Origin: a virus
Direction: 5' to 3' (one strand)
Length of the DNA: 39,712 nucleotides
Virus record (IMG/VR): IMGVR_UViG_3300045972_000620
Span: 1 to 39,712 of that record
Shown here: in pieces, positions 1 through 39,712 of the stretch
How the letters are laid out: every line of letters begins with the position of its first letter
Numbering within the stretch: position 1 is the stretch's first letter
The notes under the pieces: model-generated
What the model saw: the letters and a program-made list of their open reading frames with translations, nothing else
Told to the model about the DNA's origin: nothing
Databases searched by the model: none
Translations under genes and position numbers: made by a program

Positions 1-110
1 ACCTTGATCAAGGCGCCGAACTCGTCAGCCAGGGGTCTGAGCGCCACCTCCATATCGTGACAAAGGTGGCAGTAGCCACGACTCATCAGGGTCAGCTCAA
101 TTGGCGCCAT
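1..110 (-). CDS. Glutaredoxin/thioredoxin-fold family protein, N-terminal part (host gene, runs off window)
   Basis: Reading leftward from an ATG at 110, the frame gives MAPIELTLMSRGYCHLCHDM and continues open to the window edge. The CHLC motif directly after a short beta-strand-like stretch is the CxxC redox site of the small glutaredoxin-like family found beside mucD and lepA in betaproteobacteria. The ATG sits inside the left attachment repeat. Joined back to the mucD fragment at the right end of the window, this start codon would overlap the mucD stop (ATGGCGCCAATTGA). The two genes were therefore probably translationally coupled before the prophage separated them. Only about 36 codons are visible. 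Confidence 0.8.
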   Translation of the reverse strand, partial: MAPIELTLMSRGYCHLCHDMEVALRPLADEFGALIK

Positions 111-124
111 TCAGACCATTGATG
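106..124. repeat. Left attachment site (att core) at the host-prophage junction
   Basis: The plus-strand sequence GCCATTCAGACCATTGATG matches GCCATTCAGGCCCTTGATG at the right end in 17 of 19 positions, with the first nine bases (GCCATTCAG) identical. Read on the minus strand, both copies encode the end of mucD (INGLNG / IKGLNG). The crossover most likely lies in the identical block. The mismatches then assign the CATCAATGGT variant to the phage and CATCAAGGGC to the host. Confidence 0.85.
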
Positions 125-185
125 TGATCGGCAGATCGATTGTGCCAGCGGTGAATGCAGATAGTTGCCATGCGTCAATCCCCTT

Positions 186-215
186 TTATTCCCTTTCTGA
201 GAGGTAGCAAGTAAA
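186..215 (-). promoter_or_regulatory. Weak candidate promoter reading out of the prophage toward the glutaredoxin gene
   Basis: On the minus strand TTTACT (215-210) and GAATAA (191-186) are separated by 18 bases, about 75 bases upstream of the glutaredoxin-family ATG. The match to sigma-70 is weak. It is listed because integration removes the host gene from its original upstream operon, so some outward promoter would be needed to keep it expressed. Confidence 0.2.
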
Positions 216-220
216 CATTG

Positions 221-238
221 TGCGCGTGCGTACGCGCA
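221..238. repeat. Small perfect hairpin
   Basis: TGCGCGT and ACGCGCA form a 7-bp perfect inverted repeat around a 4-base loop. No T-run follows on either strand, so it is not a typical intrinsic terminator. It lies about 100 bp inside the left attachment site and could be a protein-binding site or simply a stem. Confidence 0.4.
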
Positions 239-275
239 TCACGTGCACGAGGCGCTAATCATAGATTTTTTTGGT

Positions 276-571
276 CTTCGGAAAAAGGTAATAAATGTAA
301 TCGGTAAAAGAAAATCTTCACAGAACAAGTACTGAAGGCGATCTTACTGAACATAACAAAGGTGATTTATTTGTAATTAATAGGTGATGAAGTTACCTTT
401 TTTAAAGTAATAACAGTATTTTTTAAACATCAATATATTCAATGACTTAAAAAACTATTACCTTTCTAGTTACCTCTTATTACATTTCGAATGTAATTAA
501 AATATCTATTTGAATTCAAATAGTTAAATAGATATTCTCAAAGAACATTACATGATTACCTTTTTCCGAAG
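276..571. other. AT-rich non-coding island bounded by 25-bp inverted repeats
   Basis: This stretch of about 300 bases is strikingly AT-rich within a GC-rich element and holds no credible gene. Its ends, 276..301 and 547..571, are inverted copies of each other, matching over about 25 bases apart from a short difference in the middle (ATGTAAT/ATTACAT arm, then GGTAAT/ATTACC, then CTTCGGAAAAA/TTTTTCCGAAG). Inside are further dyads: ATTACATT-TCG-AATGTAAT, a 16-bp palindrome around GAATTC (TATTTGAATTCAAATA) and a wider pair AATATCTATTT/AAATAGATATT. Short GGTAAT or TTACCT units recur. It could be a MITE-like insertion, a regulatory or partition site, or a replication-related region. Confidence 0.6.
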
Positions 572-607
572 TCGGAACCTGTATTCGGCTAATAAATGCG
601 CCTGTAG

Positions 608-811
608 ATGGGTGTTGTATCTATGTGCATGGCCACGGCGCAAGGATTCGCGTCGTTTTCAATCGCCATCAACCTACGCTCCGCGCCGCCAGCGGTGAAG
701 ATCATTCGTTTTTGCATGATGCACACTTCGTGCCCTACAAAGCGGGTAGGCGGGGCGGGGTCCCGTCCGCGCGCTGAAGGTGGTTTTGGGGTCCGGTTGC
801 CTATTTTTTAG
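608..811 (+). CDS. Doubtful small ORF
   Basis: This is a 67-residue open frame with no clear ribosome-binding site (TGCGCCTGTAG precedes the ATG). The product is rich in Cys/Met/Arg and has no domain I recognise. Phages of this kind often have small cysteine-containing ORFs in this position, which is the only reason to keep it. It may equally be non-coding, because the frame extends into the A/T-rich direct repeats at its 3' end. Confidence 0.2.
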   Translation: MGVVSMCMATAQGFASFSIAINLRSAPPAVKIIRFCMMHTSCPTKRVGGAGSRPRAEGGFGVRLPIF

Positions 812-844
812 GCAGATTCCTTACAAATTGACTATTTTTTAGGC
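801..844. promoter_or_regulatory. Paired 13-bp direct repeats, possible operator upstream of the exported-protein gene
   Basis: CTATTTTTTAGGC occurs at 801..813 and again at 832..844, a period of 31 bases (close to three helical turns). The first copy is part of a small dyad (GCCTA / TAGGC). A TTGACT at 828..833 overlaps the second copy and could be a -35 element for the gene starting at 917, though no good -10 follows at the standard distance. The position and phasing suggest a regulator-binding pair. Confidence 0.4.
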
Positions 845-916
845 GACCCATCAAGAATGCAGAACGGTTAATGACACCGCGTTAGAATCTTTCCTTTTGA
901 ATTAGGGGGATTTCTC

Positions 917-1513
917 ATGGGGCAACCGGCAAGCATGAGTACGAAGATTGGCCTGGGTATGTTTGCAATCATCATTGCCATCGCTGTTTCAACGTGCGGT
1001 GAAAGCGATATCGATAAAAAGAAAAAGGCCGAGGTGTTCGATGCTCTTCCTTTTGATCAACAGGTGAAGTCGCTATCGTCAAACATCACCGCCGTCGATT
1101 CGGTAGTCAAAGGAGATACCTTGATGATTACCTTCTTCAAGCCGTCGATCTGGAATGGGAAGAACTGGACGTGGAACTTCCTTGAGACTGCCTTAAAGGT
1201 TCTCTCCCGGATTGGAGATCTGAGTCATGGCGAGCCCTATAAGCGGGTGACGTTCATGGCCCAGATCCCAACGCGAAATAACCTTGGTCAGGAAAGCCAG
1301 CAGCTGGCCATGAAGGTGACCTACAACATGGGGAAGATGTCGGGCGCCAAGTGGGACAAAATGACGTCGTTCGATATTGCCGAACTGGCCGATGAAATAG
1401 AGTTCAGACGACTAGGAACAGAGGCTGTCATTGAGTATTGCAAGGATGACGACCACATCAAATACACGCCTCTTTTCTGCAAACGTGCCCTCATCAGTGC
1501 CATGAATCCGTAG
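917..1513 (+). CDS. Small membrane-anchored exported protein, unknown function
   Basis: The product is 198 residues. The first 30 contain one hydrophobic segment (roughly residues 12-25, IGLGMFAIIIAIAVSTCG), so it is either a signal anchor or a lipoprotein: the Cys at the end of that segment is preceded by AVST, a poor lipobox. The rest is soluble and mixed-charge, with two Cys near the C-terminus (EYCKDD, LFCKRA). An AGGGGGA ribosome-binding site lies 7 bases before the ATG, which supports this start. The gene stands alone at the extreme left of the prophage in a spot where P2-like phages carry lysogenic-conversion genes. An envelope-located superinfection-exclusion role is possible but unproven. 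Confidence 0.65.
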   Translation: MGQPASMSTKIGLGMFAIIIAIAVSTCGESDIDKKKKAEVFDALPFDQQVKSLSSNITAVDSVVKGDTLMITFFKPSIWNGKNWTWNFLETALKVLSRIGDLSHGEPYKRVTFMAQIPTRNNLGQESQQLAMKVTYNMGKMSGAKWDKMTSFDIAELADEIEFRRLGTEAVIEYCKDDDHIKYTPLFCKRALISAMNP

Positions 1514-1516
1514 ACC

Positions 1517-1545
1517 AAAAAAAGCCGCCCATGCAAGGCGGCTTG
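1517..1545 (-). terminator. Intrinsic terminator of the adenine methyltransferase gene
   Basis: AAGCCGCC and GGCGGCTT pair around a 7-base loop. On the minus strand the stem is followed by a run of seven T. It lies about 20 bases beyond the stop of the leftward methyltransferase gene, and on the plus strand immediately after the exported-protein gene, so it may stop both converging transcripts. Confidence 0.75.
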
Positions 1546-1562
1546 TCTTAGCTGCAGTCCGG

Positions 1563-2330
1563 TCAGAAGTTACGAATTATCAGCTCCTGGCGATCCCCAC
1601 CCCGCCCGCTGCCGCCGACGGTGTAGTTGATGCCGACCGTCGATATCGTCATCCCTTTGAAGGCCTCCCGCATTTCCGGGATGTCGTTGACCGAGATGAC
1701 CATCTTCCCCTGTATCGATCGCGCCAGCTCAGCCATGCGGTCGTATTTATCAAGGCCAAAGCCGACCCCATAACCTTCCGTTCCCCAGTAAGGCGGGTCG
1801 CAGTAGAACAGCGTGTGCGGTCGGTCGTAGCGCCGGATGCACTCATCCCATGGCAGATGCTCGATGTAGGTCCTGTGCAGGCGAAGGTGGGCCGCCGACA
1901 TGTCCTCTTCAAGGCGTAACAGGTTAATCCTGGGCGGCGCCGTCGTTGCCGTCCCGAAGGTACGGCCATCGACCTTTCCGCCGAATCCCAGCTTCTGCAG
2001 GTAATAAAACCGGGCCGCCCGCTGGATATCGGTCAATGGTTCGACAGGCGTCGCCTTCAGCCAGTCATACATTTGCCGGCTTGACAGCGAAAACTTGAAC
2101 TGCCGGATGAACTCCTCCAGATGGTTTTTCACCACCCGATAGAGCGATACCAGATCCCCGTTGATATCGTTCAACACCTCGACATCGACCGGCGGCTTCA
2201 TGAAATACAGCGCCGCAGCGCCGCAGAACGGTTCCACATAGCACGAATGATCCGGAAAAATCGGCAGCAAATGCTTTGCAAGCCGGCGCTTCCCGCCGAT
2301 CCATGGAACAAGGGGACTAACTTTTGTCAT
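1563..2330 (-). CDS. dam: DNA adenine N6-methyltransferase (Dam/D12 class)
   Basis: The 255-residue product has the D12-class layout. The SAM-binding PWIGGKRRLA motif is at residues 9-18, VEPFCGAAALYF (motif I-like FxG) near 32-43, and the catalytic DPPYW at 178-182. Family members methylate the N6 of adenine, usually in GATC. It is a stand-alone methylase with no restriction partner, read leftward beyond the portal gene and ended by its own terminator. P2 lacks a gene here. Likely roles are protecting phage DNA from host restriction or altering phage or host gene expression. The target sequence cannot be read from the protein. Confidence 0.93.
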   Translation of the reverse strand: MTKVSPLVPWIGGKRRLAKHLLPIFPDHSCYVEPFCGAAALYFMKPPVDVEVLNDINGDLVSLYRVVKNHLEEFIRQFKFSLSSRQMYDWLKATPVEPLTDIQRAARFYYLQKLGFGGKVDGRTFGTATTAPPRINLLRLEEDMSAAHLRLHRTYIEHLPWDECIRRYDRPHTLFYCDPPYWGTEGYGVGFGLDKYDRMAELARSIQGKMVISVNDIPEMREAFKGMTISTVGINYTVGGSGRGGDRQELIIRNF

Positions 2331-2466
2331 ATTTCAACTGCTTCCATTGAATGGTAGCCTTCGCCCCGCCGTGTGCACGGTGCGGTGCCTTGGCTGAAAG
2401 CAGCTCACTCTGCTGGAGGTGGCCTGGTCGAGTGTTGACGCACCCGGCCAGGTCGCACCGTCTTTC

Positions 2467-3489
2467 CTATGGCGCCACCACCGCCTTCGCCAGCTCATAC
2501 GGCTTGAAGCTGATCACCTCTTCGCCGATCCACTCGTTGAGCTCCATCATTCGCCCCTGGTAGTAGCCGATCTCGTTGGCGTTGAACACCGAAGCCGCCT
2601 TCTCGGCGTCGCCGAAGCCGCCGGTATTGTTCGGCACGATGCCCATCAGCTGGGGCGGCACGCGGTGCATGGCGAGCTGGTCATCGCGGGTGATGTTCTT
2701 GATGCCGGCAAACTCATCCTTGGCCGCCACCTCGCTGACCGGAATCAACTGGATCCCATCCTTCTTGCCGTTGGGAGAATAGACAAACAAGTTGCGGAAA
2801 TTGCCCGGCCCCTTCGAATCCTTCAGCGCCTGGCGCAGGTTATCGACGTCGGACAGCTCCTGGGCCGGGTCGGTCATGTACAAAATGAAGCCGGCGTGCG
2901 AACCGTTCTTGTAATACTTCCGTCTGAACAACGTCGCCGACTCATTAAGCCAGGCCGAATGCAGCGCCGGAATGTACTCCGGCAGCCCATAAATCTCCTG
3001 ATTCACATCCGGCTCCAGCAAGTGGAACACCTTGCCGACCGGGAACTGGTGCTCCTCGTTGAATCTCGGCACAAACCAGTACTGGTTCAGATCCAGCCCG
3101 CGCCGGGTGTACTTCGCCTTGGCCGGAATCAAGCGCATCGCCTGGCGCAGCATCGAATCCCGCCGCTCCAGATAGGCATTGCCGAAGACGATGAACTCAT
3201 GACAGAAAATCGCGAAATCCGTTCGCGACAACAGCCGGTGCGGTATGAAGCAACTCACCAGAATGTTCCGCTTGACCAGCATCGCCGAGGCATGATGCAC
3301 CGCCGACCGGCTCGACCGCGCCAGCCCGTCCATGGAAACCGGCGGCTCGTACCACTTGCCATTATTCGGGCATTCCAGATAGTCAATAAAATCCCGGCGA
3401 TCCAACACCGCCTCCGGGTCGCCAAAAGCGAAGGCCTCAATCCGTCCGCTCGCTGCTGTCGGCTTCTCGCCCGTCAAATCATTGCTCAT
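2467..3489 (-). CDS. Q: Portal protein (P2 gpQ)
   Basis: The 340-residue product is close to the P2 gpQ length and carries typical family segments: a WYEPPVS stretch near residue 45, IFGLPEY-like EIYGLPEYIPAL, and the helical FRRKYYKNGSHAG region. It would form the dodecameric ring at one capsid vertex through which terminase packages DNA. Its start overlaps the end of the terminase gene by four bases (ATGA). The two are therefore one leftward late operon, as in P2, controlled from the dyad at 5330..5356. Confidence 0.96.
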   Translation of the reverse strand: MSNDLTGEKPTAASGRIEAFAFGDPEAVLDRRDFIDYLECPNNGKWYEPPVSMDGLARSSRSAVHHASAMLVKRNILVSCFIPHRLLSRTDFAIFCHEFIVFGNAYLERRDSMLRQAMRLIPAKAKYTRRGLDLNQYWFVPRFNEEHQFPVGKVFHLLEPDVNQEIYGLPEYIPALHSAWLNESATLFRRKYYKNGSHAGFILYMTDPAQELSDVDNLRQALKDSKGPGNFRNLFVYSPNGKKDGIQLIPVSEVAAKDEFAGIKNITRDDQLAMHRVPPQLMGIVPNNTGGFGDAEKAASVFNANEIGYYQGRMMELNEWIGEEVISFKPYELAKAVVAP

Positions 3490-5285
3490 CCAATTATCTC
3501 CATCGAAGATTGATTACTGCCCGTCCGACCCTCAAGCGGCTCGTTGGCCAGCGCATGCATCGCCGCCCAGGCCAGATCGGCGTGGCTCGTTTCCTCGCTG
3601 CGCCCGGCCTCGAACGTAATCTGCCGGCCGCTCTGCGTAGTCGTCTTCTTGATCGCCATAAAAGCCGCCGCCATGTCCGTCCAGCCGGCGTCGAACTCCA
3701 GCCGGCCCTTATTGATCACATCCATCGCCTTCAAAACCAGCCGCATCTTCACATCCGGCGTGTACTGGAAGCCCTTCACCGCCGGGAAAAACTGCTTGAC
3801 CAGCTGATACACCGCCGAGCCCAGACCGGTCATGTCGATGCCGATGTAGGTCACGTGGTAGCACTCGGTCACCTTCTTGATCCGCGCCGCCTGCTCCTCG
3901 TAATCCATGCCCTTGAACTGCACGCGATCGAGTATCCGGAACTTGCCGCCCGCCACGGCCGGCGGCGCCATCACCACCAGCGCCGCGTTATCGCCCGTGC
4001 TGGAAGGGTCATAGCCCACCCACACCTCGCGCCAACCCAGCGGCCGCGCCGCAAACGGCTTGAAGTCATCCCACAGCGTCCACGAATCCACCATGCAGCG
4101 CTGCATCGCCGCCAGCGGGAAAATGCTCTGCCCGTCGTCGATGAACTCGCACATCAGCAAATTCAAGAACTCGTCCGCCGAATACTCCTGCCGCAGCTGC
4201 TCGATATCGAACAAATCGCAGCCACCTGCCAGCGCATCAAGCACCGTCACCATCTGCCGCCACTGGCCATCCTCGCAAGCCCGGCCATCCTTCAGCGCGC
4301 CATGCGAGACATCCAGCTTGATCTTGTCGGCCGCCGCCCGGCCGCGGTTGAACAGCTCACCCGTCCAGAACGGGTAGGCCTCATGCGACACCGCCGACGG
4401 CGTCGAAAAGTAGGTCAGGCGCCAATGCTTGTGCATCGCCATGCCCGACGCCACCTTGCGGAACTCCTGGAATTTCGGAATCCAGAAATACTCGTCCATA
4501 TACACGTTGCCGTGATACGACTGCGCCGTCCGGCTATTAGTCCCGAGAAAATACAGCGTCGCCCCGTTCGGCAACACAATCGGGTCGCCCTGCAGCTCAA
4601 CGTCGGCCACATCGGCCGCAAACTGCTTGATATACCCCTTGAAGACATGCGCCTGCGCCTTCGAGGCCGACAGGAAAATCTGGTTGCGCCCCGTCTCCAG
4701 CGCATCGACCAGGCCTTCCCGTGCGAAATACCACGTCGCCCCGATCTGCCGGCTCTTCAGCAGATCGCGCACGCGATTCACCAGCCCGGACCGGTACCAC
4801 TTCATCTGGTACGGGAACAAGGACTTCATGAAGGCCGCAACCAGCTCCTCCTGCTGCGCCTCGCTCACCGCATTGCGCGCTGGCTGCTTGCGCGTCCCGG
4901 CCCGCGTCTTCGCGTTGCGGTTCTCCACCTCCGGATTCAAGTCCGCCTCGTTGCCGCCGCCCTTCGAATATTTCTTGACCCGAGCCAGGCGCTCCATCTG
5001 CCGGCCCAGCAAGTCGATTTCCTTGTAATCCTTCGGCTCCTTCTCGACTTTCGATACCAGCTGAATCAAGCGCGCCTCGACGCTTGACTCAACCCGCTCA
5101 ACCGGGTCGAATGAGTCCCACGCGTCGCGCCGCTTCCAGCTATGGATCGTCGATGGCTGTTGCCCGAGGTGCTCCGCAATGCGGATCACCCGCCAGCCCT
5201 GCCAATACAGCTCGCGTGCCCGCCGTCGTGGATCGATATCCGGCGACAGGGCAGCAAGGGCAGCAGGGGCTAAAGGAGCGTTCAT
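3486..5285 (-). CDS. P: Terminase large subunit, ATPase (P2 gpP)
   Basis: The 599-residue product matches the P2 gpP family in length and layout. An N-terminal helix-turn-helix (about residues 17-55, QGWRVIRIAEHLGQ) precedes the ATPase core. A Walker A-like loop SRQIGATW lies near 178-185 and a Walker B segment NVYMDEYFW near 260-268. The C-terminal nuclease-like part begins at VGYDPSSTGDNAAL. The protein cuts and pumps DNA with gpM. It is the first gene of the leftward late operon, diverging from O. If the late transcript starts about 55 bases from the centre of the dyad at 5330..5356, the leader would be very short. Confidence 0.97.
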   Translation of the reverse strand: MNAPLAPAALAALSPDIDPRRRARELYWQGWRVIRIAEHLGQQPSTIHSWKRRDAWDSFDPVERVESSVEARLIQLVSKVEKEPKDYKEIDLLGRQMERLARVKKYSKGGGNEADLNPEVENRNAKTRAGTRKQPARNAVSEAQQEELVAAFMKSLFPYQMKWYRSGLVNRVRDLLKSRQIGATWYFAREGLVDALETGRNQIFLSASKAQAHVFKGYIKQFAADVADVELQGDPIVLPNGATLYFLGTNSRTAQSYHGNVYMDEYFWIPKFQEFRKVASGMAMHKHWRLTYFSTPSAVSHEAYPFWTGELFNRGRAAADKIKLDVSHGALKDGRACEDGQWRQMVTVLDALAGGCDLFDIEQLRQEYSADEFLNLLMCEFIDDGQSIFPLAAMQRCMVDSWTLWDDFKPFAARPLGWREVWVGYDPSSTGDNAALVVMAPPAVAGGKFRILDRVQFKGMDYEEQAARIKKVTECYHVTYIGIDMTGLGSAVYQLVKQFFPAVKGFQYTPDVKMRLVLKAMDVINKGRLEFDAGWTDMAAAFMAIKKTTTQSGRQITFEAGRSEETSHADLAWAAMHALANEPLEGRTGSNQSSMEIIG

Positions 5286-5292
5286 GGGAGCC

Positions 5293-5316
5293 GAGGCTAC
5301 CCGCGCGCGTAGCCTC
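5293..5316. promoter_or_regulatory. Perfect 8-bp dyad just upstream of the terminase start
   Basis: GAGGCTAC and GTAGCCTC flank an alternating CCGCGCGC spacer, 8 bases before the leftward ATG of the terminase gene. It overlaps the predicted -10 area of the leftward late promoter, so it could be an operator or an mRNA hairpin. Similar CCCGCGCGCGC tracts recur in the gaps before V, FI and L. Confidence 0.45.
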
Positions 5317-5329
5317 TACCGAACAAAGC

Positions 5330-5356
5330 CGGGAGTAGCCCGCCCGCTTACACCCG
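5330..5356. promoter_or_regulatory. Bidirectional late-activator site between P and O
   Basis: On the plus strand the site reads CGGGAGTA-N11-TACACCCG, and on the minus strand CGGGTGTA-N11-TACTCCCG, so both strands fit the consensus CGGSWGTA-N11-YACWCCCG. The same 27-bp pattern recurs before V and FI, the other two positions of P2 late promoters. The centre (5343) is 58 bases from the P start and 101 from the O start. P2 Ogr binds a comparable dyad (TGT-N12-ACA) centred near -55. I infer that the zinc-finger protein at 27312..27593 binds here. Confidence 0.7.
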
Positions 5357-5443
5357 CAAGCCTTTGCCCCACGCAAACGGCCGCCCCAAACTGGCCCGGT
5401 CAAATCGCCAATCACCATCGATTAACCGCCGGAGCCAGACACC

Positions 5444-6289
5444 ATGCCTATTTCCAAGCCTTTCGCCATCGCCACCGAAGGCGCCACCACCGACGGCCGC
5501 GTCATCACCGCCGACTGGATCAAGCAGATGGCCGAAACCTACGACCCGAAGTCCTACACGGCTCTCGGCAATCTCGAACACTACCTGTCGGTCATCCCGG
5601 ACAGCATCTTCAACGCCTACGGCAAGGTCATCTCGCTGAGCACCCGCGTCGGCGAAGTCCTCGGTGAAAAGAAGCTGCAGCTCATGGCCGTATTCGACGC
5701 CAATGCCGCCATCGTCGCCCTGCAAAAAGCCGGTCAGAAAATGTTCACCTCGATCGAAGTCAACCCGGACTTCGCCAAGAGCGGCAAGGCCTACCTGCAA
5801 GGCCTCGCCTTCACCAACAATCCGGCCAGCCTGGGCACCGAAGTCATGAGCTTCGCCGCCGGCGCCAAGGAAAACCCCTTCGCCGCCCGCAAGCACGAAG
5901 CCGGCAACCTCTTCACCGTCGCCGAAGAAGTCACCCTTGAATGGGAAACTGAAAAATCTTCTGGCGACACCCTGTTCACCAAGGTCAAGGACCTGCTCGG
6001 GATGGGCAAGAAAGAAACCGACGCCAACTTCGCCGACGTCAGCAAGGCCGTCGAAATCATCGCCCAGTCGCAGAAGGATCTGATCGACCGCGTCGCCAGC
6101 ATCGACAAATTCGACACGAAGGAACAGGACACCAAGACGGCCGATTCCATCAAGACCCTGCGCGAATCGCTGGAAAAAGTAACCGCCGACTTCGCCGACC
6201 TCAAGAAAACCCTCGGCCATACCGACGCCGACCCCAAGAACCGCAGCGCCGCTGCCGGCGGTGACGGCCTCATCAAGACCGACTGCTGA
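5444..6289 (+). CDS. O: Capsid scaffold and maturation protease (P2 gpO)
   Basis: The 281-residue product aligns with P2 gpO by its start (GxTTDGRVI) and by the three catalytic positions of that serine protease: Asp17 (TTDG), His46 (NLEHYL) and Ser103 (MFTSIEVNPDFA). The N-terminal half is the protease. The C-terminal half is charged and helical and ends in a probable coiled coil (about 215-265), the scaffold part that guides gpN assembly. GGAGCC about 8 bases before the ATG is the ribosome-binding site. It is the first gene of the rightward head operon. Confidence 0.95.
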   Translation: MPISKPFAIATEGATTDGRVITADWIKQMAETYDPKSYTALGNLEHYLSVIPDSIFNAYGKVISLSTRVGEVLGEKKLQLMAVFDANAAIVALQKAGQKMFTSIEVNPDFAKSGKAYLQGLAFTNNPASLGTEVMSFAAGAKENPFAARKHEAGNLFTVAEEVTLEWETEKSSGDTLFTKVKDLLGMGKKETDANFADVSKAVEIIAQSQKDLIDRVASIDKFDTKEQDTKTADSIKTLRESLEKVTADFADLKKTLGHTDADPKNRSAAAGGDGLIKTDC

Positions 6290-6301
6290 TCTCGAACAGA
6301 T

Positions 6302-6344
6302 AACCGACCAGCCAACCGACCAGCCAACCGACCAGCCAACCGAC
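6302..6344 (+). repeat. 12-bp tandem repeat between O and N
   Basis: The unit AACCGACCAGCC occurs three times head to tail, followed by a partial fourth copy. It fills most of the 77-base gap between the scaffold and capsid genes. Related AGCCACCCGACCA and CCCACCCGACCAG units occur in the gap before the SGNH hydrolase gene (8210..8240). It has no stem-forming potential, so a spacing or slippage origin is more likely than a terminator. Confidence 0.85.
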
Positions 6345-6366
6345 ACCGCAACCAACGGAGCACACC

Positions 6367-7383
6367 ATGCGTAACGAAACCCGCCTTGTCTACAATGCCT
6401 TCACCCAGGCCATCGCCGAACTTAACGGCGTCCCCTCGGCCACCGAGAAATTCACGGTCACCCCGAGCATTCAGCAAAAGCTCGAAAACCGCATCCAGGA
6501 ATCTAGCCAGTTCCTGAACACGGTCAACAACTACGGCGTCATCGAACAATCCGGTGAAAAGATCGGCCTCGGCATCGGCAGCACCGTCGCCAGCACCACC
6601 GACACGGCGACGCAGGACCGCGTCCCGACCGACCCGACGGTGCTCGATAACCAGGGCTACCTGTGTACCCAGACCAACTTCGATACCGCCATCAAGTATT
6701 CGAAGCTCGACTCCTGGTCCAAGTTCGCCGACTTCCAGACCCGCATCCGCGACCAGATCCTGCGCCGCCAGGCCCTCGATATCATCACCATCGGCTTCAA
6801 CGGTATCAGCCGAGCCGCCACCAGCAACCGCACTACCAACCCGCTGTTGCAGGACGTCAATATCGGCTGGCTGCAAAAAATGCGCCTCAATGCCGCTGCC
6901 CGTGTCATGACCCAGATCGGCGCCACCGGCAAGATCCAGATCGGCGACACCATCGACATCGCCCACGGCTACCGCAACATGGACGCCCTGGTCTTTGACA
7001 TGGTCAACAACCTGCTCGACCCGTGGCACCGCGAAGACACCCAGCTCGTCGCCATCCTCGGCCGCGATCTGTTCGCCGACAAGTATTTCCCGCTGATCAA
7101 CAAGGTGCAGGACAACACGCAGAAGATCGCCGCCGACCTCATCGTCAGCCAGAGCCGTGTTGGCGGCCTTCAAGCCGTCCGCGCCCCGAACTTCCCGGCC
7201 AACAAGATCATGGTCACGCGCCTCGACAACCTCTCCCGCTACTACCAGGAAGGTGGCCGTCGCCGCACCATCATCGACAACGCCAAGCGCGACCAGATCG
7301 AAAACTACGAGTCCTCGAACGACGCCTACGTCATCGAAGACTACGGCCTGTGCTGCCTGGCTGAAAACCTCGAAATCGTCTGA
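6367..7383 (+). CDS. N: Major capsid protein (P2 gpN)
   Basis: The 338-residue product has family landmarks: the N-terminal MRNETRLVYNAF segment, the PSIQQKLENRIQESSQFLN helix and the SWSKFADFQTRIRDQILRRQALDIITIGFNG block. The late part (YYQEGGRRRTIIDNAKRDQIENYESSNDAYVIEDY) is also typical. It forms the HK97-fold shell. The N-terminus is probably trimmed by gpO after assembly, as in P2. CGGAG lies 7 bases upstream of the ATG. Confidence 0.97.
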   Translation: MRNETRLVYNAFTQAIAELNGVPSATEKFTVTPSIQQKLENRIQESSQFLNTVNNYGVIEQSGEKIGLGIGSTVASTTDTATQDRVPTDPTVLDNQGYLCTQTNFDTAIKYSKLDSWSKFADFQTRIRDQILRRQALDIITIGFNGISRAATSNRTTNPLLQDVNIGWLQKMRLNAAARVMTQIGATGKIQIGDTIDIAHGYRNMDALVFDMVNNLLDPWHREDTQLVAILGRDLFADKYFPLINKVQDNTQKIAADLIVSQSRVGGLQAVRAPNFPANKIMVTRLDNLSRYYQEGGRRRTIIDNAKRDQIENYESSNDAYVIEDYGLCCLAENLEIV

Positions 7384-7439
7384 TCGTCGCAGCACCACGG
7401 GCGGCCATCACCGGCCGCCCGGTTATCAAGGAGACCCCC

Positions 7440-8147
7440 ATGCGCCACAGCCCCGCCCGCGCCCACTACGAACGCACCCTGGCCGCCGCCCAGCCGGCCG
7501 ACGCCGATGCCCAGGCCTTCGACCCGGTCGTCGCCAATGCCTACGAGCTCATGCTCGCCAAACTCGCCGAAGACAAGCGCCGCCTCAAGGACGTCAAATC
7601 CATGGAGCGCAAGGCCGAAGTAAAAGCCCAGCTGCTGCCCGAATACCTGCCCTGGATCACCGGCGTCCTCGCCGCCGAAGCCGGCCGCCAGGACGACGTC
7701 CTGATGACCGTCTTCGTCTGGGCCATCGACATCGGCAACTTCGAACTCGCCCTGCAGATCGGCGCCTACGCCATCCGCTACAAGCTGACCATGCCCGACC
7801 AGTACAAGCGCGACGTCCCCTGCGTCCTGGCCGAAGAAATCGCCGACTACGCCCTCAAGGCCTCCGATGAAGCGCGCGGTGCCCTGCTCGCCAGCCTGCA
7901 AACCGCCATCGACCTGACCAGCGGCTGCGACATGCCCGACGAAGTTCGCGCCAAGCTCCATAAAGCCCTGGGCTACGCCGAGCGCACGGCCGGAAAGCTG
8001 TTCGCTGCCCATGAATCACTGACCCGCGCCCTTGAGCTGGACCAGCGCGTCGGCGTCAAGAAAGACATCGAGCGCCTCGACGTGCTCATCAAGAACTCGC
8101 CCGCCACGGAAACTGCCGAAAAGTCGGCCGAATCCGTCGCCGGCTGA
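7440..8147 (+). CDS. M: Terminase small/endonuclease subunit (P2 gpM)
   Basis: The 235-residue product begins with MRHSPARAHYERTLAA, the usual start of gpM, and contains the WITGVLAAEAGRQDDVLMTVFVWAIDIG block. It recognises and cuts the phage DNA with gpP. AAGGAG lies close upstream of the start. In P2 the next gene is L. Here 1.9 kb of other DNA intervenes. Confidence 0.95.
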   Translation: MRHSPARAHYERTLAAAQPADADAQAFDPVVANAYELMLAKLAEDKRRLKDVKSMERKAEVKAQLLPEYLPWITGVLAAEAGRQDDVLMTVFVWAIDIGNFELALQIGAYAIRYKLTMPDQYKRDVPCVLAEEIADYALKASDEARGALLASLQTAIDLTSGCDMPDEVRAKLHKALGYAERTAGKLFAAHESLTRALELDQRVGVKKDIERLDVLIKNSPATETAEKSAESVAG

Positions 8148-8251
8148 AACCGAGCGGACCCCGCACCCGGGCGGCTCGGGTGGCCCCGATGCTTCCTCCT
8201 TGACATCGGCCAGCCACCCGACCACCGCCCACCCGACCAGGAACGAAGACC

Positions 8252-9910
8252 ATGGCCTCGACCCAGACCCCCTCCAGAAAAAAAGCCAAAGACGCCAAAC
8301 TCAACGAGCTGACCGCCCCGCCTGAATCTTCTACTTTTGGGAACGATGGGGAGCTTTTGCGAATTCGTAAGACTCTCAACGGGGGTCTTCAAAATTCAAT
8401 CAAAGGAAAATTAGTAGATTCACCACGCCTGCTAGGACGAAACATAGTCTGTATCGGAGATTCGATTACGGAGTTGAATGGTTTTTTCGGGTATTCCGTT
8501 TCTTTTTCCGGTGCTCCGGCCTGCGTTAAGGCATGTTCCGCATCAGTAGATACGCCTGTGGGTGCTGGTACGCTGACATTTGACGGCTCAAAATACATGG
8601 CGTGGAATGCCAACGGTGAAACCCCCGGAAATTCAGTCGATGTTTCTACGGGCGGTATTTTCAGGCTGTATTCTTCGGGCGGATCAAATATAAGTATCGA
8701 GATTACAGCTGGTCTATTTGCTGGTAATTTCTCGTCATCAGGTACACGCGGCGTAAATTTTTACTGGCAGAGACAGCAAGGTGCCTGGATGTATGTAGCC
8801 GATGCGTATACGGGGCACCGACTACAATGGATTAATCTTGGCATCGGCGGAAATACATCGCTCGATATAGCTATACGGTATCAACAAGCTATGGCCAGCA
8901 ACCCCGTTGGCATTGTCGATTTCTACGGCACGAATGATCTTGTTGCAGCCGGTCGAACTCCAGAAGCCTATATCGCAACTCGCACGGCGAATTGGGAGGA
9001 ACCAATATCGCTAGGGATCCCTGTTTTCGCATTCTTGCTGACTCCGCGCAATGACCCGAATTTCACCTCGCTATCTGCAGCCCAACAAAAAGCATTCGTT
9101 CGCGCCAACAAATTGATTGTCGATTCCGCTCGCGCACGCCCCGGTGTTTATATAGTCGATGGGTTCAGCGGAATAGTTGATCCTGCTAGTGCAACAGGTG
9201 CGCCGAAAACAAATTTTATGAGCGATGGTCTGCATTTTGGCCCTGATGCCGGATATTCCCAAGGTCGAAAACTAGCCAGCATTATCAACTCTCTTTTCCC
9301 CGCTGAAGCTATGAGCACTCCTCCTATGGTGGGCGCCCTCGCTTTGTACGATGCTGTGAACAATCCAGGCGGAAACTTGATACCGAGTGGCCACGGATCG
9401 TTTATTGGTACCGGGGGTTCCGGTACGAATGTGACGGGTCCAATACCGGCTGGCTGGACATGGGCCAGAAATAGTGGCGCAGCAGCTACTGCAGTAGCTT
9501 CCGTCATCCCGGCTACCGATGGCGGGGCTGACTGGTGGGCTCTTACCATTTCTGGCGCCACAGCTCAGGGCGAGCAATTCTGGGGATACCCTGACTATTT
9601 GAATGTCTCAAATATTCAAACGGGCGATATTGTCGAAACGGTCTGTGAATTTGAGGTAATCGGAGGCGGGTGTTACTCGGTAAGACTAGACCTTCTAGGC
9701 GATGGATCAATGACAAGCGTTAGTGGCCTGTCTGCGCTCCAGTTGTCGAACATCGCTAAAGGCATTACAGGACAGTTTGTTCTTGCTAATGAGCCATGTA
9801 AGTGGCTTTCTACCGGAGTAACGGCAGCATTACCGCGCCTCTACGTGCAATCGAATATAGGCGGGAACTTCGTGGTCAAGATGCGAAACCTTATTGTTCA
9901 CAAAGTCTAA
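8252..9910 (+). CDS. SGNH/GDSL-family hydrolase with C-terminal beta-rich domain, inserted between M and L
   Basis: The 552-residue product carries the SGNH blocks in order: GDS with Ser71 (IVCIGDSITELNG), Gly200-Asn201 (LGIGGNTS), Asn228 in YGTND, and DGLH with Asp325 and His328. About 110 residues of beta-rich sequence sit between blocks I and II. Residues 360-552 look like a jelly-roll carbohydrate-binding domain. The family removes acyl groups, often O-acetyl from polysaccharide. There is no signal peptide. From about 8328 the DNA is clearly less GC-rich than its neighbours, while the first 25 codons are phage-like, suggesting a graft. The gene has its own terminator. It may be a virion or capsule/LPS-modifying enzyme. 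The substrate is unknown. Confidence 0.85.
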   Translation: MASTQTPSRKKAKDAKLNELTAPPESSTFGNDGELLRIRKTLNGGLQNSIKGKLVDSPRLLGRNIVCIGDSITELNGFFGYSVSFSGAPACVKACSASVDTPVGAGTLTFDGSKYMAWNANGETPGNSVDVSTGGIFRLYSSGGSNISIEITAGLFAGNFSSSGTRGVNFYWQRQQGAWMYVADAYTGHRLQWINLGIGGNTSLDIAIRYQQAMASNPVGIVDFYGTNDLVAAGRTPEAYIATRTANWEEPISLGIPVFAFLLTPRNDPNFTSLSAAQQKAFVRANKLIVDSARARPGVYIVDGFSGIVDPASATGAPKTNFMSDGLHFGPDAGYSQGRKLASIINSLFPAEAMSTPPMVGALALYDAVNNPGGNLIPSGHGSFIGTGGSGTNVTGPIPAGWTWARNSGAAATAVASVIPATDGGADWWALTISGATAQGEQFWGYPDYLNVSNIQTGDIVETVCEFEVIGGGCYSVRLDLLGDGSMTSVSGLSALQLSNIAKGITGQFVLANEPCKWLSTGVTAALPRLYVQSNIGGNFVVKMRNLIVHKV

Positions 9911-9951
9911 TCCCTGCGAACCATAACCCGTTCCTATCAGAACGCTCAAAG

Positions 9952-9975
9952 AAAACCCCGCTCCGGCGGGTTTTT
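9952..9975 (+). terminator. Intrinsic terminator after the SGNH hydrolase gene
   Basis: AACCC(C)GC pairs with GCGGGTT around a short loop, with one bulged base, and is followed by a run of T, 42 bases after the stop codon. An intrinsic terminator inside the late head operon would reduce transcription into L and X, unless the late transcript reads through or L has its own promoter. Confidence 0.75.
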
Positions 9976-10077
9976 CATGTCCGGGAGTATCCCTGCGCCA
10001 TACATCCGGCCCCGCTTCCCCGCGCGCGCATGGCATAGCACCATGGCCTGCATCAAAGCACCCGAGTCGATTCCTCC

Positions 10078-10545
10078 ATGTCCATGATCATTCCAGTCCC
10101 CGCCAGCCAGACGCCTGAAGCACCCGTCGTCATCGGCAGTTTCTGGACTGACATCGATCCCGGCTATATCCGCGAAACCCAGCGCATCGACAACACCATC
10201 ACCGCCCCGCGCCTGCGCGCCACCCTGATCGAAGCCGCAGCGGTCGTCATCGCCGCCCTGGCCGAATGGAAAACTACCCAGATCACCGCTGGATTCACTT
10301 CCCTGCCATCGGTACCGGCCGATGAAATCGACGGCATCAGCATCAATGTCCATCGCTATAACCGGGCCATCGGCTGTCTGGCCAAAGCGCTCCTCCTCGA
10401 ACGCTATCGCGACTTCGACAGCACCGCCAAGGGCGACAAGAAAGCCGATCAGCTCACCGATCCCATCGAAGACTGCCGGCGCGACAGCCTCCATGCCATT
10501 GCCGATATCGTCGGCCGTCCCCGCCTCACCATCGAGCTCATCTGA
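10078..10545 (+). CDS. L: Head completion/stabilisation protein (P2 gpL)
   Basis: The 155-residue product has the gpL pattern: a short acidic start, then FWTDIDPGYIRETQRIDNTITAPRLRATLIEAA and a conserved NVHRYNRAIGCLAKALLLERYRDFD block. It closes the portal after packaging. Upstream, 10019..10060 holds a CCCCGCGCGCGC tract like those before V and FI but no full late dyad. No strong ribosome-binding site precedes the ATG. MSM at the start offers a second in-frame ATG two codons later. Confidence 0.93.
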   Translation: MSMIIPVPASQTPEAPVVIGSFWTDIDPGYIRETQRIDNTITAPRLRATLIEAAAVVIAALAEWKTTQITAGFTSLPSVPADEIDGISINVHRYNRAIGCLAKALLLERYRDFDSTAKGDKKADQLTDPIEDCRRDSLHAIADIVGRPRLTIELI

Positions 10546-10751
10546 TGCAAGTGCGCGCCCATCAGGGAGATAGCCTCGACAGCCTGTGCTACCGCCATCT
10601 GGGCAGCAGCGCGTATGTCGAATCGGCGCTCGACCTCAATCCCGGCCTTGCCGCGCTCGGCCCCATCCTGCCCAACGGCCAGCTCGTCACCTTGCCCGAA
10701 GAATCCGCCAATGCACCGGCCAGCAGCAAAATCCTCCAACTCTGGGACTAA
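10545..10751 (+). CDS. X: Tail protein X (LysM-like, P2 gpX)
   Basis: The 68-residue product MQVRAHQGDSLDSLCYRHLG... follows the gpX pattern, a short LysM-like fold with GDSLDSLCYRHLG and ALDLNPGLAALGPILPNGQLVTLP. Its ATG overlaps the L stop (TGATG). gpX belongs to the tail and baseplate region in P2-like phages. Confidence 0.95.
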   Translation: MQVRAHQGDSLDSLCYRHLGSSAYVESALDLNPGLAALGPILPNGQLVTLPEESANAPASSKILQLWD

Positions 10752-10755
10752 TGCA

Positions 10756-11115
10756 ATGTCCGAACCCGCAACCCCTCTCTTCGCCACCGGCGGCCTTACC
10801 CTCTTCGGCCTGGCTACCGGTCTTCACCCCATGCTGCTCGTCGCCGGCTTCGTCGGCTGCTGGTGGTACAACAGTTATCTGGATCAAATGACCCTTGGCC
10901 AGCGTATCGCCTCCGGCTTCATTGCCGCCCTCGTCTCCAGCTGGCTGACCCCGCCCATCGTCACCTGGCTGACTGGCCTTGCCTGGTGGCCAACCACCGT
11001 CCCGGCCCTGACCGCCGGATTCCCCGCCGCGCTGGCCATCGGTTTCCTGACGCACAAGGTCATCGGCCCCCAGTTGCTGCGCATTGCCCAGAAAAAAGCT
11101 GAGGAGATCGCATGA
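10756..11115 (+). CDS. Small multi-span membrane protein, holin or antiholin candidate
   Basis: The start is the ATG at 10756 (MSEPATPLFATGG), five bases after the X stop. The upstream frame extension overlaps X and is not needed. The 119-residue product has three or four hydrophobic segments (about residues 12-38, 52-68, 78-105) and a charged tail (RIAQKKAEEIA). Its place, directly before another membrane protein and the endolysin, is where P2-like phages keep holin genes. No sequence motif decides between holin and antiholin. Confidence 0.8.
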   Translation: MSEPATPLFATGGLTLFGLATGLHPMLLVAGFVGCWWYNSYLDQMTLGQRIASGFIAALVSSWLTPPIVTWLTGLAWWPTTVPALTAGFPAALAIGFLTHKVIGPQLLRIAQKKAEEIA

Positions 11116-11396
11116 ACGCCGCCATCCTGCTCAATTTCACCGCCCTCGGCCTGGCCCTGCTCGTCCTCTGGCGCACCGAACCCGCCCTCGCCCGGATGGG
11201 GCCCACCACGCACTGGATGATCCGCTACGCCATCCTGTTGCTCGCGGCCGGGGCGCTGGCCATCATCATGACCGTCGCTGCCGGCGCCAGTGTCGACTTC
11301 ACCACCCTGATCCTGCTCGCCGGCATCACCTTGCTGCTCATCTGCGAACGCCGGCTGCGCCACCGTATCAACCAACCGGGAGACCGCCATGCATAA
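11112..11396 (+). CDS. Second small membrane protein of the lysis cassette
   Basis: The 94-residue product has three hydrophobic stretches (about 3-20, 38-57, 62-78) and an arginine-rich C-terminus (CERRLRHRINQPGDRHA). It starts inside the stop of the previous gene (ATGA) and overlaps the endolysin start by eight bases, so it is translationally coupled on both sides. With the preceding gene it probably forms a holin/antiholin pair. Confidence 0.8.
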   Translation: MNAAILLNFTALGLALLVLWRTEPALARMGPTTHWMIRYAILLLAAGALAIIMTVAAGASVDFTTLILLAGITLLLICERRLRHRINQPGDRHA

Positions 11397-12192
11397 GGGA
11401 GATACCGGGGCCCCCGTCGCCACCCTGCAAAAAATGCTCAAGGATGCCGGTTTCGCCATCGAGGCCGACGGCTGGTTTTCCGATGCCACCGAGCAAGCGC
11501 TGATCGCCTTCCAGAAACGCGCCGGACTAGTCGCCGACGGGGATGCCGGCCCGAAGACCATCGCCGCCCTGCAAAAGCGAGAGAGCAACCCGCAACACCT
11601 CTCCGAAACCGATCTGCAGCGCGCCGCCGACCGCCTGGGCGTCGATATCGCATCCATCAAGGCCGTCAACAGCGTCGAAACCAATGGCGCCGGCTTCCTC
11701 GACGATGGCCGCCCGGTCATCCTCTACGAACGCCACGTCGCCTACCGCCTGCTCAAGGAATCCGGCTACCCGGATATCGACCGCGCCGCCGCCCGTTACC
11801 CCAACCTGATCAACCCCAAGCGCGGCGGCTACAGCGGTGGCGCTGCCGAATGGTCGCGCCTCGCCACGGCCCTGCAGATCATCAGCGGCGATATCGCCTA
11901 TGCTTCCTGCAGCTGGGGCCAATACCAGATCATGGGCTTCAACGCCAAACCCATCGGCTACGACAGCGTCGACCAGTTCGTCGCTGCCATGAAACAGTCC
12001 GAAGCGGCCCAGCTCGAAGCCTTCAGCCGCTTCATTGAATCAGAACCGGCCCTGCACAAGGCGCTCAAGGCCAGAAAATGGGCCGACTTCGCCCGCCTCT
12101 ACAATGGCCCGGCCTACAAGGACAACCTCTACGACGTCAAACTGGCCCGCGCCTACGAACGCTTTGCCGGAACGCCCGAGGCCACGGCATGA
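11389..12192 (+). CDS. Endolysin: peptidoglycan-binding domain plus N-acetylmuramidase
   Basis: The 267-residue product has a peptidoglycan-binding type 1 domain at about residues 1-62 (GDTGAPVATLQKMLKDAGF, DGWFSDATEQALIAFQK). It is followed by the DUF3380-type muramidase domain (IKAVNSVETNGAGFL, with Glu97 as probable catalytic acid; ILYERHVAYR; SWGQYQIMGFN). There is no signal peptide or anchor, so release should depend on the membrane proteins encoded just upstream. It replaces the P2 gpK endolysin. Confidence 0.93.
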   Translation: MHKGDTGAPVATLQKMLKDAGFAIEADGWFSDATEQALIAFQKRAGLVADGDAGPKTIAALQKRESNPQHLSETDLQRAADRLGVDIASIKAVNSVETNGAGFLDDGRPVILYERHVAYRLLKESGYPDIDRAAARYPNLINPKRGGYSGGAAEWSRLATALQIISGDIAYASCSWGQYQIMGFNAKPIGYDSVDQFVAAMKQSEAAQLEAFSRFIESEPALHKALKARKWADFARLYNGPAYKDNLYDVKLARAYERFAGTPEATA

Positions 12193-12392
12193 AACCCCTG
12201 CTCCGCAATGACCTGATCGCCCTGCTCCTCGACGACCAGCGCCGCCACCCCGATGACAACTGGCCGATCGAGATCCGCGACCGCTGGGTCGTCAGCCCGC
12301 CGCAAGTCCTCAAACGCTGCGATATCGACCGCGTCATCATCCTGCGCGGCGAACCGCCCATCGTCCTCACCCGTCCCGACCAGCGAGGCTGA
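12189..12392 (+). CDS. Small unknown protein of the lysis cassette
   Basis: The start is the ATG that overlaps the endolysin stop (ATGA at 12189). The 67-residue product is soluble and charged (NWPIEIRDRWVVSPPQVLKRCDIDRVIILRGEPPIVLT). I recognise no domain. Tight coupling on both sides (the next ATG is two bases away) supports its being real. Confidence 0.7.
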   Translation: MKPLLRNDLIALLLDDQRRHPDDNWPIEIRDRWVVSPPQVLKRCDIDRVIILRGEPPIVLTRPDQRG

Positions 12393-12393
12393 C

Positions 12394-12930
12394 ATGCTCC
12401 TACCGCCCACCCTCCTCGGCATCAACGCCACGCTCATCAAGTGGCTGGCCATCTTCGCCGCCGTCGCCGGCATCCTGCTCGCTGCCTACAACCACGGACG
12501 CCATGTCGTCGAAGGCGAAAAGGCCAAGTCGGAACTGTCCATTGCGCTGGCCTATGCCGGCGAAATCGTCGCCACCCAGAACACCGCCGAGAAGCTCGCC
12601 GCCGATAACGACAAGCTGCGCGCCACCCAGATCACCACCAACCAGGTCATCACCAAAGAGGTCATCCGCTATGAATTTCTTACGCCCCCTGGCGATCGTT
12701 GCGTTCTCCCTGGCACTTGGCGCCTGCTCCACGATGCCGCCGCCACCGGCGCGCCCGCCCCTGCCGAAGCCGGACCCCTGGCTACTGGAGCCGCCGACCC
12801 CGTTGCAGACGCTGCCGCCCTCCGCACGGTTACCGACAACTACGCTGCCTGCCGCGACAGCATCGAAAAAGTAAAGGCCTGGCAACGCCGCTACCAGGCT
12901 TTGGAGCTTGAGCATGAAAAAACCGACTGA
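12394..12930 (+). CDS. Rz-like inner-membrane spanin subunit
   Basis: From the ATG at 12394 the 178-residue product has one N-terminal membrane segment (about residues 11-30, IKWLAIFAAVAGILLAAYNHG) and a long, Ala-rich helical periplasmic domain (about 38-95). This is the usual type II i-spanin layout. It contains a complete out-of-phase Rz1 frame. With that lipoprotein it would bridge the envelope and disrupt the outer membrane. Confidence 0.85.
   Translation: MLLPPTLLGINATLIKWLAIFAAVAGILLAAYNHGRHVVEGEKAKSELSIALAYAGEIVATQNTAEKLAADNDKLRATQITTNQVITKEVIRYEFLTPPGDRCVLPGTWRLLHDAAATGAPAPAEAGPLATGAADPVADAAALRTVTDNYAACRDSIEKVKAWQRRYQALELEHEKTD
12671..12874 (+). CDS. Rz1-like outer-membrane spanin lipoprotein nested inside Rz
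   Basis: The frame starts at the ATG at 12671 and lies entirely inside Rz in another frame. The 67-residue product has a signal peptide ending in the lipobox LGAC (Cys at about residue 19), then a proline-rich mature part (STMPPPPARPPLPKPDPWL...). That is the standard Rz1 signature. The mature lipoprotein would sit in the outer membrane and pair with Rz. Confidence 0.9.
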   Translation: MNFLRPLAIVAFSLALGACSTMPPPPARPPLPKPDPWLLEPPTPLQTLPPSARLPTTTLPAATASKK

Positions 12931-13381
12931 CCTGCGCGACCACCTCACCCAGTGGGTGCCGGATCTCGCCGCCAACCCGGATAAACTGCACCTATACATC
13001 GACAAAGGCGCCATCGCCAGCAAACTCGGCGCCGGCCTCGGCTATCAGTACGGCTACAGCCTGCAGATCGTCATCACCGACTTTGCCGAGTCGGCCGATA
13101 CCCTGATGGTGCCGCTCCTCGTCTGGCTGCAGACCAACCAGCCCGATCTGCTCATGGATACCGCCCGGCGCGACAAGGCCATCGCCTTCGAAGCCGAGAT
13201 CGTCGACCACGACAAGATCGACATCGCCATTACCCTCGAACTCACCGAACGCGTCCTCGTCAGCGCGGTGACCGGCGGCTACCAGTGCACGCACCTCGGC
13301 GAACCGCAGCTGCCCGACCTGACCGGACCGCATCCGTGGTCGCTCTACCTCAAGGGCGAATTGATCGCCGGCAATGCCTGA
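12914..13381 (+). CDS. R: Tail completion protein R (P2 gpR)
   Basis: I take the ATG at 12914 (MKKPTDLRDHLTQ), with GGAG about 7 bases upstream; a TTG two codons earlier is a poorer start. The 155-residue product has the P2 gpR features LRDHLTQWVPDLAANPDKLHLYIDKG and QYGYSLQIVITDFA. It overlaps the Rz end by 17 bases and S by eight. Confidence 0.93.
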   Translation: MKKPTDLRDHLTQWVPDLAANPDKLHLYIDKGAIASKLGAGLGYQYGYSLQIVITDFAESADTLMVPLLVWLQTNQPDLLMDTARRDKAIAFEAEIVDHDKIDIAITLELTERVLVSAVTGGYQCTHLGEPQLPDLTGPHPWSLYLKGELIAGNA

Positions 13382-13829
13382 ACTCGCCGCCCTCGAATCC
13401 TTCGCCGCTGAACTCATCGCCGGGCTGCAGCCGGCCGAACGCAAGCAGCTCGCCACCGACATCGCCCGCCAGCTGCTGGCCAGCCAGCAAAAACGCATCG
13501 CCGCCCAACTCAACCCGGACGGCAGCGGCTTCATCCCGCGTAAAAGCCAGCTGCGCCAGCGCAAGGGCAAGCTGCGCGCCCAGATGTTCACCAAGCTGCG
13601 CACCGCCAAATACCTCAAGGCCAAAGGCACGGCCGACGAAGCCATCGTCGCTTTCACGGCCGACGTTTCCCGCATCGCCCGCGTGCACCAGTTCGGCCTG
13701 CACGACCGCGTCAATAAAAAAACCGGGCTCGAAGTCGTCTATCCCGAACGCCAGCTGCTCGGCTTCAGCGCCGCCGATATCGACCTCATCCGCGACCTGA
13801 CGGCGCTGCATCTCGGCAACCGGCTGTAA
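13374..13829 (+). CDS. S: Tail completion protein S (P2 gpS)
   Basis: The 151-residue product belongs to the phage virion-morphogenesis (gpS) family: a helical N-terminus with LLASQQKRIAAQLNPDGSGFIPRK, then KLRAQMFTKLRTAKYL and ARVHQFGLHDRVNKKTG. It connects the tail to the head. Its stop codon is part of the left half of the V late-activator dyad. Confidence 0.94.
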   Translation: MPELAALESFAAELIAGLQPAERKQLATDIARQLLASQQKRIAAQLNPDGSGFIPRKSQLRQRKGKLRAQMFTKLRTAKYLKAKGTADEAIVAFTADVSRIARVHQFGLHDRVNKKTGLEVVYPERQLLGFSAADIDLIRDLTALHLGNRL

Positions 13830-13847
13830 GCGGCCCGGTCACACCCG
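13821..13847 (+). promoter_or_regulatory. Late-activator site upstream of V
   Basis: CGGCTGTA-N11-CACACCCG is the same 27-bp pattern as at the P/O gap and before FI. Its centre (13834) is 57 bases before the V ATG. CATCAT at 13878..13883, 44 bases from the centre, is where a -10 element would fall if activation occurs at -55 as in P2. A CCCGCGCGCGC tract follows. The left half overlaps the end of S. Confidence 0.7.
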
Positions 13848-13890
13848 GCGCGCCACCCCGCGCGCGCAAAGCCCCGGCATCATCGGCGCC

Positions 13891-14556
13891 ATGGACTTGA
13901 TCGAACTCTCCCGCCGGCTGGAAAACATCATCCGCATCGGCACCATCCACAGCGTCGACCATGCGGCGCGGCGCTGTCGCGTGCAGAGCGGAAAACTCAC
14001 CACCCAGTGGTTGCGCTGGGTCGAATGCCGCGCCGGCGAAACCACCACCTGGAACCCGCCCACCATCGGCGAGCAATGCATCGTGCTCTCGCCCAGCGGC
14101 GTCATCGAAAACGGCATGGTCTTCTATGGCGCGCCGTCCGACGTCATCGACACCCCGAGTCATGACCCGGTCACCCACGTCATCAAGTTCCCCGACGGCG
14201 CCGTCATCAGCTACGACCATGCCGCCAGCCATCTCGAAGCCAGCGGCATCCAGACCGCGAAAATACAGGCCGCGGTCAGCATCACGCTCGATACGCCGCT
14301 CACCCACATCAACGGCAAGTGCGTCATCGACGATCTGCTCACCTACAACAATGGCCTGTGCGGCTATGAAGGCAGTGAAGGCAACGGCAGCGTCATCAAT
14401 GGCACGATCCGCCACCACAACGGCCAGCACGAGCAGATCAACGTCGATCAGGTCGGCACCGGCGGCAAGATCGTCTCCAACGGCATCCAGGTCGATACCC
14501 ATCACCACGGCAATGTCTATCCCGGTAGCGGCACATCCGGAGGCCCGACCCCATGA
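13891..14556 (+). CDS. V: Baseplate spike protein (P2 gpV)
   Basis: The 221-residue product follows the gpV layout. An N-terminal OB-fold part (IIRIGTIHSVDHAARRCRVQSGKL, WNPPTIGEQ) precedes a beta-helical stem, and the tip segment VDTHHHGNVYPGSG has His residues in the HxH arrangement that binds iron in P2-type spikes. It punctures the outer membrane at infection. It is the first gene of the third late operon. The short distance to the late-activator site implies a very short leader. Confidence 0.95.
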   Translation: MDLIELSRRLENIIRIGTIHSVDHAARRCRVQSGKLTTQWLRWVECRAGETTTWNPPTIGEQCIVLSPSGVIENGMVFYGAPSDVIDTPSHDPVTHVIKFPDGAVISYDHAASHLEASGIQTAKIQAAVSITLDTPLTHINGKCVIDDLLTYNNGLCGYEGSEGNGSVINGTIRHHNGQHEQINVDQVGTGGKIVSNGIQVDTHHHGNVYPGSGTSGGPTP

Positions 14557-14897
14557 CCGGCATGTCCCGCGACACCGGCCGCGGCCTCGACGAGTCCAGC
14601 CATATCCGCCAGTCCATCCGCGACATCCTGACCACCCCGGTCGGCAGCCGCGTCATGCGCCGCGACTACGGCTCACTGCTCCCCGAACTGATCGACCAGC
14701 CGGCCAACCCGGCCAACCTGCTGCGCCTCAAGGCCGCCACCGTCATGGCCCTCATTCGCTGGGAGCCGCGCATCAGCGTCAATAACGTCAGCCTGCAGAT
14801 CGGCATGGACGGCTCCGCCACCGTCGACCTGTCCGCCACCCGCGTCGGCGGTCAGCGCGCCGGCAACCGCATCAATATCTCGGTACCCCTCCAGTGA
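14553..14897 (+). CDS. W: Baseplate wedge protein W (gp25-like)
   Basis: The 114-residue product has the gp25/gpW pattern SHIRQSIRDILTTPVGSRVMRRDYGSLLPELIDQP. It starts in the V stop (ATGA) and its end overlaps the GTG start of J. It starts sheath assembly at the baseplate. Confidence 0.96.
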   Translation: MTGMSRDTGRGLDESSHIRQSIRDILTTPVGSRVMRRDYGSLLPELIDQPANPANLLRLKAATVMALIRWEPRISVNNVSLQIGMDGSATVDLSATRVGGQRAGNRINISVPLQ

Positions 14898-15787
14898 CCA
14901 TCGATCTCGCCAGCCTTGCCGCCCCGGAAGTCGTCGAAACCATCGTCTTCGAAGCAATCGTCCAGCAAATCAAGGACGATATCGTCAGCCGCCAGCCCGA
15001 TCTGACCGATGTCATCGATCTTGAATCGGAACCGCTGGTCAAGCTGCTCGAATCCTTCGCTTACCGCGAACTGCTCATCCGCGCCCGCTACAACGACGAA
15101 GCGCGCGCCCTGCTCCTGCCCTTTGCCACCGCCAACGACCTCGACCAGATCGGCGCCACCTACTACCAGGAACTTCGCCTGGTCGTCACCCCGGCCGACC
15201 TCACGACCATCCCGCCGACGCCGGCGGTTATGGAAATCGATAGCGACTACCGCAACCGCCTGGCCTTGAAGCCCGAAAGCTGGTCCGTTGCCGGCCCGCG
15301 CGATGCCTTCAAGTTCCACGCCATCAGCGCCGACGGCCAGATCAAGGATGCCAGCGTCACTACGCCGGAAGGCGGCACCACCCAGGTCTATATCCTGACC
15401 CGCAGTGGCAACGGCCTGCCCACCGCCCCGCAGATCGCCACGGTGCTCGGCGCCTTGAACGGCGAAAGCATTCGGCCGCTGTCCGAACAAGTCCTGGTCA
15501 GCGCCCCGACCATCGTCAATTACACCCTGACCCTGGCGCTCACCTTGTTTCCCGGCCCCAGCACCGAACTCGTCACCAGCGCCGTGCAGTCCGCGCTGCA
15601 GGCCTTCGCCGCCAACAGCCACCGCCTCGGCACTGACATCATCCGCTCGGCGATCGACGCCGCCGCCCATGTCGCCGGGGTCAAGAAGGTCGTCATCACC
15701 AGCCCGGCCGCCGATATCGTGTGCACCGATGGCCAGGCGCCCTACTGCACGGCCATTGCCGTCAGCATTGCCGGTACCGAGCCCTGA
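14894..15787 (+). CDS. J: Baseplate assembly protein J
   Basis: The 297-residue product starts at GTG (14894), overlapping the W stop (GTGA). Typical gpJ segments are LESFAYRELLIRARYNDEARALLLPFATANDLDQIGA and YRNRLALKPESWSVAGPRDAFKFHAI. It forms the baseplate wedge with gpW and gpI. Confidence 0.96.
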   Translation: MTIDLASLAAPEVVETIVFEAIVQQIKDDIVSRQPDLTDVIDLESEPLVKLLESFAYRELLIRARYNDEARALLLPFATANDLDQIGATYYQELRLVVTPADLTTIPPTPAVMEIDSDYRNRLALKPESWSVAGPRDAFKFHAISADGQIKDASVTTPEGGTTQVYILTRSGNGLPTAPQIATVLGALNGESIRPLSEQVLVSAPTIVNYTLTLALTLFPGPSTELVTSAVQSALQAFAANSHRLGTDIIRSAIDAAAHVAGVKKVVITSPAADIVCTDGQAPYCTAIAVSIAGTEP

Positions 15788-15789
15788 TC

Positions 15790-16371
15790 ATGGCGGCAAC
15801 CGATCTCCTGCCGCCCAGCAGTACGCCGCTTGAGCGCGCCGTCGATCGCGCTTCGGCCGACCGCCTTGCTGCCTTGCCGGCCGTCGTCGCCAGCCTGTGG
15901 AACGCCGAAACCTGCCCGCCGGCGATCCTCCCCTGGCTGGCCTGGGCAATGTCGGTCGACGAATGGAATGAAGAATGGGGCGTCGACAAGAAGCGTTCCG
16001 TCATCGCCGAATCCCGCCTCATCCATCAGCAAAAGGGCACACCGGCTGCCATCCGTCGCGCCCTGACCGCCATCGGCCAGCCCGACGCCATCATCGTCGA
16101 GCGCGGCGACTACGTCTTTCGCAACGGCAGCATCGCCCGCGACGGCAGCCACCTGCGCCGCGGCTCCGGCGGCTGGGCGACCTACCGCATCATCCTGTCC
16201 CGCCCGACCACCATCCTCCAGGCCCAGCAAATCAAGCGCCTGCTCGCTGCCGTCCAGCGCAACTGCATCGTCCTCACCGCCATCGACTACCGCAAGGCCA
16301 CCAATCAACGCAACGGCACCATTGCCCGCAACGGCGTATGGACCCGCGGCGTCGTCAACGCAACACTTTAA
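15790..16371 (+). CDS. I: Tail protein I
   Basis: From the ATG at 15790, two bases after the J stop, the 193-residue product shows gpI features: LLPPSSTPLERAVDRASADR, then LPWLAWAMSVDEWNEEW and IHQQKGTPAAIRRAL. It is a baseplate wedge subunit that attaches the tail fibres. Confidence 0.95.
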   Translation: MAATDLLPPSSTPLERAVDRASADRLAALPAVVASLWNAETCPPAILPWLAWAMSVDEWNEEWGVDKKRSVIAESRLIHQQKGTPAAIRRALTAIGQPDAIIVERGDYVFRNGSIARDGSHLRRGSGGWATYRIILSRPTTILQAQQIKRLLAAVQRNCIVLTAIDYRKATNQRNGTIARNGVWTRGVVNATL

Positions 16372-16383
16372 TCAGGAGCCCGC

Positions 16384-17787
16384 ATGGCCTACCTAGCCGA
16401 AACCGATCTCTGGGAAACCGGGATCTACCAGTTCGAAGAAGCCGACGTCGTCCAGGGCGGCCCGGCCGGCATCGACAACGTCCCGACGCACCAGCTCGCC
16501 AACCGCACACTCAATCTCAAGAACCTGATCGCCGCGCTGAGTGCGGGCAAGCTCGATAGCGCAGCGCTGGCCAGTCAGGCGCAGGCCGTCGCCGGCACAG
16601 ACAACGCCACGTGGATGACGCCGCTGCGCGTCGCCCAGGCCATTGCGACACTCTTAGTCTCGGCCAGCGAAACGGTTGCCGGTAAAGTCGAACTGGCGAC
16701 GGCCGCGGAAACCGTTACCGGGACGGATTCCGTCCGCGCCACGCATCCGGCCGGCGTCAAGTCGGCTATCTCTTCCGCAATCAGCGCCCTGGTCGCCTCG
16801 TCGCCCTCGACCCTCGATACGCTCAATGAACTGGCCGCTGCCCTTGGCAATGACCCGAACTTCGCCACCTCCATCACCACCCTGCTCGGCCTCAAGGCTC
16901 CGCTCGCCTCGCCCGCGCTGACCGGCAATCCGACGGCGCCTACCCCGACTGCCGGCGATAACGACACCTCGATCGCGACCACGGCGTTTGTTCAAAATGC
17001 CCTGGCCAGCGCCTCCGTCGGTTCCGTTCAAGGCTCCTTCAGTAATCTGAAATCATCGGCGACCGGGACGAATGCCCTCATTGCCCTGTCGGCCGACGAG
17101 ATCGTCGTTGAGGATGCCGCCAATGCGTACAAGACCTTGCGCGGCGTCGCGCTGACCATCAACTCGGCCACGGTCGGTTCGAACGGCCTGGATACCGGGG
17201 TATTGGCTGCAAATACCTGGTATTCGCGCTGGATCATCTATAACCCGAGCACCCTGGTTACCGCCGGTTTGCTCTCCTTGTCCGGCACTGCCCCGACGCT
17301 GCCCAGCGGTTTCACCGGCAAGGCCATCACCGGCTGGGTGAAAACCGATCCAACGGCCAACAAGTTCCCCTTGATCTTCAAGCAGATCGACCGGAGCGTT
17401 CAGCACGGTGTTGCCGCCGGGTCAAACCAGACCGTGCCGCCGGCCGCTTGTGTCGGCGTGCAGGGGACGTGGAGCGTTACGGCGCCGGTATGGCAACAGG
17501 TTTCAATCGCCGCTTTCGTTTCGCCCACCGCCAGCAAAATCAAGGTGGGGCTCGTCTCAAGCTACAACAATGCGGCCCAAACAAACGTCGTCGTCGCCCC
17601 GAACAGTTCCTACGGCGGAACGCGCACCAGCAATTGCCCGCCCCTCTCGGTCACGCAAAACGGGGGGAGCGCCGCGGCATCCGATGTGGTGACCGGCGAT
17701 CTGCTGCTCGAAAGCATGAATATTTTCGTGCAATGCCAAACGGCCAACGGTTCTGTCGTGGTTTACGGCTACGAAGACAACTTTTAA
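16384..17787 (+). CDS. H: Tail fibre protein (P2 gpH-like)
   Basis: The 467-residue product has a conserved fibre N-terminus (WETGIYQFEEADVVQGGPAGIDNVPTHQLANRTLNLK) and repeated fibre segments (TLDTLNELAAALGNDPNFATSITTLLGLKAPLASPALTGNPTAPTPTAGDNDTSIATTAFV). The distal receptor-binding half (after about residue 215) is Ser/Thr/Asn-rich and unlike P2 H. It is shorter than P2 gpH. AGGAG precedes the ATG. No gpG-type fibre chaperone follows, only the 85-residue gene. Confidence 0.9.
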   Translation: MAYLAETDLWETGIYQFEEADVVQGGPAGIDNVPTHQLANRTLNLKNLIAALSAGKLDSAALASQAQAVAGTDNATWMTPLRVAQAIATLLVSASETVAGKVELATAAETVTGTDSVRATHPAGVKSAISSAISALVASSPSTLDTLNELAAALGNDPNFATSITTLLGLKAPLASPALTGNPTAPTPTAGDNDTSIATTAFVQNALASASVGSVQGSFSNLKSSATGTNALIALSADEIVVEDAANAYKTLRGVALTINSATVGSNGLDTGVLAANTWYSRWIIYNPSTLVTAGLLSLSGTAPTLPSGFTGKAITGWVKTDPTANKFPLIFKQIDRSVQHGVAAGSNQTVPPAACVGVQGTWSVTAPVWQQVSIAAFVSPTASKIKVGLVSSYNNAAQTNVVVAPNSSYGGTRTSNCPPLSVTQNGGSAAASDVVTGDLLLESMNIFVQCQTANGSVVVYGYEDNF

Positions 17788-17796
17788 GGAGACGAC

Positions 17797-18054
17797 ATGA
17801 GCTACGCAATACGTAAGGATGGACTCGGCTGGCGATCCGTCGCCAGCGCCGCCGAGGTGGGGGCCGATGAAGTATTCAGCACGAATCAACCCGTGCTGAC
17901 CTTGAGCTCCAATGAAGTCATCATCAGCCAGATCGCCGCGCTGGAATCCACCGTCACCCCGCGCCGCATCCGCGAGGCCGTGCTCGGTAGCGATAGCGGC
18001 TGGCTGGCCAACATCAACAATCAAATCGCCATCCTGCGCGGGAATTTGTCATGA
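17797..18054 (+). CDS. Small tail-fibre-associated protein
   Basis: The 85-residue product starts MSYAIRKDGLGWRSVASAAEVGADEVFST, like the N-terminal part of small phage proteins encoded next to tail fibres. It then has a helical segment (IISQIAALESTVTPRRIREAVLG). It may assist fibre folding or assembly in place of gpG. AAGGAG is the ribosome-binding site. Confidence 0.75.
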   Translation: MSYAIRKDGLGWRSVASAAEVGADEVFSTNQPVLTLSSNEVIISQIAALESTVTPRRIREAVLGSDSGWLANINNQIAILRGNLS

Positions 18055-18569
18055 TCTACCTCCTCTATTTCGTCCTGTTCATCGTCGGCCTGGCCTGGCT
18101 CACCGCCAGCGCCTTCGCCTTTGCCACCCAAGGCCTCAAGGCCTGGCGCTACGCCGCTTTCTTCCCGGCCTTTGCCGCCGTCGTCCTCATCCGTTACCCG
18201 GCGGCGCCCATTGCCATCTGGCTTTACTCGTCGCCTGACCGCCTTTACCTGACCCATTGGCGCTGGCTCGAAACCATCGATAACACGCTCGCCGGCGATA
18301 GCGGCCACCAGACCGAGCACATGATCGGCAGCGACCCGCTCACCTGGTACAACCGGGTACTGTGGCTGTGGCGCAATGGCGGCAACCGATTCAACTACGA
18401 GGTCATCGGCTGCTCGGCGACGGACCGCCCGGATTGGGCCTGGACCTTCCGCCAAGCCTACATTTTGCGCGGCCTGTGGTTTCTCGATGTCTTCCTGGGC
18501 TGGTCTCCGGATAGCAAGCTGGGCCGCAGTAAATTCGTTTTCACCTTCCGTCCCAAGACCAAGCCATGA
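18051..18569 (+). CDS. Membrane protein in the tail-fibre region
   Basis: The 172-residue product overlaps the previous stop by four bases (ATGA). It has an N-terminal membrane segment (about 2-26), a second around residues 33-60, and a tryptophan-rich remainder (HWRWLETIDNTLAGDSGHQTEHMIG, VLWLWRNGGNRFNYE, YILRGLWFLDVFLGW). Similar small membrane proteins with a DNTLxGDxGxxTEH motif occur in other phages, without known function. The place in a late tail operon, before FI, is unusual for a membrane protein. Confidence 0.75.
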   Translation: MIYLLYFVLFIVGLAWLTASAFAFATQGLKAWRYAAFFPAFAAVVLIRYPAAPIAIWLYSSPDRLYLTHWRWLETIDNTLAGDSGHQTEHMIGSDPLTWYNRVLWLWRNGGNRFNYEVIGCSATDRPDWAWTFRQAYILRGLWFLDVFLGWSPDSKLGRSKFVFTFRPKTKP

Positions 18570-18571
18570 TC

Positions 18572-18598
18572 CGGCAGTAAGTCGCCGGGCTACACCCG
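18572..18598 (+). promoter_or_regulatory. Late-activator site upstream of FI
   Basis: CGGCAGTA-N11-TACACCCG fits the 27-bp pattern exactly. It is centred at 18585, 78 bases before the FI ATG. CACCAT at 18629..18634 is 44 bases from the centre, the same offset as the CATCAT in the V promoter. A CCCGCGCGCGC tract lies between. It corresponds to the P2 F promoter. Confidence 0.7.
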
Positions 18599-18662
18599 CC
18601 GGGCCGCGACACCCGCGCGCGCGGCCGGCACCATGGGCAGCATCACCTCACAGGAGCTGCCC

Positions 18663-19835
18663 ATGCCCACCGATTACCACCACGGCGTACGCGTCATCGA
18701 AGTTTCCGATGGTCGCCGGCCGATTCGCACCATCGCCACCGCCGTCATCGGCCTTGTCGCCATTGCCAGCGATGCCGATGCTGCCTTCTTCCCGCTCGAT
18801 ACGCCCGTCCTCGTCACCGATGTCCTCGCCGCCATCGGCAAGGCCGGCACCAACGGCACGCTGGCCATGGCCCTCGATGCCATCGCCGACCATGGTGGCG
18901 CCGTCACCGTCGTCGTCCGCGTCGCCGAAGGATCGGGCCCGGCCCATACCACCACCAATATCATCGGCTCCGTCGACGCCAACGGTAACTACAAGGGCTT
19001 GAAGGCGCTGCTCGCTGCCGAGTCCAAACTCGGCGTCAAGCCGCGCATCCTTGGCGTCCCCGGTCTCGACACCGCACCCGTCGCCACCGAACTGCTCGCC
19101 ATTGCCCAGAAGCTGCGTGCCTTCGCCTATGTCAGCGCCTACGGCTGTACGACCAAGGAAGCCGCGACCGCCTACCGTGAAAACCTCGGCGGCCGTGAAA
19201 TCATGGTCATCTGGCCCGACTTCATCGGCTGGGATACCGTCACCAGCACCAATATCACCTACCCGGCTGTCGCCCGGGCGCTCGCCCTGCGCGCCAAGAT
19301 CGATGAAGAAATCGGCTGGCACAAGACCATCTCCAACGTCGAGGTCAACGGCGTCACCGGCATCAGCAAGGATGTCTTCTGGGATCTGCAAGACCCGGCT
19401 ACCGATGCCGGCTACCTCAATGCCGCCGAGGTCACCACGCTGATCCGCCGCGACGGCTTCCGCTTCTGGGGTTCGCGCACCTGCACCGTCGATCCGCTCT
19501 TCGCCTTCGAGAACTACACGCGCACCGCCCAGGTGCTGGCCGACACCATCGCCGAAGCCCACATGTGGGCGGTCGACAAACCGATGAACCCGACGCTTAT
19601 CAAGGACATCATCGAAGGCGTCAATGCCAAGTTCCGCGAACTCAAGGCCCTTGGCTACATCATCGACGGCAACTGCTGGTACGACCCCACCGTCAATGAC
19701 GAAGTCACCCTCAAGGCCGGCAAGCTCTACCTCGATTACGACTACACGCCGGTCCCCCCGCTCGAAAACCTCTTGTTCCGCCAGCGCATCACCGATCGCT
19801 ACCTGGCCGACTTCGCCGCCCGCATTGGCGCCTGA
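18663..19835 (+). CDS. FI: Tail sheath protein (P2 gpFI)
   Basis: I use the ATG at 18663 ([14 protein letters not shown]), preceded by CAGGAG, rather than the upstream in-frame ATG at 18633, because family members begin right before DYHHG. The 390-residue product is close to the P2 sheath in length and has [31 protein letters not shown] and the C-terminal [12 protein letters not shown] and [21 protein letters not shown] blocks. It forms the contractile sheath. Confidence 0.97.
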
Positions 19836-19850
19836 TAGGAGCAACGCACC

Positions 19851-20363
19851 ATGGCCCTGCCCAACAATCTCAAGAACTTCAACCTCTTCAACGACGGCAA
19901 CTCCCTGCTCGGCATCGTCGACGAAGTCACCCTGCCCAAGCTATCCCGCAAGATGGAAGCCTTTCAGGGCGGCGGCATGGTCGCCCCGGTCGATATCGAT
20001 CTCGGTAATGAAAAGATCGAGCTCGACTGGACCTGCGGCGGCTTCTACAGCGAAGCCATCAAGCAGTACGGCTCGCCCAAGGCCGGCGGTGTCCTGCTCC
20101 GTTTCTCCGGCGCCTACCAGCGCGACGATACCGGCGATGTCCAGGCCGTTGAAATCGTCGTCCGTGGCCGCCATGCCGAAATCGATGCCGACAAGGCTAA
20201 GGTCGGCGACAAGAGCACGACCAAGATCAAGACCAGCTGCACCTATTACAAGCTCACGGTCGACGGCGCGGTCCTCTTCGAAATCGACGCCCTGGGCTTC
20301 ATCTTCATCGTCAATGGCGTCGATATGCTCGCCGCCCAGCGCAAGGCCATCGGCCTGGCGTAA
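19851..20363 (+). CDS. FII: Tail tube protein (P2 gpFII)
   Basis: The 170-residue product starts MALPNNLKNFNLFNDGNSLLGIVDEVTLPKLSRKMEAFQGGG, the standard gpFII N-terminus, and ends in the ALGFIFIVNGVDMLAAQRKAIGL block. It forms the inner tube. A 105-base gap follows, with an imperfect GC-rich hairpin at about 20426..20454. Confidence 0.97.
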   Translation: MALPNNLKNFNLFNDGNSLLGIVDEVTLPKLSRKMEAFQGGGMVAPVDIDLGNEKIELDWTCGGFYSEAIKQYGSPKAGGVLLRFSGAYQRDDTGDVQAVEIVVRGRHAEIDADKAKVGDKSTTKIKTSCTYYKLTVDGAVLFEIDALGFIFIVNGVDMLAAQRKAIGLA

Positions 20364-20468
20364 CCAAATACCTGACCCGTAATGACCCCGTGCGACGGCA
20401 AAAGCGGGGAGGCAGAAACGAAGGGCGCCCGCCGTTCATGAGGGCGCGCCTTGCATCAAGGAGAAACC

Positions 20469-20777
20469 GTGGATACCAATGAAATCACCCTCGAAACGCC
20501 CATCGTTCGCGGCGAATCGACCGTCACCAAAATCACCCTGCACAAGCCGGTATCCGGTGCCCTGCGCGGCGTCAGCGTGCGCGCTGTGCTCGATATGGAT
20601 GCCGACACCATCATGACCGTCGTGCCGCGCATCAGCGACCCGAAGATCACCGAGGCCGAAGCCCGTAAGCTCGATCTGCCAGACCTCATGCAGATGGGGG
20701 TCGCGCTGGCCGGTTTTTTTATGCCGAAAGCAGCCCTGGCCGAAGCGGCGAACCAGTTCGACTCTGCGACGACGTAG
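20469..20777 (+). CDS. E: Tail protein E (tape-measure chaperone, short product)
   Basis: I take the GTG at 20469 (VDTNEITLETPIVRGE), with AAGGAGA 6 bases upstream. The 102-residue product follows the gpE pattern TKITLHKPVSGALRGVSVRAVLDMDADTIM. Near the end, at 20714..20720, is a run of seven T in frame GGT TTT TTT ATG, which allows a -1 slip into the E' frame. The fused product would be about 144 residues. This matches the E/E+E' pair of P2 and the G/GT pair of lambda. Confidence 0.93.
   Translation: MDTNEITLETPIVRGESTVTKITLHKPVSGALRGVSVRAVLDMDADTIMTVVPRISDPKITEAEARKLDLPDLMQMGVALAGFFMPKAALAEAANQFDSATT
20714..20720 (+). other. Slippery heptamer for -1 programmed frameshifting in E
   Basis: TTTTTTT is read as TTT TTT in the E frame (codons at 20715 and 20718). 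After a -1 slip the ribosome continues TAT GCC GAA AGC... through 60 codons to the TGA at 20900..20902, with no stop in between. Long open -1 extension plus a conserved E' domain is the evidence. Confidence 0.85.
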
Positions 20778-20785
20778 AAAGCGCC

Positions 20786-20902
20786 ATGGCCGATATCGCC
20801 GTTGTCTTCCACTGGTCGCTGCAGTCGATGGAAGCCATGGACCTTCATGAACTCGCCCGCTGGCACAAGCACGCCGTCGAACGTTCGGGACCTGAACAAT
20901 GA
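20786..20902 (+). CDS. E': GpE' extension domain (P2 E' family)
   Basis: The conserved part MADIAVVFHWSLQSMEAMDLHELARWHKHAVE is the small gpE' family that in P2 is made as the C-terminal half of a frameshifted E-E' protein. An ATG at 20786 could allow 38 residues to be made alone, but no ribosome-binding site is evident. I expect it mainly as the fusion spanning 20469..20902 with a slip at 20720. Its stop overlaps the T start (ATGA). Confidence 0.88.
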   Translation: MADIAVVFHWSLQSMEAMDLHELARWHKHAVERSGPEQ

Positions 20903-23100
20903 GCAATCAACTCGAACTCAAGGTCGTCTTCGCCGCCGTCGACAAGTTTCTCAAGCCGGTCAACGCCATCACCAAGGGCGCCAGCGCGGCGGCCAAGGCC
21001 ATGCGCGACAACACCGCAGCGATGAAGGATTTCAATCGCACGGTCGAGCGCATCGACGCCTTCAAGAAGGTCGAACGCGAAGCCGCCATCACCGCCAACG
21101 CCTTCGCCAAGAACCAGCGCGCCGTCGACGCCCTCAAAGCCTCGATCGCAGCGGCCGGCGTGCCGACCAAGGCAATGTCCGCCGAGCTGGCCAACCTCAC
21201 CCGGCGCTCCGAAGAACTGCGCCAAAAACACCAGTCCCTGATCAATACCGAACAAACCCTGTTCGGCAAGCTCAAGGAAGCCGGCATCGATACCCGCAAT
21301 CTGGCTCAGCACCGCCAGCAGCTGGCCAGCGCCAGCGCCGCCGCGGCCAATGCCAGCACGCGCCTGTCGGCCGCCCTTGAAGCCGAAAACCAGAAGATGA
21401 AGCGCCTGCGCGCCGCCCAGGCCGATCTGGCCAAGAGTCGAGAAACTGCGTCTGGTTTGCGCAGTTTTGGCGGCAAGGCCATGGCCGGCGGCGCAGCCAT
21501 CAACGCCGCGGCCGCCATGCCGGTCATCGCCTACGCCAAGGCGGAAGATGCCGCAACGCAGCTCAAGATCGCCATGATGGAAAAGGGCGGCAAGGTATCC
21601 ACCCTCTTCGCCCAGATCAACGACCTGGCCATGAAACTCGGCAACAAGCTGCCCGGCACCACTGCCGATTACCAGGACATGATGACCATGCTCGTCCGCC
21701 AGGGCATGCCGGCGAGCAAGATCCTCGGCGGCCTCGGCGAAGCCACGGCCTACCTGGCCGTCCAGCTCAAGATGATACCGACGGCCGCCGCCGAGTTCTC
21801 CAGCGAACTGCAGCACGCCACGCGGACGACCGACAAGGACATGATGGGCCTCATGGACACCATCCAGAAGGCCTTCAACCTCGGCGTCAACCAGGATCAC
21901 ATGCTGCAGGGCTTCGCCAAGATGTCGCCCATCCTGTCGATCATCAAGAAGGAAGGCTCCGAAGCCGCCGCCGTTCTGGCCCCCTTGCTCATCATGGCGA
22001 AAAACTCCGGCATGGCCGGCGAAGCGGCCGGCAATGCCTACCGCAAGATATTCCAGATGTCCCTGGACAAGAAGAAACTGGCCAAGGGCAATGCCTTGCT
22101 GGCCGGTACCGGCGTCAATCTCGACTTCAGCAACGGCAAGGGCGAGTTCGGCGGCCTTGAGCAGATGTACGCCCAGCTCGAAAAGCTGCGCAGCGTCAAT
22201 ACCCAGCAGCGCCTGGCGGCCCTCAAGAAAGTATTTGGCGACGATGCCGAAACGCTGCAGGCCCTGACCCTGATGATCGAGAAAGGCGTCGACGGCTACC
22301 GCAGCATCCAGGACAAGATGGAATCGCAGGCCGCCATTCAGGATCGCGTCAACGCCCAGCTCAAGACCCTGAAAAGCCTGTGGGATGCGGCGACAGGAAC
22401 CTTCACCAACGTCCTTGTCGCTTTCGGCGAATCGATCTCTCCGCAGCTGCACGCCACCGCCGAATGGCTGGGTACCGTTGCCGAACGGACTCAGCGCTGG
22501 GCCGCTGAAAACCCCGGTCTGGCCGGCACGCTGATGACCATCATGAAATGGCTGGGTTTGGCCGTGTTTGGCCTCGGCGCTCTGTCCATGGCCGCCGGCG
22601 CCATCCTCGTCCCGCTTGCCGTCATGAAGTTCTCCCTGCTCACCCTGGGCATCACCGGCGGCGGCGCCTTCGGCATGATCGCCACCGGCATCGGCATCGT
22701 CGGCCGCGCCATGCTGACCAATCCCATCGGCCTTACACTCACCGCCATCGCCATGGCCGCCACGCTGATCTACAGCAACTGGGACAAGATCGGCCCGTGG
22801 TTTTCCGGAATCATCGACGGCATCCTCTCCAAGTTCGCCGCCCTGCGCGATTTCATCAAGCGATTCGCGCCATCCCTGTTCAGTTCGGGTAGCGGCCCCG
22901 CGACCTCGTCCGGATCGACGCCGTCGGCCCTCGCCAACTCGCCGCTCATCCGACCGGCCGGCAGCAACTACCAGATCGCCATTCACGCTGCCCCGGGCGC
23001 CGACAATCAGGAACTTGCCCGCCTGGTCAGCCGTGAAATCGAGCGCATCGACGCCCGCAAGGCCGCCCGGGTTCGCGGCACGCTGAGAGATACGGAGTAA
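20899..23100 (+). CDS. T: Tail tape measure protein (P2 gpT)
   Basis: The 733-residue product is mostly helical. An N-terminal coiled-coil part (about 1-195) precedes the tape-measure core (LRSFGGKAMAGGAAINAAAAMPVIAYAKAEDAATQLKIAMMEKGG). Hydrophobic segments at about 545-635 (MKWLGLAVFGLGALSMAAGAILVPLAV and following) probably insert in the host inner membrane during injection. It sets tail length. It ends with a basic segment. Confidence 0.96.
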   Translation: MSNQLELKVVFAAVDKFLKPVNAITKGASAAAKAMRDNTAAMKDFNRTVERIDAFKKVEREAAITANAFAKNQRAVDALKASIAAAGVPTKAMSAELANLTRRSEELRQKHQSLINTEQTLFGKLKEAGIDTRNLAQHRQQLASASAAAANASTRLSAALEAENQKMKRLRAAQADLAKSRETASGLRSFGGKAMAGGAAINAAAAMPVIAYAKAEDAATQLKIAMMEKGGKVSTLFAQINDLAMKLGNKLPGTTADYQDMMTMLVRQGMPASKILGGLGEATAYLAVQLKMIPTAAAEFSSELQHATRTTDKDMMGLMDTIQKAFNLGVNQDHMLQGFAKMSPILSIIKKEGSEAAAVLAPLLIMAKNSGMAGEAAGNAYRKIFQMSLDKKKLAKGNALLAGTGVNLDFSNGKGEFGGLEQMYAQLEKLRSVNTQQRLAALKKVFGDDAETLQALTLMIEKGVDGYRSIQDKMESQAAIQDRVNAQLKTLKSLWDAATGTFTNVLVAFGESISPQLHATAEWLGTVAERTQRWAAENPGLAGTLMTIMKWLGLAVFGLGALSMAAGAILVPLAVMKFSLLTLGITGGGAFGMIATGIGIVGRAMLTNPIGLTLTAIAMAATLIYSNWDKIGPWFSGIIDGILSKFAALRDFIKRFAPSLFSSGSGPATSSGSTPSALANSPLIRPAGSNYQIAIHAAPGADNQELARLVSREIERIDARKAARVRGTLRDTE

Positions 23101-23102
23101 GC

Positions 23103-23240
23103 ATGGACACGGAAAGCATCCTTCTCGCCTTCGACATGTTCGCCCTCATCGTCTTTGTCATGGCCATCGCTTTCATCGCCGTCATTCTGGGCGATAAGCA
23201 GATCGACTCACTGCTTCGCAAGTTCACTCGGGAAGACTGA
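23103..23240 (+). CDS. Very small single-span membrane protein between T and U
   Basis: The 45-residue frame starts two bases after the T stop with an upstream GGAG, and ends two bases before the U ATG, so it fills the gap exactly. A single hydrophobic segment (about residues 8-31, AFDMFALIVFVMAIAFIAVIL) precedes a charged tail (GDKQIDSLLRKFTRED). I do not recognise the family. The tight packing and good start argue that it is translated. Confidence 0.7.
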   Translation: MDTESILLAFDMFALIVFVMAIAFIAVILGDKQIDSLLRKFTRED

Positions 23241-23242
23241 CC

Positions 23243-23701
23243 ATGTACGGACTCCCTCAAGTCTCGATGATGATGGCCATCGGCCTCTTCGTCTTCGGCC
23301 TGCACACGGCGCCCTACCAGCAGCTGCAGCGCCAGACCTCGTGGCGTCACCCGGCGACATCGCGGGTCAGCGCCCGGCCGGGCCGCCAGTTCGCCGGACG
23401 GGGCGACGACACCATTACCCTGTCCGGCGTCCTCTACCCCGAAATCACGGGCGGAAAACTCACGCTTGAAGCGCTCAAGGCCATGGCCGATGAAGGTATG
23501 GCCTGGCCGCTGATCGAAGGAACCGGGCTGTTCTATGGCCTCTTCGTCGTTGAGGAGGTCAGTGAAACACACAGCGAATTTTTTCCCGACGGCGCGCCGC
23601 GCAAGATCGAATTCAGCATCAAGCTCATCCGTACCGACGACGAACCAAGCCTGATGGGCACCGTCGGCAAGGATCTGCTCAGCCTGCTCGATCTCAAGTG
23701 A
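23243..23701 (+). CDS. U: Tail protein U
   Basis: The 152-residue product begins MYGLPQVSMMMAIGLFVFGLHTAPYQQLQRQTSWRHP, the usual gpU start. It includes GRGDDTITLSGVLYPEITGG. It belongs to the tail-tip/terminator group and is coupled to D by a GTGA overlap. Confidence 0.96.
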   Translation: MYGLPQVSMMMAIGLFVFGLHTAPYQQLQRQTSWRHPATSRVSARPGRQFAGRGDDTITLSGVLYPEITGGKLTLEALKAMADEGMAWPLIEGTGLFYGLFVVEEVSETHSEFFPDGAPRKIEFSIKLIRTDDEPSLMGTVGKDLLSLLDLK

Positions 23702-25047
23702 CCTTCTTCAACGCCCCCTCCCGCGATCCGCACCCGCGCCCCGTCGTCGAACTCAGCGTCGACGGGGTCAGCCTGACCAGCGTCATCCGTCAGCGCCTCG
23801 TCCAGCTCACCCATACCGACAACCGTGGCTTCGAGGCCGATACCGTCGAGATCGAGCTCGACGATACCGATGGCAATCTCGATCTGCCGCCGCGCGGCGC
23901 CGTGCTTACCGTCGCTTTCGGCTGGGCCGCCCAGGGTGCCGTTGCCAAGGGCACCTACACCGTCGATGAAATCAGTCATCGTGGCGCGCCCGACCTGCTC
24001 ACCATCCGCGCCCGCAGCGCCGACCTGCGCACCGGACTGACCACCCAGCATGAGCGCTCCTGGCACGCCACCACCGTCGGTGCCATCGTCTGCACCATTG
24101 CCGATGAAAACGGCCTGCCGCCGGTCATTCCCGCCAGCCTGGCCAATCTGCCCGTCGACCACCTCGACCAGACCAACGAATCGGGCGCCAATCTTCTTAC
24201 CCGCCTCGCCCAGCTGCACGACGCCGTCGCCACCGTCAAGGATGGCCGCCTGCTCTTCATCCCGGCCGGCGGTGGCGTCACCGCCAGCGGCAAGCCCATC
24301 CCCGTTGTGACCATCACGCGATCGAGCGGCGATAGCCACGAGTTCACGCTTTCCGACCGTGTCGCCTACCAGGGCGTCCGCGCCACCTATAACGACGTGG
24401 GCCGCGCCGTCAAAGGCGAGGTGGTCTGGGGCGATGTCGAAGACAGTGCCGAGCGTGGCAAGAAAACCGCCGCCGCGGCAACGCCCACCGGCCAATATAA
24501 GAGCCTGTCCAGCCCCTACCCCAGCCGCGATAAGGCGCATCGCGCAGCGCTCAAGGCCTGGCAGGCACTCAAGAAAAACAAGGCGGAAAAAGCGGCCTAC
24601 ATCGGCGTCAAGGCCCGCTATAACGACCGCAACCTCAACGTCAGCGGCGAAGTCACCTACGGCCAGGCCGACGACGACAAAAAGCTCAACAGCGCCCAGC
24701 GCCAGGCCGCAGCTGATCAGGCTAAAAGCGGCACGACCAATGCCTTCACGCGCAGCGCCGACAACGTCAAGACCCTGCGCCACGTCTATGCCGGACAGAA
24801 CAGCGCCATCCGCGCCGCCCGCGCCGAGTGGCGCCGCCTGCTCCGCGGCATGGCCACCTTCAGCATCGCCAAGGCCTACGGCGACCCCACTCTATTCCCG
24901 GAAACCCCGGCCACCGTCAGCGGCTTCAAACCGCAGATCGACAGCACCGACTGGATCATTACCCGGGTGACCAACACCATCACCGGCGACGCCGGCTACA
25001 CCCAGCGCCTTGAATTCGAGATCAAGGCGACCGAGATCCCGGATTGA
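23698..25047 (+). CDS. D: Late control protein D (baseplate hub) with an internal domain duplication
   Basis: It starts at GTG (23698), overlapping the U stop. The 449-residue product is about 60 longer than P2 gpD. The extra length is explained by a tandem duplication: GVRATYNDVGRAVKGEV with GDVED, later PSRDKAHRAALKAWQALKK, is followed by GVKARYNDRNLNVSGEV with GQADD, later GQNSAIRAARAEWRRLLR. The rest is a normal gp27-like hub (SVDGVSLTSVIRQRLVQLTHTDNRGFEADTVEIELDD). It joins the spike to the tube. Confidence 0.95.
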   Translation: MTFFNAPSRDPHPRPVVELSVDGVSLTSVIRQRLVQLTHTDNRGFEADTVEIELDDTDGNLDLPPRGAVLTVAFGWAAQGAVAKGTYTVDEISHRGAPDLLTIRARSADLRTGLTTQHERSWHATTVGAIVCTIADENGLPPVIPASLANLPVDHLDQTNESGANLLTRLAQLHDAVATVKDGRLLFIPAGGGVTASGKPIPVVTITRSSGDSHEFTLSDRVAYQGVRATYNDVGRAVKGEVVWGDVEDSAERGKKTAAAATPTGQYKSLSSPYPSRDKAHRAALKAWQALKKNKAEKAAYIGVKARYNDRNLNVSGEVTYGQADDDKKLNSAQRQAAADQAKSGTTNAFTRSADNVKTLRHVYAGQNSAIRAARAEWRRLLRGMATFSIAKAYGDPTLFPETPATVSGFKPQIDSTDWIITRVTNTITGDAGYTQRLEFEIKATEIPD

Positions 25048-25122
25048 TCAACGAACTCGGGGAGCAAGCCGAAACAAACATCCCCATCAACCGCCCGACT
25101 GGGCAACGATAGGAGCAAGACC

Positions 25123-25377
25123 ATGAGCGTAGTTTGCAAAATGAAGTGTTGGGAAACACCTTCCGGCGATGCAGCCACCGATGAATCTGTTCAAACCATT
25201 CTCCTGGGCGCTGTCTATGAACCCGACGAAGGCCAGCGCCAGCTTCCGGAGAACGCGGTTTTCGGAAAGTGGACACCCTGGGGAGAATTCAAAGCTGGAA
25301 TCGGAAATCCAGCTGCAAAACAGTTCTTCACCCCGGGAAAGCATTACTACATCACCTTCACCGAAGCCCCGGATTGA
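25123..25377 (+). CDS. Small conserved phage protein, unknown function
   Basis: The 84-residue product has the pattern VCKMKCWE...ENAVFGKWTPWGEFKAGIGNPAAKQFFTPGKHYYITFTEA. I recognise this as a small protein type recurrent in phages and some single-stranded DNA phage-like elements, without known role. AGGAGC precedes the ATG at a good distance. It lies downstream of D, before a terminator. Confidence 0.75.
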   Translation: MSVVCKMKCWETPSGDAATDESVQTILLGAVYEPDEGQRQLPENAVFGKWTPWGEFKAGIGNPAAKQFFTPGKHYYITFTEAPD

Positions 25378-25419
25378 TCCCCAGAAAACCTGCACAACCC
25401 TGTGGGTAAGTCGTAAAAA

Positions 25420-25447
25420 AGCCCGGCCATCAATGCGATGCCGGGCT
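25420..25447. terminator. Bidirectional intrinsic terminator between the late region and the Arc-like gene
   Basis: AGCCCGG and CCGGGCT form the stem, extended by CATC/GATG. On the minus strand it is followed by six T, ending the leftward Arc-like gene. On the plus strand a looser T-rich stretch (GATTCATTTTT) follows and would stop the late tail transcript. Confidence 0.75.
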
Positions 25448-25475
25448 GATTCATTTTTGGGCGTTGATCAACCGA

Positions 25476-25691
25476 CTATTCAGGCCGTTTCCTGATCTCG
25501 GCCAGCAGGCATTCCGTCTGCGCATCGAGCAACGCCTTGATGACCTCCTGCAGTCCCGGCTGAAAGCTCGCCTCCAGGCGGGCGACGATTTCGGCATTCA
25601 ACGATCGGCCATCACGCTCGGCCGATTCCTTGAGGCGGTCATAAAGCGTTCCGGGCAATCGAAACTGCGATCTGAAGTGGTCGTTTTTCAT
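25476..25691 (-). CDS. Arc-family ribbon-helix-helix DNA-binding protein
   Basis: The 71-residue product has the Arc signature: FRSQFRLPGTLYDRLKESAERDGRSLNAEIVARLEASF. The beta strand binds DNA and the two helices dimerise. It is read leftward from the AT-rich gap that holds palindromes at 25796..25826, its likely operator. Arc-like proteins commonly regulate their own promoter and nearby phage genes. Confidence 0.88.
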   Translation of the reverse strand: MKNDHFRSQFRLPGTLYDRLKESAERDGRSLNAEIVARLEASFQPGLQEVIKALLDAQTECLLAEIRKRPE

Positions 25692-25795
25692 GCCCGCCAG
25701 TTAAATTGAATCTGGCGGGTCGGGATAGTGACGCCGTGTCACTACACGGCAGCGAAGCGTTAATTATTTCCTGTGCGAGATGTAAAGATATCAGA

Positions 25796-25826
25796 ACAAT
25801 GATGAATTCATTAAATATCACATTGT
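25796..25826. promoter_or_regulatory. Nested palindromes in the Arc-like/small-gene gap
   Basis: ATGAATTCAT (25802..25811) is a perfect 10-bp palindrome. It lies within a wider inverted pair ACAATG (25796..25801) and CATTGT (25821..25826). The gap (25692..25838) is AT-rich and holds the upstream regions of two divergent genes. The ACAAT/ATTGT half-sites resemble those at 26391..26405, suggesting a shared regulator. Confidence 0.45.
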
Positions 25827-25838
25827 CACAAAAAATAC

Positions 25839-26018
25839 ATGATCAATTTAGATGCAGCCCGGGAGATATCGAACAACCTGGCAGGAACCCTCGACCTGCT
25901 CGCCAACCTGCATGCCTCCGTCGCGATGCATGACCGGGAATCGAAACCACTGGCTTCCACATTCGCCATGCTCCATGAGCGCGCCGTTCTGCTGGAAAGG
26001 ATATTGTCCGGCGACTAG
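25839..26018 (+). CDS. Small helical protein, unknown function
   Basis: The 59-residue frame, MINLDAAREISNNLAGTLDLLANLHASVAMHDRES..., is predicted all-helical and ends in LHERAVLLERILSGD. No good ribosome-binding site precedes the ATG (ACAAAAAATAC). Its stop TAG lies in a CTAG that also supplies the stop of the converging repressor gene. A small regulator is possible. I do not recognise the family. Confidence 0.5.
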   Translation: MINLDAAREISNNLAGTLDLLANLHASVAMHDRESKPLASTFAMLHERAVLLERILSGD

Positions 26019-26374
26019 CGCCGCGCCAGGCGCCTCGCCAGCTGCTCGACCAGCGCAGCGTCTTGTTCAGTCAGGTCAAGGTTCCTCAATTCGTCGGCAA
26101 GCTGTTCGGCCGCACAGTACGGGACCCTGTCCTGCATGACGCAGGGCGTATTGGAGCGCACGCCGCAAACGATGTACTGCACATCGGCCCCTTCCCGATG
26201 GAAATAAAAAAGCTCGTTGGCCTTGGGCGATGAAACGCCTGATTCATAGTTTTTTATCGTCCGGTCAGACGTGAATATTTTCGCCGCCAAGGTCGCTTGG
26301 GAAAGATCGAGACGAACCCTTTCGTGCTTGAACCGTTGACCGATAGTGAAAATATTTTCCTCTTGTGTTGACAT
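26015..26374 (-). CDS. XRE-type helix-turn-helix repressor
   Basis: I take the ATG at 26374 (MSTQEENIFTIGQ), with GGGGAAAG upstream; a TTG earlier is less likely. In the 119-residue product, residues 9-65 form an XRE HTH (FKHERVRLDLSQATLAAKIFTSDRTIKNYESGVSSPKANEL). The C-terminal part has no protease motif, so it is not a LexA-type self-cleaving repressor. It diverges from the RHH gene across operator-like DNA, the usual phage C / cox arrangement, so it is the best candidate for the prophage repressor. Confidence 0.85.
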   Translation of the reverse strand: MSTQEENIFTIGQRFKHERVRLDLSQATLAAKIFTSDRTIKNYESGVSSPKANELFYFHREGADVQYIVCGVRSNTPCVMQDRVPYCAAEQLADELRNLDLTEQDAALVEQLARRLARR

Positions 26375-26390
26375 AGGCAATTTCTTTCCC

Positions 26391-26405
26391 CACAATGCAA
26401 TTGTG
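26391..26405. promoter_or_regulatory. Operator-like dyad between the divergent regulators
   Basis: CACAAT-GCA-ATTGTG is a perfect 6-bp dyad. A further CAATTGT lies at about 26421..26427 near the start of the RHH gene. Both are in the 57-base gap between the repressor and the rightward regulator, so repressor binding would control both promoters. Confidence 0.6.
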
Positions 26406-26431
26406 TTCCTGATAGTTACTCAATTGTATCA

Positions 26432-26719
26432 ATGACAACTCAAACTCAATCGAATCAAAGATCACGCGTACCCAACGGCGCGGCAAAACAGCGGGTCGTT
26501 GTCGCCCTTAATGCCGACGTGCTGGACAAGATCAAGCACGAAGCCGAGCTGAACCTCAGAACGGTGTCGGCCATGGCATCCCTGATCATTGCCACGCACT
26601 ACGGTAAAAATATTTCCCCCTCTGCCGCCCCATCCCCCTCCCCCACCCGTCGGGCGACAGACTTTACCGGCGGTGATGCTTCGGCTTCCACCGCCGCTTT
26701 TTCTTCAACGGCAGCATAG
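26432..26719 (+). CDS. Ribbon-helix-helix regulator opposite the repressor
   Basis: The 95-residue product has one RHH-like core (residues 21-57, RVVVALNADVLDKIKHEAELNLRTVSAMASLIIATHY) and a disordered Pro/Ser/Thr-rich tail. It is the first gene rightward from the repressor operator, the position of cox/cro-type genes. The ATG lacks a clear ribosome-binding site, so a leaderless or repressed start is possible. Confidence 0.7.
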   Translation: MTTQTQSNQRSRVPNGAAKQRVVVALNADVLDKIKHEAELNLRTVSAMASLIIATHYGKNISPSAAPSPSPTRRATDFTGGDASASTAAFSSTAA

Positions 26720-26733
26720 GTCTTCGGGAGCCC

Positions 26734-27315
26734 ATGGTCATGCAGCGCGCAACGCACCCCAGCCCGATAGCCATCATCAGCGACCACATCGAAGCCTGGC
26801 GCCGGGATAACCGCTGGTCGCGCGAAACTGTCGCCGACATGATCGTCCAGGCCCATATCCGCATCGGCGCCCAGTCCTACACCGGCATTGCCTTCGAGCC
26901 GCCGACCATGGATACCTTCGAGCGCATGCGCGTCAATGCCGACCGCGTTTTCCGCTGGCTCGACGACCACACCAAGGACCGCAACCTGCTCACGGCCAAC
27001 CTGCTTTGGTCAGTCATCGCCGCCCTGCCTACCGACCGCCGCATCCTGCTCGTCAATGACCTCATGCACCCGCTCGGCCTGCGCGTTTCGGCCGTTCTCG
27101 ATGACGACACCGAGCCGACGGCCGACGAGATCGCCGAAGGCTTCCGCCACATTGTCACGCACACCGCCGAAGCCACCATCGCCGCCGCCCAGCTGCTCGA
27201 CGGCATCGACCCCGGCGAGGCCGAGCACGCCGAAGCCAAGCTCAGCCTGGCCAGCACCGCCATCAAGCGCATGCGCAATATGCTCACCCGGGTCCTCAAG
27301 CGGAGTAAATCATGA
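26734..27315 (+). CDS. YdaT-like phage regulator/toxin family protein
   Basis: The 193-residue product shows the arrangement AIISDHIEAWRRDNRWSRETVADMIVQAHIRIG...FEPPTMDTFERMRVNADRVFRWLDD, then DRRILLVNDLMHPLGL. I recognise this as the YdaT type, first named a toxin and later proposed to act like the phage lambda CII regulator. GGGAG lies before the ATG at 26734; a second ATG follows two codons later. It is coupled to the ogr-like gene by a four-base overlap, so it belongs to the regulatory operon. Confidence 0.7.
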   Translation: MVMQRATHPSPIAIISDHIEAWRRDNRWSRETVADMIVQAHIRIGAQSYTGIAFEPPTMDTFERMRVNADRVFRWLDDHTKDRNLLTANLLWSVIAALPTDRRILLVNDLMHPLGLRVSAVLDDDTEPTADEIAEGFRHIVTHTAEATIAAAQLLDGIDPGEAEHAEAKLSLASTAIKRMRNMLTRVLKRSKS

Positions 27316-27593
27316 GACTCGACTGCCCGCACTGCGGCCACGAAGCCACGATCCGGACCAGCAAGGCCATCACTGAAATAACCCGCGAAGCCAAGGTTCA
27401 GTGCAATAACCCGGACTGCTCGCACAGCTGGATCACGCTGATCAGCGCCGTGCGCACCATTGCCCCGTCGATGACCCCCAACCCCAGGGTCTACATCCCC
27501 CTCTCTCCGCGCTCACCGGCAGCCGATAAGCCGGGCGGAAACCAGATGGAACTCGGCATGGAACACCCGCCACCCCGCTTTGCCTCCGGCTAA
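27312..27593 (+). CDS. ogr: Ogr/Delta-type zinc-finger late transcription activator
   Basis: The 93-residue product has the conserved finger LDCPHCGHEATIRTSKAITEITREAKVQCNNPDCSHSW: Cys pairs CPHC and CNNPDC bind one zinc, as in P2 Ogr and P4 Delta. This family recruits RNA polymerase to late promoters through the alpha subunit. In P2 ogr lies at the right end after D. Here it sits in the early operon behind the regulators. Its probable targets are the three 27-bp dyads at 5330, 13821 and 18572. Confidence 0.92.
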   Translation: MRLDCPHCGHEATIRTSKAITEITREAKVQCNNPDCSHSWITLISAVRTIAPSMTPNPRVYIPLSPRSPAADKPGGNQMELGMEHPPPRFASG

Positions 27594-27626
27594 ACCCTAG
27601 CCACCCCCATCCAGCACCACCCGCAA

Positions 27627-27658
27627 TGCACTGAAAACCAGTGCACAGGATTTTTTTT
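27627..27658 (+). terminator. Hairpin plus T-run between ogr and the replication gene
   Basis: TGCACTG and CAGTGCA form a perfect 7-bp stem around AAAAC. A run of eight T begins five bases after the stem. The spacer makes it weaker than a standard terminator, so it may be an attenuator that limits reading from the regulatory genes into the replication operon. Confidence 0.55.
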
Positions 27659-27674
27659 ACCCGGAATTTTAGAA

Positions 27675-27872
27675 ATGGCACGCACCCATACCCCGCTGCA
27701 GCAATACAAGGAAGCCCGTCAGATCGCCGCCGACTATGGAATGTTCGTGGTCGACAAGGGCGGCCGATATGTCCTGTATCGCAAGACGCCTGTTCGCCCC
27801 GTATGGCTTGGATCGCGAGCCAATGCCGCGGGATTGCGTTCGCTGGTCTGCCGTTGCGCAAGAATCAAATGA
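27675..27872 (+). CDS. Small basic protein upstream of the replication gene
   Basis: The 65-residue product, MARTHTPLQQYKEARQIAADYGMFVVDKGGRYVLYRKTPVRPVWLGSR..., is basic. The YGMFVVDKGGRYVLYRKT stretch looks like a small beta hairpin common in phage orphan proteins. It overlaps the replication gene start by four bases (ATGA). Function unknown. Confidence 0.75.
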   Translation: MARTHTPLQQYKEARQIAADYGMFVVDKGGRYVLYRKTPVRPVWLGSRANAAGLRSLVCRCARIK

Positions 27873-30544
27873 AAGACGACCTCTACCGCGAGCTGCTGCC
27901 CCGCATTGAAGCCGATTTCGCCTTCCGGAAAGACAAGGGCGACTGGCTGCAGGGCGGCACCTGCCCGGTCTGCGGCAAGAAGGAACTGTTCACCAACAAG
28001 GAGCACCCCTGGGTTCTTCGTTGCGGCCGTCTGGAGAAGTGCGGCGCCGAGATCCATGTCAAGGATCACTATCCGGAACTGTTCGACAACTGGGGCGACC
28101 GCTACCAGACCACGCCGACCAACCCGCATGCCGCCGCCGACGCCTATCTGAGCAGCGCCCGAGGCTTCAATCTCGACCTCATTGACGGCCAATATACCCA
28201 GGCCAGCTACTTCGACAACAAGCTCAAGATCGGCTCGACGACCGTCCGCTTCCCCCTGTCGGTCGATATCTACTGGGAACGCCTGATCGACCAGCCGTCC
28301 CGCTTCAACGGTAAGAAGGCCCACTTCAACTATGGCGCCAAGTATGCCGGCATGGCCTGGTGTCCGCCGATGGCCATGCCCGACGACGAAATCTGGATCG
28401 TCGAAGGCATCTTCAACAGCATCGCCCTCATGCACCACGGCATCTACGCCGCCTCGGCGATGTCCTGCAGCAACTACCCGCATCTTTTCCTGACCGCCGT
28501 CATCGAGAAGTTCGAAGCCGCCGAGAAACCGCGCCCAAAACTCGTCTGGGCCTTCGATGCGGGGCGTGCCGGCGAGACCTACGCCCGTAAATTCAACGAG
28601 CGCGCCGCCAAGGACGGCTGGAAATCATCCTGCGTCCTGATTCGTTCGCAAGGCAAAAACAAGCCGGACTGGAACGACCAGCACCTGGCCGACCGTCTCA
28701 AGCCGGAAGACATCGAGGAATACCGCTACCGCGGCGCCCTGCTCACCGCCAGGAGCGCCTCCGAGAAGTCGCTGCTGATGTACAAGCGCAAGCAGTGGGC
28801 CATGTTCTATTTCGACTTCGACAACCGGCTGTACTGGTTCGAGTTCGACCACGCAAAATACAACGCGGCCTACCAGGCCATTGCCGATGAAAAATCCGGC
28901 AGCGGCATCGACGATGCCCAGATCCGCGAACTGGCCATGGAAGCCTCGCGCTCCATCCGCGAAATCGCCAATTGCCTGCCCAACGCCCTCTACTACCAGG
29001 CCAACGAGATGACCGACGAGTCCTGGTACTACGTCCGCATCGATTTCCCGCACGATGGCCCGGCCATCAAGAACACCTTCACCGGCAGCCAGCTGACCAG
29101 CAGCGCCGAATTCAAGAAGCGCCTGCTCTCGATGGCCCCAGGTGCCCTCTACACCGGCAGCGCCCTGCATCTCGACCTCTGGCTGCAGAAGCAGATGTTC
29201 GGCATCAAGACCGTCAAGACCATCGACTTCATCGGCTACACCAAGGAATACGGCGCCTGGGTCTTCGACGACATCGCCATCAAGGACGGCCGCGCCTACG
29301 ACCTCAACGACGAGGACTTCTTCGACATCGGCAAGCTGGCCGTCAAGAGCCTCAACAAGTCCGTCGCCCTGGCCATCAACCCGGACCTCAAGGACTACGA
29401 CGCCGAGTGGTCGCGCCTGATCTGGCTCTGTTTCGGTACCAAGGGCATCGTCGCACTGGCCTTCTGGCTCGGTAGCCTGTTCGCCGAACAGGTCCGCGCC
29501 CAGTTCGAATCATTCCCCTTCATCGAGATCGTCGGCGAGCCCAACAGCGGTAAATCGACCCTCATCGAATTCCTCTGGAAGCTCGTCGGTCGCAGCGACT
29601 ACGAAGGTTTTGACCCGCAGAAGGCCACCGTTGCCGCCCGGGCCCGCAACTTCGCCCAGGTCAGCAACCTGCCCATCGTCCTCATCGAGTCCGACCGCGA
29701 CAGCGGCGACGACAAGGGCGGCCCCAAGCAGAAGGGTTTCGACTGGGACGAACTGAAAACCGCCTTCAACGGCCGCAGCGTGCGCTCGACCGGCGTCAAG
29801 AACACCGGCAACGACACCCGCGAGCCGCCTTTCCGCGGCGCCATCGTCATCAGCCAGAACGCCACCGTCGTCGCCAGCGACGCCTTCATGCAGCGCCTCA
29901 TGCACGTCTGGCTAGAAGCCAAGCAGCCGACCGAGGAAAGCCGCGCCAATTTCAAGAAGCTGGCCAGCTACCCGGTCAATAAGTGCAGCCAGTTCGTGCT
30001 CATGGCCACCAAGGCCGAGGCCGCCATCATGGCCACCGTCGCCGAGCGCCACCCGCTCTACGTCAAGGTCCTCGACGAAAACGCCGACATCAAGCAGCAG
30101 CGCATCATCCACAACCACGCCCAGCTCATGGCCCTGGTCGATGCCCTGCGCCACATCGTCAAGTTCAGCGATGAAGCCCACCTTGCGGTCATGAACGAAA
30201 TCATCGGCATGGCCGAAGAGCGCCAGCGCGCCATCAACGACGACCACCCGCGCATTCAGGAATTCTGGGAAGTCGTCGACTTCATCGAGAGCAAGGACGA
30301 CACCACGCCGCTGCTCAACCACAGCCGCGATGCCAATCAGATCGCCATCAACCTTAACGAGTTCGTCGCCAAAGCCGATGCCTTCCGTCAGCAAATCCCC
30401 GATATGCGCGAGATCAAAAAACTGTTGCGGACCAGCCGCGAGCGCAAGTTCGTCGAAGCCAACGCCACCATCAACAGCGCCATCCATGGCCGAACCATGC
30501 GCTGCTGGGTCTTCCAGAAACCCGCCCAGAAACACGGCAAGTAA
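27869..30544 (+). CDS. Phage replication protein: zinc finger, TOPRIM primase-like and helicase domains
   Basis: The upstream open frame is not used: the ATG at 27869 overlaps the previous stop. The 891-residue product has a zinc-ribbon (Cys32, Cys35, Cys52, Cys58), then a TOPRIM-like core (EIWIVEGIFNSIAL, Glu179; WAFDAGRAG, Asp230). A P-loop ATPase follows (VGEPNSGKST at about 554-563, with a Walker B-like LPIVLIESDRD near 600). It probably primes and unwinds phage DNA. P2 replicates by a rolling-circle gpA, which is absent, so replication mode differs. Key primase residues would need alignment to confirm activity. Confidence 0.85.
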   Translation: MKDDLYRELLPRIEADFAFRKDKGDWLQGGTCPVCGKKELFTNKEHPWVLRCGRLEKCGAEIHVKDHYPELFDNWGDRYQTTPTNPHAAADAYLSSARGFNLDLIDGQYTQASYFDNKLKIGSTTVRFPLSVDIYWERLIDQPSRFNGKKAHFNYGAKYAGMAWCPPMAMPDDEIWIVEGIFNSIALMHHGIYAASAMSCSNYPHLFLTAVIEKFEAAEKPRPKLVWAFDAGRAGETYARKFNERAAKDGWKSSCVLIRSQGKNKPDWNDQHLADRLKPEDIEEYRYRGALLTARSASEKSLLMYKRKQWAMFYFDFDNRLYWFEFDHAKYNAAYQAIADEKSGSGIDDAQIRELAMEASRSIREIANCLPNALYYQANEMTDESWYYVRIDFPHDGPAIKNTFTGSQLTSSAEFKKRLLSMAPGALYTGSALHLDLWLQKQMFGIKTVKTIDFIGYTKEYGAWVFDDIAIKDGRAYDLNDEDFFDIGKLAVKSLNKSVALAINPDLKDYDAEWSRLIWLCFGTKGIVALAFWLGSLFAEQVRAQFESFPFIEIVGEPNSGKSTLIEFLWKLVGRSDYEGFDPQKATVAARARNFAQVSNLPIVLIESDRDSGDDKGGPKQKGFDWDELKTAFNGRSVRSTGVKNTGNDTREPPFRGAIVISQNATVVASDAFMQRLMHVWLEAKQPTEESRANFKKLASYPVNKCSQFVLMATKAEAAIMATVAERHPLYVKVLDENADIKQQRIIHNHAQLMALVDALRHIVKFSDEAHLAVMNEIIGMAEERQRAINDDHPRIQEFWEVVDFIESKDDTTPLLNHSRDANQIAINLNEFVAKADAFRQQIPDMREIKKLLRTSRERKFVEANATINSAIHGRTMRCWVFQKPAQKHGK

Positions 30545-30571
30545 CCACTTTTTCAACCAAGGAGAGTCACC

Positions 30572-31054
30572 ATGTCACACATCGTCATTGATAAAACCAG
30601 CCTGCGCGCCCTCATCGAGGCCGCCCGCAACATCCAGAGCCTGATGGACGACGGAACCATCACCGCCGCCTTCGATACCGGCAACGACGAGCAGATCCAC
30701 ACCACCGTCAGCGCCTTCGACAACCTGACCCACTGCGCCACGCGCATCGCCGCCCAGGACAAGTCGGCCAGCCCCTTCGTCCGCTACCGCCGCGAAATCC
30801 TCGGCCACTACGAAACCGCCCAGCGCCTGCGCGCCATGGTCATGAACCTGTGGGGCGGCCAGGCCGCCAACCTGTCGATGCTCTTTCACGGTGCCGACGA
30901 GCTGCACACCCGCATCGCCCTCGAATGCATCGCGCACTATAGCCAGTACGGCGAAAACGATACCTTCTTCATGACGCTGGCCAGCGAGATCCTAGAAACC
31001 CAGCCGGCCGTCATCGTCGGTGAAGAAAAGTACCTGAGCGAGGTGGCAGCGTGA
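30572..31054 (+). CDS. Unknown phage protein
   Basis: The 160-residue product is soluble and largely helical, with VRYRREILGHYETAQRLRAMVMNLWGGQAANLSMLF and HTRIALECIAHYSQYGENDTFFMTLASEI stretches. Helix-rich small proteins like this are frequent downstream of phage replication genes. AAGGAGA precedes the ATG. I see no catalytic motif. Confidence 0.8.
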   Translation: MSHIVIDKTSLRALIEAARNIQSLMDDGTITAAFDTGNDEQIHTTVSAFDNLTHCATRIAAQDKSASPFVRYRREILGHYETAQRLRAMVMNLWGGQAANLSMLFHGADELHTRIALECIAHYSQYGENDTFFMTLASEILETQPAVIVGEEKYLSEVAA

Positions 31055-31437
31055 GTGCAGAAATCCTCGACAAAGAGTCGCAGAAGATATTCGCTGACTA
31101 CCATCAGAAAATCAGGGTCATCCAGGGCCAGATCAAGGACGACCGCGTCGCCGGCGAAGCTGCCCTGCGTCGCCTGCTCCCGATTGCCCAGGGCAACTGC
31201 GGCCAAAGTGTCAAGGTAGCCCGCATTCTGCTCGGCCTCTATAACGGCCACCGCTTCCCGCTCGACCTGACCAATCTGCGTAGCCTCGACTACCCGATCA
31301 TGGAAGACGTCATGGCCGTTCTGCGCATGGATGCCAATGCCTACCAGGAAGTGCACCGTTACTTCGACCACGGCGGCCTGATCTTCGAAAAGCTGGCTGA
31401 TGACTGGGGAATGAACAAGGAAGGCGGTGCAGCATGA
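31051..31437 (+). CDS. Conserved phage protein, DUF7673-like
   Basis: It starts at GTG (31051), overlapping the previous stop. In the 128-residue product the block AALRRLLPIAQGNCGQSVKVARILLGLYNGHRFPLDLTNLRSLD is a family signature found in phages and conjugative elements of proteobacteria. It continues with a DVMAVLRMDANAYQEVHRYF helix. No function is known. Confidence 0.78.
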   Translation: MSAEILDKESQKIFADYHQKIRVIQGQIKDDRVAGEAALRRLLPIAQGNCGQSVKVARILLGLYNGHRFPLDLTNLRSLDYPIMEDVMAVLRMDANAYQEVHRYFDHGGLIFEKLADDWGMNKEGGAA

Positions 31438-31868
31438 CTCCGATCATGGAAAAGCTGTACGACGCGACATGCCGTATTGAAAGCGTCATCTTCATGGCTG
31501 GCGCAATGGCCGCTACTGATTCCTTCTCTGACGATCTAAACGAGTTTTTCGATGATGAAGATGTTGAAACAATCGAGAAACTGTTCGGAAAAATACCCGA
31601 CTGGGTCGATCTGGAAGGCCGTGGCTATGAGCGCGCCGAAGGAATATTCGAATGGCTTAAAGAATCCAAGAAATTCGGGTTTCTAGTCAAGTTTGCCACT
31701 CCGGTCATGACGCCATCTGGTCCAAACTCACGCTCTTTTTCTTGGGGCTACTACAGCACTCAATGGTTCTACGAAGAATCAATCGAAGCAGCCATTGAAA
31801 AAGGTCTTGCCTGGTGCGAAGAGCGCCGAGCTAAAGAGGACGCCAAGGCAAAGAAAGGTGGCGAATGA
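31434..31868 (+). CDS. Unknown acidic protein
   Basis: The 144-residue product has an acidic N-terminal half (SDDLNEFFDDEDVETIEKLFGKIPDWVDLEG) and a charged, Lys/Glu-rich end. A TPVMTPSGPNSRSFSWGYYSTQWFYEES segment follows. The DNA is noticeably less GC-rich than neighbours, suggesting later acquisition. Coupled on both sides by start/stop overlaps. Confidence 0.75.
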   Translation: MTPIMEKLYDATCRIESVIFMAGAMAATDSFSDDLNEFFDDEDVETIEKLFGKIPDWVDLEGRGYERAEGIFEWLKESKKFGFLVKFATPVMTPSGPNSRSFSWGYYSTQWFYEESIEAAIEKGLAWCEERRAKEDAKAKKGGE

Positions 31869-32041
31869 TGAAAGTCTTCGAACTCATCAACCTTCTGCAG
31901 ACCAAGCCGCGCCAGGCAACGCCCTACGTGCAGATCACCGACCCGGAAACTGGCGCCCCGCTGCTCGTCGCCGTCACTGGCATCGCCGATGCCGATTCGC
32001 CGGCCTACGGCTCCGCCGTCATCATCGAACTGGAGGATTGA
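31865..32041 (+). CDS. Small unknown protein
   Basis: The frame opens with two consecutive ATGs (31865 and 31868) that overlap the previous stop. The 58-residue product, MMKVFELINLLQTKPRQATPYVQITDPETGAPLLVAVTGIADADSPAYGSAVIIELED, looks like a small beta protein. The Ile-rich last strand and coupling to both neighbours support it as a gene. Confidence 0.7.
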   Translation: MMKVFELINLLQTKPRQATPYVQITDPETGAPLLVAVTGIADADSPAYGSAVIIELED

Positions 32042-32043
32042 CC

Positions 32044-32439
32044 ATGCAAACCTTCTACGCCTATCAGGCCCGCTTCGTCATCACGGGCCTGACCAATCTG
32101 GCCGATAAACTCGAGTTGGCTGAAATGTCGGAATGGCACGCCATCGCCCGCGCTGCCGTCTGCATTGAGCGCCTGCTGCACGGCGAACAACCGGATGATC
32201 TGGCCGAGATTACCGCCAGCCTGAAAGCCCTTAACATCCCCAAACCTAGCGTCCGCCGCTGCGGAAATTTCACGTTTCTCCTCATCGATCTGGCTATCAC
32301 CCTGATCGATGGAATTCGCCTGAGCCTGCTCGAAATCCAGCCGAAACTTCAACGGCCGGCCATCCGCCCGAACTGGATCGGCATCGACCTCGCCAACGGA
32401 CCGGACCGCGCATATCGCTGGGAGTACTTCCATGCGTAA
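32044..32439 (+). CDS. Unknown phage protein
   Basis: From the ATG at 32044, two bases after the previous stop and preceded by GGAGG, the product has 131 residues: a helical N-terminus (LADKLELAEMSEWHAIARAAVCIERLLHGE) and a C-terminal RPNWIGIDLANGPDRAYRWEYFHA. It overlaps the next gene by eight bases. No domain recognised. Confidence 0.7.
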   Translation: MQTFYAYQARFVITGLTNLADKLELAEMSEWHAIARAAVCIERLLHGEQPDDLAEITASLKALNIPKPSVRRCGNFTFLLIDLAITLIDGIRLSLLEIQPKLQRPAIRPNWIGIDLANGPDRAYRWEYFHA

Positions 32440-32860
32440 GCACTGCAAACGCACGATCCGCCGGGAAGTGGCGCCGACCATCGTCGCCTACTACCTGAAT
32501 CCGGAAGTCAGCACCCAGGAGCGCATGTCGGTCGAAGCCATCCGCAGCGGCTGGGCCACTACCGCCCACTTCGATGTCCTCGCTGACTGCCGCGACATGC
32601 TGACGCTGGCCGCTGCCGAGAAACACGATAGCCAGACGCTCACCATCTGCGAACTCGGTCTCATCGCCCTGCAGAACATCAAGGACCGCTACTTCGCCAA
32701 GAACCGCATCGGCGCCAGCGGCGACGAACTGCAAGCCCTGCAGGCCATGGTCGACGTCTCGGAGGACTTCTGGAAGCGCCAGTCCGGCGCCCTCTTCATC
32801 GATGCCGAAGCCGCCCTCAGCAAGGCCCGCGACGAATACCGGAACCGGGAGGCCGCATGA
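32432..32860 (+). CDS. Unknown helical protein
   Basis: The 142-residue product starts MRKHCKRTIRREVAPTI and is helical throughout (FDVLADCRDMLTLAAAEKHDSQTLTICELGLIALQNIKDRY). A similar architecture recurs in phage accessory operons of betaproteobacteria. It has no motif I can assign. Confidence 0.75.
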   Translation: MRKHCKRTIRREVAPTIVAYYLNPEVSTQERMSVEAIRSGWATTAHFDVLADCRDMLTLAAAEKHDSQTLTICELGLIALQNIKDRYFAKNRIGASGDELQALQAMVDVSEDFWKRQSGALFIDAEAALSKARDEYRNREAA

Positions 32861-33276
32861 CCACCGCCACCATCCATACCGACCACGGCGAATACAGCTA
32901 CACCACCACGCCGACCAACCGATCCATCGCCATGACCTACCGTTTCAAAGTATTCCAGGCCTTTCAGGGAAAAGGCCACGGCCACGCCCTCAAGGCTCAC
33001 CAGATGAAGACCATGGCAGACGCCGGAGTCCGCTTCGCCATGTGCAGTACCCGGGCCGATAACCTGAAAATGGCCCGCGTCCTCGAAAAAGCCGGCTGGA
33101 TCCGCAGCGGCCCGGTATTCATGTCCATCCATACTGAGTGCATGACGCAAGCCTGGACATGCCACCTGGCCCCGGCGCCGAAGAAGGAAAACGACATTGC
33201 CATAGTCGCCAAGGCCTTCGGCCACGATCCGGCATCCATGGAAGCTGTCGTCGAACGGCAAGGCGGTGCCGCATGA
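32857..33276 (+). CDS. GNAT-like acetyltransferase-fold protein
   Basis: The 139-residue product has the two hallmarks of the GNAT fold: FQGKGHGHALKAHQMKTMADAG, close to the acetyl-CoA loop Q/RxxGxG/A, and TRADNLKMARVLEKAGW, the motif B helix and turn. About 40 residues C-terminal to the fold are unassigned. The substrate is unknown. Phage acetyltransferases can target host proteins or nucleotide-like substrates. Coupled at both ends. Confidence 0.7.
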   Translation: MTTATIHTDHGEYSYTTTPTNRSIAMTYRFKVFQAFQGKGHGHALKAHQMKTMADAGVRFAMCSTRADNLKMARVLEKAGWIRSGPVFMSIHTECMTQAWTCHLAPAPKKENDIAIVAKAFGHDPASMEAVVERQGGAA

Positions 33277-33539
33277 CCGCGCTCGCCCTCTTCGCCGCCA
33301 CCTTCTTCCTGGTCCTCTTCCTCGGCCTGCAGAGCCTCAACGTAACCGGCGGACACAAGTTCATGGCCGCCGTCACCAGCCTAGGCATCAGCACGTCGAA
33401 CATCGTCGTCCTCAAGACCATGCCCGGCCCCACCGACGGTCTGGAAATGGCCGCCTACTGCCTCGGCGGCCCGGCCGGCATCCTCATTTCGATGTACATC
33501 CACCCGTGGATGGTCTCCAAGTTTGGGAGAAAGTCATGA
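33273..33539 (+). CDS. Small membrane protein
   Basis: From the ATG at 33273, the 88-residue product has two or three hydrophobic segments (about 3-20, 30-48, 62-76) in ALFAATFFLVLFLGLQSLNVTGGHKFMAAVTSLGISTSN and AAYCLGGPAGILISMYIHPWM. Phage membrane proteins with GGH and LGGPxGI motifs occur in similar early operons. Function unknown. Confidence 0.75.
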   Translation: MTALALFAATFFLVLFLGLQSLNVTGGHKFMAAVTSLGISTSNIVVLKTMPGPTDGLEMAAYCLGGPAGILISMYIHPWMVSKFGRKS

Positions 33540-33781
33540 ATTACATGGACGCAGAAGAACTCGCCATGGCTGTGCTTGGCCTTAGTGATGAAGCCGCCGA
33601 TGACGCTGACTTTGACGAGCTTATTTTCGAGAAATTCGAAGTCACCATGGAGCAATTCCACAAGATAGCCGAGGCCCTTGTCCCCTTCACTATTCCAGCT
33701 ACGGTGCTATGTAGCGGCGATGCATTCCGTGGATTCGTCAAGGACGGCTACTTCATCACTAAACAAAAGGTAACGCCATGA
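33536..33781 (+). CDS. Small acidic protein
   Basis: From the ATG at 33536, overlapping the previous stop, the 81-residue product is acidic (LGLSDEAADDADFDELIFEKFEVTMEQFHKIAEAL). The end, SGDAFRGFVKDGYFITKQKVTP, looks like a small fold seen in phage orphan proteins. It overlaps the C5 methyltransferase gene by four bases. Slightly AT-rich compared with neighbours. Confidence 0.7.
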   Translation: MNYMDAEELAMAVLGLSDEAADDADFDELIFEKFEVTMEQFHKIAEALVPFTIPATVLCSGDAFRGFVKDGYFITKQKVTP

Positions 33782-35562
33782 TCATCACCCGCGAAATACG
33801 CCACTTCCACATGTGCGGCGCCATCGGTGGCGGCGCCAAGGGCTTCAACGCCGGCAAGGCGCGTGTCGGCAACCTGGTCGCCAAGTTCCGCTGCCTCGGC
33901 TCCGTCGACGTCGATGCCGCCGCTAACCGCGACTTCCAGCGCCTGGTCGGCGTACCGGCCACCACGCTCGACCTCTTCGACCGCGACCAGTACATTGCCT
34001 TCCACGGCAAGGAACCGCCCGCCGGCTGGCGCGAAGCCACTCCGGACGACATCCGCGCCGCCGCCGGCTACGAATACCCGCACATCGTCTTCACCAGCAT
34101 GCCGTGCAAGGGTTTCAGCGGCCTGCTCAACGAGACCAAGAGCAAGACAGCCAAATACCAGGCCCTCAACCGCCTCACGCTGCGCGGCGTCTGGCTGGCG
34201 CTCGAAGCCTTCAAGGATGACCCGACCGAACTCTTCATTTTCGAAAACGTGCCCCGCATCGCCACTCGCGGCCGTCACCTGCTCGACCAGATTGTCGGCC
34301 TCCTGCAGGCCTACGGCTACGCCGTCGCCGAAACCACGCACGACTGTGGAGAACTCGGCGGCCTGGCCGAAAGCCGCAAGCGCTTCCTGCTCGTCGCCCG
34401 CCACATCGCCAAGGTGCCGCCCTTCCTCTACGAACCGGAAAAGAAGCGCCTGCAAGGCGTCGGAACCGTCCTCGGCCGCATGCCGCTGCCCGGCGACCCG
34501 GCCGCCGGCCCGATGCACCGCGTTCCGAATCTGCAATGGAAAACATGGGTCCGCCTCGCCTTCGTCGAAGCCGGCAGCGACTGGCGCAGCCTCAACAAGC
34601 TGGCGATCGAGAACGGCCATCTGCGCGATTTCCTGCTGGTACCGGAATTCCACCATGGATATCTCGGCGTCAATCGCTGGGATGAGCATATGGGTACCAT
34701 CGCCGGCAGAACAGGGCCGAGCAACGGCAACTTCTCGATCGCGGATCCGCGCTACCCGGCCGGCGGCGAATACGGCCAGCTTGGCGTCCGTGCATGGGAC
34801 GAACCGACCGGCGCCATCACCGGACAGCGCAGCCCGATTCAGGGCGGTTTTTCAGTCGCCGACCCGCGCCACTTCGGCACGGCCAAGCACAGCAACGAGT
34901 TCCGCATCGTTCCTTGGGATCAGCATGCCCAGACCATCACCAGCGCCCACGGCACTGGCCAGTGCGTCGCCGATCCGCGCCGAGAAGGCGAAGGCTTCGG
35001 TAAATACCTCGTCACCCCTTGGGATAGCCACGCCGGCGCCGTCATCTCCGGCAGCACCACCGGACAGGGCGCCTACGCCGTTGCCGACCCGCGCACCGGC
35101 CTCGATCGCGCCAAGGGCGACCACTACCTGACCGCCGGCCACTACGGCGTCACCCCATGGGACAGCCCGAGCGGCGCAGTATCAGCCGCCGCCGGCCACG
35201 ACAACGGCCGCTGGTCCGTCGCCGATCCCCGCATGCCGGAACAGACCGACAAACTCGTCGCCCGCATCCGCGCCCTCGACGGCACCTGGCACCGCCCCTT
35301 CACCACCCTAGAACTCGCCGCCCTGCAAAGCCTCGTAGACCCCGAAGAACACCTCGAACTCGACGGCCTGAGCGACAGCGACTGGCGCGAACGCATCGGC
35401 AACGCCGTACCACCAGCCGCCGCCGAAGCCATCGCCGGCGTCATGGGCATCACGCTGCTGCTGGCATGGTCAGGCGAGACTTTCCTGCTGTCGTCCATGC
35501 CCATCTGGGTACGGCCGGTGGCGATGGCACTGAGCGTTGCGCAGGGGGAATGTCATGGCTGA
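33778..35562 (+). CDS. C5-cytosine DNA methyltransferase with five internal ADPR repeats
   Basis: The 594-residue product has C5-methylase motifs in order: FHMCGAIGGGAKGFN (motif I, about 10-24), TSMPCKGFSG with the catalytic Cys110 (IV), FENVPRI (VI, 155-161), ESRKRFLLVARH (VIII) and GNAVPPAAAEAI (X, about 541). Residues about 297-485, where the target-recognition domain lies, are five tandem repeats of roughly W-D-x3-G-A-I-T-G...G-x-F-S-V-ADPR, about 30-45 residues apart. There is no restriction partner. It probably modifies phage DNA to escape restriction. The repeats are uncommon in the family as I know it. Confidence 0.9.
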   Translation: MIITREIRHFHMCGAIGGGAKGFNAGKARVGNLVAKFRCLGSVDVDAAANRDFQRLVGVPATTLDLFDRDQYIAFHGKEPPAGWREATPDDIRAAAGYEYPHIVFTSMPCKGFSGLLNETKSKTAKYQALNRLTLRGVWLALEAFKDDPTELFIFENVPRIATRGRHLLDQIVGLLQAYGYAVAETTHDCGELGGLAESRKRFLLVARHIAKVPPFLYEPEKKRLQGVGTVLGRMPLPGDPAAGPMHRVPNLQWKTWVRLAFVEAGSDWRSLNKLAIENGHLRDFLLVPEFHHGYLGVNRWDEHMGTIAGRTGPSNGNFSIADPRYPAGGEYGQLGVRAWDEPTGAITGQRSPIQGGFSVADPRHFGTAKHSNEFRIVPWDQHAQTITSAHGTGQCVADPRREGEGFGKYLVTPWDSHAGAVISGSTTGQGAYAVADPRTGLDRAKGDHYLTAGHYGVTPWDSPSGAVSAAAGHDNGRWSVADPRMPEQTDKLVARIRALDGTWHRPFTTLELAALQSLVDPEEHLELDGLSDSDWRERIGNAVPPAAAEAIAGVMGITLLLAWSGETFLLSSMPIWVRPVAMALSVAQGECHG

Positions 35563-35785
35563 TTGGTTACCAGGATCGTTCTGCGACAACGTATCTCTGT
35601 GCACTACCGGTATGAATTACATCGAAGGCCTCGACTGGGAGCGCGAATTCATGATCGATGACTTGTATATCGGATCGATTGATGCGCCGGATTTTTCACC
35701 GGCAGGCTCATGCAAGCGTTACCTGGATTTCATGGGGCTATGCCTTGAGCAGTCAATCCTCAAGCGCAGGAGGTTGGTGCCATGA
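35555..35785 (+). CDS. Small unknown protein
   Basis: From the ATG at 35555, with GGGGGAA just upstream (a better start than the earlier in-frame codon), the 76-residue product reads MADWLPGSFCDNVSLCTTGMNYIEGLDWEREFMIDDLYIG.... It overlaps the end of the methyltransferase gene by eight bases and the start of the ASCH gene by four. The DNA is less GC-rich than its neighbours. No domain recognised. Confidence 0.65.
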   Translation: MADWLPGSFCDNVSLCTTGMNYIEGLDWEREFMIDDLYIGSIDAPDFSPAGSCKRYLDFMGLCLEQSILKRRRLVP

Positions 35786-36168
35786 TTGCCCTATCAATTC
35801 GCCAGCCCTGGGCCTGGCTCATCCTTCACGCCGGCAAGGACATCGAAAACCGCGACTGGAAAACCCCCTATCGCGGCCGCTGCCTGATCCATGCCTCGAA
35901 ATCCGGTACCAAGCTGGACTACGAGGACGCCATCGACTTCATGGTCGAGCGTGGTCTTTCCCGTCTTGATTACGACCTTCCCGCACTGGAGCACGTCGAA
36001 AAAGGCGGCATCGTTGGCATGGTCGATATCGTCGGCTGCACAGACACCTCGGACTCCCCCTGGTTCGTCGGCGACTTCGGCTTCGTCATACGCAACCCAA
36101 AGCCCCTGCCCTTCACCCCCTACAAAGGCCGCCTCGGCTTTTTCAACGTACCGGAGATCAAGCCATGA
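35782..36168 (+). CDS. ASCH (PUA-like) domain protein
   Basis: The 128-residue product fits the ASCH pattern: IALSIRQPWAWLILHAGKDIENRDWKTPYRGRCLIHASKSG, then GGIVGMVDIVGCT and the end GRLGFFNVPEI. ASCH proteins have a PUA-like fold that binds RNA or modified nucleic-acid bases. Its place between a C5 methyltransferase and a DndC-like protein hints that it recognises modified DNA or RNA. That is inference. Confidence 0.88.
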   Translation: MIALSIRQPWAWLILHAGKDIENRDWKTPYRGRCLIHASKSGTKLDYEDAIDFMVERGLSRLDYDLPALEHVEKGGIVGMVDIVGCTDTSDSPWFVGDFGFVIRNPKPLPFTPYKGRLGFFNVPEIKP

Positions 36169-36512
36169 CTCACGGAATCTACCCAGACAGCCTTGCCGCC
36201 ATGCTCAAGAAAAGAGCCGGCGAAAAATACCGTCCCAGCAACGGCACCGAAGGCGAGATATTCATCACCAGCTGGTGCGGCAAATGCCAGCGCGACAAAG
36301 CCATGCGCGAAGGCTTCGACATCGACGAGTGCGACGACAACGAGCGTTGCGACATCATCGCCAACACCTTTGCCTACGATGTCGAAGACCCGGAATACCC
36401 TATCGAATGGCAATACGACAAAGACGGCCAGCCCTGCTGCACCGCCTACGTCCCAGCCGGCGAGGTGCTCCCGCCACAGCGCTGCGAACACACTCAGGAT
36501 ATGTTCTCATGA
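36165..36512 (+). CDS. Small cysteine-containing phage protein
   Basis: The 115-residue product has a CGKCQRDKAMREGFDID motif around residue 38-45 and more Cys at DIDECDDNERCDII, CC and C near the end, possibly binding a metal. Proteins with an SWCGKCxRD motif occur widely in phages next to PAPS-reductase-like genes. Coupled to both neighbours by four-base overlaps. Confidence 0.75.
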   Translation: MTHGIYPDSLAAMLKKRAGEKYRPSNGTEGEIFITSWCGKCQRDKAMREGFDIDECDDNERCDIIANTFAYDVEDPEYPIEWQYDKDGQPCCTAYVPAGEVLPPQRCEHTQDMFS

Positions 36513-37732
36513 CCGCCCGCGACCTCTCACTGTTCGAAGCCGGCGCCCGTCTGCAAATGACGGAATCCATCGAACTGACTATCCAGAGCCTGCAAGCCTA
36601 TGGAGCGGCTCACGATCATTGGGTAATTGCCTGGTCGGGTGGCAAGGACAGCACCGCCACGCTGACGCTGATCATATGGCTCATCACCTCCGGAAAAATC
36701 AAGGGCCCGAAGCGCCTAACCGTTCTCTATGCCGATACCCGGCAGGAACTTCCGCCGTTGGCTATCGCTGCCGAGGCGATCATGGACGAGCTGGCCGAGC
36801 GTGGCATTGAATTCAGAGTCGTTCGCGCTCCGCTCGATAAGCGCTTCCTGGTCTATATCCTTGGCCGTGGTGTTCCGCCGCCGAACAACAACACGCTGCG
36901 CTGGTGTACGCGGCAGATCAAGGTCGATCCGATGGCCGCCGCCATTGCCGAAACACTAGGCGATGGAACAGCACTGACCATCACCGGGGTACGCCAGGGC
37001 GAGAGCGCCATCCGCGACCGGCGTATCGAGATGAGCTGCGGCAAGGACGGCGCCGAGTGCGGCCAGGGTTGGTATCAGCAAGTTCTCCCCGAAGCCAAGA
37101 GCGTACGCGGACGTATTGCCACGCTGGCCCCGCTACTCCATTGGCGTGTCTGTCACATCTGGGAATGGTTGCGTCACTGGGCTCCCAAGGAAGAATTTGG
37201 CGGCTGGCCAACCGAGATGATTGCCGACGCCTATGGCGGCGATGAGGCCGAGGAAATAAACGCCCGTACTGGCTGTGTCGCGTGCCCGCTTGCGCAAGAA
37301 GAAAAGGCTCTCGAAAACATTCTTACGATGCCTCGATGGTCGCACCTGGCACCGCTGCGCGACCTAAAGCCTCTATATCGCTGGCTTCGCGAGCCATCCC
37401 AACGCCTTCGCAAGGCTGGCGTAGAACGATTGAAGAGTGGATCGATCGGAAAGAATCCCCAACGCATGGGTCCTTTAACGATTGAAGCCCGCCTTGAAGC
37501 GCTCGACAAGATTCTCGACATCCAGCAGAGCATCAATTCAGAGGACCAACGCGGTCAGCGCTTCGAGTTGATCAACACCGAAGAGGAAACCCGCATCCGC
37601 CAGCTTATAGCCGGAGAAACATGGCCTGATGGATGGGACGGAGACGAGCCACACGCTGACCAATGGCTACCGGTAACCATCTACGGCAATGGCGCCGAGC
37701 AGCATGATCTGTTTGGCCTAGAGGAAGCATGA
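36509..37732 (+). CDS. PAPS-reductase-family / DndC-like ATP pyrophosphatase
   Basis: The true start is the ATG at 36509 (MTARDLSLFEAGAR), overlapping the previous stop. The 407-residue product has the PP-loop SGGKDST (43-49), then DTRQELPP, LRWCTRQIKVDP (Cys132) and GVRQGESAIRDRR. Cys176, Cys183, and a GCVAC pair (Cys255, Cys258) could bind an iron-sulfur cluster. The order resembles DndC, which activates sulfur transfer to the DNA backbone. DndA, B, D and E are not in the window. It could serve sulfur modification with host help, or another adenylate-forming reaction. Confidence 0.82.
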   Translation: MTARDLSLFEAGARLQMTESIELTIQSLQAYGAAHDHWVIAWSGGKDSTATLTLIIWLITSGKIKGPKRLTVLYADTRQELPPLAIAAEAIMDELAERGIEFRVVRAPLDKRFLVYILGRGVPPPNNNTLRWCTRQIKVDPMAAAIAETLGDGTALTITGVRQGESAIRDRRIEMSCGKDGAECGQGWYQQVLPEAKSVRGRIATLAPLLHWRVCHIWEWLRHWAPKEEFGGWPTEMIADAYGGDEAEEINARTGCVACPLAQEEKALENILTMPRWSHLAPLRDLKPLYRWLREPSQRLRKAGVERLKSGSIGKNPQRMGPLTIEARLEALDKILDIQQSINSEDQRGQRFELINTEEETRIRQLIAGETWPDGWDGDEPHADQWLPVTIYGNGAEQHDLFGLEEA

Positions 37733-37965
37733 CCTCCTACGCATCCCAGAAAGGCCGCTCCGTTCCCCAGGCTCAGGCAGCGCCAGAAGCAGCCGAGCCG
37801 ATAACTCCAGACCAGGAAGCCGCGATCGAGGCCAACAAGGAATTCATCCTCGAACACATGCCTGAAATGCTGCCAATTATCAGAAATATGCACGCCGAAG
37901 GCCTGATTTCAGGCTGGAGAAACGTCAAATCCTGCAAACTTATTAACGCAAATGACCATCAATAA
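37729..37965 (+). CDS. Small unknown protein
   Basis: The 78-residue product has a disordered Ala/Pro/Gln start and the helical part IEANKEFILEHMPEMLPIIRNMHAEGLISGWRNVKSC. Such LPIIRxxHAEGxIxGW segments occur in phage proteins near integrase. It overlaps the DndC-like gene by four bases and the next gene by 14. Confidence 0.7.
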   Translation: MTSYASQKGRSVPQAQAAPEAAEPITPDQEAAIEANKEFILEHMPEMLPIIRNMHAEGLISGWRNVKSCKLINANDHQ

Positions 37966-38200
37966 CGCCCGCCAGACGTCGATCATCGACACAAAACAGC
38001 TTATTTCCTACCTGAAACCGATCTCGGAAGGCCTGTATTACCGGGTTTTGACCAAGGACCCGCGCTGGCCGAAGCCGGTTGTCGGAGGCAATGGCGCCAA
38101 GGCGCTGCACAGCGTCGAAGCAATCGATCGGTATCTGGCCGAAGCGGCTCGCACCGGATTCCTGAAGCCGGATGGCAAGCCGGTCAACGACTCTGTTTAG
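37952..38200 (+). CDS. Candidate excisionase (AlpA/Xis-like DNA-binding protein)
   Basis: The 82-residue product has a winged-helix-like core: LISYLKPISEGLYYRVLTKDPRWPKPVVGGNGAKALHSVEAIDRYLAEAARTG. This resembles AlpA/excisionase proteins. The gene converges on integrase and overlaps its 3' end by 17 bases. It is the last gene of the long early operon, so its synthesis on induction would direct excision. The assignment is from fold pattern and place. Confidence 0.65.
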   Translation: MTINNARQTSIIDTKQLISYLKPISEGLYYRVLTKDPRWPKPVVGGNGAKALHSVEAIDRYLAEAARTGFLKPDGKPVNDSV

Positions 38201-39383
38201 CCGCCTCAAGCAGATCGGCCCACCATGCCAGCACCCGTTCCATTCCCCGCTCCGTTTTCGACCGCTGATAGTGCGCCGAGATCCCGGGCGGGGAATGATC
38301 GAGCACCCCTTCTATCCATGACGATGAAAACAACGGCCGATCATCGTCACCAATGGCGTCCTCGGCCATTGTCTTCAACGAACTGCGCCAGCCATGGGGA
38401 ACGGCTACCCCGCGAAAGCCGAGGCGCTGGAAGGCCCCGGAAAATGCCTCCACGGTCAAATGATCGGCCTCGCCATGGCGCGGAACGAACAGATAGTCCG
38501 TGTCGTCAGGCAATCGCCTGATCAACTTGCCAACAGCCGCCGGCAAAACAAGCACCTGGTCATAGGGTTTTTTCTCCCAGCTGCTGATCTTCATGCGCCG
38601 GCGCGGAATCGTCCAGGTGACCCGGCCGTCGTCCATGAACAGGAACTCCTGACGCCGGGCGCCGGCCACCTCGCCGGAGCGCTGCACCGTATAGGCCTGC
38701 AACAGCAGCGCTACCCGCGTCGTCAGATACAGGCTGGAATTCTCGATCGCCTGCAGCAGCTTACCGATGCCGGAAATATCCGTGATGGCCGGTAGCTTGT
38801 TGAATGAAACCTTGTGCTCGATCGCCTTGAGTTCCGATTTCAGCAGTCGCGCCTGGTTGCTGCTCAATCCGGCCTTGCTCGTCACCGCCGCCAGCGTCTG
38901 GCCAATCAGCATCAACACCTTCGGCGCCAGCTTCGGCTGTTCCCGGCGCAGCTTTTCCAGCGCAGCGCGAATGTCGGCGGCGGTTATCCCAGTGACCGGC
39001 ATCGACCATATCGACGTCGGTTCAATATGGTTGCTCATCCGTGCCGTCGCCTGGCTCAAGGTCTTCGGAGACCACTTTGAATTGGCAGCGGACGTCATCT
39101 GCTCACGGAAATACTCCCATGCCTCGGCGAACGTCATCGCGCTGGGCGACGATGAACCGGAATCGATTTTCACCGCATAGGCATCGGCGCGAATCTTGGT
39201 CAGCAGGTCCTGGCTGATCTCGCCGGAGATATGCGCGACCTTGATGTCCTGTCCCTTAACCCGCTGCCACGCCGTCAGCGTGCCATCCTTGTTCCGTATG
39301 AACGACAACGCCAGCCCATCGGATACCTTCCCCGGCGCCCGCTTGCGATTCAGTATCGCAGCCGACAGCTTGTACCCAGCCAT
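38184..39383 (-). CDS. int: Tyrosine-recombinase integrase
   Basis: The 399-residue product has the catalytic set: Arg235 (YTVQRSGEVAG), a Lys in RRRMK (Lys265), His330 and Arg333 (VPHGWRSS), His363 (VLDHSPPG) and nucleophile Tyr372 (SAHYQRSK). A core-binding domain (about 83-190) precedes it. The N-terminal 75 residues would bind arm sites. It is read leftward from 200 bp inside the mucD-side attachment site, the usual place. It integrates at the 3' end of mucD. Confidence 0.96.
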   Translation of the reverse strand: MAGYKLSAAILNRKRAPGKVSDGLALSFIRNKDGTLTAWQRVKGQDIKVAHISGEISQDLLTKIRADAYAVKIDSGSSSPSAMTFAEAWEYFREQMTSAANSKWSPKTLSQATARMSNHIEPTSIWSMPVTGITAADIRAALEKLRREQPKLAPKVLMLIGQTLAAVTSKAGLSSNQARLLKSELKAIEHKVSFNKLPAITDISGIGKLLQAIENSSLYLTTRVALLLQAYTVQRSGEVAGARRQEFLFMDDGRVTWTIPRRRMKISSWEKKPYDQVLVLPAAVGKLIRRLPDDTDYLFVPRHGEADHLTVEAFSGAFQRLGFRGVAVPHGWRSSLKTMAEDAIGDDDRPLFSSSWIEGVLDHSPPGISAHYQRSKTERGMERVLAWWADLLEAAKQSR

Positions 39384-39585
39384 TCCCCATTCCCCTCGAT
39401 TTTTTGAAAATCAACCAACCGAGCCCCACTCCCCAGCGGTTCCCTTATTTGTATTGTAGTTAATTCACGACCGAAATAACAAAGGCCTGACAGGAAAATG
39501 AGACATCCCCATGCCAGGCCTTCATCTACAAAGAATCGCGCAGACGTTTCACCACCAATCCGCGACCAGAAAACGCTACCTAACT
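39384..39585. other. Attachment region upstream of integrase
   Basis: This 200-bp stretch has no gene. It contains a dyad GATTTT-TTG-AAAATC at 39398..39412 just upstream of the integrase start, a possible integrase or host-factor arm site, an AT-rich stretch (TTATTTGTATTGTAGTTAATTC) with promoter-like content, and the long hairpin at 39482..39522. Confidence 0.55.
39482..39522 (-). terminator. Hairpin between mucD end and the integrase upstream region
   Basis: AAGGCCTG and CAGGCCTT form a perfect 8-bp stem with a 25-base loop. On the minus strand it is followed by TTGTTATTTC, a modest T-rich run. It lies 58 bases after the mucD stop, on the prophage side, and could stop transcription from mucD into the prophage. 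It may instead be an integrase arm-binding structure. Confidence 0.45.
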
Positions 39586-39712
39586 GCCATTCAGGCCCTT
39601 GATGGTAACGAAGGTTTGCATTTCTCCACGTCGGATCAGCAAGGTCACATTGCTACCTTTCTCGAACTGGGCGAGGAGCTTGTTGAACTGATCAACCGTC
39701 TTGATCTCCGTA
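39580..39712 (-). CDS. mucD: MucD/DegP-type periplasmic serine protease, C-terminal end (host gene, runs off window)
   Basis: The leftward frame reads TEIKTVDQFNKLLAQFEKG...VTLLIRRGEMQTFVTIKGLNGS and stops. This is the end of the second PDZ domain in HtrA/DegP-family proteases. The stop codon is supplied by phage DNA: the reconstructed host gene would end GLNGAN, and the integrated one ends GLNGS, one residue shorter. Function should be kept, since only the last residues change. Confidence 0.85.
   Translation of the reverse strand, partial: TEIKTVDQFNKLLAQFEKGSNVTLLIRRGEMQTFVTIKGLNGS
39586..39604. repeat. Right attachment site (att core) inside mucD
   Basis: GCCATTCAGGCCCTTGATG pairs with the left copy (106..124), 17 of 19 identical. 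It encodes IKGLNG on the minus strand. The site is protein-coding and not in a tRNA gene, which is less usual for a P2-like phage. Confidence 0.85.

Follow-up and report, generated by a model that had tools for sequence, protein, structure and literature searches.

Late-gene dyads and their -10 hexamers

The window analysed here, by which we mean the whole 39,712-nucleotide stretch of viral DNA, carries the late genes of a P2-like phage and a gene for an Ogr/Delta-like zinc-finger protein. At its left end, beyond Q, it encodes a D12-class N6-adenine DNA methyltransferase (PF02086; 1563-2330, minus strand), and on the plus strand an ASCH-domain protein (35782-36168) is followed by a PAPS-reductase-like protein (36554-37732). 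A pattern scan of the window found exact matches to a 27-bp dyad in the P/O (5330-5356), V (13821-13847, plus strand) and FI (18572-18598, plus strand) gaps, in agreement with a preliminary description of this DNA. A fourth copy with one mismatch, the only other strong one in the window, lies at 9982-10008 (plus strand) upstream of the head gene L. The three sites listed originally thus stand, but not as a complete set, since there are four dyads and five predicted promoters.

Because the pattern was derived from the sites themselves, it was tested with a matrix built on other phages, using 63 N13 sites (TGT-N13-ACA) as the training set with the window excluded and 30 Markov-shuffled windows as the null. 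By the dyad alone, the four places ranked first with scores of 19.9-23.9, compared with a best score of 15.6 in the shuffled windows and 11.0 at the next-best real place in the window (28561, inside the primase gene). When the hexamer described below was included in the matrix, the top five places in the window were V (34.7), FI (30.9), L (30.5), O (30.3) and P (27.6), against a best score of 15.2 in the 30 shuffled windows, so that a matrix from relatives finds exactly these five promoters. The left half-site is AGT rather than TGT at O, L and FI, which counts against reading these dyads as Ogr sites.

The P/O copy had been described as bidirectional, with one site for two divergent operons (O on the plus strand and P on the minus strand), and the evidence bears this out. 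The dyad fits the other strand as well, at one mismatch, with matrix scores of 21.0 (plus) and 21.1 (minus), and by the dyad-plus-hexamer matrix it is the only one of the four with a -10 on both sides, the reverse strands at L, V and FI having none. A shared bidirectional P/O site is canonical for P2 and 186: the P2 record has a single activator site for O and P at this place, as has the 186 record with its single B site for both promoters, and relatives carry the dyad there too. In Smp131, similarly, one site has been named in both directions for P′ and O′, although the sequences named by the authors are N12-like and the gene order is rearranged (PMC3931495). An inverted repeat on the P side, GAGGCTAC-N8-GTAGCCTC at 5289-5312, was considered as a further site and rejected, as its right arm is missing in the close relative G015.

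A -10 hexamer is found at an identical offset from the dyad in all five promoters. The two hexamers noted in the preliminary description, CATCAT at V (13878-13883, plus strand) and CACCAT at FI (18629-18634, plus strand), are present, and the same offset holds three that it did not mention, namely CAAACT at O (5387-5392, plus strand), TAGCCT at P (5294-5299, minus strand) and CACCAT at L (10039-10044, plus strand). When the five window promoters are aligned on the dyad, A (offset 32) and T (offset 36) are invariant downstream of the 27-mer, and not one of 20,000 randomly drawn sets of five segments from the window had that many invariant columns within nine. Across the late promoters of the phages compared, offset 32 is A in 79 of 82 and offset 36 is T in 78 of 82; these 82 were picked without reference to the hexamer, with a score cut and a few exclusions set by eye, and sites from related phages are not mutually independent. 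TAGCCT stands at the same offset of the P promoter in P2, 186, KS5 and AP3, and CAAACT or GAAACT at that of the O promoter in P2 and 186.

The O and P starts in the P2 record (3127 and 3016) fall at offset 43; with the hexamer taken as -12 to -7, this position is +1. By this measure, transcription would start near 5399 (O), 5287 on the minus strand (P), 10051 (L), 13890 (V) and 18641 (FI). The predicted starts lie about 55-56 bases from the dyad centre, as do the P2 starts, consistent with the activation distance of about 55 bases expected beforehand. The predicted V start is one base before the V start codon (13891) and that of P two bases before its start codon (5285). A leaderless V message is canonical, the V start in the P2 record being the first base of the V gene, and since an ATG is found at offset 43 or 44 in 20/21 V promoters and 10/18 P promoters, many of these phages may have a near-leaderless P message as well. 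For FI, an ATG at 18633 was rejected as the start codon: it overlaps the -10, while the codon at 18663 is preceded by a Shine-Dalgarno sequence (AGGAG) and matches the family.

Alternating CG tracts in the promoter spacers

The window has only four copies of the alternating (CG)4 tract CGCGCGCG, and every one of them separates a dyad from its -10. One is on the P side at P/O (5302-5309, inside the inverted repeat mentioned above), and the others are in the promoters of L (10021-10028), V (13859-13866) and FI, where the tract is extended to (CG)5 (18614-18623). The related phages G013 and G015 also have exactly four (CG)4 tracts each and Smp131 has three, all of them at late promoters. The tract also turns up in P2-like phages that are only distantly related and have GC-rich hosts. 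In phages of high GC content, a tract of (CG)3 or longer was present in all promoters of FI (15/15) and L (6/6), in most of those of P (12/13) and V (15/18) and in 4/12 of those of O; where the phage has 58% GC or less, 1 promoter in 18 had such a tract. The O promoters instead tend to have TTG at -35, in 15 of 17 cases compared with none of the 65 others, and in the window this trinucleotide is at 5364-5366. TTG and (CG)4 tend towards mutual exclusion (Fisher p = 1.4e-5, uncorrected for relatedness).

Two explanations of the tract were weighed. Tentatively, an alternating (CG)3-6 tract could be a dedicated spacer element at the P, V, FI and L promoters, which lack a -35, in P2-like phages of GC-rich hosts, with O using TTG at -35; its stiffness, its cost of melting or the geometry of the helix would let the tract silence these promoters when the activator is absent. 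The varying position of the tract would argue for a DNA property rather than a fixed contact. The other explanation, which applies to the tract and not to the dyads, is that (CG)4 has no role and simply arises where non-coding DNA is rich in GC. The absence of tracts from nearly all promoters of phages at 58% GC or less speaks for this, as do the Burkholderia phages, in which many (CG)4 tracts occur elsewhere too. However, it does not readily account for the window, G013 and G015, where every one of the four tracts is at a late promoter, nor for the counts: (CG)4 was found in 46 of 64 spacers, compared with 0.7 expected from same-base shuffles and 10.1 under a first-order model, and at 42 of 86 late gene starts compared with 18 of 345 other starts. 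We regard a by-product without a role as rather unlikely.

Phages added afterwards lend the CG-tract pattern partial support. Some late promoters bear a tract in FLC5, Alfacinha1, Milagro, G385 and G182; the sole tract in G244 is a (CG)3 at V, and prophages of low GC content are almost without tracts. In G014, a further (CG)4 tract lies beside a dyad-like sequence around 2238, outside the four late gaps.

Two more specific roles were rejected. A fixed substitute for a -35 does not fit, as the centre of the tract ranges from offset 14.5 to 25.5. The window encodes a C-5 cytosine DNA methyltransferase (PF00145; 33778-35562, plus strand), and methylation of the tract by such a phage enzyme was also considered; the presence of PF00145 does not track the tract, which is found without a PF00145 match in Smp131, KS5, AP3, KS14 and FLC5, while the reverse holds for LPM4 and a Halomonas phage, which match PF00145 but lack (CG)4. 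A literature search returned no paper on a CG tract, whether at the late promoters of phages or within a Z-DNA spacer. If functional, the tract would add to a classic activator-dependent promoter an element of which the literature searched has no record.

The insert between M and L

The fourth dyad follows an insertion. Between M and L, the window carries a gene for a GDSL/SGNH hydrolase (PF13472; 8252-9910, plus strand), at whose end lies a terminator-like hairpin with a T run (9957-9975, plus strand), and the L dyad comes next; the same order is found in the M-L gap of Azonexus. The gap measures 1933 bp in the window, compared with 104-430 bp in phages without an insert, and in none of the 16 phages of the latter kind was an L dyad found. 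A dyad upstream of L is present in the window, G013, G015 and Azonexus, where the inserts are 1.9-3.2 kb, and also in G012 and G014. G001 is an exception that counts against the association, having a 1.7-kb M-L insert and no L dyad. In sequence, most of the inserts that were compared are unrelated to one another.

We infer that the L promoter is needed owing to the insert and its terminator: placed just behind the hairpin, it would restore transcription of L and the lysis genes. This suggests how a phage may take cargo into an essential operon without silencing the genes downstream, by means of a new late promoter behind the insert.

The activator and the place of the dyads among P2-like systems

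The protein encoded at 27312-27593 (plus strand), already described as Ogr-like, matches PF04606 with 53.5 bits and has the motif CX2CX22CX4C; the alignment that gives this motif is readable for most phages, those of Fels2, Acica and LPM4 being misparsed. In overall layout, the window resembles the P2 promoters PO, PP, PV and PF, whose sites are TGT-N12-ACA, and the B-dependent promoters of 186: the positions, the single O/P site, the distance of about 55 bases to the start, a V transcript that begins at its own start codon and the Ogr-type zinc finger are alike. It differs in its spacing, N13 as against N12, in half-sites that are rich in GC (CGGGTGTA), in the fifth promoter, that of L, and in the (CG)4 tract that the spacers of P, L, V and FI contain.

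The dyad recurs at the P/O, V and FI gaps of P2-like phages, where the preliminary description had proposed to look for it in related prophages. Blind scans used the dyad plus the -10 at a fixed distance as the query (18 specified bases). In IMG/VR this returned nine stretches: seven correspond to an S/V or G/FI gap in P2-like phages, and two are without a P2 gene. The same query gave 13 matches in 84,980 genomes, three of them S/V or G/FI gaps, two in Azonexus sp. R2A61 and one in a betaproteobacterial MAG; these genome matches suggest a Rhodocyclales-like host.

From the sequence comparisons together, we consider it highly probable (about 0.92) that the four dyads are binding sites of the Ogr-like activator, giving five late promoters. 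The promoters have a weak -10 hexamer and all but O lack a -35; the activator, binding about 56 bases before the start, would bring the host sigma-70 RNA polymerase to them. Two divergent operons would share the P/O dyad, and the L, V and FI dyads would serve one operon each. A palindrome by itself names no protein, and an HTH protein is encoded nearby (26015-26395), so the dyads might instead be operators of another regulator such as this one, with the Ogr-like protein binding elsewhere. We think this very improbable, however, since the position, the -10 distance, the shared P/O layout and the half-sites correspond to the annotated activator sites of P2 and 186. A role of the dyads at the RNA level, as terminator hairpins or sites of processing at the ends of the upstream operons, would suit their place at operon boundaries and their capacity to form stems of about eight pairs, but is hardly credible, since no T run follows them, a separate terminator-like hairpin already precedes the dyad at L, and the fixed-offset -10 and the relation to the P2 start sites would be left unexplained.

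With the dyads read as activator sites, the preliminary description was right in outline, and it is well supported that the system belongs to a well-known kind and is largely canonical; what is added here is a fourth dyad, a full map of the promoters, the link between insert and extra promoter, and the CG tract. The result is a map of five promoters, open to test, in a P2-like phage whose lineage is probably Rhodocyclales-like, together with a general grammar of late promoters (dyad, spacer, -10, start codon) for use in annotating P2-like prophages.

The preliminary description had further contrasted spacing and flanks with the P2 site and suggested a variant specificity of the Ogr-like protein. 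The difference in spacing stands, the window dyads being TGT-N13-ACA and thus outside the N12 subclass of P2, but that in the flank does not, as the P2 FI site also has a GG/CC flank (GGTTGT...CCAACC). N13 is also found in KS5, AP3, KS14, Dobby, Acica and LPM4, and among the phages compared it occurs in every other one with a clear site besides P2, 186, Fels2 and the Halomonas phage. Because N13 recurs in other phages and the flank is shared with P2 FI, any variant specificity would be a clade-level feature at most. The late promoters of phiRSA1 and phiRSY1 have been reported as TGTTGT-N13-ACAACA (PMC5694545); they resemble those of the window in their N13 spacing, their location in non-coding regions upstream of late operons and the presence of an Ogr homologue, and differ in their outer bases, which are TGT rather than CGG, and the parts of that report consulted make no mention of a CG tract or an L promoter. 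N12, among the phages compared, is confined to P2, 186 and Fels2. Halomonas phage vB_HboP_4908 (PQ368759.1) has N14 late dyads at P/O, V and FI and represents a third spacing class; its P/O dyad is nearly perfectly symmetric.
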